NCBI GenBank assembly: GCA_021205755.1
Contig: JAJPWX010000003.1
Location: 1 to 64,000 of the forward strand
Source of the DNA: Lachnospiraceae bacterium
GTDB taxonomy: Bacteria > Bacillota > Clostridia > Lachnospirales > Lachnospiraceae
Reading direction: 5' to 3'
DNA length: 64,000 nucleotides
Position numbers and translations under genes: made by a program
In this document: piece by piece, positions 1 through 64,000 of the stretch
Position numbering within the stretch: position 1 is the first letter of the stretch
Layout: each line of letters starts with the position of its first letter
Notes under the pieces: generated by a model
What the model saw: the letters and a program-made list of their open reading frames with translations, nothing else
Database searches by the model: none
What the model was told of the DNA's origin: nothing

Positions 1-80
1 ATACTCAATTCCTCACGTTTTTCTTATTACAAAGCCAATTGGTTTTTAGCTTACCACTATGTCCAAAAGATTTCAACTAA

Positions 81-117
81 AAATAAAAAATGACCGTCCG
101 AAAATACTCGGGCGGTC
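81..117 (-). terminator. Rho-independent terminator of the dnaK operon
   Basis: Hairpin gaccgtccga-aaatac-tcgggcggtc, followed on the minus strand by a T-rich tract (complement of aaataaaaaa). Confidence 0.8.
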
Positions 118-126
118 TGTTTTCTC

Positions 127-1323
127 TCACTCTTCAAACATTTCCTTCAGCTTTTCACCGAAGCCCTTCTTTTTCTGCTTATCTGTCCCTTTTTTCGCCG
201 GATCGCCGGTCACAGGTGTTTCCAGGCTCCCGCCGGAAACGGCGTCAAACGCGCGCAATGCTTCCTTCGCTTCTTCGCTCAGCTTCGTCGGTACCTGCAC
301 ATTGAGAGTCACATAATGGTCACCGCGCTGATTTTTATTGCGCAAGGACGGTACACCCTTGCCCTTGAAGCGAACCTTGGAGCCAGTCTGTGTACCTGGC
401 TTCACGGTGTAAACAATATCGCCGTCCACGGTGCTGATGCGGATATCGCCGCCGAGCGCCGCCTGGGCAAATGTGATCGGCACCTCGGAATAAATATTCA
501 TATCCTGACGTGTGAATGTCGCATGTCTGCCAACAACCACCTCGACCAGCAAATCTCCGCGCGGTCCGCCATTGCTTCCCGGCTCGCCTTTCTCACGAAT
601 GCGGATACTCTGTCCGTTGTCGATACCGGCCGGAACAGATACCTTAATCTTCTTTTTACTGGATGTAAAGCCGGTACCATAGCAGTTCGGGCATTTCTCT
701 TTAATAATCTTACCGCTGCCATGACATTCCGGACAGGTCTGCACATTCTGCACCGTGCCAAACAAGGACTGCTGAGAGAATACCACCTGTCCTCGGCCGC
801 CGCATTTCGGACAGGTCTCCGGAGATGTTCCCGGCTTTGCCCCGGTACCGTGGCAGGTCGTACACTCATCCTTCAGATTCAGTTCAATCTCTTTCTCACA
901 GCCAAAAACGGCCTCTTCAAATGTAATACGTATGCTGGTGCGGACATTCGCGCCCTGCATCGGTCCCTGAGAGCCGCCGCGCCGTCTGCCGCCACCGCCG
1001 CCAAAGAAATCGCCGAACAGATCGCCAAAGATATCGCCCATGTCGCCAAAATTAAACCCGTCAAAGTCAAAACCGCCTCCGCCGGCTCCGCCATCAAATG
1101 CGGCATGGCCAAACTGGTCATACTGGCGCCGCTTTTCCGGATCGCTCAGGACGGCATATGCCTCGGACGCTTCTTTGAATTTCTTCTCGGCTTCGGCATC
1201 ACCCGGGTTCATATCCGGATGGTATTTTTTCGTGAGTACACGATACGCTTTTTTCAGCTCTGCGTCGTCCGCGTTTTTATCTACACCCAGAACCTCGTAA
1301 TAATCCCTTTTATTTTCCGCCAT
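127..1323 (-). CDS. dnaJ: Chaperone protein DnaJ
   Basis: J-domain with HPD, Gly/Phe-rich region, four CxxCxGxG zinc-finger repeats, downstream of dnaK. Confidence 0.98.
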
Positions 1324-1471
1324 AACTTACTCCTCTTTATACTGCCTGTATCTGTCGTGTCTCTTTGTATCATGAGAATGCCCCTGAGGCATCTTCCCGT
1401 CCCCAGGGGTATCTCATGGCCGACGTTCGACCTGCCTGTATCACTCGTACTGTTTCGTATTTTGCGATTAT

Positions 1472-3397
<1,926 letters not shown>

Positions 3398-3484
3398 CTA
3401 AAGATTATCCATTTTTTCTATTTTCAAACCGCGCATCCGATCATCTTAACATCAAATGCACCGGTCGATATCAAATGAAATTAA

Positions 3485-4255
3485 TTAGTTCGCCACTTTT
3501 ACCATGCTGTGCCGAAGCACATTGTCGCGGTACATGTAGCCTTTCTGGAATTCCTCCACAACTACATTTTCACCAGCCTCCTCATCCTCCACATGCATCA
3601 CCGCATTATGGAAATTCGGATCAAACGGCTGGCCGACTGCCTCGATCGGCTTGACGCCAATCCCTTCAAGGGCTGTCAGCAGCTGGCGGTAAACCTTTTC
3701 CATGCCCTGCGCGAATGCATCCTGCTTCTGCTCCTCGCTCAGATTTGCGAACCCGCGCTCGAAATTATCAACCGTAGGGAGGATTTTCTCGAGAACACTC
3801 TTTGCTCCAACCTCGAACATCGCAGACTTTTCTTTCTCAGAGCGCTTGCGGAAATTATCAAACTCCGCCATCTGACGCTGTACCCGGTCTGTCAGCTCTT
3901 CAATCTGTTGGTCGCGCTTATCCTTTTCTTTTTTCTTCTTACTGAAGAATCCCTTTTTCTCAGACTCACCAGATGCGGTCTCTTCTTTCGCGGCATCCGC
4001 TTTCATGGTATCTGCTTCCTCCGACTTCTTCTCTTCTCCATCCTCTTCTTCAGAATCTGCATTGGCTGTTCCGGAAGATGGATTTGAAGTGATATCCTGA
4101 TCTAAAGTTTCTTCCGTGGAAGTCGTCTCTGTCCCGGCAGCTTCATTCTGAATATTATCATCCTGAACTTCTTCGTCCCTGATCTCTTCCAATGGCTTCT
4201 CCACCTTTCTGCTATTTATCCTTATCCTTCTTATAAATCTGATCCAGCTGAGCAA
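3485..4255 (-). CDS. grpE: Nucleotide exchange factor GrpE with long acidic N-terminal extension; exact start uncertain
   Basis: GrpE core (MAEFDNFRKRSEKEK, PTVDNFERG, PFDPNFHNAVMHVED) between hrcA and dnaK. Confidence 0.95.
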   Translation of the reverse strand: MLSWIRFIRRIRINSRKVEKPLEEIRDEEVQDDNIQNEAAGTETTSTEETLDQDITSNPSSGTANADSEEEDGEEKKSEEADTMKADAAKEETASGESEKKGFFSKKKKEKDKRDQQIEELTDRVQRQMAEFDNFRKRSEKEKSAMFEVGAKSVLEKILPTVDNFERGFANLSEEQKQDAFAQGMEKVYRQLLTALEGIGVKPIEAVGQPFDPNFHNAVMHVEDEEAGENVVVEEFQKGYMYRDNVLRHSMVKVAN

Positions 4256-5288
4256 TCAGGTCTTTGAGCGTACCGATCACCTTGTCATAATCCATCCGCT
4301 TCGGACCGACCACGCCAATCCGTCCGTACATTCCTTCACCCAACTCATAAGTAGCGGTCACTACGCTGCAGTCCTGCATCGATGCTACCGATGACTCCTG
4401 GCCAATGTACACCTGAATCCCGGTCTCCTGGTTTTGATCATCAGATGTAATCAGCCCCGCCAGATCCCGTTTGTTTTCAAAGGTACTGATCAGCTCACTC
4501 GCTTTCTCGCTCGTGGAAAGCTCCGGATACCGAAAAATGTTCGTCGCCCCACTGGTATAAATTTCCACCTCGTTATCCGACTGAATCGCTTCCGCGACCG
4601 CGTCCAGCACACGGTTCACCACCTCACTGTGGGTGCCTGCCTGCTCTTTTAATTTCGAAATTGTGCCGAGATTGATCTGTTCCAGGGTCAGCCCGTTCAG
4701 AGCGCTGTTCAGAAGAATGTTCAGCTCCAGAATCGTCTTCTGGTCAAGATCATGCTCCATATCCAGCATTTTATTCCGGACTACATTCGTCTCCGTGACT
4801 ACTGTCGCCAGGATCTGAGAATCAGAGACAATCGAAAGCTGGATGAACTTCAGCTTCGTCTGATGAATCTTTGGCCCGGAAATCATGGCCGCATAGTTCG
4901 TATTCGAAGCCAGGATCTGCGCCATCTGCCGCAGGATCAGTTCCATCTTATCCTGTCTCTGCAGAACCAGTTCCCGCATCTCGGTAACTTCCTGCTCTTT
5001 CTCAGCTACCTCATGCTCTTTCTCGGAAACCTCGCGTTCCTTCTCCTCCATCATGCGGTCCACATATAAACGGTAACCGGCATCTGATGGAATCCTGCCC
5101 GCGGAAGTATGCGGCTGAAGAATCAGTCCCATTTCCTCCAGATCAGACATCTCATTGCGTATCGTAGCGGAACTCAGATTCAGGTCGGCGTACTTTGATA
5201 TCGTACGGGAGCCGACCGGTTCGCCTGTCTCAAGGTAGGTCTTGATGATCGCTTTTAAAATGGTCCATTTTCTATCATCAAGCTGCAT
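4212..5288 (-). CDS. hrcA: Heat-inducible transcription repressor HrcA
   Basis: N-terminal winged helix, TSAGRIPSDAGYRLYVDRMME motif, first gene of the operon behind CIRCE. Confidence 0.97.
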   Translation of the reverse strand: MQLDDRKWTILKAIIKTYLETGEPVGSRTISKYADLNLSSATIRNEMSDLEEMGLILQPHTSAGRIPSDAGYRLYVDRMMEEKEREVSEKEHEVAEKEQEVTEMRELVLQRQDKMELILRQMAQILASNTNYAAMISGPKIHQTKLKFIQLSIVSDSQILATVVTETNVVRNKMLDMEHDLDQKTILELNILLNSALNGLTLEQINLGTISKLKEQAGTHSEVVNRVLDAVAEAIQSDNEVEIYTSGATNIFRYPELSTSEKASELISTFENKRDLAGLITSDDQNQETGIQVYIGQESSVASMQDCSVVTATYELGEGMYGRIGVVGPKRMDYDKVIGTLKDLIAQLDQIYKKDKDK

Positions 5289-5318
5289 CTGAACTCCTCC
5301 CTGTTTCTTTTTCTTTTG

Positions 5319-5345
5319 TTAGCACTCTTTAGATTTGAGTGCTAA
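5319..5345. promoter_or_regulatory. CIRCE operator (HrcA binding site)
   Basis: Perfect TTAGCACTC-N9-GAGTGCTAA, 31 bp before the hrcA ATG. Confidence 0.98.
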
Positions 5346-5491
5346 CACCTTACGTTGCCTACTATAATACGCGTTTCCTCTTTTGTCAATAGCTTTTTTT
5401 GAAAAAATCTGGTATATTTTTCAATATCGTGGTAAAACAAATACACGGAGAATACTTATACTATGTAAAAACAGAAAGGATTTTTGAAGGT

Positions 5492-6412
5492 ATGAAAAAA
5501 GGAACGATTGCCGCCATCGCTACAGCAATCCTGTTAATCGTTGGACTAATTGGTCTGGGGCTTTTTCTAACGCTTACCTGGCAGGCGGATCTGAACGCTT
5601 CGAAAGAAGAAAGTGCGCAGGCAGAGCAGGATGCGGATGCTCTTCTGCAAGAGCTCAGCGGCATTCGAAAGGGCGAATCTGCTTCAGATGAAAGCGAATC
5701 TCCGATCTCAGACAGAGACAATACGGCCGCCGAAGATACGACACTGGCTGCGGAAAGCAATTCTTCCGATCAATCATATGATGCAGGCTCCGATTCTCAG
5801 TTTGCAGAAGAAGACTCTTACAGAACTGCCCTTATCAATCATGACGAGGAAACGGACAGTGAGTCAGAGACAGAACCTGACACAGAATGGGTGCTGGAGC
5901 TTCTCGCAATCGAAGATACACCAGTCATCTGGGTGGGTGATTCACGCACTGTTGGCATGCAAAAAGCCCTCGGCACACACACGGATGATTTGTTCATCGG
6001 CGCAGCAGGCAAGGGCTATTCCTGGTTGTCTGAAACCGGCATTCCCTTTTTGAAGTCAGCGATCAGCGACTACCCGGATCGTCCGGTTATCTTCAATATG
6101 GGAGTCAATGATTACGAAAACCTCTATAATTATATGGTACTCTACGCAGAAGTCACCGCCGAATATTCCGGTACGGTGTTCTACTTTCTCTCTGTAAATC
6201 CGGTCGATGACGAAGCCGGACTCTATGTTACCAACGCAAACATCGAGGATTTCAACACGCATCTGGAGAATGCCTACCCGGACACCTATCTGGACAGTTA
6301 CAGCTACCTGCTGGAATCCGGCACAGAGACCATTGACGGGATCCACTACTCAGAAGAAGCCTACCGGCAGATTTATCTGTTTGTAAAAAACGCACTTAAA
6401 TCAGAAGTATAA
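5492..6412 (+). CDS. Membrane-anchored SGNH/GDSL-like hydrolase
   Basis: N-terminal TM (GTIAAIATAILLIVGLIGLGLFL), acidic linker, then VIWVGDSRTVGM, GVNDYENL and DGIHYSEEAYRQI blocks. Start moved to an ATG with an upstream RBS. Confidence 0.7.
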   Translation: MKKGTIAAIATAILLIVGLIGLGLFLTLTWQADLNASKEESAQAEQDADALLQELSGIRKGESASDESESPISDRDNTAAEDTTLAAESNSSDQSYDAGSDSQFAEEDSYRTALINHDEETDSESETEPDTEWVLELLAIEDTPVIWVGDSRTVGMQKALGTHTDDLFIGAAGKGYSWLSETGIPFLKSAISDYPDRPVIFNMGVNDYENLYNYMVLYAEVTAEYSGTVFYFLSVNPVDDEAGLYVTNANIEDFNTHLENAYPDTYLDSYSYLLESGTETIDGIHYSEEAYRQIYLFVKNALKSEV

Positions 6413-6416
6413 ATCA

Positions 6417-6437
6417 GGCAGGGGATTTTCCCCTGCC
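6417..6437. terminator. GC-rich hairpin between convergent genes, putative terminator
   Basis: ggcagggga-ttt-tcccctgcc between convergent 5492..6412 (+) and 6483..8108 (-); weak T tail. Confidence 0.5.
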
Positions 6438-6482
6438 CATTCCATGTCTGAAGCGAATGGCAAAGCCACTGCATTCCTTTCT

Positions 6483-8108
6483 TTAATTCAGGTATTCATA
6501 TACCGTACTGGAAATGCTCTTAATCCCCCGGATCGCCGTATACTCACTCACTCCGGAAGAAAAAACACAGATTACGTAATCCGTCTTCTCCCCAAATACA
6601 ATCGCGATGTCATGCTGGGTCGTCGATGTTTCCCCCGTCTTATTCGCAACTTTAATGCCGGACGGAACCCCTGCCGGAATCTTATAACGCCTCTCCTGTG
6701 CCAGCAGCAGGTTCAGCATTTTCTGCGAATAGGTTTTTGAGACGCAGGTACCATTATAGATTGCTTCCAGAAGCTCACCGCAGTCTTTTGCCGATGAAAC
6801 ATTTTTGCTGCCGTCGCTCGTGCTGGAAGAGGACGACGGATGCAGCGTATGGTGAACCGCCGTGCTGGTGTAGCCATTCGCTTTCAGATAGCTGTTAACC
6901 ACGGCAGCGCCGTTCAGAAAACTGCTGCCGGAGGAGCTCTGTCTGCGCACCAGTTCATTGTACGACTCATTGCTGCTGACGGTGATCATCGATGTCAGAA
7001 GGCTTGTAATCGTCGAAGTCTCCGACATCCGCCCATTCGCGATCTCATTATAGACAGAGGCCATGACAAACACCTTGATCGTGCTGGCCGGATACATTGT
7101 GCAGTCATTCACGCTAAGGACATCCCCCGTCTCCAGATTCTTCACATAGACAGACCAGGTGCCGCCGTATGAGCTTACCATAGAAGAAATCGTCTTTTTC
7201 AGACCGCTCAGTACCATCTCCTCCGCCTCGCACTTGCGCCCATCGGAGTCCACATAGGAGCCATCCGCCACCTGCTGGCTTTTCGCAATTTTTCCATTCG
7301 AAAGCAAATAATAACCATCCTGCCAGCAATCCGTCAGCATTTTACCGTTCGAATCGATATAGTATTGGTTTCCATTATAGGTAATCCACCCCGCCTGCTG
7401 GATCAGGACGCCATTTGTACCCCCGAAATAGTATTTTCCATTGAAGGTCACAGAACCGACCGTCTGCGATACTTCGCGGAACTTCTGGGCCGTATTCAGT
7501 TTCCCGTTGCTATTGAAATAATAGTAGCCGTTGAAAGTCACACCACCCACTTTTTTATTGGAAAAAAACCTCACCTGCACCCCGGAGGTGTTCAGCTTTC
7601 CATATTCCTGTACATAATAATATCCGTCAAACGTCTTTGAGTTACAGGTCTGGGAAGATATCTTTGTCAGCCCGGATGCATTTGTCGGAAAACGCCCATT
7701 GCTGTTGGTATAATAGTAGCCCTTAAACTTTACACCATTCACCGTCGTTTTCAGATAATAGACCGCCCGTTTCCGGATCAGCCTTCCATTGCTGTTAAAC
7801 ATATAGTAACCGCGCATCAGCACATCGTTCTTTTTAATTGCCAGATACTGGATACCGGTCAGCGCTTTTCCATTCGCGTCGCGCAGATACCAGCGCTCTC
7901 CCTTTTGCACCAGATAACTGCCGCTTCCGTCGGTAAAAGAATACACGATCCGCTCCTCCGACGCGGACGTACTGTCTGCAGCCTGCACAGATCCGCCCCG
8001 CAGCATCCAGAGGGACGCAAAAAGCAAAAAACAAATTGCCACCCAAAAAGATTTCTTCCCACACGCCATACCGTTTTCCTCACTTTTCCTTTTTCTAATG
8101 AAAGACAA
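6483..8108 (-). CDS. Secreted class A beta-lactamase-like serine hydrolase with N-terminal cell-wall-binding-type repeats
   Basis: STIK (SxxK), SNE (SxN) and KTG motifs in order; repeated GYYYxNSNGK-type units; signal peptide. Confidence 0.8.
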   Translation of the reverse strand: MSFIRKRKSEENGMACGKKSFWVAICFLLFASLWMLRGGSVQAADSTSASEERIVYSFTDGSGSYLVQKGERWYLRDANGKALTGIQYLAIKKNDVLMRGYYMFNSNGRLIRKRAVYYLKTTVNGVKFKGYYYTNSNGRFPTNASGLTKISSQTCNSKTFDGYYYVQEYGKLNTSGVQVRFFSNKKVGGVTFNGYYYFNSNGKLNTAQKFREVSQTVGSVTFNGKYYFGGTNGVLIQQAGWITYNGNQYYIDSNGKMLTDCWQDGYYLLSNGKIAKSQQVADGSYVDSDGRKCEAEEMVLSGLKKTISSMVSSYGGTWSVYVKNLETGDVLSVNDCTMYPASTIKVFVMASVYNEIANGRMSETSTITSLLTSMITVSSNESYNELVRRQSSSGSSFLNGAAVVNSYLKANGYTSTAVHHTLHPSSSSSTSDGSKNVSSAKDCGELLEAIYNGTCVSKTYSQKMLNLLLAQERRYKIPAGVPSGIKVANKTGETSTTQHDIAIVFGEKTDYVICVFSSGVSEYTAIRGIKSISSTVYEYLN

Positions 8109-8339
8109 CCGGAAACAAATAAATCCGTACCGGCTTTCCTGTTAGATAAAATATAACTTAACACTTTATCAATTGCAAGAAAAAAATAAAGAAAAGATAA
8201 GAAAATAATAAGAAACGGAATGATTTTCCTGGAAAGAAAGCCAAAAAAGTGCCAGAAACTCCTGAAAGTCTCTGACACCTCTTTTCGTCGCTCACTGCTT
8301 TTTCACTTTCAAAATGGGGTTGGAAGCAGCTGCCTTTTC

Positions 8340-11300
8340 TTATACATTCGCATAAAGCTGGCCAGCCACTACCAGGAAGGTCGCGCCATCGTATTCGATC
8401 GTTCCATTATAATCGGAAGCAAGGACTCCGTTGACTACATAGAAGAACTCCCCGTCATACATCACGACCTGAGTCACATTCTGTACTTTTCCGGCCGCAA
8501 TGAAGTACCACTGGTCGTCCCCGCCGATGGATGAAGCATTCAGCCACAGTCCGTTGTAATCCAACAGCAATCTGCCTGCCGCTACCAGGAAGGTCGCGTT
8601 GTCATAAGGAATCAGACCATTCACCGTCGTATCCAGAATGCCGTCCGTGATGTAGAACCACTCACCGTCATATAATGCCAGACCTGTGTGTTCCAGCTGA
8701 ACCTGCCCCTCTGAAACAAAATACCAAACATCATTATACAGGCACAGCCCGTTTGCGTTCTTATCGACCAGACTGTCGTTGATGAAGAACAAACCGCCGT
8801 CATAAGAAACAACGCCACTGTAGGTGCCTGTAAATACGCCGTTCTCATAATAACGGAACACACCGTCACTATCCAGCGTCAAACAATCCTTCACCGTCGT
8901 GGAAGAAGAAGAGGAAGAAGCTGCTTTCTGGATAGTAAATGTCTTAGTCAGTGTTCCTCCATACGTACCAGTACCAACAATGGTTACAGTTGCGGTACCT
9001 GCCGATACATTATTGCTGTAATAAACAACATAGTCAGTTCCTTCAGTTAAAACAGTTCCATCTGCCGCAGTCACCGTCACTGCCGGTGTTTTCGCCGTTC
9101 CGTCATAGGTGTAGCTGGTCGTGGAAAGCACTGCCGTGCAATCGGTCAGATCGCTCTGCCAGGAAAGTCCGCCGTAGTACGCCTCAATATCCGCGTAGTT
9201 TGAGCTGCTGATCGTAACGGTCGGTTCTACCGCGTCTCCATTTTCATCCGTCTCAGGAACCGCTGTTTCCAGAGTAAAGCTTAAGGTACTGCCAATCGTC
9301 GTCTCTGAGAGCAGGGTATAGGTTGTGCGCCCTACCTTATAAGTAATCGTGATCGTCGCGTCCTGGATTGCGCCTGGAATTGCACTATCCAGAGTGAACA
9401 CAGAATTCTCATTGCTGAACATGCCGCTAATCGCAGTCGCTGTATAATCTGGTTTTACATAAATGCCATCCGCGAAGCTATATACATAAGATGCATCCGG
9501 TACGATGAAGGTCACAGAGCTGATGGTCTTTCCGACCAGCCCGGCCGTGTTCGCGTCGTCTGCATTAAATGCAAACTCATAGGTCTGCACCCAGATGTTG
9601 TTCATATGTGTCAGGCCATAGCTGCTGCCGTCAGTAGTCTTTACTACGATTCCAAGAATATTCGAACCAACCGCAAAGCCCTCATCACTTCTCGTATTCC
9701 TCAGATAAGAGGTACTGCTCTCAGTAATCGCTACCAGATAATCGCCCCAGTTGCTGCTCGTGCTAAGTTCAGCTGTCGCGTCTGTCACAGTAGCCGCCAC
9801 ATTCAGCGTGGTAGCAGTCACGCCATTCGCGTTCACGGTCCAATACTGTGCCGGTGCTTCCGCTCCGTCCTCATCCGCGGTGATCAGCGCTTTCTGTTCG
9901 GATGTCACACTCGGAAGCACCTTTACCGGAACATTTGTTACGCCATAAATCGTATAACCGGCATCTGTCACCTCTGAAATTGACTCATTTGCAAACATGG
10001 AATATTTTCCTGTCGTCGCAGAGCTGACTGCGTCAACCGAAGAAGCGTCACCCACAAGACAGGAATAAAATTCTTCATATGTCAGGGTCATCGTGCCATA
10101 ATACGGCGTTGCAGCTTCGATCAGTTCCGTAAGCTCAGATATGATCTCTTTGGCTTCTGAAGCGCTGCCATTGTTATCCAGAATTTCCTGTCCCTCTGCG
10201 GCGTGCGCGGCCAGCGTATCATAGCTGTATGCCGGATCCTCTGCGGCAGTTACCAGCGCGTTTGCTTCAGTGACTAGCGCCGTCAGTTCCGTCTTCTGCC
10301 AGTCAAACATCGGATAGCTGACTGTGATATCCGAGTAAGTGGAGCTGCTGATCGTAACCGTCGGCACAGTCTCATCCGGAATGGATTCTGACAGGGTAAA
10401 TGCCGTATTCGTTCCTACTTCTGTCGCCTCAAGAAGAGTATAGGTCGTACGACCCACCTTATAGGTAATGCTGATGGTCGCATCCTCAACAGCGGATGAC
10501 AGCGCACTGTCAAGCACAAAAATCGTGCTGCTGCCGGATGTCTTAAAGCTGCCGGTGATCTCCTCTGCTGCCGCCGGCTTCACATAGATACCATCTGCGA
10601 AGTTGTATACATAAAGGCCTTCCGGCACAATATAAGTAACCGTGCTGATGGTCTCCCCTACAAGTCCCGCCGTGTTCGCGTCGTCCGCGTTAAATGCAAA
10701 CTCATAGGTTTGCACCCAGATATTATTCATGTGCGTCAGGCCATAGCTGTTTCCCTCTTCTGTGGTCACAACGATACCGAGAATATTGGAGCCAACCGCA
10801 AAGCCCTCATCACTTCTTGTATTTCTCAGGTTCGATGTGCTGGTCTCTGTGATAGCTACCAGATAATCGCCCCAGTTGCTGCTCGTGCTGAGCGTTGCTG
10901 TCGCGTCTGTCACAGTCGCTTTTGTCTCCAACGTCGGCGCAGTCACCGTACTTCCGCTCACGGTCCAATACTGTACCCCGTCCTCAGCCGTTTCCGGATC
11001 CGCATTGAAAGTAACCGCCGCCAGTAAGGATTCAGACGCTCCTTCTTCTACATACACCGGCACCTTCACGCCATAAATGGTATAGCCACTCTCCGTTACT
11101 TCTGACGTATACTCATTTGCGAACATCGCGTTCTTACTGGTTGTCGCAGAGCTCACCGAATCCACGGAGGAAACGCCATATCCAAGCATGGAATAAAACT
11201 CCGCATAGGTCATGGAAAGTGTGCCATATCCGGATGTCACTGTCTCTGCGCTCTCTGTCTCCGTTTCAGAAGTCTCAGCAATTAACGCTTCTGTGTCAAG

Positions 11301-11642
11301 ATCATCCCCTGTATACTCCTCCACGGATATAACAAGAGCGGTATCCTGGCTTCCATCGTCTGCTGCTTCATTCGTAACCGCAGCTGCGCTCTCTTCCGTG
11401 CCGGAAGCCGCTGCCTCGTCCGCGTCCGCCTCAGTGGTTTCATCATCGACAGCTTCTTCCGCTGCCGTTGTCTCATCCGTCACAACGGTATCTGCTTCCG
11501 CATCCAGAATCACCTCTGCGCCCGCATCCGGAATTTCTTCTGACGAATCTGTTTCCGCCGCAAATGCCGGGCAGGCAGACAACGCCATGGCTGCTGACAG
11601 GATCACAGCCGCTGTTTTTGTTGCAAAATTTCTTTTCCGCAT
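8340..11642 (-). CDS. Large secreted surface protein with two tandem about 370-aa repeats (possibly Tp47-like), an Ig/MBG-like module and C-terminal cell-wall-binding-like repeats
   Basis: Signal peptide; duplicated blocks starting YGT(L/M)(S/T)(M/L)TYxEFYS...SSVD(S/A)VSSATT; SYTYDGTAKTPAVTV module; degenerate YDGxxFxVxxGxL repeats. Confidence 0.75.
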   Translation of the reverse strand: MRKRNFATKTAAVILSAAMALSACPAFAAETDSSEEIPDAGAEVILDAEADTVVTDETTAAEEAVDDETTEADADEAAASGTEESAAAVTNEAADDGSQDTALVISVEEYTGDDLDTEALIAETSETETESAETVTSGYGTLSMTYAEFYSMLGYGVSSVDSVSSATTSKNAMFANEYTSEVTESGYTIYGVKVPVYVEEGASESLLAAVTFNADPETAEDGVQYWTVSGSTVTAPTLETKATVTDATATLSTSSNWGDYLVAITETSTSNLRNTRSDEGFAVGSNILGIVVTTEEGNSYGLTHMNNIWVQTYEFAFNADDANTAGLVGETISTVTYIVPEGLYVYNFADGIYVKPAAAEEITGSFKTSGSSTIFVLDSALSSAVEDATISITYKVGRTTYTLLEATEVGTNTAFTLSESIPDETVPTVTISSSTYSDITVSYPMFDWQKTELTALVTEANALVTAAEDPAYSYDTLAAHAAEGQEILDNNGSASEAKEIISELTELIEAATPYYGTMTLTYEEFYSCLVGDASSVDAVSSATTGKYSMFANESISEVTDAGYTIYGVTNVPVKVLPSVTSEQKALITADEDGAEAPAQYWTVNANGVTATTLNVAATVTDATAELSTSSNWGDYLVAITESSTSYLRNTRSDEGFAVGSNILGIVVKTTDGSSYGLTHMNNIWVQTYEFAFNADDANTAGLVGKTISSVTFIVPDASYVYSFADGIYVKPDYTATAISGMFSNENSVFTLDSAIPGAIQDATITITYKVGRTTYTLLSETTIGSTLSFTLETAVPETDENGDAVEPTVTISSSNYADIEAYYGGLSWQSDLTDCTAVLSTTSYTYDGTAKTPAVTVTAADGTVLTEGTDYVVYYSNNVSAGTATVTIVGTGTYGGTLTKTFTIQKAASSSSSSTTVKDCLTLDSDGVFRYYENGVFTGTYSGVVSYDGGLFFINDSLVDKNANGLCLYNDVWYFVSEGQVQLEHTGLALYDGEWFYITDGILDTTVNGLIPYDNATFLVAAGRLLLDYNGLWLNASSIGGDDQWYFIAAGKVQNVTQVVMYDGEFFYVVNGVLASDYNGTIEYDGATFLVVAGQLYANV

Positions 11643-11889
11643 TTTTTCTCCTCTCTTCTGAACAAAATATTGTACCTGTTCAATACTTTCACAGCTGCAA
11701 ATACCCTCACGTTTTGATTAATCGTTGCAGTGCCAATATCCATCAAAACGCTGAAAAGAAACAGGTTTTCATCAGTAAGTCTTTACTTATTTTTGTTAGT
11801 TTCAACTTACCAATTGATACAATATACCCATCCTTTCATTCTGTCAAGAAATATTTTCCACTGAAACGAAAAAAGAGAAAAAGTAAAAA

Positions 11890-11924
11890 CAGAAAAAAAG
11901 GTCCTCACCACTCGTGTGAAGACC
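11890..11924 (-). terminator. Putative terminator of the aldo/keto reductase gene
   Basis: Stem ggtcctcac...gtgtgaagacc with A-run on the + side, i.e. a U tract on the minus transcript. Confidence 0.6.
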
Positions 11925-11954
11925 AATTGAAACTCATTGATAAAACCTCAAAGT

Positions 11955-12962
11955 TCAGGAAAGCAGGCCGCATATCTCATCAATCTGCCGCAGTTCTTCC
12001 CCGGTAAAGTCCGTCCGCGCGACGATGGAGACATTCTCTGCGATCTGCTCCGGACGGGAAGCACCGATCAGGACAGAGCAGACCTCATCGTCCTTCAGAA
12101 TCCAGGAAAGCGCCATCTGCGCAAGCGTCTGCCCGCGTCTTAGTGCCAGCTCGTTTAAAGCCCGGATCTGATTCAGGCGTCCTTCGGTCAGGTCATCCGC
12201 CCTCAGAAAGCGCCCATCCCTGGCAATCCGGCTGTCCGCGGGAATGCCATGAAGATATTTATCCGTCAGGAGCCCCTGTGCGAGCGGGCTGAACGCAATG
12301 ATGCCAAGTCCGGCCTCCTTACAGCATTTTTTTACGCCATCCTCTTCAATTCCGCGGTCGAAGATGGAATACCGCCGCTGGTTGACAATCAGCGGACAGT
12401 GCAGCTCATCCATGATCGCTTTCGCCCGGAGCGTATACTCTTCATTATAATTTGAAATCCCGGCGTACAGCGCCTTGCCGCTTCGCACAATCGAGGCGAG
12501 CGCTTCCATCGTCTCTTCCAGCGGCGTTTCGGGATCCATGCGGTGATGGTAGAAAATGTCTACATAGGGAAGTCCGAGCCGTTTCAGGCTCTGGTCAAGG
12601 CTCGCAGTGAGGTACTTTTTGCTTCCCCAGTCGCCGTACGGCCCCGGCCACATATCATAGCCCGCCTTTGTCGTGATGACGAGCTCACCCCGGTAGGGCG
12701 CAAAGTCCTCGCGCAGAATCCGGCCAAGATTCTCTTCCGCACTGCCATAGACCGGCCCGTAATTATTCGCCAGGTCAAACTGTGTGATGCCCAGATCAAA
12801 AGCTGTGCGGCACATGGCTTTCATGGTGTCATAATTGTCCTTGCTGCCAAAATTATGCCAGAATCCAAGAGACACTGCCGGAAACTTCAGGCCGCTTCGG
12901 CCCACACGATTGTATTTCATAGTTTCATAACGGCGGTCGCTCGCCACATAAACATCTGCCAT
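11955..12962 (-). CDS. Aldo/keto reductase (YghZ/L-glyceraldehyde-3-phosphate reductase-like)
   Basis: FDLANNYGPVYGSAEENLG, YHHRMDPETPLEETMEAL, SVLIGASRPEQI motifs. Confidence 0.9.
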   Translation of the reverse strand: MADVYVASDRRYETMKYNRVGRSGLKFPAVSLGFWHNFGSKDNYDTMKAMCRTAFDLGITQFDLANNYGPVYGSAEENLGRILREDFAPYRGELVITTKAGYDMWPGPYGDWGSKKYLTASLDQSLKRLGLPYVDIFYHHRMDPETPLEETMEALASIVRSGKALYAGISNYNEEYTLRAKAIMDELHCPLIVNQRRYSIFDRGIEEDGVKKCCKEAGLGIIAFSPLAQGLLTDKYLHGIPADSRIARDGRFLRADDLTEGRLNQIRALNELALRRGQTLAQMALSWILKDDEVCSVLIGASRPEQIAENVSIVARTDFTGEELRQIDEICGLLS

Positions 12963-13267
12963 AACATCCTCCTTTTCTCACGCAAACCGTTCTGTAATTT
13001 TCTCCGACGCAATACTGCTTTTCTCCACTACATACGCCTACAGGATTTCTTAAGATTTTTTATCTTTCTTTCACTTTCCTTTCACACAATATCCACAACG
13101 CCCTGATAAACTTTCACCATCAAAGGAAGTCACCCGGGTGGTTGCAATACAGAGAATCATGCGGACTGGCTTCAACAAAAAACTCTCCCGGCCACGGCTA
13201 CCGGATTTCATAACATATGACGGTATCAAACGGCTGGGTTCACATACACCTTCTTATCCATGTTTTC

Positions 13268-13290
13268 CGGACACCTTTATCAGGTGTCCG
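13268..13290 (+). terminator. Perfect 9-bp-stem hairpin followed by TTTT, orphan terminator-like
   Basis: CGGACACCT-ttatc-AGGTGTCCG-tttt in a gene-free interval. Confidence 0.6.
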
Positions 13291-13356
13291 TTTTCATGCG
13301 CACGGCCGCGCATAGAATCTGACAGCTCTGCTGCCCGCGGCCGGCCCGCACTTCTT

Positions 13357-14457
13357 TCACTCCGCCTTACGGTGCATTACATCGCCCCTCTCGCAGCGGT
13401 TCCCCCATCCATCAATTAGAGTCCCGTCACGGTAAACACAGATAATCTCACAATTGTTCGAGCAGCGGCCGCATTTGGCCTCGCGGGTCTTGAATTCCAC
13501 ATTTTCCATGGAAAAATCGAATTCCCGGCGGACACTGCCGCTTTTTGCGAGCAGCGCAGCTCCGATCGCTCCCATCAGATGCCCATTTTCATCCACTCGC
13601 ACTTTACAGCCGAGTGCCTTCTCAAAGGCAGCGACCACCCCAACATTTTTACTGACGCCACCCTGGAAAACCACCGGGGAGACGATGCGTTTGCCCTTGC
13701 CGACATTGTTCAAATAATTGGCAACCACCGCCTGGCAAAGTCCTGCGACAATGTCTTCTTTGGAATGACCCATCTGAATCTTGTGTACGAGATCAGACTC
13801 AGCAAACACCGTGCAGCGCGCGGCAATCTGTGTCGGATGCTTCGACTGCAGCGCCAGCTCTCCCATCTCTTCCACCTCCAGTCCAAGACGGCGGGACTGG
13901 CTGGAAAGAAACGCACCGGTACCGGCCGCGCAGAGTATATTCATCGCATAATCAACCGCAACGCCGTTCTCCACCAGAATAATCTTCGAATCCTGACCGC
14001 CGATTTCGAGAATCGTGCGGGTCTCCGGATAAAAAGACGTCGTGCCGACCGCGTGTGCTGTAATCTCATTTTTCACCATCGTCGCACCTGTAATGGTGCC
14101 CGCCAGACGGCGCGCACTGCCGGTCGTGCCGGTCGCTACCACGCGATACGAGGTCTTGTCAAACTGCTGTTCCAGAAGAGCTACCAGCTGCTTCACTGCA
14201 CCGATCGGATTGCCCTCCGTCCAGATATAAGCACTGGCCAGAATTTCTTTTTCGTCATTTAAAATCACACCCTTGGTGGAGATAGAACCAACATCAATCC
14301 CCAGATATGCGTCCCGTTTCCGACCATCCGCTGCCTTCTCGGCTGAATCACCTCTAAAGCTATCCGTTACGTTTCCTGTTCTGGCCTGACGATCTTTTTT
14401 TCCGTCTGCTGTATCATTGATCGGATCGGCTGCGAGGCCGTTTTCTTGCTTACTCAT
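13357..14457 (-). CDS. BadF/BadG/BcrA/BcrD (HgdC-like) acyl-CoA dehydratase activase family ATPase
   Basis: YLGIDVGSISTKGV, EIGGQDSKII, CAAGTGAFL; C-terminal Cys cluster CGRCSNNCEIICVYRD. Start set at MSKQENG, with ATGA overlap to the upstream gene. Confidence 0.9.
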   Translation of the reverse strand: MSKQENGLAADPINDTADGKKDRQARTGNVTDSFRGDSAEKAADGRKRDAYLGIDVGSISTKGVILNDEKEILASAYIWTEGNPIGAVKQLVALLEQQFDKTSYRVVATGTTGSARRLAGTITGATMVKNEITAHAVGTTSFYPETRTILEIGGQDSKIILVENGVAVDYAMNILCAAGTGAFLSSQSRRLGLEVEEMGELALQSKHPTQIAARCTVFAESDLVHKIQMGHSKEDIVAGLCQAVVANYLNNVGKGKRIVSPVVFQGGVSKNVGVVAAFEKALGCKVRVDENGHLMGAIGAALLAKSGSVRREFDFSMENVEFKTREAKCGRCSNNCEIICVYRDGTLIDGWGNRCERGDVMHRKAE

Positions 14458-15542
14458 CGAATTACCTTCTTTCTCATGCTCAACATATCGTAAAAGGCTT
14501 CCAGCCTGGTCATCAGTCCCGTATCGCTGGTCTGCGAATCGTAGGTCAGATACAGAATCGGAATTTTGTAATCCGTGCCAATATTCTGCAGCACCGGCAT
14601 AATATCGATTTCTGGCGTGCATCCGGCAGATTTCACATGGATAATCCCGTCAAAGCCGCGCTCCGCGTAATCTCTCGCGCACCAGATATTTGCCGTAGAG
14701 GTCGGTCCCATCTCATAGCGGCAGAGATCACGAATCCGCACATTCAGATTTTTCTCGCCGCTGTAATGCAGATTCCGGTGGGAAATATTCATCCACCGAT
14801 GCACCTCGACTCCCATGTCGCAGAGCTTCTGCTCCAGCTCCAGGTTAGAAAAATCATCCTGCACTGTGAAATACTCGCCGATCAATCCCACCCGGATGGG
14901 TTCTTCTTTTTTCAAGGGGATATCGTGGAATGCACTTTTCACGCGCTGGTGTCCCGCTTCAATGTCTGCTTTTGAAGCCGCCTTCTCCATATCGGTCCAA
15001 AACTGATTCAATGCCTTTTTGTATGCACCCTTTGTCAGTTCAAAACCGCAGTTTTTATAATACAGGTCTTCCACTTCATCAATATACTCAACCATCTTGA
15101 GCGTTTCCATACCGACCATCGTTGCTTTCGCCACATGCAGCTTTGGATTCATCCGTCTGACCGCTTTCAGATAATCCCGTGCTTTGCCGGTTGTATACTC
15201 AGCCAGATTAATAAAATCAAACTGATAACCCAGGTCGCGCAGAATCTGCTCCTGCAGCTCACCATAATAACCCAGGCGGCATAATCCGAACACCATCAGC
15301 AGGGTATCCGCTCCGCATTCCAGTGCCTCAATCATACTGCCCAGTGTCGTCTTGAACGGCGTACAGACCGTATCCGGGCTATATTGGCTTCCGATATCCA
15401 GTGTTTTTTTCGTCATCCGCGGCTGCATGATGTACTGCTGCCCTAATCCAGCCTCGATAAAATATTTAAACGCATAATTATACCGCGCAGCGATCGGAAA
15501 GGCTATTTTCTTCTGATTGCCCATTGCGTACTCTTTTGCCAT
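14454..15542 (-). CDS. 2-hydroxyacyl-CoA dehydratase D-component-like / activase-related protein
   Basis: Conserved neighbour and sequence style (ADTLLMVFGLCRLGYYGELQ, HVKSAGCTPEIDIMPVLQ). Confidence 0.75.
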   Translation of the reverse strand: MAKEYAMGNQKKIAFPIAARYNYAFKYFIEAGLGQQYIMQPRMTKKTLDIGSQYSPDTVCTPFKTTLGSMIEALECGADTLLMVFGLCRLGYYGELQEQILRDLGYQFDFINLAEYTTGKARDYLKAVRRMNPKLHVAKATMVGMETLKMVEYIDEVEDLYYKNCGFELTKGAYKKALNQFWTDMEKAASKADIEAGHQRVKSAFHDIPLKKEEPIRVGLIGEYFTVQDDFSNLELEQKLCDMGVEVHRWMNISHRNLHYSGEKNLNVRIRDLCRYEMGPTSTANIWCARDYAERGFDGIIHVKSAGCTPEIDIMPVLQNIGTDYKIPILYLTYDSQTSDTGLMTRLEAFYDMLSMRKKVIR

Positions 15543-15560
15543 CGTCCCAACTCCTTTCGA

Positions 15561-16514
15561 TCACAGAGCGTTTTGCTTTAACCGCAAAATATCGATAAAG
15601 CTCTCCAGCCGCGTCTCCACACCGGCCATACCGCTCTGCGCGTCCAGCATCAGATTCAGGATCGGTGTACCATCATTTCTACGGATAATCATGTCATTCG
15701 TCATCGCGTCCGGTCCGCAGGGAAAAACACTCAGGAGGATGATGCCATCCACCTGCTTCCGATTGGTATAAATGCCGCCCGCAATCTCACGGTTAACCTC
15801 CCAGCGCATCGTCGGCGAAAGTCTTGATCCCTGTTTCAGGGCTTCCTTCCGATCCATTACATCCGCCCGCAGCACGGTGACCCCGGCATTTTTCAAAAAG
15901 TCCGTGACTGGCTTTCCAATATAAGCGTCATTCACCACATAGCTGTGTGAGGCGATCATGACCTTCAGGCCATCGCTTTTATAAAGCTCCTCCTGCCGCT
16001 TCACCTGTTTTTTCCAATCTTCGGCCTCCGCCTTTTTGGCTTTCTTATAGGCCTTCGCAGCCTCCTTTCGCGCGAAGCCAAGCTCCTGCGCCATCGAAAG
16101 GAAAGCAGCCTCCTCATCCAGGTCATGCGTCACATCAATATTATAAGAAAGAAACTTCTGCCCTGTCTCCCGGAAAAGATTGCGGCAGATGTCATAAAGT
16201 CCCTCAAAGGTCGTACACATATATCTTCGGATGCCAAAATTGCTGATCCGCGGCACCAGAATATAATCGCAATTTCCAACCAGCTTCTCAACATGACCAA
16301 GATAAACCTTCACTGAAAGACACATCTCGTCAATCGCGCGGGCTGTACCGCGATTCAGCGTCTCAAGCGTCGTAGGCGGGCTGACCAGCACGTCCATGCC
16401 CAATTCCTGGAAAAATATCTTCCAGAGTATGCGGTATCTGTCATACAGCAGCGCCCTCGGAAGGCCGACGATCGGTTTGCGGCCTGCGGCAGCTGATTCT
16501 GTTTTCTTTGCCAA
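15561..16514 (-). CDS. Acyl-CoA dehydratase activase-related protein (DUF2229-like)
   Basis: VGLPRALLYDRYRILWKIFFQELGMDVLVSPPTT and DEMCLSVKVYLGHVEKL. Confidence 0.8.
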   Translation of the reverse strand: MAKKTESAAAGRKPIVGLPRALLYDRYRILWKIFFQELGMDVLVSPPTTLETLNRGTARAIDEMCLSVKVYLGHVEKLVGNCDYILVPRISNFGIRRYMCTTFEGLYDICRNLFRETGQKFLSYNIDVTHDLDEEAAFLSMAQELGFARKEAAKAYKKAKKAEAEDWKKQVKRQEELYKSDGLKVMIASHSYVVNDAYIGKPVTDFLKNAGVTVLRADVMDRKEALKQGSRLSPTMRWEVNREIAGGIYTNRKQVDGIILLSVFPCGPDAMTNDMIIRRNDGTPILNLMLDAQSGMAGVETRLESFIDILRLKQNAL

Positions 16515-16647
16515 AATAATCCACTCCTTTTCTTCACAGCACAGTACGGTGCTGTTCTGAACTGTCAGAGAACATTATATTTACTTTCCAGACTTTTTCC
16601 AATCACCAGATTCCGGTATCTGTCTGAATTTTGCACTCCAGTTTCCT

Positions 16648-18057
16648 TTACAGCAGATTCGTCCTCTTTTTCCATAGTCCGGTGATATAGTAAACAAAGA
16701 CCGGGATTGCCGTCATGTAAGTGCCGACGCTGTACCCGTAAAAGAATCCGGCAGCGCCCCATCCGAGAAAGACACCGAACAGCCAGCAAAACAGAATGCG
16801 ACCGACAAATGCGTCGACAAATGCCACAATCATACTGAACTTCACAAACCCCTGCGCGCTGACCAGCGCGTTGCAGCCCGGCATCACAAACCGTGCGGGC
16901 AGTTCAATCAGCAAAGAGAAAATACAGACGGACGCATATGCCAACACCGCCTCATCCTGCGTGAACAGGCGAAAGCAAAGCACCGGAAAAGCAAAAAACA
17001 AAATACCAAAGGCAATGTTAATAACCGTCGCAAATAAAAGAGAACTTTTTACCACCTGATTCACCCGGCTAATGCGGCGCGCGCCCAGATTCTGCCCGAT
17101 CATCGGAGAAGCCCCGAGGCTGAGTCCCTGCGTCAGGATTGCAGGAATATTGCGGAGCTTCTGCAAAACGCCAAAGGCCGCGCTCACAGATACGCCCAGG
17201 GAATTGACCATATGGCTGACAAACAGAAAGCTGAACTGGATCGCAGCGCTCTGGATGGCTGCCGGTATCCCCAGCTTCACGATCTTGACCGCCGTATCCG
17301 TGTCCCAGAGCATGTTTCTCAGCCTGAGGCGAAATGGGAAACTATCCCTGTGGCGGTTGATATACTGAATGCTGAAGGCGACGCTGATAAACTGCCCGAT
17401 CACCGTAGCCAGGGCAGCACCCGCCACATTCCATCCTAAGACGACAATAAACACTACATCCAGAATTACGTTTGCCAGAGAAGCGATCAGCACAAACAAA
17501 AATGGGTGCACACTGTCGCCCACGCCCCGCAGCAGGGCGCTGAACATATTATAAAGTCCGGTAAATATCATACCGATCCCACAGATCACAATGTAATAGC
17601 GCGCCTGTTCCCAGGCTTCCTCTGGGGTCGCAAGGGCGTTCAGCATCCAGCCGCTGCCGACCACACAGACCAGTCCAAATATCAAAGAAAGCGCCACCTC
17701 CATTACCAGAAGGGCGTCGACCACCCGCTGTATTTTGTCATCGTCTCCGCTGCCGCTTGCCTGTGAGATCAGAATCTGTCCGGCCGTAGAAAAGCCGACA
17801 CAGATCATATAAAGCATCTGCATCAGCTGGCTCCCGTTTGACACGGCAGAAAGGCCATTCTGTCCCAGATACTGCCCCACTACAATCGTATCTGTCGTCG
17901 AATACAGTGTCTGCAAAAGTGTGCTGAGCATGAATGGCAGCGAAAAAGCCAATAGCGTAGATGCAACTGGCCCATTCAGCAGATCATGCTTTCCCTCCGT
18001 ATTTCCCAAAAGCTTCTCAAATGTACCAGACATTTTTCTCTCCCCGTTTCTTATCAC
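16648..18057 (-). CDS. MATE family efflux transporter
   Basis: About 12 TM segments; N-terminal LLNGPVASTLLAFSLPFMLSTLLQTLYSTTDTIVVGQ typical of MATE. Confidence 0.93.
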   Translation of the reverse strand: MIRNGERKMSGTFEKLLGNTEGKHDLLNGPVASTLLAFSLPFMLSTLLQTLYSTTDTIVVGQYLGQNGLSAVSNGSQLMQMLYMICVGFSTAGQILISQASGSGDDDKIQRVVDALLVMEVALSLIFGLVCVVGSGWMLNALATPEEAWEQARYYIVICGIGMIFTGLYNMFSALLRGVGDSVHPFLFVLIASLANVILDVVFIVVLGWNVAGAALATVIGQFISVAFSIQYINRHRDSFPFRLRLRNMLWDTDTAVKIVKLGIPAAIQSAAIQFSFLFVSHMVNSLGVSVSAAFGVLQKLRNIPAILTQGLSLGASPMIGQNLGARRISRVNQVVKSSLLFATVINIAFGILFFAFPVLCFRLFTQDEAVLAYASVCIFSLLIELPARFVMPGCNALVSAQGFVKFSMIVAFVDAFVGRILFCWLFGVFLGWGAAGFFYGYSVGTYMTAIPVFVYYITGLWKKRTNLL

Positions 18058-18074
18058 TTTTCACTTATTTTTTT

Positions 18075-18188
18075 GTAACAGTTCAGAACAGCATCGAAAT
18101 GAAAGACAGGTGCTGAGCGCCAGTGGCGCTCGTTTAGCGCCGACCGAAGCGAAGCGTAGACCTGCGGCCCGTTGTTCTGAATAGTTAC
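18075..18188. repeat. MITE-like intergenic repeat, copy A (114 bp, variant interior)
   Basis: gtaacagttcagaacagcatcgaaatgaaa ... gttgttctgaatagttac; imperfect TIR shared with the copies at 21546, 52725 and 61334. Confidence 0.8.
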
Positions 18189-18308
18189 ATTTTTTACAGA
18201 GTATCCTACAAAAGATAACACAAAAGAAATCTTTTTTCCATAAGTTTTTCTATGTAAAACACCGCCGACCCCATTTTTCTGGCCAGCGGTGCTTTTTCAA
18301 GTTCTAAA

Positions 18309-21074
18309 TTAGTGGAAAAATCCTTTCTTCTCTTCCTGGTCGCCGGTCGTGATCTCGCCGACCTTGTAGCCGCCTTCCTCAATCGCCGCGCGAAGCTTCG
18401 TTTCATCCAGCGCGGCTTCGGAAAGAATTTCCGTGATGCCCTTGCTGTGGTTTGATGTGACCTTCTTCACCTCAAACGCCTTGCGGACTGCCTCGTTTAC
18501 ATGGTTCTCACACATGCCGCACATCATTCCGTCTACCTTTACCGTTGTCTTTACCATTTCCATTTCCTCCATTTCGCTTTCGTTTTGATTTATATGATCG
18601 GACATACTTATATGCATGTCTGATGATCGCACTTGTTCTATTTTCTTCTGATCTATCTCAGGGACATTTTCATGGATATCCGCGATTTTTATGTCAACAG
18701 GTCTTATTTTTCTGTCCCGCCCGGTATCACGAATTCGGAACAGATTCAGCCGCAGTGCGTTCGATACAACGCAGAAGCTTGACAGGCTCATTGCCGCCGC
18801 TCCGAACATCGGGTTCAGAGTCCAGCCGAAAATCGGAATCCACACACCGGCCGCAAGCGGAATGCCAATCACATTGTAGAAAAAGGCCCAGAACAGGTTC
18901 TCGTGAATATTGCGAAGTGTCGCGCGGCTTAAGCGAATGGCTGCCGGAACATCGCTCAGACGGCTTTTCATCAGCACCACGTCGGCCGCGTCAATCGCGA
19001 CGTCCGCGCCCGCACCGATCGCAATGCCGATATCCGCCCGTGTAAGCGCCGGGGCATCGTTGATGCCGTCTCCCACCATCGCAACCCGGATCTGCTGCTT
19101 TTCTTCTTTTCCGCGCCGGAATATGCTGCCATGAAGCAGACGCTGGAAACCACGCTTTCCGTTCTCCGGCACTTCCATCTCTTTGAGCTGCCGGATTACA
19201 CGCTCTTTGCCGTCCGGCAGCACGCCCGCGATGACCTCGTCTACGCCTGCCTGCGCGCCGATTGCCTTCGCTGTGCGCTCATTATCGCCGGTCAGCATGA
19301 CCACGCGGATGCCCATATTCTGTAGCTCCCGTACCGCCTGCGGACTGTCTTCCTTGATCACATCCGCCACCGCGATAATGCCGAGCAGCTTCCCGTTTTT
19401 CGTAAACAGAAGCGGAGTCTTGCCGCTTTCCGCAAAGGCGTACGCCTTTTCTTCCAGTTGGCGCGGTACGTTTACCTGGCTCTGGATAAACTTCAGGCTG
19501 CCTCCAAGAAGTTCCTCCTGGCCCAATACAGCCGAGAGACCATTGCCCGGAAGCGCCTGGAAGTCACTGACTTCCACAGATGTCAGCTGCTGTTCCTTTC
19601 CATAGGCCAGGATCGCCTTTGCAAGCGGGTGTTCACTCTTTTGCTCCAGTGCGTAAGCATATGCCAGCAGCTCCTGCTCCGTCACACCATCTGCAGGGAA
19701 AAGGTCGGTCACCTTCGGTTCCCCGCTTGTGATCGTGCCGGTCTTATCCAGCACTACCACCTGCACCTTGCCCGTCTCCTCCAGAGAAACCGCAGTTTTA
19801 AACAGAATGCCGTTCTTCGCACCCATCCCATTGCCTACCATGATCGCCACCGGCGTCGCCAGGCCGAGGGCACACGGACAGCTGATCACCAGCACGGAAA
19901 TCCCCCGCGCCAGCGCAAAAGCGACCTCCTTCCCCGCCAGCAGCCAGACGATGGTCGTAATCACCGCAATCGTAATCACGACCGGGACAAATACGCCGGA
20001 AACCTTATCTGCGATCTTTGCAATCGGCGCCTTGGTCGCCGCTGCGTCGCTGACCATTTTGATGATCTGGGAGAGGGTCGTATCCTCTCCGACCCGAGTC
20101 GCCTCACAGCGGATAAATCCCGACTGGTTGACCGTTGCGGCTGACACCAGATCGCCGACCGTCTTATCAACCGGAATGCTCTCTCCCGTCAGCGCCGCCT
20201 CATTGACCGCGCTGCTGCCATCAAGAATCACACCGTCCACCGGGATATTTTCTCCGGGACGCACGACAAACACGTCGCCTTTTTGCACCTGCTCAATCGG
20301 CACGGTCTTTTCTGCGCCGTTTTTTTCTACAACCGCCGTCTTCGGCGCAAGCTTCATCAGGCTTTTGAGCGCGTCCGTCGTCCGACCCTTTGAGCGCGCC
20401 TCCAGCATCTTGCCGACCGTAATCAACGTCAGAATCATCGCCGCCGACTCAAAATAAAACTCCATCATGTAGGTCATGACCGCTTCCATATCGCCGTCCA
20501 CCTGTGCGCGCGTCATCATAAACAGCGCGTACACGCTCCACAGAAAAGACGCTGACGAGCCGAGCGCCACGAGCGTATCCATATTCGGCGAGCCATGCCA
20601 CAGGCTTTTAAAACCGCTGATAAAAAATTTCTGATTAATCACCATAATGATGATCGCCAGCAGCATCTGCACCAGCCCCATAGCCACATGGTTGTCGTCA
20701 AACCAGGCCGGCAGGGGCCATCCCCACATCATATGCCCCATGGAAAAATACATCAGCACCAGCAGAAAACCGACCGAGGCAATCAGCCGCCTTTTCAGCA
20801 CCGGCGTCTCGTGATCCTCCAGAGCCGCCTCCTGCTCCGCAATGGACTGAGATAAGTGCGCATTTCCCGCGGAGGCGCCTTTTTGCGAAGCGCCATAGCC
20901 CGCATCCTGCACCGCGCGGATAATCTCCTCCGGGGAGGCCGTCCCTTCCACCCCCATTGAATTCGTCAGCAGGCTGACCGAACAAGACGTCACACCGGCG
21001 ACCTTTGAAACTGCCTTTTCCACCCTCGCCTGGCAGGCCGCGCAGCTCATCCCTGTCACGGTATATTGATCCAT
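18309..21074 (-). CDS. copA: Copper-translocating P-type ATPase with N- and C-terminal heavy-metal-binding domains
   Basis: [15 protein letters not shown] (N-HMA), [11 protein letters not shown] (CPC), [19 protein letters not shown], and C-terminal [17 protein letters not shown] (second HMA). Confidence 0.95.
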
Positions 21075-21099
21075 AACTTAAAATCCCTCCTCATCATTA

Positions 21100-21429
21100 C
21101 TACTTCATCAGCTTCTGAATCGTCGCCACCAGCTCGTCCACCACTTCATCCTTGCCTTCCCGGATATCCCGCACAACACAGGTATGAATGTGACTGGACA
21201 GCAGCTCTTTATTAAACGAATTCACCGCCGCGTTGACGGCCGCCGACTGGATCAGAATATCATTGCAGTAAGCATCCCGCTCCAGCATTCCCCTGATCCC
21301 GCGAATCTGACCCTCAATGCGGTTCAGGCGGTTAATCAGCTTCCGGCGCTCTTCCTCAGAACGCTCGGTCTTCTTACAGCAGCAACAGACATCAGAAGTA
21401 TCTTCTGGCATATCTTTATTATCTTCCAC
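21100..21429 (-). CDS. csoR: CsoR-family copper-sensing repressor; GTG start 8 nt after AAGGAGG preferred over the longer ORF
   Basis: LINRLNRIEGQIRGIRGMLE, DILIQSAAVNAAVN, LLSSHIHTCV; adjacent to copA. The longer ORF start would run through the operators. Confidence 0.9.
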   Translation of the reverse strand: MEDNKDMPEDTSDVCCCCKKTERSEEERRKLINRLNRIEGQIRGIRGMLERDAYCNDILIQSAAVNAAVNSFNKELLSSHIHTCVVRDIREGKDEVVDELVATIQKLMK

Positions 21430-21462
21430 AAAAAAAGCCTCCTTATTCACAGAACCTTTCAA

Positions 21463-21479
21463 ATACCCCCATTGGGTAT
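21463..21479. promoter_or_regulatory. Putative CsoR operator 1
   Basis: ATACCC-CCATT-GGGTAT, perfect 6-bp inverted repeat upstream of csoR. Confidence 0.75.
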
Positions 21480-21497
21480 TTATGCAATCTGTATGAT

Positions 21498-21514
21498 ATA
21501 CCCCTAGAAGGTAT
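21498..21514. promoter_or_regulatory. Putative CsoR operator 2
   Basis: ATACC-CCTAGAA-GGTAT, same arm sequence, 35 bp from operator 1. Confidence 0.7.
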
Positions 21515-21545
21515 TTGTCAACGTGTTTTTGTGTTAGACACACCA

Positions 21546-21718
21546 ATTATTCAGAACAGCAGGCCACAGACCGCCTTCTACGAAGGCTATATGCCGCTTA
21601 CGCGTCATATGTCTGAGGCTTGATGGGCGTCTCCGCCCATCCCGAAAAGAAAAAACAGCCTTTAGCAGGTAAACCTGCACAGTCTGTCTTTTCTTTTCGA
21701 TGCTGTTCTGAACTGTTA
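21546..21718. repeat. MITE-like intergenic repeat, copy B (about 173 bp, inverted relative to copy C)
   Basis: Reverse complement closely matches 61334..61510 over its full length, including the gcaggtttacctgctaaaggc and gatgggcg...cgcccatc hairpins. Confidence 0.9.
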
Positions 21719-21893
21719 AAAAAATAGAGGTATATTCTACCTCTATCCAAAATACTGTTTATGCTAAACCAAAGAACTATAGGTGGGTGTGCCCCTTCCC
21801 ACATTTCTTTTGACCCGTAGGGTGCGTAGCAGCACAATCTCTACTTCTATAATTCTTTGGATCAAGCCTATCTATATGTAAATCATACATCAA

Positions 21894-22286
21894 TTATTCT
21901 CTTTTGTAAAGTATTTCATGTTTTTCAATCAGTTTTTTCATATTTTTATTGCGAATTCTGTAGAAAGTCATTATTGAATTTTTTAGCCCTTTTTCGTCAG
22001 TATCCAGTGCAACCCGTACTACTATATTTAAATTAGTATCTGGTAATTGCTTTAACATAAATACTGTGCCATTATGTTTGCTATCTTTCAATATCATATC
22101 TGGACTTACAACACATTTTTCTGCATATTGTTCAAATAAGTTATAATCCTCCGGATGACGGTCTTTTATATGTGATATACGTTCTTGTGTCACAATTACA
22201 ATATCCGTCTGGAGTTTACCAAATTCTTTTTCCAGAATCTTTATATTCGCAATTTTCCCTAAGTATTGCAGCTTTACTGTCTGCAT
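21894..22286 (-). CDS. Small PBECR-like (barnase/EndoU/ColicinE5/RelE superfamily) nuclease-fold protein, solo
   Basis: VTQERISHIKDRHPEDYNLFEQYAEKCVVSPDMILKD ... NIVVRVAL ... NSIMTFYRIRNKNMKKLIEKHEILYKRE architecture. Confidence 0.6.
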   Translation of the reverse strand: MQTVKLQYLGKIANIKILEKEFGKLQTDIVIVTQERISHIKDRHPEDYNLFEQYAEKCVVSPDMILKDSKHNGTVFMLKQLPDTNLNIVVRVALDTDEKGLKNSIMTFYRIRNKNMKKLIEKHEILYKRE

Positions 22287-22331
22287 ACTTTTATCATCGT
22301 TGCAAATTAGTATGTCCTCCTTTCGCTTGGC

Positions 22332-22985
22332 CTACACTCCATTCTTCTCGCAGATATCTGTCAGGCAGCACTTCTCACAATACGGCATTGTCCTCGCAGT
22401 ACAGACCGCGCGCCCATGATAAACCAGCCGATGACAAAATTCATTTCCTTCCTGGGGAGGAATGATCTTCCAAAGCGCCATCTCGACCTTTTTGGGTTCT
22501 TTGATCCCATCTACCAGCCCCATGCGGTTGGTCAGACGAATGCAATGCGTGTCCGTGACAATCGCAGGCTTGCCAAACACGTCGCCCATGATCAGGTTTG
22601 CACTCTTGCGCCCCACGCCAGGCAGCTTTAATAACAAATCAAAATCATCCGGTACTTTCCCGCCATAGGTATCTCTGAGGATACGCATACAGGCGCTGAT
22701 ATCGCGCGCTTTGCTTTTTCCGAGGCCGCAGGGCTTCACAATCTCCTCGATCTCCTCTGGCGTGGCGGCAGCCAGTGCATCCACATCCGGGTATTTTTCA
22801 TACAGCTTCTCTACCACTACATTGACCCGCGCGTCTGTACACTGCGCCGCCAGACGGACACTCACAAGGAGCTTCCACGCTTCATCATAGTCCAGTGTGC
22901 AGTCTGCGTCCGGGTATTCCTTTTTTAAACGCTCAATAATTTCCAGAGCGAACATCTTCTTTTGTTCTTCTGTTTTCGCTGGCAT
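22332..22985 (-). CDS. nth: Endonuclease III
   Basis: LLKLPGVGRKSANLIMGDVFG helix-hairpin-helix, VDTHCIRLTNR-like block, C-terminal Cys cluster CTARTMPYCEKCCLTDIC. Confidence 0.96.
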   Translation of the reverse strand: MPAKTEEQKKMFALEIIERLKKEYPDADCTLDYDEAWKLLVSVRLAAQCTDARVNVVVEKLYEKYPDVDALAAATPEEIEEIVKPCGLGKSKARDISACMRILRDTYGGKVPDDFDLLLKLPGVGRKSANLIMGDVFGKPAIVTDTHCIRLTNRMGLVDGIKEPKKVEMALWKIIPPQEGNEFCHRLVYHGRAVCTARTMPYCEKCCLTDICEKNGV

Positions 22986-23148
22986 AAATCTTCTGTCCTT
23001 TTCATTCTTCTTTTATGAGCTGTGCCATTTTTTCTTTTTAGTGAAGGAAAAGGCATTTGTTCTTCAACCGAATCAGACGGATTCCGTTTCAAAAGCAAAT
23101 GCCTTACATTGTTTGCATAAAGTCACAAAAACTACACTTTACCCAATA

Positions 23149-24090
23149 CTATCTCTGCCCCTTATCATACGGAATCCCTTCCGCTTTCGGCGCGCGGGAC
23201 TTCTCTGACGTGAACGCAAGCACGATCAGGGAGATGATGTACGGAAGCATGTTGTACACGCTGCCTGGCAGGTTCAGCGCCACCAGGAAATCAAATCCGG
23301 TGTATACGTTGGAGAGTGCGCGGAACAGCCCGAACAGGATTGCCGCCAAGCCAATCTTGACCGGTGTCCACTGGCCGAAGATCATAACCGCCAGTGCCAG
23401 GAAACCAAAGCCGGCCACGCCGTTTTCGAACTTCCACTCACTCACGCCTGCCGTGATGTAGACGATACCGCCCAGGCCGCCGAGTACACCGGAGATCAGG
23501 ACGCCCGCGTAACGCATGCGGATGACATTGATGCCCACGGAATCCGCCGCCTGCGGATGCTCGCCGCACGCCTGCAGGCGCAGGCCAAAGCGCGTCTTAT
23601 AGAGAACCACATAGGAAGCCACCAGGGCTACCGCCGCCACTACCATGAACCAGTTGAACTCGAAGCGCCCGAAATACACGAGAAACGCTTTTTTCTCATT
23701 AACATACTGGATGGTAGAGGAGACATTGCTCGCATCCTCGGCTGCGTTGATCGCACGCACCGCTACGGTCGCGCCCGCAGTACCGAGCAGGTTCATCGCC
23801 GTGCCGACCAGGGTCTGGTCGGCCTTGAAGTTAATCGAAGCCACTGCCAGCAGCAGAGAATAAAGCATCCCGAAAAGTGCGCTGCCGAGCATAACTGCCA
23901 GGATCATAAGAATGGCTGGCGCAGACGCAGACATATATTTCATGACCAGCGCACCGCCAAGCGCACCGATGACCATAATGCCTTCCAGGCCGATGTTGAT
24001 GACGCCGCTGTGCTCCGAGAAGCATCCGCCGAGTGCCACCAGCGCGAGTACAGAAGCAAAAATCAGGGTATACTGAACCAATAACAGCAT
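23149..24090 (-). CDS. BMP/nucleoside-type ABC transporter permease (NupQ-like)
   Basis: ALGGCFSEHSGVINIGLEGIMVIGALGGAL motif; last gene of the operon. Confidence 0.9.
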   Translation of the reverse strand: MLLLVQYTLIFASVLALVALGGCFSEHSGVINIGLEGIMVIGALGGALVMKYMSASAPAILMILAVMLGSALFGMLYSLLLAVASINFKADQTLVGTAMNLLGTAGATVAVRAINAAEDASNVSSTIQYVNEKKAFLVYFGRFEFNWFMVVAAVALVASYVVLYKTRFGLRLQACGEHPQAADSVGINVIRMRYAGVLISGVLGGLGGIVYITAGVSEWKFENGVAGFGFLALAVMIFGQWTPVKIGLAAILFGLFRALSNVYTGFDFLVALNLPGSVYNMLPYIISLIVLAFTSEKSRAPKAEGIPYDKGQR

Positions 24091-25232
24091 TATGCCTCGC
24101 CTCCTTCCTGATGGGTCTTCGCCGCTTTTTTCTCATCCCGCTTATCCAGCCAGCGGTTCATAGCGAGCTTAAAAATAAATACAAAGCCGCACAGATAAAT
24201 GATCATCGAAGAGATAAAATCAGAAATCTGAGAGCAGTAAAGGGTCTTGTCCACATAAGCGCCGCCGCTCGTAATGTGCTGAATAAAATAGGAAGAAAAG
24301 ATCGCTCCGATCGGATGCAGACCGCCAAGGAAGGCCGCCGCGATCCCGTTAAAGCCCATCGACGGAACACTTGTCTGCGAACAGCTCCACTGCTCAATGC
24401 CGGTCAGATAATAGAACGCCGCTCCCATGCCCGCAAGTCCGCCCGCAATCGCCAGGGTCAGAATCGTATTGCGTTTTTCACGCATGCCGCAGTATTTCGC
24501 CGCTTCCTTATTCATACCAGTTGCTTTCAGTTCATAGCCAAACTTTGTCTTTTCAAGCAGCACCCAGATCACGATCGCCACAATCACCGCAAGCGGAATC
24601 GCAATCGTCACATAGGAGTTGTTGCTGAACAGCGCGGAAAGGCCAAGATTCGGAATGATGGCTCCGCTGTTCGCCTTGGAAACCGCTGTCGTGTAGGGGC
24701 TTGTAGGCTCCTTTACCGTTGTCAGAAGCATATTCACCGTATAAAGACCGATCCAGTTCAGCATAATACCGGAGATGACTTCATTTACATTGCGGTACGC
24801 TTTCAGCGCGCCGGAGATGGCTCCCATCAGAGCGCCGACCACAGCCGCCGCCAGGATGCAGATATACCAGGGCATGCCAAGCGCAATTGCAAAATACAGG
24901 CTGGCTCCCGCGCCGCCAACATACTGTCCGGCTGCGCCAATGTTAAAGAATCCCGCCTTGTAGGCAAACAGCACCGATAAGGAACACATCAGCAATGGCG
25001 AAGTCTTTACCAGCGTACTGCCCAGATATTTCAGCTGCGCAGCTGCCGACGGGTAATAGAAATAATTTTTCACAACCGCAACGATCGCGCCCCAGGCGCC
25101 GCTCGCATTTACAATCAGAAGCGCAATGTATCCGACAAAAAGCCCTAAAAGGATACACAGAATTGAAGCCAGCAGAGACTGCACCACATTATTGCGCAGC
25201 AGGCCGCCGCCCTTGTTTGCTTTTTTCTCCAT
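24090..25232 (-). CDS. BMP/nucleoside-type ABC transporter permease (NupP-like)
   Basis: KTSPLLMCSLSVLFAYKAGFFNIGAAGQYV motif; start set at MEKKANKGGG. Confidence 0.9.
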   Translation of the reverse strand: MEKKANKGGGLLRNNVVQSLLASILCILLGLFVGYIALLIVNASGAWGAIVAVVKNYFYYPSAAAQLKYLGSTLVKTSPLLMCSLSVLFAYKAGFFNIGAAGQYVGGAGASLYFAIALGMPWYICILAAAVVGALMGAISGALKAYRNVNEVISGIMLNWIGLYTVNMLLTTVKEPTSPYTTAVSKANSGAIIPNLGLSALFSNNSYVTIAIPLAVIVAIVIWVLLEKTKFGYELKATGMNKEAAKYCGMREKRNTILTLAIAGGLAGMGAAFYYLTGIEQWSCSQTSVPSMGFNGIAAAFLGGLHPIGAIFSSYFIQHITSGGAYVDKTLYCSQISDFISSMIIYLCGFVFIFKLAMNRWLDKRDEKKAAKTHQEGGEA

Positions 25233-25233
25233 T

Positions 25234-26793
25234 TCAGTGGACCCCCTTTCCAGCCATATCCATCCGCTTTGCCCCCGCCATGTAAAGGCCAAGCTCCTCA
25301 ACGGTCACCTGCTTCGGGTCAAACTCACCGACAATCTCACCCTCGTACATCACCAGAATGCGGTCCGACACATTCATCACCTCGTCCAGCTCCAGGCTGA
25401 TCAGAAGCACACCCTTCCCGGCGTCTCTCTGCGCCACGATCTGCTTATGAATGTACTCAATCGCGCCGACATCGAGTCCGCGGGTCGGCTGCACCGCAAT
25501 CAGAAGCTCCGGGTTCTTGTCAATCTCACGCGCGACAATCGCCTTTTGCTGGTTGCCGCCCGACATCGAACGGGCAATCGTGACCGGTCCCTGGCCGGAA
25601 CGTACGTCATACTGCTCGATCAGGCGCTCCGCATATTCCCGGATCTCTTTGCGCTTTAAAAAGCCTGCCTTATTTGTAAACTGCGGCTCAAAATAGCGCT
25701 GCAGCACCATATTATTCTCCAGGGAATAATCCAGAACAAGACCATGCTTATGACGGTCCTCCGGAATGTGGCTCATGCCCATAACCGAACGTTTCCGGAT
25801 CGGTGCGCGGGTAATGTCCTGTCCATCCAGGGTGATCGTACCTTCCTTTACCGGCTCCAGACCGGACAGCCCATAGACAAACTCCGTCTGACCGTTCCCG
25901 TCAATACCGGCGATACAGACAATCTCACCGCGCCGCACCTGAAGAGACACATTGTGTACCGCATCATTTTTGTGCCGTTTTGACGCGACAGACATATTTT
26001 TGATATCAAGTACGACATCCTTGGGCTTCGCCTCATCTTTCTCAACGACGAAATTCACATTGCGCCCCACCATCATCGCGGAAAGCGCTTCCGGCGTCGT
26101 ATCCTTAGTCTCCACCGTACCGACATATTTGCCCTTGCGGAGCACCGTGCAGCGGTCAGACACTTCCATAATCTCTGAGAGCTTATGAGAAATAAAGAGG
26201 ATGCTCTTGCCCTCTGCTGCCAGATTCTTCATGATATGCATGAGCTCCTGTATCTCCTGCGGCGTTAACACCGCGGTCGGTTCATCAAAAATCAGAATCT
26301 CATTGTCCCGGTAAAGCATCTTCAGAATTTCCGTTCTCTGCTGCATGCCTACCGTAATGTCCTCAATCAAAGCGTCCGGCTCCACTTTCAGGCCATATTT
26401 TTCCGAAAGCTCCACCACCTTTTTGCGGGCCTCCGCTTTTTTCAGAAAACCATGGCTGACCGGTTCTACGCCCAGAATAATATTGTCAAGTACACTGAAG
26501 CACTCGACCAGTTTAAAATGCTGATGCACCATTCCAATGCCGAGGTCATTCGCATCGTTCGGGTCTTTGATTTCCACCCGCTGCCCATCCTTGCGAATCT
26601 CTCCCTCTTCCGGCTGATACAAGCCAAACAAAACGCTCATCAGGGTCGATTTTCCTGCTCCGTTCTCTCCTAAGAGCGCGTGTATCTCGCCTTTTCTCAG
26701 CTGAAGCGTAATGTCATCATTGGCAATGATTCCCGGAAAGCGTTTTGTAATATGGAGCATCTCTATCGCATACTCACTCGTGTTTTTTCCCAA
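25234..26793 (-). CDS. ABC transporter ATP-binding protein, duplicated nucleotide-binding domain (NupO-like)
   Basis: Walker [10 protein letters not shown], second domain with [14 protein letters not shown]. Confidence 0.93.
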
Positions 26794-26813
26794 CTTCCCT
26801 TTTCCTCCTTCGA

Positions 26814-26844
26814 AAAAGAGCAGGCCAGCTCAGCCCGCTCTTTT
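26814..26844. terminator. Hairpin between substrate-binding protein and ATPase genes (attenuator/terminator)
   Basis: aaaagagc...gctctttt palindrome in the operon's first intergenic gap. Confidence 0.6.
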
Positions 26845-26903
26845 GTTTTCAGCCAATATAACTCCTGCACACGCCATATGCGCGAAGCAGTATTTGTTTC
26901 TGA

Positions 26904-28094
26904 TTACTTAATATTACCGTAAGCATTCACAGTAACGGTCACACCCATCGCTTCCAGACCAGCCTCGTCCAGCTCAAGTGTCGTATCGTTGTTCACTGTG
27001 ATCTCTCCGTTGTACATAGAAGCTACCAGAGCAGCGTAATCATCTTCTGTGAAATCATCACTCCACTGCGTGGATTCGCCAAGCTGTACATAGTTCTCAG
27101 ACGGAGTCTCGGATACCAGGCCAAGGTTCTGAATCTGGCCTACGTATGCATCCCAGTTGTCATTGATAATGATCTCGGTCAGAAGGGTATTTACGGTAGC
27201 TGCCAGACCCTTCATAGCGGAGGTAACCGTCATGCCCTCGCCATAAGCGCCGTCGATGATACCAGCCTGATCTACGTCAACACCGATGACCTTGCCGTCT
27301 ACCTTTGCAGCAGCTTCAGCCGCGGATGTGTAGATGCCGCCGCCGCAGGCAAAGACTACTTCCACGCCGTTGGTCTGATACCAGGTATCCATATAAGCGG
27401 TGATATCGGAATCGCCGTAGAACTGGTTGCCATATACATACTCAACCGTCACTTCGTCAGATACGCCAAGCTCTGCCGCCGCATCGCTGATGCCCTGTAC
27501 AAAGCCGTATCCGTAACGGATAACTGCCGGAACTGCCATGCCGCCCAGGAAGCCGATGTGACGATAGCCAAGCTTCACAGCCGCAACGCCTGCCATGTAG
27601 CCAGCCAGCTCTTCCTGATAGATCGCAATGTAAACATTGTCTGAATAATAGTAATCGGTTACTTCCCAGTTCTCCGGGACATAGTCATAATTCGGCTCCG
27701 CATACTCAAGGATGTCGCCTGCTCCAACGTCAAGCGCGACAAACTTCACATCCGGATACATCTCAGAGGTCTCAACGATCGTGCCTGCGAACGCATAGCC
27801 CGGCATAACGACAACATTGTAGCCCTCAGCTACAGCCTGATCTACGCTCTCTACACGCGCTGCTGTTGAGTCGTCGGTTGGTTTGTAATACTGGAACTCG
27901 ATGCCATTCTCTTCGCAGAATGCGGCACATGCTTCATAGGTCGTCTGGTTGAAAGACTGGTCTGTGATATCGCCATAGTCGGTAACCATAGCTACCTTGT
28001 AGGTCTCTTCCTCTGCGGAAGCAAACGAGGGCGCTGCGGAAAGTGCCATAGCGCCGGCCATCAGTACTGCTAATGCCTTGCTCATTCTTTTCAT
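26904..28094 (-). CDS. BMP family ABC transporter substrate-binding protein
   Basis: Start at MKRMSKALAVLMAGAMALSAAPSFASAEE after an AAAGGAG RBS; MVTDYGDITDQSFNQTTYE and NVVVMPGYAF blocks. Confidence 0.92.
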   Translation of the reverse strand: MKRMSKALAVLMAGAMALSAAPSFASAEEETYKVAMVTDYGDITDQSFNQTTYEACAAFCEENGIEFQYYKPTDDSTAARVESVDQAVAEGYNVVVMPGYAFAGTIVETSEMYPDVKFVALDVGAGDILEYAEPNYDYVPENWEVTDYYYSDNVYIAIYQEELAGYMAGVAAVKLGYRHIGFLGGMAVPAVIRYGYGFVQGISDAAAELGVSDEVTVEYVYGNQFYGDSDITAYMDTWYQTNGVEVVFACGGGIYTSAAEAAAKVDGKVIGVDVDQAGIIDGAYGEGMTVTSAMKGLAATVNTLLTEIIINDNWDAYVGQIQNLGLVSETPSENYVQLGESTQWSDDFTEDDYAALVASMYNGEITVNNDTTLELDEAGLEAMGVTVTVNAYGNIK

Positions 28095-28335
28095 TTTTGC
28101 ATACTCCTTTGTTTTTTTATTTATCCTTAAGCCAGTACCGGCTCTGGATCTGAATGAACCCCTTTTCTCACCTCTGCAGAACTCCCCACCGTCTGTCACA
28201 GGCCAATCGGCAAATAGTACAGGCTGTGCCTCTTTTCCATGCAATATTCCAAGGCATTGCCGCCATGCCGACACATATCTGTGAACAGTATACCACACTT
28301 TTCGACAAATTGAACTGTTTTTTTCACTTTTTTTA

Positions 28336-28390
28336 CATAACAGTTCAAAACAGTTAAGCACAGACCTGTGGCCTGCTGTTCTGAATATTC
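28336..28390. repeat. MITE-like repeat, short copy D
   Basis: ataacagttcaaaacag...acctgtggcctgctgttctgaatattc; matches both ends of copies B and C. Confidence 0.7.
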
Positions 28391-28502
28391 TCATTTTTGT
28401 TTACAACATCCGACATTCGTGATAAAATTCCCGATAATGGCAAACAACGAAATAGCTTTTTATTGTCTGGAAAAAGCAGAAAAACGAAGGAGGCAGCAGA
28501 AA

Positions 28503-29354
28503 ATGAAAATCGGGCTTGTATTGGAGGGCGGCGCCATGCGCGGCATGTACACCGCCGGAATTCTCGATGTTATGATGGAAAACCAGATCAAAATCAATGG
28601 CGCGATCGGGGTGTCCGCGGGCGCACTGTTCGGCGTAAACTATCTCTCCGGGCAGAATGGCCGCGTCATCCGCTACAACAAACGCTTCAACAGTGACAAA
28701 AACTACATGGGAATCCTTCCATTATTAAAGGAAGGAAATATCATCAGCACGAAATATGCTTATCATGACGTCCCCTATGAGCTGGATGTCTTCGACGACG
28801 CCGCCTACCGAACAGCCGCAGAGGAAATTCCCTTTTATGCGGTCGTCACAGATATCGAAACCGGAAAGCCGAAATATGTCCGCATCCGCAGCGTCTATAA
28901 GCAAATGGACGTCCTGCGCGCATCCGCGTCAATGCCCTTTGTCTCAAAGCCTGTAAAAATCGGCGACAGCCGCTATCTTGACGGCGGAATCTCAGACAGC
29001 GTGCCCTTCGAGTGGATGTATGGAAACGAGTACGATCGGCTGATCGTCGTGCTGACCCGCGACCTGTCCTACCGCAAGGAACCCATGTCCCCAGCGTTGA
29101 TTAAAGTCTGTTATCGGAAGTATCCGCAGCTGCAAAGCCAGCTTCTGCGCCGACATACGATCTACAATGAAGCGATTGAAGCCCTGAAACAGCGGGAAGC
29201 TGACGGACAGGCTTTCGTCATCCGTCCTTCTGTTCCGATCGAGATCGGACGCATCGAGAGCGACCCGTCCAAGCTGCAGGCCGTCTATGAACTGGGGCTG
29301 AATGATGGAGAGGCGCAGATCGAGGCGCTGAAATCTTATCTCGGACAAGAATAA
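28503..29354 (+). CDS. Patatin-like phospholipase family protein
   Basis: GLVLEGGAMRGMYTAGILD, GVSAGALFG (GxSxG), DGGISDSVP catalytic Asp; RBS gaaggaggc. Confidence 0.93.
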   Translation: MKIGLVLEGGAMRGMYTAGILDVMMENQIKINGAIGVSAGALFGVNYLSGQNGRVIRYNKRFNSDKNYMGILPLLKEGNIISTKYAYHDVPYELDVFDDAAYRTAAEEIPFYAVVTDIETGKPKYVRIRSVYKQMDVLRASASMPFVSKPVKIGDSRYLDGGISDSVPFEWMYGNEYDRLIVVLTRDLSYRKEPMSPALIKVCYRKYPQLQSQLLRRHTIYNEAIEALKQREADGQAFVIRPSVPIEIGRIESDPSKLQAVYELGLNDGEAQIEALKSYLGQE

Positions 29355-29428
29355 TCGTAATCTCCTGTGTTCCGATCGAACGCTGGCGGCAAACGCCTTT
29401 TGTCTTGATCGGGACACAGATTCATCCA

Positions 29429-31591
29429 TTATAGCTCAGCCTGATTATCTATCCTTCTGCTCTCTTCCTGCTTTCTGGCCAGCTCCATTCTCTCCATCAT
29501 CATTTTTTCCATCATGCTCTCCGCGCCATCGGTCTCTCCCAGATACCCATACTGGTTAGAGAACAGGATAACCTCCGTTTCAAACGCTCCCCTGCAATGC
29601 TTTTGCAGATGGAATTTCACACGGCTTGCCACTTCTGCCATCGTCTGCGCCAGCCAGCCAGCTTCGAGCAAAATGCCGACCGCCTCTTCTGTCGTATTCG
29701 TATCCAGCAGTCTGCTCACGATTTCCGGCGGCGTCCCGGCCCGCATTGCCTGCGCCGCAAACAGCTCCGCGCGGCAATCCGCATGCGCGGAATGGGTATT
29801 CATCACACCTCCTGAAACCTTGATAAATTTCCCGATATGCGCGACAAACAGAATCCCTTTCACACCCAATTCTTCCGCGATATCCAGCGTTTCTCCGACG
29901 TAATTGCTGCATTTCATGGAATCGTCGGCGCTTAATCCGAAAAACTCTTCCCTGGCATTTTCTTTCGCGATTGAATTCCCCTGTGGGGGCGCATTCTGCC
30001 CACCCAGTCCCCCCTGCGACGTTTCTCTCTGCTCCGCTACCATTTTTACAGTTTTTTCCTGCACTTCCACATCCTGCCCGTCCGGAATCGGACTGCCAAT
30101 CGATGTGCCCCCTCTCCGAATAAAATCTGCACCATAATTTCCCGGCGTAATCAGAATATATTGTTCTCCATTCGCCACCTTCTGCTTCATCTCCACGCGA
30201 ATACTGGCAATCAGAGCTTCCTCGCTCATCGGAACCACGATTCCACTGGTACCAAGAATCGAAATACCGCCTTCGATTCCCAGGTGCGGGTTAAATGTTC
30301 GCTTCGCGATTTCCACCCCCTCCGGCACCGAGATGGTAATTTTCAGAGATCCAGGATATTCAAAATCCTCGCAGACCGATTTCACTTCCTGCGTAATCAT
30401 CTTGCGCGGCACCCGATTGATCGCCGCCTCCCCGACCGCCTGCTCCAGGCCAAGCTTCGTCACACGTCCGACACCGAGGCCGCCGTCAATCAGTATCCGT
30501 GACCGGCTCTCGCACTCCGGATTCGCTCCGTCTTCCCTCTGAATTGCACCGGACAATTTTTTAACCGTCCTGGGACTCTCTAAATTCGCCGATTCACTCC
30601 AGGCTGCATCTTCAACCATAAACTCTGCCCGCGCATATACCAGAACCCCATCTGTCGCATCCGGGTCATCGCCAGCATATTTTCGCACTGCGCAGCTCAC
30701 CGAGCCTTCCGCCAGTTCCTGCTCTTCCACCGGCAAATGGAGCCGAATCCCTTTCGGAGTCAACAGATCCACACGGTGACAGATTCTCCCGGACAACAGC
30801 ATCTGCGCCGCCGCTTTAGCTGCTGCTGCAGCGCAGCTTCCGGTCGTGTAACCGCAGCGCAGCTTTTTATTCTTTTTCATAACAAACTGATCTTCGATCC
30901 CGGTCAGCCCGGGAATGAACGGCAGCGGATGAATATTTATCAAACGGATTTGATCTGCGGAAGCTTTTCCAACCGCCTCAGCAATAGGATCAGCATCCCC
31001 GGATTTTTCTCCCCTTTCATCGCCAGGCAGTTCCTCATTCCCAATACTCGATTCCAGTTCACAACAGAATCCTTCCCCATTTTTCACCTGCCACTCAAAA
31101 TAATCCCGGTGCGGCCGGGAAAAACGATCCAAGATCGCCATAATGGTTCCGCCATGCACAGCAAAAGCCACACTTTTCGCTTCTGCTCTCTGCGCCCCGG
31201 CACAGGCTTCCAGAAAGGCGCCACAGCATCTCTCGATAAAATCCGCCCGGCTCTCTCCTCCCGGAAATGCAGTCGTGCCTCCGCTGTCAATCCAGGCCTG
31301 GTAGCGCGCATCCTCCTTCAATTCCCCGTAATTTTTATACTCAAACTCACCAAAATCACACTCCGCAAAGCCGGATAAAAGCCGGACTTCCACATCCGGA
31401 TACAGGGCTTTCGCCGTCTGTACGCACCGCTTCCGCGGACTTGCGTATACAAGCTCTGGCTGAGGATAAAAGCCACGGTTTTCTTCCAATTTTCGAAGAG
31501 CCTCCTCCGTCAGCGGCTCATCAGTGGTACCCACATAGCGGTGTTCCAGATTTCCGGCCGTGCTCCCGTGCCGGATCAGATAAATTTCCAT
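29429..31591 (-). CDS. cbiD: Fusion of histidine phosphatase (CobC-like) and cobalt-precorrin-5B C1-methyltransferase (CbiD)
   Basis: N-term IYLIRHGSTAGN...FGEFEYKNYGEL; C-term LRCGYTTGSCAAAAAKAA...NPHLGIEGGISILGTSGIVVPMSEEA. Confidence 0.9.
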   Translation of the reverse strand: MEIYLIRHGSTAGNLEHRYVGTTDEPLTEEALRKLEENRGFYPQPELVYASPRKRCVQTAKALYPDVEVRLLSGFAECDFGEFEYKNYGELKEDARYQAWIDSGGTTAFPGGESRADFIERCCGAFLEACAGAQRAEAKSVAFAVHGGTIMAILDRFSRPHRDYFEWQVKNGEGFCCELESSIGNEELPGDERGEKSGDADPIAEAVGKASADQIRLINIHPLPFIPGLTGIEDQFVMKKNKKLRCGYTTGSCAAAAAKAAAQMLLSGRICHRVDLLTPKGIRLHLPVEEQELAEGSVSCAVRKYAGDDPDATDGVLVYARAEFMVEDAAWSESANLESPRTVKKLSGAIQREDGANPECESRSRILIDGGLGVGRVTKLGLEQAVGEAAINRVPRKMITQEVKSVCEDFEYPGSLKITISVPEGVEIAKRTFNPHLGIEGGISILGTSGIVVPMSEEALIASIRVEMKQKVANGEQYILITPGNYGADFIRRGGTSIGSPIPDGQDVEVQEKTVKMVAEQRETSQGGLGGQNAPPQGNSIAKENAREEFFGLSADDSMKCSNYVGETLDIAEELGVKGILFVAHIGKFIKVSGGVMNTHSAHADCRAELFAAQAMRAGTPPEIVSRLLDTNTTEEAVGILLEAGWLAQTMAEVASRVKFHLQKHCRGAFETEVILFSNQYGYLGETDGAESMMEKMMMERMELARKQEESRRIDNQAEL

Positions 31592-31791
31592 ACATCCCAG
31601 CTCCTTTTTTCCCGGAAGTAAAAAGGAAACAGACCAGATTCTGTGTCTCCTTCTTCCGTTTCCGAATTTCCTGTTCCAGAAGTTCTTCGGCGCTCACGGT
31701 CTCCGGCACATAATCCCGCACATAGCAAGCTGATTCTCCACACTCTCACCGCGGCCAGTCCATTTGGATTTTCTGCTATAGGTAAAAATCC

Positions 31792-33402
31792 TCAAGGCAA
31801 TACTTCTATCTTGCAATGATGATCCTTATTTTGCTTATCATACCCAATTCCAACAGCCAGAATCCGACCTGTATAGCGTGGTTTTTCACCCATTTTTCCT
31901 TTAAATCGCAATGCATATTGTTTCTGTTTAATCTGCGCAATTGCTTCCTCCGGCGTATGATCAACCTTCAATTCAAGAATAATACAGTCCGCTCCCTTTC
32001 TCTCCGGGTAAAAAATAAAATCTACATAACCTATACCAGCCTTATCTTCCCGTTCAACCCGATAACTGTCTCTCGCAGACAAGTAGACAAGCGTAACAAT
32101 CGTTGACAACTCCACCTCATTATTATAAGAAAGGATCGGCGTTTCCGTGTTATGCGCAAACTCCAGAATTTTTTCCATCGTCCTGGTATCACCCGCTAAT
32201 GTTGCCTGCAGCATACGATCCGATTCTCTGGCCAGACGATTCACGTATCCCAATGAACTTTCCCTGCGAATCGTCTTTGAAAATTCATCCATCAATTCCT
32301 TATTCGGAATACAAACGTTTCCATTCTCATAGCTCAGAAAACCATATACTACCATTGCAGAAAAAATCTCATTCTTTGTGTCAAGCTTCATAGCAGTAGC
32401 CGCATACTCTTCCACATCAGCCTGAACCGACTCCCCCGCAACCATTAAAGCCACATCATTTTTGACGTCATCCATATCATTGACTATATATTCGGAGATT
32501 TCCGAATACGGACCGGTTCCTGTCCAGTAGCTTCTTGCCCGGTTGCGCCGCAGTGCATAGACCACCGACCGCGGATTATAGATTCGCTTTCCACTGGTCG
32601 TATGATAACCGTCATACCAATACCTCAGGTCATCTCTGGAAATAGCAGGTACTTTTGTTCTTTTCAAATACTGCTGATAAAGGACATCCACCTCACCATC
32701 TGTAAAACCAAAGTACTCACTGAACAAATCATCCGCCACCATTGTATACTCATCGAAGTTATTGATGGATGAACCACTCGAATATTTTGCAATTGGAAGA
32801 ATTCCTGTCATATACGTCAACGAAACATATGGCTGATCCTTAATCAGACAGGCCAGATAATTTAAGTAAGCTTCCCTGTCCACTTCCGTAAAAAAACGCT
32901 TATGAAATATAGCGTCCCATTCATCCAGCACAAAAATAAACTTCTCACCATACTTCTGAAAAACAATGCAAAACAAATCCCACACCGCTAATTCCGAAAT
33001 GACGGAGATTTCCGGATATGTTTCCATCAGATCCGATTTCAGCTGTTCCGAAATGCTATCGATATACTGCTGAAAACTCTGGCAATTCTCCGGTGTCTTG
33101 CTAAAGTCAATATAAACAACATTATGCTGATTCAGATGTTTATGATAATCTGTATTTTCCGATATCTTCATAATGTTAAAAATAGCACTGCTATCCACGC
33201 CTTTTCCAAAAAACGCACCCACCATGTTTGCCATGACTGTCTTTCCAAAGCGGCGAGGTTTCGTAATACAAAAATCACTGTCACTCTGATCCAGAAAATT
33301 AAAAAGCTGCCCCAGCAGTAAAGATTTGTCCACAAAATAAGGATTTGCAGCCATTTCCCGAAACTGCGCCGCAGGAAATGAACTGTTTAAATAAAGGCTC
33401 AT
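31792..33402 (-). CDS. AAA-ATPase-like / C-terminal PD-(D/E)XK nuclease domain protein, paralogue 1
   Basis: YFVDKSLLLGQLFN, ITKPRRFGKTVMANM, FVLDEWDAIFHK, C-terminal GYVDFIFYPERKGADCIILELKVD. Confidence 0.88.
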   Translation of the reverse strand: MSLYLNSSFPAAQFREMAANPYFVDKSLLLGQLFNFLDQSDSDFCITKPRRFGKTVMANMVGAFFGKGVDSSAIFNIMKISENTDYHKHLNQHNVVYIDFSKTPENCQSFQQYIDSISEQLKSDLMETYPEISVISELAVWDLFCIVFQKYGEKFIFVLDEWDAIFHKRFFTEVDREAYLNYLACLIKDQPYVSLTYMTGILPIAKYSSGSSINNFDEYTMVADDLFSEYFGFTDGEVDVLYQQYLKRTKVPAISRDDLRYWYDGYHTTSGKRIYNPRSVVYALRRNRARSYWTGTGPYSEISEYIVNDMDDVKNDVALMVAGESVQADVEEYAATAMKLDTKNEIFSAMVVYGFLSYENGNVCIPNKELMDEFSKTIRRESSLGYVNRLARESDRMLQATLAGDTRTMEKILEFAHNTETPILSYNNEVELSTIVTLVYLSARDSYRVEREDKAGIGYVDFIFYPERKGADCIILELKVDHTPEEAIAQIKQKQYALRFKGKMGEKPRYTGRILAVGIGYDKQNKDHHCKIEVLP

Positions 33403-33430
33403 ATCGTTCTCCTCATCTCAATTACCGTAA

Positions 33431-34252
33431 TCATTTCGCACCTTCTGGTCTATACGCTCCAGGGCTATCATCACCCGCGTCATATTCTCTTTCAAGATAC
33501 CCTACAAGTACCGGGTATTTATCCAGTATTCGCTTGATTTCCTGAAACAAAATGTCCATCGTATTCTTCGCCTGCGCTTTAGCCTCCTCACGCATTTCAT
33601 CGCACTCCAGCTGTGTCTTTTCTATGATCAAATCGTGTTCCCGTTGTGCTTTCTCCTGAAGCATGTCGCACGCCTGCTGTGCCTCGCTCAGGCGTTCTTC
33701 CTGCATCCTGGCACATTCCCGTTCCGTCTTCTCTATAAGCGCGTCGCGATTCCGCTGTGTTTCTTCCAGCATCCGATCACACGCCTGCTGTGCTTCGCTC
33801 AAAAGTTTCTCTCGCTCCTGCTGTGCTTCGGCCAGAAGTTTCTCCCGCTCCTGCTGCGCAGCTTCCCTCCAATTTTCGGTTTCTTGTTCGGGCAGCGTTT
33901 TTTCTTGCCGGGACTCATCCGCATCAGAAGAAGCAGCATCTGCCTCTGCTTCCGCCTCTTCATCCGCATTTTGCTTTGGTTCCGCCTGGCATGCAGTTCG
34001 AACCGAATCAAGATACTGCTGCGCGGCTGCCTCGGCATCCTCAAAGATACGGTTCAGACTTAGCGCAGCCTCAGCAATAGAGCCTGCGTTTTCCATGCGT
34101 ATCGTCTTGTCCTCCAGCTGCCTGCGGAGTTCTTCGTTTTCCTGCTGGATTGTCTTGCCATTCTGCTGCAATGCATAAATAATCTCAATCAGTTCTGTAC
34201 GGTTCATCCGCCGCAATTCTTTCTCTGCCATACCTTCTCTCCCTGCCTTCAT
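33431..34252 (-). CDS. Glu/Gln-rich coiled-coil protein, function unknown
   Basis: NRTELIEIIYALQQN head; long imperfect repeats EAQQEREKLL / EAQQACDRMLEE. Confidence 0.6.
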   Translation of the reverse strand: MKAGREGMAEKELRRMNRTELIEIIYALQQNGKTIQQENEELRRQLEDKTIRMENAGSIAEAALSLNRIFEDAEAAAQQYLDSVRTACQAEPKQNADEEAEAEADAASSDADESRQEKTLPEQETENWREAAQQEREKLLAEAQQEREKLLSEAQQACDRMLEETQRNRDALIEKTERECARMQEERLSEAQQACDMLQEKAQREHDLIIEKTQLECDEMREEAKAQAKNTMDILFQEIKRILDKYPVLVGYLEREYDAGDDSPGAYRPEGAK

Positions 34253-34342
34253 TCTGCAAACATGTCAGCTACATGCCTTTATCCTATGTTTTTTTCTGTA
34301 TATTCTATATTCTTATGTTGTCTGCTATTATGCCGCATTCCC

Positions 34343-34977
34343 TTATTCTTCCACGCGGCTGCAACGCACGGTTACTCTGGCCTGCCCCCCCCGATGGTAC
34401 AGGTAAACAGCGTCAGATCCCACTCCTCTTCCCCGCTATCTGTTCCAAGCATTTTTTCTATGTCCGTCGGCTGGAGCGTCGTCACTTCCAGTACTTCATA
34501 TTCAAATATGTTCCCGTCCACATCAGTAAAGGAAATCGTATCTCCTGCTTCCAGATTCTTCAGATTTCCAAAATGGCGGTCGTAATTGTGTCCGCAAATC
34601 ACCAGATCATCCGTCCAGGCGGAACCGCTGTAGCGGCACGGCGCAATTTTCAGTCCAGGATAGCTCCATTCGGACATCACCGGCAATTCCAGCCCAAAAC
34701 GCGAAATCGACAGCGTCCCAATATACGCGTAGCCATCGATCTCAACCGTCGCCATTTCCGCTTCCGCAGACGCATCTCCATCCTCCAGACTGTCCACGTC
34801 ATCAGGCGTACTTCCCACATCACTGGAAGAATCCGCATCGTCCAGCTTTGCCTGGATCTCCGTCACGGAATTGCCCGCCCGCCAGTTATCCCAGCTGTCA
34901 TAGACCAGTAAAACCAATGCCGCAGCGACCAATATTGTCCCTATAATTGTCAAAATTGTACCGCATCTGTATCTCAT
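34343..34977 (-). pseudogene. Sortase frameshifted in a G8 tract (34385..34392); only 34372..34977 is open as written
   Basis: N-terminal TM, CGHNYDRHFG (His), LTLFTCT (Cys). Adding one G gives TCTIGGGQARVTVRCSRVEE-stop, a normal sortase end with Arg. Confidence 0.8.
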
Positions 34978-35354
34978 CGTTTTTCTTTTCTGTCTGCCTT
35001 TTCTTGAATTCCTTTTATTTCTGGTTTTTATTTTACCATGCAAAATCACGAATTACAAGATGCCTACTATAGATTCTTCATCACAACTCACGGTAGCATT
35101 TGTCATAAGCAACCATTTACGTAAAACTCATTTTATGAAAAAAACATTTTTATTTTTTTATTTTAGTTATTCTGATACTAGTTTTATATATTATGTAATT
35201 TTAAATAATATTTATAGTTGACTTATTTAGTACTAAGTGGTATTATTTTGTTGTCTTCTACCAAAATTACCAATGTCAAAACAACTTATATTCACTCATG
35301 CAATTCCGGGGTTTCCTTTTTTCACTTTACATGATAAAATCAGGAGGAAAATAA

Positions 35355-36296
35355 ATGGCAGAAAAAGATATCACAGAAAAACTACTGGAAGATTATCCAG
35401 ATGTCTTTGCTGACATCGTAAATGTTCTTATATACAACGGCGAAGACATCGTGAAAGCAGACGATCTCGAAATGGCCGGTACACTAAGTCAGTATAAAGC
35501 GGCAAACACCATTCACAGTCAGGATCGCGATGTAGCAAAATACTGGACAAAGGGGCAGGTACGTATCTGCTTTCTTGGCCTAGAAAATCAGTCGGTAAGA
35601 GATCCCGATATTGCCCTGCGCGTGATCGGCTATGATGGAGCAGCATACCGCGATGAGTTAAAACACGGAGACGCCAGATATCCTGTCGTAACCCTTGTCT
35701 TGTATTTTGGAACAGATCATCGCTGGGGGCAGAAATCCCGCAGTCTGTACAGCGTGATCGGCGTACCAGACAAGGATAAAGAGCTTGGACGCTTCATCCA
35801 TGACTACAAGGCAAACATTTTCGAAATCGCCTGGCTAGACGATGAAACCGTTGCTAAATTTAAAAGCGATTTTCGAATCGTTGCAGACTACTTTGTGCAA
35901 ATGCGAAAGAACCACAATTATGTTCCGTCCGCAGAAGATATGCAGCATGTAGAGGAAGTATTAAATCTTTTAGCAGCAGTATCCGGTGATCGGAGGTTCG
36001 AAATTACACAAAACGAAGTCGAAGAAAGGAAGGTAACAAAAATGGAAGACTGGTTAACGAGAGCATTAGATAAAGCAACGGAGAAGGGTATTGAGAAAGG
36101 TATTGAGGATGGTATAAAAAAGGGCAGAAAAACTGGCATCGAAGGAGGCATGGCGGAAAAGCTTGTGAAATGTGTCGATTCTCTTATGAAAAATGAAGGC
36201 TTCTCGAAAGAACGTGCGTGCAGCGTTCTGGATTCTTCTGTAGAAGAATATGAAGCAGCAAAGAGGCTTTTAGCAGAGATGACTGTACCTGTCTAA
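35355..36296 (+). CDS. Rpn/PD-(D/E)XK nuclease family (putative transposase-type) protein
   Basis: FADIVNVLIYNGE, PVVTLVLYFGTDHRW, C-terminal EKGIEKGIEDGIKKG repeats typical of the family. Confidence 0.75.
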   Translation: MAEKDITEKLLEDYPDVFADIVNVLIYNGEDIVKADDLEMAGTLSQYKAANTIHSQDRDVAKYWTKGQVRICFLGLENQSVRDPDIALRVIGYDGAAYRDELKHGDARYPVVTLVLYFGTDHRWGQKSRSLYSVIGVPDKDKELGRFIHDYKANIFEIAWLDDETVAKFKSDFRIVADYFVQMRKNHNYVPSAEDMQHVEEVLNLLAAVSGDRRFEITQNEVEERKVTKMEDWLTRALDKATEKGIEKGIEDGIKKGRKTGIEGGMAEKLVKCVDSLMKNEGFSKERACSVLDSSVEEYEAAKRLLAEMTVPV

Positions 36297-36398
36297 TTTC
36301 AGGACAGAACATTCAACTGGCATATACAAAAAGGGGGGCCTTTTCTCTGCTTAAGCCTCTCTTATTTACTTGTCTCAACAGCCGGGCTCTTTCTTCGA

Positions 36399-37391
36399 TT
36401 AATCTTTCCTCTTTCTTTTATCTGTCACAGATTTTTTCGCAGACAGAGCCTGTCCCACAACAATCAGCAGCACACCAAGAATCGCCAGCACCGGAATCGG
36501 CCAGAGCAGCTGTCCGGTCTGCGGCAGTGTATTAGATTCGGTCGCGCTTTCGCTCTCCGATTCAGTTCCGGTTCCGGATTTGGTCTCTTTTTGCGTTTCT
36601 GGTTCAGTCTCGCCTCCGCCGCTCTCTGTTTCCGTTTCATCCGTGCTTTCTAATTCCGTCTCGCTCCCGCTGCTCTCCGGCTCCGTTTCACTTTCACTCT
36701 CCAACTCCGATTCGCTCTCGTTTTCTGACTGCAGTTCACTTCTGCTTTCCGACTGCAGCTCACTTTCGCTTTCCGACTGCGGTTCGCTCACGCTTTCTGA
36801 CTGTGATTCGCTCTCGCTTTCTGACGGTGTTACGCCCCCAGGCTCTGTCTCGCCACTGCCCTGCGCATCCGTCTCACTTTGTGTGACCGGTTCAATCTTA
36901 GGAGTAGCATCCACATCATAAATCCATCCGGAAGTACTCTCGTAGGGAACGCTTACCAGAAATGGAAGAAACGCTTCATATCCTTCCGCTGCCTGCGTTT
37001 GTATAATCAGGTACAAACCTACACCTGCATCTTCATAATAAGCTTTCCCCTCTGAGTCAATCGCAATCTCCGTTCTTTCCAGCTCCTGCTCATTGACATA
37101 GCTTACCAGACTGTCCACCAAGTCCGTCGATTCCAGATACTCCAGAGATTCAGTGCAATCTGAAAAATCCTCCGTATACTGCCACACATAACCGTTATCA
37201 CCAGAAACCAGATCTGCCACCTGATATACTACAATCGTGCCGCCGGGAATCACTGCTCCGGTTTCATCATCCGTTAATGTCAGAGTAATCGAACCGATTC
37301 GATTCACATCCGGCAGGCCACTGTCGGCAAGAACAGATACTGATAAACTCCCCGAAAGGGCAAATGTCAGCAAAAGCAACGGCACCAACAT
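36399..37391 (-). CDS. LPQTG-anchored surface protein with Ser-Glu repeat stalk; in frame with the upstream adhesin and no intervening stop
   Basis: Internal signal-like MLVPLLLLTFALSGSLSVSVLADS; SE-rich repeats; LPQTG-TM-KRKRKD tail. Confidence 0.75.
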   Translation of the reverse strand: MLVPLLLLTFALSGSLSVSVLADSGLPDVNRIGSITLTLTDDETGAVIPGGTIVVYQVADLVSGDNGYVWQYTEDFSDCTESLEYLESTDLVDSLVSYVNEQELERTEIAIDSEGKAYYEDAGVGLYLIIQTQAAEGYEAFLPFLVSVPYESTSGWIYDVDATPKIEPVTQSETDAQGSGETEPGGVTPSESESESQSESVSEPQSESESELQSESRSELQSENESESELESESETEPESSGSETELESTDETETESGGGETEPETQKETKSGTGTESESESATESNTLPQTGQLLWPIPVLAILGVLLIVVGQALSAKKSVTDKRKRKD

Positions 37392-40300
37392 CCGCAGACA
37401 GATTCGATTTCCACTTTTCGTTTTTCTGTGTCTGTACAAAAGCATCAGTGCCGCACCTCCACTCAGAAGAAAGCCAACCAGTGTAAACATCCATGTGCCC
37501 GGACCGCCCGCTTCCGGCATTTCATAGCCGGGGGTGTTCATGACCTGGATGGTCAGGCTGTTGTTGTCCGCACTCGAAATACTAACCAACTGCGTAACCG
37601 AACTATTGCCGCTAACACCTGTTACTTTTCCATTGGATACTTCAAATGTAATCGTCCCTCCCACGAGGTTATATCCATCCGGAGCGGTGAGTTCTTCCAG
37701 GTAATATATGCCATCCGGCAAAGCATCGAAAACGATGGTTCCATAGTCACCGCCTGTTATATTACTCGTTGTTTTTTGCTCCGCACTGTTCTCATCAACC
37801 CAGGAGACCTTGTCACTGGTTTCATCGTATGAATAATAGACTTTTTCGCCATTCACTTCCTTATATAAAACAAAGACTGCACCGGGGAGAGTTTCCGTTT
37901 CATCTTTCGAATTTACTTTCTTAATCGTGACATCCGAATAGCGCGTATTTGCAATTGTATAACTTTTTCCTTCTGTAGTTACCGTATTCTTCACATAGAT
38001 TTTGACGTTTGAATCATCAATCGTTCCTTGCCTGGCATCAACCAGAACATAATTGCCGTTTTGGTTAAAGGTAATCCTCACACCAGTATTTTGATCCGTG
38101 TTCAGTTCGCCAAGGCTATTGTAAGAAAATTCGGTTGCATCAGCCTGATTCGTTACAGTTGTCAGATAATAACTCCCCTTTGAGCCTGCGATAGCCAGAT
38201 AGTTTCCATTCGAATCTATCAACCAGAATCCAAGCGCATATTCCGTCACGCCTTTTACGGTAGTTGTCTGATACCCGCCTGTCAGTTTAACGATCCATTT
38301 TGAAGCGGAATTTATATATTCATCGGCAATCACACCATACGTATACGTTCCATCTCCGTCATCATCCGTCGCCGCCTGAGAAAACTGTTCCGTTCTGGTT
38401 CCGATGGTTCCATCATCGCTGTAAATCAAATTGCCCGTATACAATGTCAGATACTCTACTGTATTTGTAGTATCCACTTCTCCATACTGCGCACCATCTG
38501 TCAGAAGAATCTCGAGACCATCTTGCAATATTCCCATCTTGCAATATTCCCGTCGAGCCTGCTACAGTATTCCCACTGACAGTCACTGTTCCATTTAGTT
38601 CCTCACTGCCGGTCACATTCCAGTAGTTGTAACTGGACAAGGAGGAAGTACTATAGGTTGTTTCATAAGTGGACAAATCCGTCAGTTCCAATACCTCATA
38701 GGTTGCACTGCCATCCAGCAGTTCCCAGGTGTACGTCCATCCATTTGCTTCATTCAGTTCCTTTTTATCGACCAGGACAAACAAATACCCGTCACTGATA
38801 TAGGCATTTACGTAACCGGTCGAATCATCATAAAAATACCCGTCGTCCTTGAGTGTATAAGTCTTATTATTCCAGGTATATGAAGTTTCGCCTGAAACTT
38901 CTTCTATACTCGTTTTCAGAAATAGGCCTACATCCACAGAGGGATAACCTGAAGTATCCGTAACAAGCGTTCCGTCAGTGTCATACCACTCTTTTGTGAC
39001 ACTTTCCGTTCCCGCAACAGCAGTTTGATACTGCCAAGCAGTAATCGTGTTAAAGCTTGTCTTCAGATTGGACGCCCATCCGCCACGCTCCATATAATAT
39101 ATTTTCAAGGTATGAGAACCGGCACTCAACTCTACTGAACCGGTAGTAGTGCTGTTTCCTATTGTTATCGTAGTTACTCCAGTGGTAAAATTGATTGTCC
39201 CGGAAATTGCATCATGGTTACCGCCCATATCCAGCACAATTTTCCCATCTACAAATATCCAGATATCGTCATCCCCAGAGAAATTAAATACCATTTCCGC
39301 GTTATTTACCTTATTACCTCCAGTTCCAGTGTCATTCGGGAGGTAAAAGTCCAGCTCGATGTCCATTCCAAACCAATAATTCACAGAGCCATTAGAAGCA
39401 CTTAGCGTGCTGCCATAAGTATTGTAGGGAAGAAAACAAGGATTACTTGTTCCGGTTACGCTCTGTGCACCATTATATACATAAAAACGGCTTGCAGACT
39501 GGTTATAGGTTGCAGCATTCGTAGACGAATCATAGGAATAGTATCCTGTTGTATCATCATAGGAAAACAGATAATTTGCTTCTCCTACATAATATACGCC
39601 CAGATCGTTCGCGGTATTTCCGGCTGATGTGTCATAAAGCTTCGCCAGAACTGCATCGTCCGTCGAACTGACAAGTCCAGTATATCCAGCCACGCCGCTC
39701 CCCACATAAAGATTCCAATCTTCCAGACTGGCCGGCCATGCCAAAACACCCGGGTTGCTGGCATTGTTAGCCTTTGTTCCTGTATTCGTACCATTGTTCA
39801 GAAATATAAAGCTTTTCGTCAGAGCCGTCAAACTGCTCGCGGAATTTGCCAAAAGTGCCGTGTTGTACATAGAACCACTATCCACCCATTTTTCCTGGGT
39901 CAGCCCGGTCTGCGTCAGAGCCGCACTATACATATTAAATAGTTCATTATAGTCGAACATGTGAATCGTTACAAAATCGCTTGTGTCAGCAGTTGTAATC
40001 AAATTATTATCCGAGCTGCTTCCGTAATCGTAGCTTTCCGCAATCCAGTCTGCATAAAACACATTGTTATTGTAAAAGTTCACTTCTGCTTCGACGAAAC
40101 CGTTTTCCACATTATAGTACTCTCCTGTAGCTATATTAATCCAGCCTACCAATTTGTAATCATATGCTTTTTCTTTGCTTAAATCTACTGTTACTGCAGC
40201 AGTATTGTTAGTTGCCTCTACAACAGTAAATGTTTTTGTCGCCGTCGTATCGTCTGCCAGATCGCTGTCACTGGGGAGGCGAATCGTAATGCTATCTCCG

Positions 40301-43300
40301 CTTGCAACGGAAGAAAGATCAACCGTATAACGCAACGCCGCTGTTCCGGTATTGGCCTTAGATCCACCTGTGTAGTCACCATCTGAATTGGTGCCATTTC
40401 CATTACCAAGATTCAGGACAACAGACTTAACGGTTCCCACATACCAGATATTATTACGGGGCGGATCTCCATAACTCCCAGTGTCCTGTACGCGAATGTA
40501 CCAGGTGTCTCCAATGCAGACATAATATGCCTGGGTAATGTTTGAAGTACTGGAACTTGCGTTGGGCGTATACCAGAAAGCACTTTTATAAAGTGTATAA
40601 TCTATACCATTGAATGTAATCGTGTCGCCCGCAGAAGTAAGCTCCGTTTCCAACAGATCCGACTCAGATACACAGCCACTGAATTCACTGACAGGTATCA
40701 GATAATAATCGTCGTCAAGAGAAATAAAATTGGTGATATCGACCGTTGTAGCTGTGGTAGCGGATGGTGTCCCTGTCCCATCCCAGTCAGTACGCAACCA
40801 ATAACGGTAATAGGAGGGCGAATAATAGACATTCGTACGAGCCGGACTATAAGAATCCGTTGGGCTTACCTGAATATACCAGATAGTGGTTCCATTTACT
40901 TCCAGAGAAACATAAGAAGCCTGCTCTGTGGCAGCGGATAATCCTTTCGAACCATTATCCGCATCTGGTATGTATATAAATGGGCAACTTGCTGTATTGT
41001 TTTTATCAAATGTGTAATTACTGATAGACGCCTCAAAATAACTGACCGGAATCAAATAGTACGTAGTTCCGTTATCTGTATAAAATACGACATCTGAAAT
41101 AACAGTATTCACGGTCCAGATATTTCCAGTGCTCCACACTGCATTTTCATATACTTTAGTCGCAGAACTGTCATAAATCCAAAGCCAGAAGCCCTGCTCT
41201 GTTCCGTTACTCATATAGGAATAATATTCGTATCCAGACGGTAGTCCTGTTGAAGCATTTGCTCCTGCTTCCTCTGCAATTGGTGCAATCCCATAATCCG
41301 AAAATCCATCCGCATCAAAGGTAATCGTCTGTGTCTGGCTTCCGTCTTCGTATTCCGATGTAGCATCTATATTTTGGGTATCTTCATCACCAAAATGCGT
41401 GACCGTATAAGTCTCCATTCCGTCTTTCCCAAGATAGGAAATCATTACCGTCACTGCTGCCGCAGGTTCTATTTCCTCGCCATCTACATAAAATCCGATA
41501 TTGAACAATCGAAACTCGTGACTGGAAGCTTCTTCTGAATTATTCTCGCCGGTCGTATCTTCCGCGCCGTTTTCTCCGCTCTCTGCAGTTTCACTAATTT
41601 CTGCGGCTGTTTCTGTATCTTTACTTGAGCCAGTCTCTGTGGTTCCGCTGGAATCGTCCTCTGCCGTCCTTTCCGTGTTTGCGATTTCTGATGTCTGAAT
41701 CACAGAATCCGATTCTGCTTCCGCAATTGCAGAATCCCAGCCATATAATTCAGCCGCCTCCGCATAACGACTCTGGTAAACATCCGAGTCCTGCGCATAT
41801 TCTGACACAATCAGTTCTACGTTATCGGGCAATTCTGCGTCCTCTCCGTAAGTAATGGTTACGACATAGTCTTCTCCTTCAAAGCTCAGAGACACTTCCG
41901 TACTCTCAGTTTCAGACTCCGTTTCACTTTCTGTTTCGGTCTCTGACCCTGTTTCGCTCTCCGCTCCTGTTCCTGTTACTTCCTCTTCTTCCTGTTCCGG
42001 AAGAACGCCATAGCCGACTATTCTTTCATCGTTTATGCTACATTCTACTGTGCAAACTGCATCCGTGTCATCTTCGTTCTCCGCATAGTCGCCCTCGATG
42101 ACTGTCAGCTTGCTGTTTTCTTCATCAACGCTGATAACGATGCCGACGCGGTCGATTTTGTCGTCGTCATCGGTGTCAAAGAAAATCAGATCGCCAGCGG
42201 TGATTAAAGTGTCTGCCTCATCAGTAGTTTCTTCTGCAGAGACATCTTCGGACACATTTTCAGACACATCCGCTGATGCTACTGACGAATCGGTTGATGT
42301 CGAGGATTCATCCTCAGACGAACCAGCGGACGTTGTTTCAGAAGCATCTGCCAACGCATCCGCAGAAAAAGTCGCTTTGGAAGCTTCAATGAACAATCCC
42401 ATGTTTTTCAGAGTAACAGACCAGGCGTAAGCACCGGTCGCCTCCGGGAAGTTCTCTTGTGAAATGCCAGCATAATGCAGGCAGAAGGAAACAAACATGG
42501 CATCCCAGTCGCCGTATTCATTTCCTGCCCACGCGCCGTAACGGGTGTAGCCCTGCCGGGTCTCGCCGTCGTCGGCCAGCTTAAAGTTGGCGGTGCTTTC
42601 GGTATAGCCAAGCTGGCTTTTTGCAACGGCTACCAGATCATCTGCCCAGACGCCGCTTAAAGTAGTTGGTATGGTGGCTTCCCAAACAGACGCGGTTTCT
42701 GTATCCGCGCTCTCATCGATCATGCATTCAACGGTGTGGGTGTGTTCTTCAAGGCCGCATACCAGCTGTTTTTCATAGCAGGCGTCGGTGTGCGTGTGGC
42801 CAGTCTCTGACTCGCATTCTTCCAGTTCACAGATCAACACCTGCTCCGTCTGATAGCAGGCATCCGTATGCGTATGGCCCTCGCTCTCTTCCAGACCACA
42901 GGTCAATTCCATTGCATAGCAGCGGTCGGTGTGCGTATGCCCTGCACTTTCCTCCAGACCGCAGGTCAGGTTTCTTTCCTCATCATAACAGCTATCGGTG
43001 TGCGTATGCCCTTCGCTCTCTTCCAGTGTACAGGTCAGTGTTTTTGTATAACAAGCATCGGTATGCTTGTGTCCCTCGCTCTCTTCCAGGCCGCAGATCA
43101 GGGTTGTCACCGTCTCATAGCATTCTTCTGTGTGCGTGTGACCGGCAGTCCCCTCGCCTTCTTCGAGGCCGCACATCAACACCGTCTCATAACAGCTGTC
43201 ATCGTGCGTGTGCTCGGTTTTGCCGCAATAGACTTCATTCGTAAGCGCCGCGCCGGTCATTCGAAGCTGCCAGTATACGCCCGTACCCACCACGGCAGCA

Positions 43301-43386
43301 AGCACCAGCAATACGCAGGCCAGCCGCCTGCGCATACGCCGCTCCCTCTTAAATATTTCAAGGTAGGTATTTACCACATTCTTCAT
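37392..43386 (-). pseudogene. Giant pilus-associated adhesin 1, frameshifted by a 16-bp tandem duplication at 38519..38550
   Basis: ORFs 38413..43386 and 36399..38537 join perfectly when one 16-bp copy is removed (TGILQDGLEILLTDGAQ; paralogue TGGILTDGLQIVLTDGAQ). Ends MPEAGG-TM-RHRK. Confidence 0.9.
38519..38550. repeat. Two perfect tandem copies of catcttgcaatattcc (16 bp)
   Basis: Direct reading; 16 mod 3 = 1, so it shifts frame. Confidence 0.98.
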
Positions 43387-43539
43387 GCTGTCCTCTCCTC
43401 ATATCGGCCGAAACACCATATCCGGACTTCTTTAAACCGAACTATCTTTCAACTTCTACTGTAAAATTTCTGATTATGCAAAATAATATTCTTTTTTTCA
43501 AACATTTCTCGACAGACAAACATTCTGTTCTAAGTAACA

Positions 43540-46500
43540 TCAAATCATCCTTCTACGCCCGTATAACAGCACCAGCCCCACGCCGCCGAAAAGAACGAAG
43601 AGTGTGCCTATCAGTGTAAACATCCACGTCCCCGAACCACCGGATTCCGGCATCTCATAGCCGGGTGTGTTCATAACCCGAATGGTCAGGCTGTCAGTTG
43701 CTTTAACCAAACTCATAACCGCACTGTTACCGCTGACGCTTGTAACTTTGCCATCAGCTACTATAAATGTAATCGTTCCATTCAAGGTGTTATACCCGTC
43801 CGGAGCAGTAACTTCCTCCAGGTAATAAGTTCCGTCCGGCAAACTGATAAATGAAATAGAACCAGACGCATCCGTTGTTAGCTGATTCTCGTTTTCTACC
43901 CATGACACGCCGTCTGTTTGATTGTAGGAATAATAATATTTCTTTGTCTCATTACCAGAGACTTCTGTCTTATACAAGACAAATGCCGCGCCGGAAAGAG
44001 ACGTGCTCGTATCAGCTGAACTCACCTTCTGCAGAGTAACGATTGGAAGCCGTTTATTCGTAATCGTATAATCCTTGCCCTCCGTAGTTACTGTTTCTTT
44101 CACATATATCTTTACATTTCTTGTGTCTGTTTCTGTCTGCCGCCCAGCAACCAAAGCATACGAACCGTCTTCTTTAATTATTATCCTCAGACCAGTATTG
44201 TCTTCCGTATTCAATTCGCCTAACTGATTGTATGAAAAAACAGTTGCTCCGCTCTTATCACTCACTGTCGTCAGACTGTAGTTCCCCGTAGTACCTGTAA
44301 TCGCCAGATAAGCTCCAGATGAATCCTTCAGATAAAAGGAAGGCACATAATAAGTACCGGTACCGTCACCAAATTTCACATACTCGCCGGTCAATTCTAC
44401 TGTCCAGACAGAAGTTGTACTCACATACGTATCGGAAGTTACGCCGTAAGTGTAACTGCCGCTATTAGCTACAGATTCTGTCGCTTTCTGAGAGAACTGG
44501 GCTTCTTTCGTTGAAATGCTACTGCCATCACTGTCAATCACATACCCATTGTAGGTAGCCGGATAACCAGAGGTACTCGCATTTCCGTTCTGAGCGCCAT
44601 CCGTTAGAACAATTTGAAGTCCATCCGTCAGAATTCCGCCCGTTCGCGTGTAAGTACTGCCATCATAAGTAACCGTACCATTCAGCGCATCACACCCATC
44701 GACCGCTTTCCAATACTCATACTCCTGTAACGCGCTATATGTGGATGTAGTGGTGTAATTTGAAAGATCGGTCAGCTCCAGCACTTCGTAGGTATTATCA
44801 AGATCCAGTAATTCCCAGGTATATGTCCAATCATTACTATAACTCACCACTTGCGTATCAACCCGCACATACAAATAGCCATCACTGACATACGCATTTA
44901 CATATCCATTTGAGTCACTGTCATATGAATAACCGTCACTTTGCAATATGTAGTCTGTATTATTCCAGGTATAGGTAACCGTCCCATCCCCATTATCTTT
45001 CCCTGACGTCACAGTCGTCTTCTGAAACAGGCCCATAGTCACAGAAGAATATCCGGATGTATCCGTACCCGTTACTGTATTTCCGTCAGAATCTTTCCAT
45101 ACCTTCGTGATTTTCATGGTTCCTGCTTCAGCCGTTTCATATACCCAGCGGGGTACCATATTAAGCTTAATCGACAGGTTCGAATCCCATGCACCGCGCT
45201 CCATATAATAAACCGTCAGAGTATGAGTGCCAGCGGTGGTGCCTGATAAAGCTTTCGAGGATACAGTCCCATTCACTGTTACATCACCACTCGAAAAATC
45301 AATAGTGCCGCTCATTGTGCTATGTATACCGCTCATGTTCATCACAAGCTCGCCATCTATAAAGACCCAAACATCGTCGTCACCAGTGAACTCAAACAAC
45401 ATATCTGTGTCATTGTATATATTCCCACCTGTCCCTACATCATTGGGCAGATAAAAATCAATCTCAATGCTCATGCCAAACCAGTAGTTCAAGGTACCGT
45501 CACTGATACTGGAATAGGAGTCCACCTCATTGTATGGGAAAAAAGCCTGACCATATCCACTCACAGTCGTAGGTGTATCTGACAAATAAAATCTCTGTGC
45601 ACTCTGGTTATAGGCAGCACCATCTTCATCGGAATTAAAATAATAGTATCCGTCGCTATCTATTTGAAATAAATAATTAGCAGTACCTAGATATTCCACA
45701 CCGATTGTACTTCCGCTGGTATCATAGAGCTTGCTGAATACTGGCGAAGTAGATGCTTCATCCATTTCCCAATTATCATATGTTTTTTCATTATTCCAGT
45801 TCCACGTCTGCAAATTTTTTACAAAGCCAAGCAGTCCATTGCTGTCAGCAGATTGATCACTGCTATTGTTTGTTCGGCTATTTTGGAAAATGAAGCTCTC
45901 ATCTAGCACAGTTGAACTTCCTCTTATCAACAGGTCTGAATACAAGCTTCCGCTGTCCGCCCATGTTTCACTCGTCAACCCAGACTGTGTCAGGGAAGCG
46001 CTGTACAGGTTAAACAGTTCATTATAGTCAAACATCTGAATAGTGATGAAACTACTGGTATCTACTCCCAATGTCGAACTGGAACCAAAGTCGTAGCTTT
46101 CAGCGATCCAGTCTGCGTAAAATACATTATCGTCATCTAAATCCACCGCAGCGTCGACCGAACCGTTGCTTACATCATAATACTCACCGGTGGCAATGTT
46201 GATCCAGCCCACCAGTTTCCATGCATAAGGAGCAGCCTCATTCGCTAAATCCACGGTAATATCGGTGGAATTTGATGTGTCATCCGCATCTACAACTGTG
46301 AACGTACTTGTCCCTGTACCACTGCTCAGATCGCTGTCACTGGGCAGATGGATTGTGACCATCCTATCTGTATCTTCATTTGCATTAGATAAATCAACAG
46401 TATAACGAAGGTCTGTTCCGCCGCTTCCCTGGCTGCCGCCTGAATAATCGCTGTCCTGCAGCACTCCATTCCCGTTGCCCAGATTCAGGACAATACCTGC

Positions 46501-49230
46501 AGTTGGGGTAGCCGCAGTGACAGTGATGGTGTAGGTTTCTTTATTTTTATTATTATTCCCCCATGTATGCGTAATCGTTACAGTACCGACCTTCACACCG
46601 GTAACGGTCACTGACTTATTATTCGTCGAATCAAAGCTTACTTCACCGCCATCCGTACTTGTATAAGTCCAGTTATGGTTATTATTACCACTTGTGCTTG
46701 TTAGAAGAATACTCTTCCCTACCTGCACCGTAGTATCCCCACTAATGGAAGCCAAAGATATCCCATATTCAGAAAACCCTGTAGCTTCAAAAGTGATAGT
46801 CTGACTGCCGTTTTGGTAATCAGAAAGAACATCCATCGTTTCGGTTGTCTCTTCACCAAAATGAGTGACAGAATAGTACTCCAGACCGTCTTTTCCAAGG
46901 TAGGAGATCGTAACGGTCACTGCAGCGTCGGGTTCTATTTCCTCACCATCCACATACAGGCCAATATTAAACAGTCGAAATCCATGGTAATTGTCTTCCG
47001 GCTCAGAAGTATCTGTTTCCTCTGTTTCTGTTACCACTACTTCTGTTTCTTCGGTTTCATTTTCTGCATCCTCTTCACCGGAAGCAGACTCTTCCACATC
47101 TTCTTCCTGATCCCATCCGTACAGTGCCGCTGCTTCCGCATAGCTGGTCTGCCAGTTCTCGGAATCCTGCGCATATTCTGACACAATCAGTTCTACGTTA
47201 TCAGGCAGTCCTGCAGCTTCTCCGTAAGTAACGGTAACGACATAGTCTTCTCCCTCATATGTCAGAGTCGTCAGTTCCTCTTCTGTTTCCTCATCTTCCT
47301 CATAAATAGCGGATGAGATTGCATAATAAAAACCATCGTTCAGAGCAAACTGCAGGATCTGATCGCCGGATTCTTCGTTGTATTCCGATGAAAAATCGGC
47401 TGCAGCAGCTTCTCCATCCTCTACGCCATATTCTGTTACCGTGCAGAAAGCCGCGCCTTCTCTATTATGGAATGTAAAGGTTACACTACCCTGTGCGGTA
47501 AGTTCAATTTTCTCTCCATCCGCGTACAGTTCAAAGGAAAATAGCCGAAATTCTAAACCAGTACTTGCATCTGCAACAGCTGCTTCCGCTTCTGCTTCTG
47601 TTACATCTGCATCCGTTGTTTCCGAAGCAGATTTCATTTCTTCCGTATCAGTTGTTTCCGCTATGGCCTCTATTTCTCCCTCATCTGCTACTTCCGCGAC
47701 AGCCTCCGTTTCTCCCGCATCTGCGTATTCCGCGACAACCTGCGTTTCTTCTGCATCCGCCACTTCGCCTGTAACGCTCCAACCATACAAAACCACTGCT
47801 TCGGCATACGCTGCCTGATATAGTTCGGAATCTGAATCGTATTCTTCCACCACCAGCACGGCGTCTTCAGGAATCTCTGCATCTTCGTCATATGTGACAA
47901 CCACCGTATATTCTTCGCACTCACTCATCAGAGAGATTTCGGAGCCCTCGGATTCTGGTTCCATCTCAGATTCCGATTCCGTCTCAGATTCCCCATCGAA
48001 ATCAGTTTCTTCCTCAGATTCCACTTCTGTCAGGCCTTCTTCGGACTCCGTCTCCGCCTGATTTTCTTCCGATTCTCCCTCAGCAAGATTCTTCTCGGTC
48101 TCGACTTCTGTCAGACCTTCCGCAGCCGCAGTTATTTCGCTTTCTTCTGCTTCGGTCTCTGCCTCTTCCGTTTCCGACTCTTCCTCGGATTTCTGCGCTG
48201 CAGATACGGTTCCATAACCAACGATTTTCTGATCACTCACACTGTATTCCGTACTGCAGACTGCGTCCGTATCGCCCTCGTTCGCCGCATAGTCGCCCTC
48301 GATGACGGTCAGCCGAGCGTTGCTTTCATTGACAGTTACTACGATACCGACCCGGTCGATTTTGCCGTCATTGTCGGCATCAAAAAAGACAAGGTCGCCA
48401 GATTGGACTTCGTAATCCGATGCGTCCTCGTAAAGTCCCATGTTATTCAGGGTGACAGACCAGGCATAAGCGCCGGTCGCCTCTGGAAATTCTGTTTGCG
48501 GTACGCCGGCATAAGACAGGCAGAAAGAGACGAACATGGCATCCCAATCTCCGTATTCATTTCCCGCCCACGCGCCGTAACGGGTGTAGCCCTGTGTCGT
48601 CTCGCCGTCATCGGCCAGTTTAAAGTTAGCCGTGCTCTCTGCATAACCGACCTGGCTCTTCGCCACAGCCACCAGGTTCTCCGCCCATGTTCCGCTTAAG
48701 GTCGAGGGAAGGGTTGCTTCCCAGACAGAAGCGGTCTCCAGATCCGCCGTCTCGTCGATCATGCACGCGATCGTATGAGTGTGTTCTTCAAGACCGCACA
48801 CGAGCTGCTTTTCATAGCAGGCATCGGTATGGGTGTGACCAGTTTCGGGCTCACACTCTTCTAGCTCGCAGATCAGCACCTGCTCCGTCTGATAGCATGC
48901 TTCCGTATGGGTATGATCCTCGCCCTCCTCCAGGCCGCAGATCAGCGTTGTCACCGTCTCGTAGCATTCTTCCGTGTGCGTATGGCCGGGCGTCCCCTCC
49001 GATTCTTCGAGGCCGCAGACCAGCACCAGCTCATAGCAGCTGTCGTCATGCACATGCTCGGTTTTGCCGCAATAAACTTCGTTGGTCAGTGCCGCACCGG
49101 TCAGCCGGAGCTGCCAGTACACGCCCGTACCCACCAGGAGGGCAAGCAACAGCAGCACGCAGACCAGCCATCTGCGCATGCGCCGTTCCCTCTTAAATTT
49201 ATCAAGATAGGTATTTATCAGGTTCTGCAA
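43540..49230 (-). CDS. Giant pilus-associated adhesin 2: HTHT/CY repeats, CHAP-like domain, fibro-slime domain, Cna-B/SpaA domains, MPESGG sorting signal
   Basis: Intact 1896-aa paralogue of adhesin 1; FEFTGDDDVWVFIDGELVMNMSGIHSTMSGTI (fibro-slime); YEMPESGG-TM-RRR tail. Confidence 0.9.
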   Translation of the reverse strand: MQNLINTYLDKFKRERRMRRWLVCVLLLLALLVGTGVYWQLRLTGAALTNEVYCGKTEHVHDDSCYELVLVCGLEESEGTPGHTHTEECYETVTTLICGLEEGEDHTHTEACYQTEQVLICELEECEPETGHTHTDACYEKQLVCGLEEHTHTIACMIDETADLETASVWEATLPSTLSGTWAENLVAVAKSQVGYAESTANFKLADDGETTQGYTRYGAWAGNEYGDWDAMFVSFCLSYAGVPQTEFPEATGAYAWSVTLNNMGLYEDASDYEVQSGDLVFFDADNDGKIDRVGIVVTVNESNARLTVIEGDYAANEGDTDAVCSTEYSVSDQKIVGYGTVSAAQKSEEESETEEAETEAEESEITAAAEGLTEVETEKNLAEGESEENQAETESEEGLTEVESEEETDFDGESETESESEMEPESEGSEISLMSECEEYTVVVTYDEDAEIPEDAVLVVEEYDSDSELYQAAYAEAVVLYGWSVTGEVADAEETQVVAEYADAGETEAVAEVADEGEIEAIAETTDTEEMKSASETTDADVTEAEAEAAVADASTGLEFRLFSFELYADGEKIELTAQGSVTFTFHNREGAAFCTVTEYGVEDGEAAAADFSSEYNEESGDQILQFALNDGFYYAISSAIYEEDEETEEELTTLTYEGEDYVVTVTYGEAAGLPDNVELIVSEYAQDSENWQTSYAEAAALYGWDQEEDVEESASGEEDAENETEETEVVVTETEETDTSEPEDNYHGFRLFNIGLYVDGEEIEPDAAVTVTISYLGKDGLEYYSVTHFGEETTETMDVLSDYQNGSQTITFEATGFSEYGISLASISGDTTVQVGKSILLTSTSGNNNHNWTYTSTDGGEVSFDSTNNKSVTVTGVKVGTVTITHTWGNNNKNKETYTITVTAATPTAGIVLNLGNGNGVLQDSDYSGGSQGSGGTDLRYTVDLSNANEDTDRMVTIHLPSDSDLSSGTGTSTFTVVDADDTSNSTDITVDLANEAAPYAWKLVGWINIATGEYYDVSNGSVDAAVDLDDDNVFYADWIAESYDFGSSSTLGVDTSSFITIQMFDYNELFNLYSASLTQSGLTSETWADSGSLYSDLLIRGSSTVLDESFIFQNSRTNNSSDQSADSNGLLGFVKNLQTWNWNNEKTYDNWEMDEASTSPVFSKLYDTSGSTIGVEYLGTANYLFQIDSDGYYYFNSDEDGAAYNQSAQRFYLSDTPTTVSGYGQAFFPYNEVDSYSSISDGTLNYWFGMSIEIDFYLPNDVGTGGNIYNDTDMLFEFTGDDDVWVFIDGELVMNMSGIHSTMSGTIDFSSGDVTVNGTVSSKALSGTTAGTHTLTVYYMERGAWDSNLSIKLNMVPRWVYETAEAGTMKITKVWKDSDGNTVTGTDTSGYSSVTMGLFQKTTVTSGKDNGDGTVTYTWNNTDYILQSDGYSYDSDSNGYVNAYVSDGYLYVRVDTQVVSYSNDWTYTWELLDLDNTYEVLELTDLSNYTTTSTYSALQEYEYWKAVDGCDALNGTVTYDGSTYTRTGGILTDGLQIVLTDGAQNGNASTSGYPATYNGYVIDSDGSSISTKEAQFSQKATESVANSGSYTYGVTSDTYVSTTSVWTVELTGEYVKFGDGTGTYYVPSFYLKDSSGAYLAITGTTGNYSLTTVSDKSGATVFSYNQLGELNTEDNTGLRIIIKEDGSYALVAGRQTETDTRNVKIYVKETVTTEGKDYTITNKRLPIVTLQKVSSADTSTSLSGAAFVLYKTEVSGNETKKYYYSYNQTDGVSWVENENQLTTDASGSISFISLPDGTYYLEEVTAPDGYNTLNGTITFIVADGKVTSVSGNSAVMSLVKATDSLTIRVMNTPGYEMPESGGSGTWMFTLIGTLFVLFGGVGLVLLYGRRRMI

Positions 49231-49305
49231 ACTGCCATCTCCCTTTCGCCCGGCAAAGCCTGCCAGGCTCCTTTCCTGACCTTTGACCTTGTTCCACCAC
49301 GTTTA

Positions 49306-49902
49306 TCAGCTTATCAGCGAAATCTGATTCAGCGGCCATACTCTCAATATGACCTTCCCGACAATCTGATCGACCTCAATACAGCCAATCGCGCTGCTTC
49401 GGGAATCGATCGAGGTCGTCCGGTTATCTCCCATAACAAAATAGCGGTTTTCCGGCACCTGGTAGGGATAGGTAATATCCGTCTCTCCCAGGGATTTTGC
49501 CGTCACATACGGTTCGTCAATCAATTCGCCGTTGACCGTCACATTGCCATCCTCATCAATATCAATATAATCTCCGGGGCCGCCAATGACGCGTTTCAAA
49601 AGCAGCTTGTTCTGATAGTAAAACCCGATCAGATCCCCCGTTTCAAACTTTTTGGTTTTTACCAGAAGAATGATGTCGCCATCCGACAGGGTCGGCTCCA
49701 TGCTAGAACCGGATACCTGCAACATTGGAAGAAAAAGGGTTGCCAACAGGACAGACAACGCCGCCACAATGATAAGCGCGTATATGGTCGTCCGCAGGGT
49801 CTGCCGATACTGCTTCTGATACTTCAGCCGCTCCCGCTCCTCCACAATCGCTTCCTCGCTGGGGATTTTCGCTGTATGCAGGTCATACCGATGCTCCGTC
49901 AA
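49306..49902 (-). CDS. lepB: Signal peptidase I within the pilus operon
   Basis: SGSSMEPTLSDGD (Ser), LLKRVIGGPGD (Lys), YFVMGDNRTTSIDSR. Confidence 0.95.
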   Translation of the reverse strand: MTEHRYDLHTAKIPSEEAIVEERERLKYQKQYRQTLRTTIYALIIVAALSVLLATLFLPMLQVSGSSMEPTLSDGDIILLVKTKKFETGDLIGFYYQNKLLLKRVIGGPGDYIDIDEDGNVTVNGELIDEPYVTAKSLGETDITYPYQVPENRYFVMGDNRTTSIDSRSSAIGCIEVDQIVGKVILRVWPLNQISLIS

Positions 49903-50041
49903 ATATTGTCCCCTCCTGTTTCATCCTTGTTTCAAAATTACCATCTAAGCTTTCATGCCCGTTTCACGCACATCACCAAGTCCAAAAGTAATTACTTTGC
50001 ATTCCCGCAGTCACTGCCCGCCAAAACAGGAACAGGCCAGT

Positions 50042-50947
50042 CTAACTGGCCGTTCCGGTCTCTTGCTTTTCCTGCTTTTCTTTCTTCCTCTTATTTCTGA
50101 CCCTGTGAGAATCCCAGAACACCCAGACCATCAAAAGTCCCATCATCGGAACCGCCAGAATCGGGGTGGCCAGAAGCGGCGACAATTTTTTCGCCTCCGC
50201 TGTCACATTGATCAGCCGCGTATCCGCATTTTCCACCCGCACGCCTCTCACCAGAAGCCGTTCGCTGTTGACCCCGTAGGGGGTACAGGTCAGCAGCGTG
50301 CAGTAATCTTTTCCTTCCTCTATATACAGGTATTCAATCTCACTCGGATCGACAATGGATATCTGGTCGACCTCATAGGTCATCACCCGATCCAGCACCG
50401 TAATCGTAAACGTATCTCCGATCTCCATCTGATCCAGATGGGTAAACAGCAGAGCGCTCGGCAATCCGCGGTGCGCGGAAATCACGCAATGGGTACTCTC
50501 CCCGCCCACCGGGAGGCTGCTCCCCTCCAGATGTCCCGAGGCGGTCTGCAGCACATTCACATCCGTGCCGTGATAAATCGGGAGCTGCACGTCAATCTTC
50601 TCAATGGTAACATACCCCATCACGCCGGTACCGCTGACATCCAGCAGATCCCAATAATCCTCATCCACCAGCTCCGGAGACGGAATCGTCCGCGCCGACC
50701 CGATTTCCGCCAGCTGCTCGTTATACGCTTCCGCCGCCTCAAAGTAAGCAGTGTAATCAGTCTCCGATAAATCCGCCACGGCCTCATCATAAGTCGCCAC
50801 AGCACGGGTCGTCACCTGATCATTCCACCAGTTGCTCACAGAGGGATAGGCCACAATGACAATTCCAGCCAGAAGCACACACACCAGAAGAATCGTTATC
50901 ATCCGATCCTTTCTTGCACCCCGCTTCATTTTCCCGCGCTGTTTCAT
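50042..50947 (-). CDS. srtC: Class C sortase
   Basis: GHLEGSSLPVGGESTHCVISAHRGLPSALLFTHLD, LLTCTPYGVNSERLLVRG, C-terminal TM. Confidence 0.95.
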   Translation of the reverse strand: MKQRGKMKRGARKDRMITILLVCVLLAGIVIVAYPSVSNWWNDQVTTRAVATYDEAVADLSETDYTAYFEAAEAYNEQLAEIGSARTIPSPELVDEDYWDLLDVSGTGVMGYVTIEKIDVQLPIYHGTDVNVLQTASGHLEGSSLPVGGESTHCVISAHRGLPSALLFTHLDQMEIGDTFTITVLDRVMTYEVDQISIVDPSEIEYLYIEEGKDYCTLLTCTPYGVNSERLLVRGVRVENADTRLINVTAEAKKLSPLLATPILAVPMMGLLMVWVFWDSHRVRNKRKKEKQEKQETGTAS

Positions 50948-51019
50948 TCCTTCCTTAGCCGCTCCTCTGTATCACTGCTCACATGTTACAGGTCACATTT
51001 CTCATACGCCGAACCCGTT

Positions 51020-52693
51020 TTACTCCTCCTCACGCCTTCTCATACGACTTCTGGTAATCAGCAGCACCACCGCCAGAAGAATCAGTGTCGGACCAACAAC
51101 ATAGAAGATCGTCGTGCCGATGCCGCCGGTGGAAGGCATGGTAGAGCCGGAGTTGTTTTCTACAGTTACGGAAACCGCTCCAGTTGATGTGTTTCCATTA
51201 GCAGGCGTTCCTCCATCAACCGTTACCGTCAGTGTATTAATTTCATCATAATCACCGTCAGAATCTGTATCCGTATATGTAGCAGAAATAACGATAGTAA
51301 TCGAGCTAGACAGCTTATTATAACCATCTGGAGCCTTTGTCTCTTCCAAGTAATATGTTCCTGCGCCAAGGCCAATGATCTTAAAGATACCGTATGAATC
51401 CGATTTCAAAGTAGATGCCTGGTCACTGTCAGTCGTCCATCCGGTAATTTTACCAGTGTTTTCATCAACCTGGGCATAATACGTGATGCTATTTCCGTCA
51501 GTGTAATAAAGCTTAAATTCCGCATTTTCCAATACTTTAGTATTGTCGTTTCCATCTACCTTGGTCACATCCAATTCAAATGTAAACGTAACAACCTGAT
51601 CCGTAGTTGTTGTGCCTGTTTCACTTCCATTTGGATTATTGGAATACGTCACGTTAACCTCGTTGGGGTTACCAGTACTACCACTAACAGCGTTCCCATT
51701 CAACTTGGCCTTATAGGTCACAACAATTACACTATCTTTTGTCACGGAGATTTTCGAAGTTGAAGCACTATCTGAATACAAAGAGTTCACATCACCAATC
51801 CCAACCGTCAGAACCGTGCCACCCTCATACGTACTGTTCGTGCCAGAATAATTAGCCGCAGTAACCGTATAGCTGCCATTTGAGCTATCTACTACCACCC
51901 CATTAGTTCCATTCTCAGCATCAGAAGCACTTGGGTAAACAGTAACTGTCACATCTGATGTCTGTATTGAAGAACCAGAAGTAACCAGTGTCAAGCCTTT
52001 TGACAAAGTATCGTTAAACACAAGCTGATAAGTAGAATAATCAGCAAGTGTACTTGGAAGTGTGGCAGTCAATGTATATGTCACTTCTTCATCGATACTA
52101 GCGCTTGTATTACTAACTTTCTTATCAACAGTGGGTATACCAGACTTTGGGGTCACCGTAATACTTTTCACAACTTCAAGTATGTAGTTGGAATAAACAG
52201 TGCCTTCTCCACTGGAAGGAATAGCAGTATTTTTAATCAAATAATAACCCGCTCCAACAACATCAGCAGTATAGTTTTTAGCAGTATCACTATATGTGAA
52301 AGTTTTCGCTGGAGTTAGAGTATAGCTTTCAGCAATGTACTCAGCAAATGCAGTAACATCAATTCCTCCATTACTCGCTCCATCAACTAATGCTTCGGCG
52401 AGACCGGCGGCACTATATGCATAAGTAGTCCCATCCAATATGGATGAATAATTTAAAAGCACACTAGCTTGATCCGTTGGGCTGAGTGCACTGCCAAACT
52501 CAATGTTAGACAATGTGCTACCAGACAGATCTCCTTTAAAAATCTGATACGCAATATACGTATATCCATCTGTTTCATTTTCAATAGTAATGGTGTATGT
52601 GTTCGTATCCGCCGCCATCACCGTCATACTCATCGCCAGCGCCATGACCAGCACCAGCATCAATCCCGCAATTTTTCTAAATCTTCTCATCAT
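51020..52693 (-). CDS. Major pilin (SpaA/isopeptide-forming)
   Basis: Signal peptide MMRRFRKIAGLMLVLVMALAMSMTVMAA; Cna-B/SpaA modules (GTYYLEETKAPDGYNKL); MPSTGG-TM-RMRRREEE. Start after aaaggagaa. Confidence 0.93.
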   Translation of the reverse strand: MMRRFRKIAGLMLVLVMALAMSMTVMAADTNTYTITIENETDGYTYIAYQIFKGDLSGSTLSNIEFGSALSPTDQASVLLNYSSILDGTTYAYSAAGLAEALVDGASNGGIDVTAFAEYIAESYTLTPAKTFTYSDTAKNYTADVVGAGYYLIKNTAIPSSGEGTVYSNYILEVVKSITVTPKSGIPTVDKKVSNTSASIDEEVTYTLTATLPSTLADYSTYQLVFNDTLSKGLTLVTSGSSIQTSDVTVTVYPSASDAENGTNGVVVDSSNGSYTVTAANYSGTNSTYEGGTVLTVGIGDVNSLYSDSASTSKISVTKDSVIVVTYKAKLNGNAVSGSTGNPNEVNVTYSNNPNGSETGTTTTDQVVTFTFELDVTKVDGNDNTKVLENAEFKLYYTDGNSITYYAQVDENTGKITGWTTDSDQASTLKSDSYGIFKIIGLGAGTYYLEETKAPDGYNKLSSSITIVISATYTDTDSDGDYDEINTLTVTVDGGTPANGNTSTGAVSVTVENNSGSTMPSTGGIGTTIFYVVGPTLILLAVVLLITRSRMRRREEE

Positions 52694-52724
52694 GCTCTTC
52701 TCCTTTAGCGTTATTTGATTTGTT

Positions 52725-52781
52725 GTAGCAGTTCCGAACAGCATCAAAATGAAAAGACCGCCTGCTGTTCTGAATAGTTAC
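52725..52781. repeat. MITE-like repeat, minimal copy E (57 bp), in the pilin 5' UTR
   Basis: gtagcagttccgaacagcatcaaaatgaaaagaccgcctgctgttctgaatagttac; about 19-bp imperfect inverted repeat. Confidence 0.8.
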
Positions 52782-53036
52782 GTTTTTTATTTCCTTTATA
52801 AAAACAGGGTGTCCCAAGATATCACTCCGGAATAACTTTTCCTCTCCTTCGAGAAAGTCCTCCCTCTGCATCTGATCCACCCATGTCTGTTTCTTATGTA
52901 TATCATTGCCCGTTCCTCCTCCTCGCGCCGGATGCGCTCTCCGGCTTTTGCGAAAAGTGTGGCAGGTAAAACCGGTTTGCTTCATCAAACCTTTTGATCA
53001 CCCACGCTCATTTTCCTTCCAATTTTAACTGCCCCC

Positions 53037-53095
53037 ATTATATCACAGAATCCGCAAAGCGCTTAACCATTGGTCCCCAGGCTCCGACCATTCGT
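53037..53095 (-). promoter_or_regulatory. Predicted LytTR-controlled pilin operon promoter
   Basis: LytTR-type repeats ACCATTGGT (53066..53074) and ACCATTCGT (53087..53095), 12-bp spacer; extended -10 TGATATAAT, with -10 hexamer TATAAT at 53037..53042; poor -35. Confidence 0.75.
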
Positions 53096-53098
53096 GCC

Positions 53099-53809
53099 TT
53101 ATTGATCCCTGTAGAGACGAGAAAACAGCCAAGCGTCATAATCTGCCCGGATTCCCACCTTTCCCCGGCGTGGAAAGTCGAGCCGCATTCCATTGTCCAT
53201 CAAGCAGTAGTCGGCACTCATCTGCCGGATGTGTTCCATATTGGCAATCGTTCCCCGGCTCAGCCGCAGAAAGTTCTTATCGAGCTTGTCTTCGAGCTCC
53301 TGAAGGGGCGACCGAACCTGAATGGTACGGTTGTTTGTCAAATAGATTTCCTTATTATGTCTGGCGCTGAGAATGCAGATGATTTCATCCAGATACATCG
53401 TCACGTTGTCTCTGCCAATAGTGAGGGACAATAAGGGACGGAGCTTCGAGCGCAGCCGCTGCAAGCGCTGAAACGCCTCTGCCACCCCATCTGCGGTAAT
53501 CGGTTTTACCAGATAGTGAAGCGCATTCAGGGAATAAGCGTCTACCGCGAAATCAAGGCTGCAGGTGATAAACACAATGCCTGTCTGCGGAGACAGTTTT
53601 TGAATTTTGCGCGCGATATCGATACCGCTCTCGCCGGGAAGGTAGATATCCAAAAATACAATGTCAAAAACAGGCGGCTCCTGCACTGCTTCAAGCAGTT
53701 CTGCACCATTGGTAAAACACTCTGCGCATGCTCTCGGATCAAACTCTCCCAGAGCACTGGTAAACAGAGCCTGTGACCGTCTGCTGTCGTCGCAGATAGC
53801 AATTCGCAT
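53099..53809 (-). CDS. LytTR-family response regulator
   Basis: RIAICDDSRR receiver, FDIVFLDIYLPGESGIDIA phospho-Asp block, C-terminal LytTR (ICILSARHNKEIYLTNNRTIQVRSPLQELEDKLD). Confidence 0.95.
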   Translation of the reverse strand: MRIAICDDSRRSQALFTSALGEFDPRACAECFTNGAELLEAVQEPPVFDIVFLDIYLPGESGIDIARKIQKLSPQTGIVFITCSLDFAVDAYSLNALHYLVKPITADGVAEAFQRLQRLRSKLRPLLSLTIGRDNVTMYLDEIICILSARHNKEIYLTNNRTIQVRSPLQELEDKLDKNFLRLSRGTIANMEHIRQMSADYCLMDNGMRLDFPRRGKVGIRADYDAWLFSRLYRDQ

Positions 53810-53851
53810 CTCACCAGTACCCCCCCCCTCGTTAAAAAACTTATTAGTGTT

Positions 53852-53912
53852 ATTTTAACACTAAATTGATACATCCGATATACCATTCGTGCCGTATTTC
53901 TGCACCATTCGT
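53852..53912 (-). promoter_or_regulatory. Predicted autoregulated LytTR promoter
   Basis: ACCATTCGT (53882..53890) and ACCATTCGT (53904..53912), 13-bp spacer; extended -10 TGTTAAAAT, with -10 hexamer TAAAAT at 53852..53857. Confidence 0.7.
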
Positions 53913-54052
53913 ACCTTGATTTTTATGGCAAAAAAGACAGCCGGTACGGCTGCCTTTTCCTTCGCGCTTTTATGGGCCTTCTATTTTATCCGAAATCATA
54001 TGTCAAGAACATTTCCACTTCTGACAAATCGCCAGGCGACCAGCCCGGATCG

Positions 54053-55663
54053 TTACAAAACTTCTATTTTGCACCGATGTACTTTCTCTTTCCGATTGTA
54101 CCCAATGCCAACCAGAATAATCCTCCCGGTCGTCTTGGGCTGTTCCCCCAGTTTTCCCCGGAACTTCAAAGCATAATTCTTGTCTTTGATTTGCTGCAGC
54201 GCTGTTTCCGGGGAATCATCTACTTTCAATTCAATGATAATCCCATCATCTGAACGATTATAAGGATAAAAAATATAATCCACATATCCGGTTCCGGCCT
54301 GATCTTCGCGTTCCATATTGTATTTATTTCTTGCAGCAATATAGGCAAGCTTCACACTGCCAGATAATTCCGCTTCGTCATTGTATGCTTTAAGCGGTGA
54401 TTCTGTCGTGTGTACAATAGCCAGCACTTTTCCGACGGTTTCTTCATCTCCGTCATATGTCGCCTGCAGAATGCGCGAAGATTCTCTTTCCAGTTCGCGC
54501 ATATAGCTGTACTTTGGTTCTGTCCGTATAATCCGGTCAAATTCCTGTTCGAGTTCTTTGTTCGGAATACGCACGCAGCCATTATTATAATTCAAATATC
54601 CATACACAGTCATCACAGACAAAATTTCGTCCCTGTACGTTAACTTTGTCGCCGTCGAAGCATATTCTGAAAGATCTGCCTCAACCGGCTCTCCCGCTGC
54701 AAGGAGCATCACCGCATCTCTTACGCCGTCAACATCGTCCAGCACATAATCCTTCAGCTCGTCATATTCACCAGCCTTTGCCCAGTAACTGTTCAGCGCA
54801 TTTCGCGTGAGGGCACGCACTACTGAATTCGGGTTATAGATACTGCCGCCGTTTTCTCTCTGATACCCATCGTACCAGTCTGCCAGGTCTTCCCTTGAAA
54901 ATCCTGGTGTGACCCAGCTCTTCAAATAGCGTTGATATAATTCATCCACCTCTTCCCCGGTAAATCCAAAATACTCATCGTACATATCACTATTTGCCAT
55001 ATTATATTCATCAAAATGATTCATTGTATCACTGGCAGAATATTTCTTGATCGGAAGGACACCCGTCAGATAGGTCATCTCAACATATGCCATTCCTTTC
55101 GTCATTCCTCCAAGAAATGCGGTAAATTTTCCTCTGTCCGATTCCGTAAAATAATCTTTATGAAATACATAGTCCCACTCATCAAATACCATCAGAAACT
55201 TTTCATTATTATGTGTCAGTGAAATGGTACGTAAAACAGCCCCCATAGAATCCTCTTCATCAATTTCCACATCCGGGTATGCCTTTTTCAAATCACGCAT
55301 CAGTCGTTTTTTTATAGTCGTAATATATTGTTTATAAGATTCACATTCTTCCACTGCCCTGCTAAAATCAATATAAATCAGATTATGCTGATTCATATGT
55401 TTCCTATAATTCTTTTCTCTTGCAATCTTAAGATGAGAAAAGATTTCTGTACCGTCTATTCCCTTGCCAAAAAATGAACCAATCATCGCGGCCATCACCG
55501 ACTTTCCAAACCGTCTCGGCCTTGTAACAGAAAGATAACTGCCCTGCTGCTCCACAAGCGGGATTAATTCTTTCAGGAACCCCGTCTTATCCACAAAATA
55601 TGGCTTTACCGTCTCTCTTTTGTAAATATCAATGATGTCTTCCGGATTCAGATAGTATCCCAT
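54053..55663 (-). CDS. AAA-ATPase-like / C-terminal PD-(D/E)XK nuclease domain protein, paralogue 2
   Basis: YFVDKTGFLKELIPL, VTRPRRFGKSVMAAM, MVFDEWDYVFHK, GYVDYIFYPYNRSDDGIIIELKVD; same length (536 aa) as paralogue 1. Confidence 0.88.
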   Translation of the reverse strand: MGYYLNPEDIIDIYKRETVKPYFVDKTGFLKELIPLVEQQGSYLSVTRPRRFGKSVMAAMIGSFFGKGIDGTEIFSHLKIAREKNYRKHMNQHNLIYIDFSRAVEECESYKQYITTIKKRLMRDLKKAYPDVEIDEEDSMGAVLRTISLTHNNEKFLMVFDEWDYVFHKDYFTESDRGKFTAFLGGMTKGMAYVEMTYLTGVLPIKKYSASDTMNHFDEYNMANSDMYDEYFGFTGEEVDELYQRYLKSWVTPGFSREDLADWYDGYQRENGGSIYNPNSVVRALTRNALNSYWAKAGEYDELKDYVLDDVDGVRDAVMLLAAGEPVEADLSEYASTATKLTYRDEILSVMTVYGYLNYNNGCVRIPNKELEQEFDRIIRTEPKYSYMRELERESSRILQATYDGDEETVGKVLAIVHTTESPLKAYNDEAELSGSVKLAYIAARNKYNMEREDQAGTGYVDYIFYPYNRSDDGIIIELKVDDSPETALQQIKDKNYALKFRGKLGEQPKTTGRIILVGIGYNRKEKVHRCKIEVL

Positions 55664-55906
55664 TCTTCGCTCACCCCCCTGGTTTTTGCATTTTCGATTC
55701 CTGGCTTTCAGCTATTGCATGAAGAAAGGTACATGTGTATATGATATAGCACTTTGGATTGTTTGTCAATCGAGCGCAGGAAACGAGATGACCGCAGAAT
55801 TACAGCAAAATTGCCGGATTTCCGGTGACTTTCCCCTTTCCAGAGCATATTTTATTACAGGCGGATAGACGCTCCGCCGCAATGATGTGAATCAGGAGGT
55901 GTATCG

Positions 55907-56872
55907 GTGAAGCCGTTACTGGAACTAAATCACGTAAGCTATGCATACCACAGCAAAAATGGCGAGACGGCCGCCCTGTCCGATCTCTCGTTTCAGGTAT
56001 TTCCCGGAGAATTTATTGCTGTCATAGGGCCGAGCGGCTGTGGCAAATCCACGCTGCTCTCTTTAATTTCCGGGCTGCTTCTCCCCGAGAGCGGAACGAT
56101 TTTATATACGCAGAGGCACGCAAAGGAATTCTCCGGCCATCGCCGGACGCGCCTTGCACGGACGGACAGAAGACAAAATGAGCTGCTTCTGTCCGATCAG
56201 ACGAACAGAAACAGCATCGGATACATGCTGCAAAAAGACCATCTTTTTGAGTGGAGGACGATTTACCGGAATATCCTGCTTGGGCTTGAAATTCAGCACC
56301 GCCTGGATGAAAATGCACGCGCACGCGTAGATAAAATGCTAAAGGATTACGGACTGGAGCCGTTCCGTGACGCCAGACCCAGCGAGCTTTCTGGCGGCAT
56401 GCGTCAGCGGGCGGCGCTAATCCGTACCCTGGCGCCAGACCCGGAGCTGCTCCTGCTGGATGAACCGTTCTCCGCGCTTGATTACCAGACAAGGCTGGCC
56501 GTCTGTGACGATGTCGCCGCGATTCTGCGCAGAGAGAGAAAAACGGCGCTTCTGGTCACGCATGATCTTTCGGAGGCGATCAGCATGGCTGACCGCATTC
56601 TCGTCCTGACAAAGCGTCCTGCCCGAATTCGGACGATTCTGACCATCCGGTTTATACGGGAAGAACCAGACGGAAATCCATCCGGGAGGTCTCCGCTTGA
56701 GCAGGAGAATCCGGATCAGACTCCATCCGGGACGCCCCCGTTTGAAGGAAAGGCTTCCGATAAAAGTCCATCACGGCTGACCCCATTTGAGCGGCGCGGC
56801 GAACCGGAGTTTCAGGAATACTTTCATTATCTCTGGAAGGAGCTGAACGCTGATGAACAGAACCTGCAATAA
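55907..56872 (+). CDS. ABC transporter ATP-binding protein (nitrate/sulfonate/taurine type)
   Basis: GPSGCGKST Walker A, LSGGMRQRAALIR signature, LLLLDEPFSALD Walker B. Confidence 0.92.
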   Translation: MKPLLELNHVSYAYHSKNGETAALSDLSFQVFPGEFIAVIGPSGCGKSTLLSLISGLLLPESGTILYTQRHAKEFSGHRRTRLARTDRRQNELLLSDQTNRNSIGYMLQKDHLFEWRTIYRNILLGLEIQHRLDENARARVDKMLKDYGLEPFRDARPSELSGGMRQRAALIRTLAPDPELLLLDEPFSALDYQTRLAVCDDVAAILRRERKTALLVTHDLSEAISMADRILVLTKRPARIRTILTIRFIREEPDGNPSGRSPLEQENPDQTPSGTPPFEGKASDKSPSRLTPFERRGEPEFQEYFHYLWKELNADEQNLQ

Positions 56873-57689
56873 TGAAGAAAAAAACAAGCCCCTGACTCTC
56901 TCCCAGCAGGATTACCTGAAAGGCTTAAGACGGCAGCAGAACCGGATCCGGGCGATCCGGATTTTGATTTTTGTGCTTTTTCTGCTGCTGTGGGAGACGG
57001 CAGTCCGAGCCGGATGGATCGACGGGTTTATTTTCAGCAGCCCCTCACGAATAGTGAAAACGTTTCTGACTATGTGGAACGACGGAACAATTCTTGCCCA
57101 TACGGGAATTACACTGGCCGAAACGCTGATCAGCTTCGCGCTGGTCGTCCTGCTTGGCGTTGGCTGCGCAGTTCTGCTCTGGTACAGCAATACCCTGTCC
57201 GAAATCCTCGAACCATATTTCGTTATCCTGAACAGCCTGCCGAAATCCGCCCTGGCGCCGCTGCTGATTGTCTGGCTCGGCGCAAACCTCAAATCCATCG
57301 TCGTCTCCGGCATTTCGGTAGCGCTCTTTGGGACGATTCTGAACCTGTATACCGGATTCCGGGAAATGGATCCGGATAAAATCAAGCTGATCTACACGCT
57401 TCAGGGCACGAAAAAGGATGTCCTGCTCAAAGTCATCCTTCCCGGCACCCTCCCGCTGCTGATCAGTGTAATGAAGGTCAATATCGGCCTCTGTCTCGTC
57501 GGCGTCGTCATCGGTGAATTCATCGGAGCCAGGGAAGGGCTCGGCTACCTGATCATCTACGGAAGCCAGGTATTCAAGCTGGACTGGGTCATCCTGTCGA
57601 TTGTCATTCTATGTGCGATCGCGATGCTGCTTTACGCGGTTCTGAATCTGCTTGAAAAGAAATGTATGCGACAGAGGCTTTCCCGGTAA
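56853..57689 (+). CDS. ABC transporter permease (nitrate/sulfonate/taurine type)
   Basis: TLAETLISFALVVLLGVGCAVLL, LPKSALAPLLIVWLGAN, EFIGAREGLGYLI. Confidence 0.92.
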   Translation: MNRTCNNEEKNKPLTLSQQDYLKGLRRQQNRIRAIRILIFVLFLLLWETAVRAGWIDGFIFSSPSRIVKTFLTMWNDGTILAHTGITLAETLISFALVVLLGVGCAVLLWYSNTLSEILEPYFVILNSLPKSALAPLLIVWLGANLKSIVVSGISVALFGTILNLYTGFREMDPDKIKLIYTLQGTKKDVLLKVILPGTLPLLISVMKVNIGLCLVGVVIGEFIGAREGLGYLIIYGSQVFKLDWVILSIVILCAIAMLLYAVLNLLEKKCMRQRLSR

Positions 57690-57793
57690 AATCCGATTGT
57701 CATGTCTCTATGCCTGAAACGAAAAGCGGGGAAGCTTCCGGAAAGAAAGCTTCCCCGTTCCATTCTTCGAATCGCTGACAAGCGAAAAACGTC

Positions 57794-57847
57794 AAATTGT
57801 TGTTTCGACAATTTCTCGTCCGTTATAAATTGTCGTTTTGACAATTT
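57794..57847. promoter_or_regulatory. Tandem inverted-repeat operators upstream of the sugar operon
   Basis: AAATTGT-tgtttcg-ACAATTT (57794..57814) and AAATTGTC-gtttt-GACAATTT (57827..57847), 33 bp apart; half-site aaattgttgttt at 57944. Confidence 0.7.
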
Positions 57848-57884
57848 TTTATCAAACTTTTTTTATTTTTTTATAAAAAAGTGC

Positions 57885-57913
57885 TTGCATTCTGAGAAAA
57901 AGTGTGCTATTTT
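57885..57913 (+). promoter_or_regulatory. Candidate sigma-A promoter of the sugar operon
   Basis: TTGCAT-N17-TATTTT between the operators and the half-site. Confidence 0.55.
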
Positions 57914-57975
57914 CATATCAAGATTTTTGAAACAAAAGTTTTTAAATTGTTGTTTTAAAAGTAAGGAGGGTTGTC

Positions 57976-58908
57976 ATGATTTACACGGTTACCTTAAACC
58001 CGGCGCTGGACAAGACGGTCGAGATCCCCTCTCTGAAGCTGGATACGGTGAACCGCATCGTGAAGATGCGCACGGATCCCGGCGGGAAGGGCATCAACGT
58101 CTCGAAGGTGATCCAGAAGCTCGGCGGGACAAGCGTTGCCACCGGAGTCCTCGGCGGGCACACCGGACAGTCGATCCAGAGTTCACTCACCCAGATGGGA
58201 CTTGAGACCGATTTCACTTTCGTGGATGGAGAAACGCGCACGAATCTGAAGATCATTGATCCGGTAGAACACACAAACACCGACATCAATGAACCCGGTG
58301 TGATCGTCTCAGAGGAAGTTCTGGATGAGATGCTGCAGCGGCTGCTTGAGCGGATCACGCCGGATGCGATTGTCGTGATCTCAGGGAGTATGCCAAAGGG
58401 TTCTCCCGCGGATACCTATTTTACCTGGACAAAAGCCATCTCAGGAAAAGGCGCAAAGGTCTTCCTCGACGCGGACGGCGATCTGCTGAAAGCGGGATTA
58501 AACGCATCCCCGTATCTGATCAAGCCAAATGACCGCGAGCTCTCAGAGCTGATTGGTACTCCTCTCTCCAGCCCGAGAGAGCTTGCAAAAGCGGCGCGGG
58601 AGCTGATGGTGCAATACGGGATACAGAAAATCGTCGTATCCATGGGCGGTGCAGGAGCACTATATGTGACCGCGGATGAGACCATCTACGCGGAAGGCCT
58701 GCGCGTACCGGTCGGCAGCACAGTTGGCGCCGGAGACAGCGTGGTCGCAGCTCTCGCCGTGGCGGAGGAGCGCGGACTTGGCCTGGCGGATGCGGTTTGT
58801 CTCTCCACCGCGACCGGAGCCGCTAATGTGATGTGCAGCGGAACACAGGCAGCAGAGTACAGCGTTATCAAGGAGCTGATACCGAAAGTGGTCTATCACT
58901 GTCTATAG
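57976..58908 (+). CDS. fruK: 1-phosphofructokinase (PfkB family)
   Basis: MIYTVTLNPALDKTVEIPSL, DPGGKGINVSKV, GAGDSVVAALAVA; RBS aaggaggg. Confidence 0.9.
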   Translation: MIYTVTLNPALDKTVEIPSLKLDTVNRIVKMRTDPGGKGINVSKVIQKLGGTSVATGVLGGHTGQSIQSSLTQMGLETDFTFVDGETRTNLKIIDPVEHTNTDINEPGVIVSEEVLDEMLQRLLERITPDAIVVISGSMPKGSPADTYFTWTKAISGKGAKVFLDADGDLLKAGLNASPYLIKPNDRELSELIGTPLSSPRELAKAARELMVQYGIQKIVVSMGGAGALYVTADETIYAEGLRVPVGSTVGAGDSVVAALAVAEERGLGLADAVCLSTATGAANVMCSGTQAAEYSVIKELIPKVVYHCL

Positions 58909-59040
58909 TTCCTCATTTCACGGCTCGCATAGCCATACGACAGAAAATCCTCTCTGTCGAAAAAAACGGTAACGTGAATTGTTATAGTAACAGTTGCAAT
59001 CCCTGTAAATTTTCATTATTATAAGAAAGGAGTTTTTGTT

Positions 59041-60309
59041 ATGAAAGCAAGAGGCGTAAGGCTTCACGCGGCAAACGACCTGAGACTGGAGGAGTTCGAG
59101 CTTCCGGAGATCACGGACGACGAGATTCTGGTCCGGGTTGTTTCAGACAGCATCTGCATGTCGACCTACAAATGCGCGATTTTGGGTACCGCGCACAAGC
59201 GTGTCCACGAGGATGTGGCGGAGCATCCGGCGATTATGGGACATGAATTTGCCGGCGATATCGTAAAGGTCGGCAAAAATCATCAGGATCAGTTCCAGCC
59301 AGGCATGAAATTTACCTTGCAGCCGGCACTGAACTACAAGGGCACCATGTGGAGCCCGGGATATTCCTATGAGTTCTTTGGCGGGGATACTACCTACTGC
59401 GTCATTCCTGCGGAGGTCATGGAGCTTGGCTGCCTGCTGGAGTACAAAGGACGCGCATATTATGAAGCGTCCCTCGCAGAGCCAATGTCCTGCAGCATCG
59501 GCGCGTTCAACGCCGCTTACCACACACAGATGGGCGTTTACACACATTTTATGGGCATCAAAGAAGGCGGGAAGCTGGCCATCATGGCCGGTGCCGGTCC
59601 GATGGGACTTGGCGCGCTGACCTACGCACTGCACCGCGATGTACGTCCTTCCATGATCGTCGTCACGGACCTGAACCAGGATCGCCTGGATCGCGCCGCT
59701 TCTCTTTTCCCGCCCGCAGAGGCGGCAAAGGACGGCATTGACCTGCGTTTTGTAAACACAGGAAACTATGAGGATCCCGTTGCGGAGCTTCGCCGCATTT
59801 CCGGCGGCACTGGCTTTGACGATGTGCTCTGCTACGCACCGGTTGCTTCTGTGATTACACAAAGCAGTGCGATTCTTGGACGCGACGGCTGCCTGAACTT
59901 CTTTGCAGGGCCGACAGACAAGCAGTTTTCCGCCTCAATGAATTTTTATGATGTACATTACAACTCAACCCATGTCATGGGAACCACCGGCGGCAATACC
60001 GACGACATGATCGAATCCCTGCGCCTGACCGCGGAAGGCCGTATCAACCCGGCCGTTATGGTGACACACATCGGCGGACTGGACGCGGCGGCGGAGACGA
60101 CCCTGAATCTGCCGAAGATTCCAGGCGGCAAGAAGCTGATCTACACGCACCTGACCATGCCGCTGACCGCGCTGACGGACCTGCGCGCCAAAGGGGAAGC
60201 GGAGCATGACGCCAGATTTACCGCCCTGGCAGATATCGTCGACGCGAACAACGGGCTCTGGTGCCCGGACGCGGAGGAATATCTGCTGGCGAATTTTATA
60301 ACCGAATAA
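59041..60309 (+). CDS. Zinc-type dehydrogenase resembling L-sorbose-1-phosphate reductase (SorE)
   Basis: ADH-like GHEFAGDIVKVG, GAGPMGLGALTYAL; length (about 420 aa) and sequence style as SorE. Confidence 0.75.
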   Translation: MKARGVRLHAANDLRLEEFELPEITDDEILVRVVSDSICMSTYKCAILGTAHKRVHEDVAEHPAIMGHEFAGDIVKVGKNHQDQFQPGMKFTLQPALNYKGTMWSPGYSYEFFGGDTTYCVIPAEVMELGCLLEYKGRAYYEASLAEPMSCSIGAFNAAYHTQMGVYTHFMGIKEGGKLAIMAGAGPMGLGALTYALHRDVRPSMIVVTDLNQDRLDRAASLFPPAEAAKDGIDLRFVNTGNYEDPVAELRRISGGTGFDDVLCYAPVASVITQSSAILGRDGCLNFFAGPTDKQFSASMNFYDVHYNSTHVMGTTGGNTDDMIESLRLTAEGRINPAVMVTHIGGLDAAAETTLNLPKIPGGKKLIYTHLTMPLTALTDLRAKGEAEHDARFTALADIVDANNGLWCPDAEEYLLANFITE

Positions 60310-60519
60310 AGTGTGCTGAAACGCATTCTTTCACAATTTGTTTTTCTCTTATTTTCTCTGTCCAGGCACACTTTACGTCCGCAAATTGTATTTTTGCGGC
60401 AGGCGTTTGCTGCTGATTCTTCTTTTAGCACAAACGTGGCAGAGCCTGTATTTTGAAAAAAGGCTCTGCAGGCTGCCAGCCGATACAGCAGGAGAGATGA
60501 ATACAGGAGGAAACAAAAA

Positions 60520-61281
60520 ATGGAAGCAATGGAAACACGCAGAAATGCAATTGTCGAACTTGTAAATAAAAACGGCACAGTGAGCTTCGCACAGATCAAG
60601 GATGCTTTTCCGGATGTATCTGAGATGACACTGCGTACCGATTTAAAGACACTGGATGAGGCGAAAAAAATCCTCCGTATCCACGGCGGCGCAAAGTCCG
60701 TGCAGACGATCTTTGGCACGGATGGTCTCTTAAGCAGTAAGGCCTACCAGAACATCGCCGAGAAGCAGGTCATCGCCCAAAAGGCGCTTACCCTGCTCCA
60801 CGAGGGGACGAGCCTCTTTCTGGATTCCGGAAGCACCACGACCGCGTTCGCGAAGCTGATTCCCGACCAGGCAGACCTGATCTACACCACAGGCTTAAGC
60901 TGCGCGGCGGAGCTGAAAGACCTCTCCCGCCCCACTGTCATGATTCCGGGCGGTCAGCTGAACCGCTTCAGCCAGAGTGTATTCGGCAGTCTCGCGGTCC
61001 ACGAGCTCGAGCGTGTCAATTTCGACCAGGCATTTCTGGGAACCACAGGCTTTGACTTTTCCGCGGGCTTTACCTGCGGCATCAGCGAGGAAGCCTTTTT
61101 AAAGCAGACTGCGATCCGCCAGGCGGATCAGGTCATTGTGCTGATGGATTCCTCCAAAATCAACGTAAAATGCAGCTTCCGCTTCAGTCGGCTCTCCGAT
61201 GTAGACATCATCGTATCCGACGGGAATCTGCCGGAAGAATTCCTTGCAGCATGCAGGGAGCAACAGATCACGGTTCTGTAG
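60520..61281 (+). CDS. DeoR-family transcriptional regulator
   Basis: N-terminal HTH (VSFAQIKDAFPDVSEMTLRTDLKTLDEAKKILRIHGGA), sugar-isomerase-like C-terminus (FLDSGSTTTAFAKL). Confidence 0.93.
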   Translation: MEAMETRRNAIVELVNKNGTVSFAQIKDAFPDVSEMTLRTDLKTLDEAKKILRIHGGAKSVQTIFGTDGLLSSKAYQNIAEKQVIAQKALTLLHEGTSLFLDSGSTTTAFAKLIPDQADLIYTTGLSCAAELKDLSRPTVMIPGGQLNRFSQSVFGSLAVHELERVNFDQAFLGTTGFDFSAGFTCGISEEAFLKQTAIRQADQVIVLMDSSKINVKCSFRFSRLSDVDIIVSDGNLPEEFLAACREQQITVL

Positions 61282-61333
61282 GATTTATACTTGCCCCGAT
61301 GTTGACAGCAGACCAGAGCCGATCAGCCTATAT

Positions 61334-61510
61334 TGTAACAGTTCAGAACAGCATCGAAATGAAAAGACTGACTGTGCAGGTTTACCTGCTAAAGGCAGTA
61401 TTTTCATTTCGGGATGGGCGGAACGCCCATCAAGCCACAGACATATGACGCGTTAGCGGCATATAGCCTGCATCGCAGGCGGTCTGCGGCCTGCTATTCT
61501 GAATCGTTAC
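61334..61510. repeat. MITE-like intergenic repeat, copy C (about 177 bp) between the deoR-type and PTS genes
   Basis: tgtaacagttcagaacagca ... tgctattctgaatcgttac TIRs; three internal hairpins; matches the reverse complement of copy B. Confidence 0.9.
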
Positions 61511-61531
61511 CCTATTTTCAAGGAGAAAGAA

Positions 61532-63550
61532 ATGAAAGCAAAGGTACAAAGCTTCGGCAAATTTTTATCGGCGATGGTAATGCCAAATATCGGCGCTCTG
61601 ATCGCGTTTGGTTTTCTTGCCGCACTGTTTATTGACACCGGATGGATTCCAAATGAAGGCTTTAACAGCATGGTCAGTCCCATGCTCACCTATCTGATCC
61701 CCATCCTGATTGCCTCTACCGGCGGCTATATGGTCGGCGGGGAACGCGGCCGCGTAGCTGGCGCGATTGCAGTTATCGGCGCCATCATGAGCAACACAGA
61801 TGTCACGATGCTGATGGCAGCCATGATTATGGGACCGCTCGCAGGCTTTTGCATCAAAAAGTTTGATGAGGCAATGGACGGCCATATGCCCGCGGGCTTT
61901 GAGATGCTGATCAATAATTTTTCTGTCGGCATCATCGGCATGCTGCTGGCGATGCTCGGCTATGTCCTGATCGGACCGGTCATGAGCGCAATCCTCTCCG
62001 TTCTGACCGCAGGAGTTAACATCCTGATCAACAACAACCTGCTTCCGCTTGTCTCGATTCTGCTGGAGCCGGCGAAGGTGCTTTTCCTAAACAACGCCAT
62101 CAATCACGGCGTATTTACACCGATTGCGACGGCACAGGCTGCGGAAACCGGAAAATCCATCATGTACATGCTGGAGACCAACCCCGGACCTGGACTTGGC
62201 GTGCTGCTGGCCTACATGTTCTTCTGCAAGGATAAGGCAACAAAGGATTCCGCTCCGGGTGCCGTAATCATCCATCTGTTCGGCGGCATCCACGAGATTT
62301 ATTTCCCGTACATCCTGATGAACCCGATTGTCATCATCGCTCCGATCGTCGGCAACATGGCCGCTATCTTCTGGTACACCATCACTGGCTGCGGCCTGGT
62401 AGGCCCGGCTTCTCCGGGGTCTATTATCGCATTCCTGATGATGACGCCCGGCTCAGATATGCTCAAGGTCATCATCGGCGTGCTGTTAGCGACCGGCGTC
62501 TCTTTCGTCATCGCCGCCCCGATTGTGCGGATGGCAGGCGACAAGAGCCTGGAAGCCGCACAGGGACAGGTAGCCGCGATGAAAGCGGAATCCAAGGGTC
62601 AGACCGCAGCGATACCGGCAACGGAAAAAATCGCGGACTCCTCCGCAGTGAAGAAAATTATCTTTGCCTGTGACGCAGGCATGGGCTCCTCCGCGATGGG
62701 CGCCACCAAATTCCGTAACCGCATCAAAGACATCCGCCCGGATATTAAGGTAACAAATACTTCGGTAGACACCATCCCCGGCGACTGCGACATCGCAGTC
62801 GTGCAGACGACACTGGCCGCCCGCGCACAGAAATCCGCGCCGCAGGCCCAGCTGATTACCATCGGAAACTTTCTCGCAGACCCTGCGCTGGATGAACTCT
62901 ACGCGCAGCTGACCGCTGACGCAAAGATCTCAGAAAAGAATAGTGCTGACGTAAATCCGTCCGATGCAGCTTCGAAGAGCACAAAAGCAGAAGCAAATGC
63001 AGCAGCAGCAAAAGAAGCCGCAGTGATAAAAACAGACTCGTCTGTGAACACGCCTTCTCAGATAGATGCAGCAAGCAGCTCTGCCGAAAAAATGGTTTCC
63101 GACACAGAAGAAGATATCCCCTTTGAAAAGAAGCAGGTCATCATTGCAGACGGCATTCAGCTTGGATTAAAACCGGTGAGCAAGGAAGAAGCAATCCAGG
63201 CAGCCGGTGAACTTCTCGAAAAACTTGGCTATGTCGGACACAATTATGTGGAAGCGATGCAGGAGCGGGAAAAGCTGACCACCACCTACATGGGTATGGG
63301 CGTAGCCATCCCGCACGGCACCACGCAGGCCAAAGGAACCGTAAAGAAGACCGGCATTGTTTTCCTCCAGTATCCGGAGGGCGTTGATTTCGGAGACGAA
63401 AAAGCACAGCTGATTTTCGGCATCGCCGGAATCGGCGACGAGCACCTCGACCTGCTCGCGAAGCTCTGCACAATGCTTGAGGACGAGGAACGTATGGAAA
63501 TCCTGAAAACGACAAAGGATGTCGACTGGGTGCTCGCACAGCTCTCGTAA
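61532..63550 (+). CDS. mtlA: Mannitol-type PTS EIICBA
   Basis: EIIC with GGIHEIYFPYILMNP, EIIB with FACDAGMGSSAMGATKFR, EIIA with MGVAIPHGT (active-site His). Confidence 0.9.
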   Translation: MKAKVQSFGKFLSAMVMPNIGALIAFGFLAALFIDTGWIPNEGFNSMVSPMLTYLIPILIASTGGYMVGGERGRVAGAIAVIGAIMSNTDVTMLMAAMIMGPLAGFCIKKFDEAMDGHMPAGFEMLINNFSVGIIGMLLAMLGYVLIGPVMSAILSVLTAGVNILINNNLLPLVSILLEPAKVLFLNNAINHGVFTPIATAQAAETGKSIMYMLETNPGPGLGVLLAYMFFCKDKATKDSAPGAVIIHLFGGIHEIYFPYILMNPIVIIAPIVGNMAAIFWYTITGCGLVGPASPGSIIAFLMMTPGSDMLKVIIGVLLATGVSFVIAAPIVRMAGDKSLEAAQGQVAAMKAESKGQTAAIPATEKIADSSAVKKIIFACDAGMGSSAMGATKFRNRIKDIRPDIKVTNTSVDTIPGDCDIAVVQTTLAARAQKSAPQAQLITIGNFLADPALDELYAQLTADAKISEKNSADVNPSDAASKSTKAEANAAAAKEAAVIKTDSSVNTPSQIDAASSSAEKMVSDTEEDIPFEKKQVIIADGIQLGLKPVSKEEAIQAAGELLEKLGYVGHNYVEAMQEREKLTTTYMGMGVAIPHGTTQAKGTVKKTGIVFLQYPEGVDFGDEKAQLIFGIAGIGDEHLDLLAKLCTMLEDEERMEILKTTKDVDWVLAQLS

Positions 63551-63698
63551 ATCGCGAATTGTATTCTGCCTTACCTCGCTTCCTGAAATCCATCACAGGA
63601 AGCGGGTTAAAGCAAAACAAGAATAATACACAAAAAAGCTTCACATACTAACAGATATTACAGTAAAGCAATCAATAAAAGAAAGGAAGAAAACCACT

Positions 63699-63956
63699 AT
63701 GAAAACATTTGACTACACCATCACAGACGAACTCGGTATCCATGCACGTCCGGCAGGAGAACTGGTAAAAGAGGCAAAGAAATACACCTCCACCATCTCC
63801 ATCAATGCGAACGGCCGAAAAGTAAACGCTACCAAGCTGATGATGATCATGAGCCTTGGCGTAAAGAAAGGCGTGACCGTGACAGTCGAAGCTGACGGCG
63901 AGGACGAGGATGCGGCAATCGCAGGAATGCAGACATTTTTCTCGGAGAATCTGTAA
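63699..63956 (+). CDS. ptsH: Phosphocarrier protein HPr
   Basis: DELGIHARPAGELVKEAKKY (His15) and KLMMIMSLGVKKG (Ser46 region). Confidence 0.97.
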   Translation: MKTFDYTITDELGIHARPAGELVKEAKKYTSTISINANGRKVNATKLMMIMSLGVKKGVTVTVEADGEDEDAAIAGMQTFFSENL

Positions 63957-64000
63957 AGGTCTGCCTGCTGTTCTGCGGCAGGCGCGGAAGGGGGAATTCT

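Follow-up and report, generated by a model that had tools for sequence, protein, structure and literature searches.

In the LytTR Regulatory Systems (LRS) HdrRM and BrsRM of S. mutans, HdrR binds two 9-bp direct repeats lying 12 bp (11-13 bp) apart, and by way of these repeats it activates the operon that encodes it (PMC6193735). The repeats are located just upstream of the promoter, their spacing is strongly and their half-site sequence weakly conserved, some of the promoters have an extended -10, and the two systems co-regulate each other (PMC6193735). In these respects the LRS resemble what is predicted for the locus described here, a LytTR response regulator gene and a sortase-dependent pilus operon of an uncultured gut bacterium in the window (the whole stretch of 64,000 nucleotides that was analysed). 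The differences concern the regulator, which is held by a membrane inhibitor in S. mutans and is a receiver-LytTR protein here, the repeats, which are placed 4-11 bp upstream of the -35 there and abut the -35 position here, their orientation, listed on the sense strand there whereas the half-site reads the opposite way here, and the targets, which are bacteriocins there and pili and adhesins here (PMC6193735).

The AgrA/AgrC system of S. aureus and the ComE-type systems share with the window locus the receiver-LytTR regulator, the direct repeats and the targeting of the regulator's own locus, and an AgrC-like kinase (49.7 bits) is encoded at the paralogous locus on contig C88 of the same genome. 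The regulator fold is already covered by the AgrA and ComE structures. The differences are an AgrA model score far short of the cut-off (30.2 versus 400) and the position of the repeats: the proximal AgrA repeat is centred near -60, further upstream than the repeats here (PMC4227749). AlgR of P. aeruginosa, also of the LytTR family, activates a pilus operon (fimU) and has the core site CCGTTCGTC, which matches CCATTCGTG here at 7 of 9 positions; an inverted AlgR site was functional and kept 98% activity, whereas the pili are of type IV and not sortase pili, and the sites are scattered, with no repeats spaced by 12-13 bp (PMC4064291). In C. perfringens VR-10B the likeness lies in gene linkage, a sortase pilus locus being accompanied by a linked two-component system (PMC8088525). 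No paper joining LytTR, pilus, sortase and direct repeats was found in the literature collection that was searched, and sortase-pilus regulation in uncultured gut Clostridia appears to be so far undescribed. LytTR autoregulation through such repeats is already known, whereas the half-site, its placement, its reversed reading and the sortase-pilus regulon look new.

Regulator, pilus operon and predicted operators of the window

Table 1. Positions and strands of the genes, predicted control elements and sequence tracts (window coordinates, or locus and position for related loci)
Feature	Positions	Strand	Basis or remark
LytTR response regulator, 236 aa (receiver and LytTR DNA-binding domain)	53099..53809	(-)	Pfam domains
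Major pilin, SpaH/EbpB-like, isopeptide D2 domain, MPSTGG sorting motif	51020..52693	(-)	profile matches
Class C sortase	50042..50947	(-)	profile matches
Type I signal peptidase	49306..49902	(-)	profile matches
Large SpaA/fibro-slime domain surface protein, probably pilus tip or accessory adhesin; start codon uncertain	43540..49230	(-)	
Regulator-gene operator, predicted	53882..53912	(-)	ACGAATGGT-N13-ACGAATGGT in the transcription direction
Regulator promoter, predicted extended -10 (TGT-TAAAAT)	53852..53857	(-)	second repeat + 24 nt
Pilus-operon operator, predicted	53066..53095	(-)	ACGAATGGT-N12-ACCAATGGT
Pilin promoter, predicted extended -10 (TGA-TATAAT)	53037..53042	(-)	second repeat + 23 nt
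Long 5' leader of the predicted pilin transcript, with a possible short leader peptide	52694..53036	(-)	core conserved in two other species
G9 tract in the 5' leader of the regulator gene	53820..53828	(-)	10 nt upstream of the start codon
GACA arrays	L104:5198, L105:7714, L072:9256, L071 about 13300		

The window regulator was assigned to the LytTR-domain response regulators according to its domain order and to scores above the Pfam cut-offs for both domains (Response_reg, 62.9 bits, cut-off 30.2; LytTR, 43.1 bits, cut-off 22.6), and its receiver phosphorylation residues D7, D54, T82 and K102 were invariant in 14 relatives. At the locus, no kinase gene adjoined it and no adjoining membrane inhibitor gene was recognised, so that the regulator-inhibitor pairing of the LRS was not found. 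The assignment of the pilus operon as sortase-dependent (SpaA-type) was based on the profile scores for RrgB_K2N_iso_D2 (56.9, cut-off 30) and class_C_sortase (262, cut-off 160), together with the MPSTGG motif.

By a sequence check, ACCATTCGT, the reverse complement of ACGAATGGT, was located at 53882-53890 and 53904-53912 (spacer 13 bp) in front of the regulator gene, and ACCATTGGT at 53066-53074 and ACCATTCGT at 53087-53095 (spacer 12 bp) in front of the pilin gene. Every coordinate in the preliminary description was right, including those of the repeats, spacers and -10 elements, the preceding TGA and TGT and the distances of 23 and 24 nt. Both sites consist of two 9-bp direct repeats with a spacer of 12-13 bp upstream of a promoter, the arrangement (spacer of 11-13 bp) by which LytTR operators are recognised. 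The pilin operator and promoter were aligned with the pilin promoters of two other species (G019 and G013), and similar sites stand upstream of the regulator genes of L068, L120, L121 and L077. What is exceptional is the pairing of the nonamers and not the single nonamer, which was not enriched in the window (18 matches with at most one mismatch versus 25 expected); one more exact copy, which lies within the regulator gene at 53705, had no partner.

The -35 regions had been described as poor, and this was borne out by an intrinsic promoter scan, which detected between 52600 and 54100 no sigma-70-like promoter having the two hexamers, in agreement with activator dependence, as well as by the lack of any consensus at the -35 position across 33 related sites (collected as given below). 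The LytTR consensus [TA][AC][CA]NTTN[AG][TG] was fitted in full only on the strand opposite to transcription; the sense-strand ACGAATGGT fits 5 of its 7 constrained positions, and the usual orientation, which is not strictly defining, was thus not found. This caveat, already raised, is real, all of the 33 collected sites having the same orientation, and it is not disqualifying, because the orientation is so uniform and the inverted AlgR site is functional (PMC4064291).

Sites elsewhere in the genome and in related species

Genome-wide pair counts were obtained by pattern searches with spacers of 10-15. Four exact pairs were found in the 4.02-Mb genome (0.003 expected; 0 for the control pattern), two in the window and two around a second LytTR gene on contig C88, and each precedes a regulator or a pilus operon; the other 7 of the 9 LytTR genes in the genome have no exact pair. 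The C88 response regulator is 53% identical to the window regulator and is preceded by a three-copy site with a 21-bp period. It is followed by a GHKL kinase, with AgrC as the best named match, which adjoins this paralogue and is absent beside the window regulator; no agrB- or agrD-like genes were noticed among the listed ORFs beside either regulator. The other C88 site, which likewise has three copies, is followed by another pilus operon, complete with signal peptidase, 1819-aa LPKTGG protein, LPSTGG pilin and sortase. When one or two mismatches were allowed, sites were added at two near-identical surface-protein (adhesin) operons on C33 and C52 and at a contig end on C7, each with TATAAT at 24 nt. 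The regulon of pilus operon and regulator gene that had been put forward holds in so far as both carry the operator, but the predicted set is larger than these two and includes the paralogous regulator-kinase operon, the second pilus operon and the adhesin operons.

Exact pairs were present in 9 of the 47 genomes of the genus, 7 of which carry a regulator of the same clade, and pair sites and regulator co-occur (Fisher p = 0.00036, 47 genomes). With a limit of two mismatches, 33 distinct promoter-proximal pairs were collected from 22 loci in ten species, with N12 as the spacer in 15 and N13 in 18, and with the repeats abutting the -35 position. A -10 element (within one mismatch) was located at 23-25 nt in 31 of the 33 pairs and was of the extended TGn type in 25 of these, whereas the average over 2000 base-shuffled controls was 0.84 and the highest count 6. 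The genes downstream encode LytTR regulators, pilins, signal peptidases, surface proteins with Cna_B/FctA and List_Bact repeats, a CAAX protease and an RsbW-like kinase, and the clade regulator adjoins pilus genes in six species (G000, G013, G016, G019, G008 and G015). The preliminary description had named the lack of repeat conservation between related pilus loci as a refuting result; the comparison was run, and the repeats recur in other species at regulators and pilus operons, with period and distance to the -10 (23-25 nt) unchanged. Further surface-protein genes in the ten related species have this promoter design as well, and the predicted operator is precise enough for regulons to be listed from sequence alone. 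The link is not universal, four same-clade regulators (two in L083, and those in L084 and L078) having no operator in the stretches examined.

Of the other two genomes with exact pairs, G018 has a short tandem array that lacks a suitable -10, and this match was rejected. The ACGAATGGT pair in G045 (L081:2004-2826), with an 11-bp spacer, stands before a distant LytTR regulator (26% identity) with TATAAT about 36 nt away, and was also left out. In G020 (L080:7592-10002) partner-switching and LytTR control are mixed, the operator standing before an RsbW-like kinase gene, two LytTR regulators in tandem and a gene with a STAS domain. Apparently degraded loci were seen in G011 (L122:7896-9782), with a regulator-kinase fusion frame that has no end of the LytTR domain, and in G007 (L066:8021-8389), with a truncated regulator and a still intact operator.

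A second regulator clade (group B, support 100/100; the clade of the window regulator being group A), roughly 45-51% identical and mostly from rabbit-gut MAGs, was obtained in a GTDB genome scan. The group A motif was not found in group B loci, the upstream regions of which read instead as the diverged half-site CGTAAAAGTCA; the group B regulators' own promoters have the arrangement CGTAAAAGTCA-N10-CGTAAAAGTCA, 11 nt, TTGAAA, 17 nt, TATAAT, and an intermediate half-site, CGTGAATGGTA, was present in L138. The -10 was located at 33-35 nt in 36 of 44 collected group B sites (shuffle mean 1.7), which places the site about one helical turn further upstream than in group A with the same 21-bp period. 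Group B targets comprise the regulator-kinase operon, secreted proteins, Nif11-type leader peptides and STAS-domain operons; the operators of L210 and L226 stand before Nif11-type leader peptide genes (RiPP precursors), and those of L217 and L218 are followed by STAS operons. Several fixed LytTR positions distinguish the two groups, among them K153/V, the counterpart in the alignment of the DNA-contacting residue H169 of AgrA. Since both half-site and LytTR domain differ between the clades, operator and DNA-binding domain have diverged together, and this parallel change gives the best support available for the repeats being read by the regulator itself. As a natural pair with different half-sites and site-to-promoter distances, the sister clades allow the rules of LytTR recognition and the geometry of activation to be tested directly.

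Proposed regulation and alternative explanations

It is considered quite probable that the LytTR regulator, bound to the repeats, activates both its own gene and the pilus operon, in one regulon with the C88 and adhesin operons. The interpretation in the preliminary description is supported, with a wider regulon than was put forward there. The proposal is built on the observed sequences, their pairing, the -10 spacing, the recurrence across species and the gene linkage, from which we infer that the regulator binds, that it activates and does not repress, and that the paralogues share the regulon. The product of 53099-53809, as a phosphorylation-type LytTR response regulator, would bind the ACGAATGGT direct repeats, 21-22 bp apart, its LytTR domains forming a dimer on one helix face, and the bound regulator would recruit RNA polymerase to promoters with an extended -10 and no usable -35. 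Activation of its own gene would amount to positive feedback, the adjacent sortase-dependent pilus operon would be co-activated, and the second regulator-kinase operon, the second pilus operon and the adhesin operons would be joined by the same operator into one regulon, which is probably common to the two paralogous regulators. Because the window regulator has no adjacent kinase, the AgrC-like C88 kinase would be the likeliest phosphate donor. The predicted switch for surface appendages is now testable and, if a self-activating switch for adhesive pili is true, bistable colonisation states are predicted.

The operators might instead be read mainly by the C88 paralogue, with the window regulator as a weak, decoy or modulatory partner. 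The adjacent kinase and identical operator of the C88 regulator and the use of ACGAATGGT by both regulator subclades would fit this arrangement, but it is unlikely in view of the intact domains (receiver and LytTR) of the window regulator and of the operator that its gene has kept, of the conservation of gene and operator in the pilus-adjoining relatives (with a kinase-like gene just upstream in L121 and L077), and of the absence of any spacer or half-site difference that would separate two specificities. Repression, too, could be exerted from a site that abuts the -35 position, and a negative autoregulation, by which the regulator would repress its own gene and the pilus operon until released by a signal, would make use of repeats that end where a bound protein could block polymerase. 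The combination of no -35 hexamer with a fixed distance of 23-25 nt from repeat to -10 is, however, what polymerase contact would lead one to expect; in the sister clade the site has moved by about one helical turn and TTGAAA is present, and where LytTR autoregulation at sites of this kind has been characterised, it is positive (PMC6193735), all of which leaves repression rather improbable.

Recognition of the repeats by an unrelated DNA-binding protein, with the proximity to LytTR genes as a coincidence, would agree with the four clade members that have no repeat and with the operator being a prediction from sequence, but it is very improbable when set against the genome-wide exclusivity of the pairs, the linkage across species and the parallel divergence of half-site and LytTR domain. 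As for mere chance similarity, it could appeal to the single nonamer not being enriched in the window, yet it is refuted statistically, and its probability is negligible, by the 4 pairs observed versus 0.003 expected per genome and by the fixed -10 spacing at 31 of the 33 sites.

Beyond activation by the LytTR regulator, a wider reading is offered tentatively and with more doubt than belief, namely that uncultured gut Lachnospiraceae and rabbit-gut Clostridia may have a common LytTR-controlled surface regulon. It would include a self-activating pair of paralogues driving several pilus and adhesin operons via one operator, an operator/promoter geometry shifted by one helical turn between the sister clades along with the DNA-binding domain, and phase variation added by the G9 tract before the regulator and the GACA repeats before the adhesins.

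Leaders and simple-sequence tracts

The predicted pilin leader comprises 343 nt, and a core of about 30 nt is nearly identical in G019 and G013, the conservation of this core in the two species being stronger than that of the pilin itself. The fold z-score of the leader was -2.8, no match to Rfam RNA families was obtained in the region, and the possible leader peptide has a strong Shine-Dalgarno sequence. The conserved pilin leader, the G9 tract and the GACA arrays suggest that phase variation and leader-level control may be added to the predicted activation.

Tracts at the same place as that before the window regulator were found in relatives, with G9 in L120 (L120:9601) and G7 in L068, and the whole genome contains 8 tracts of at least G9. 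In several species a poly-G tract of 7-9 immediately precedes the start codon of the regulator or kinase gene, the one at L014:11898 preceding a kinase gene, and such tracts are a possible slippage site affecting translation. (GACA)8-14 arrays were present in the 5' leaders of operator-bearing adhesin operons of two species, with 14 and 11 units, respectively, in the two near-identical adhesin operons of the source genome.
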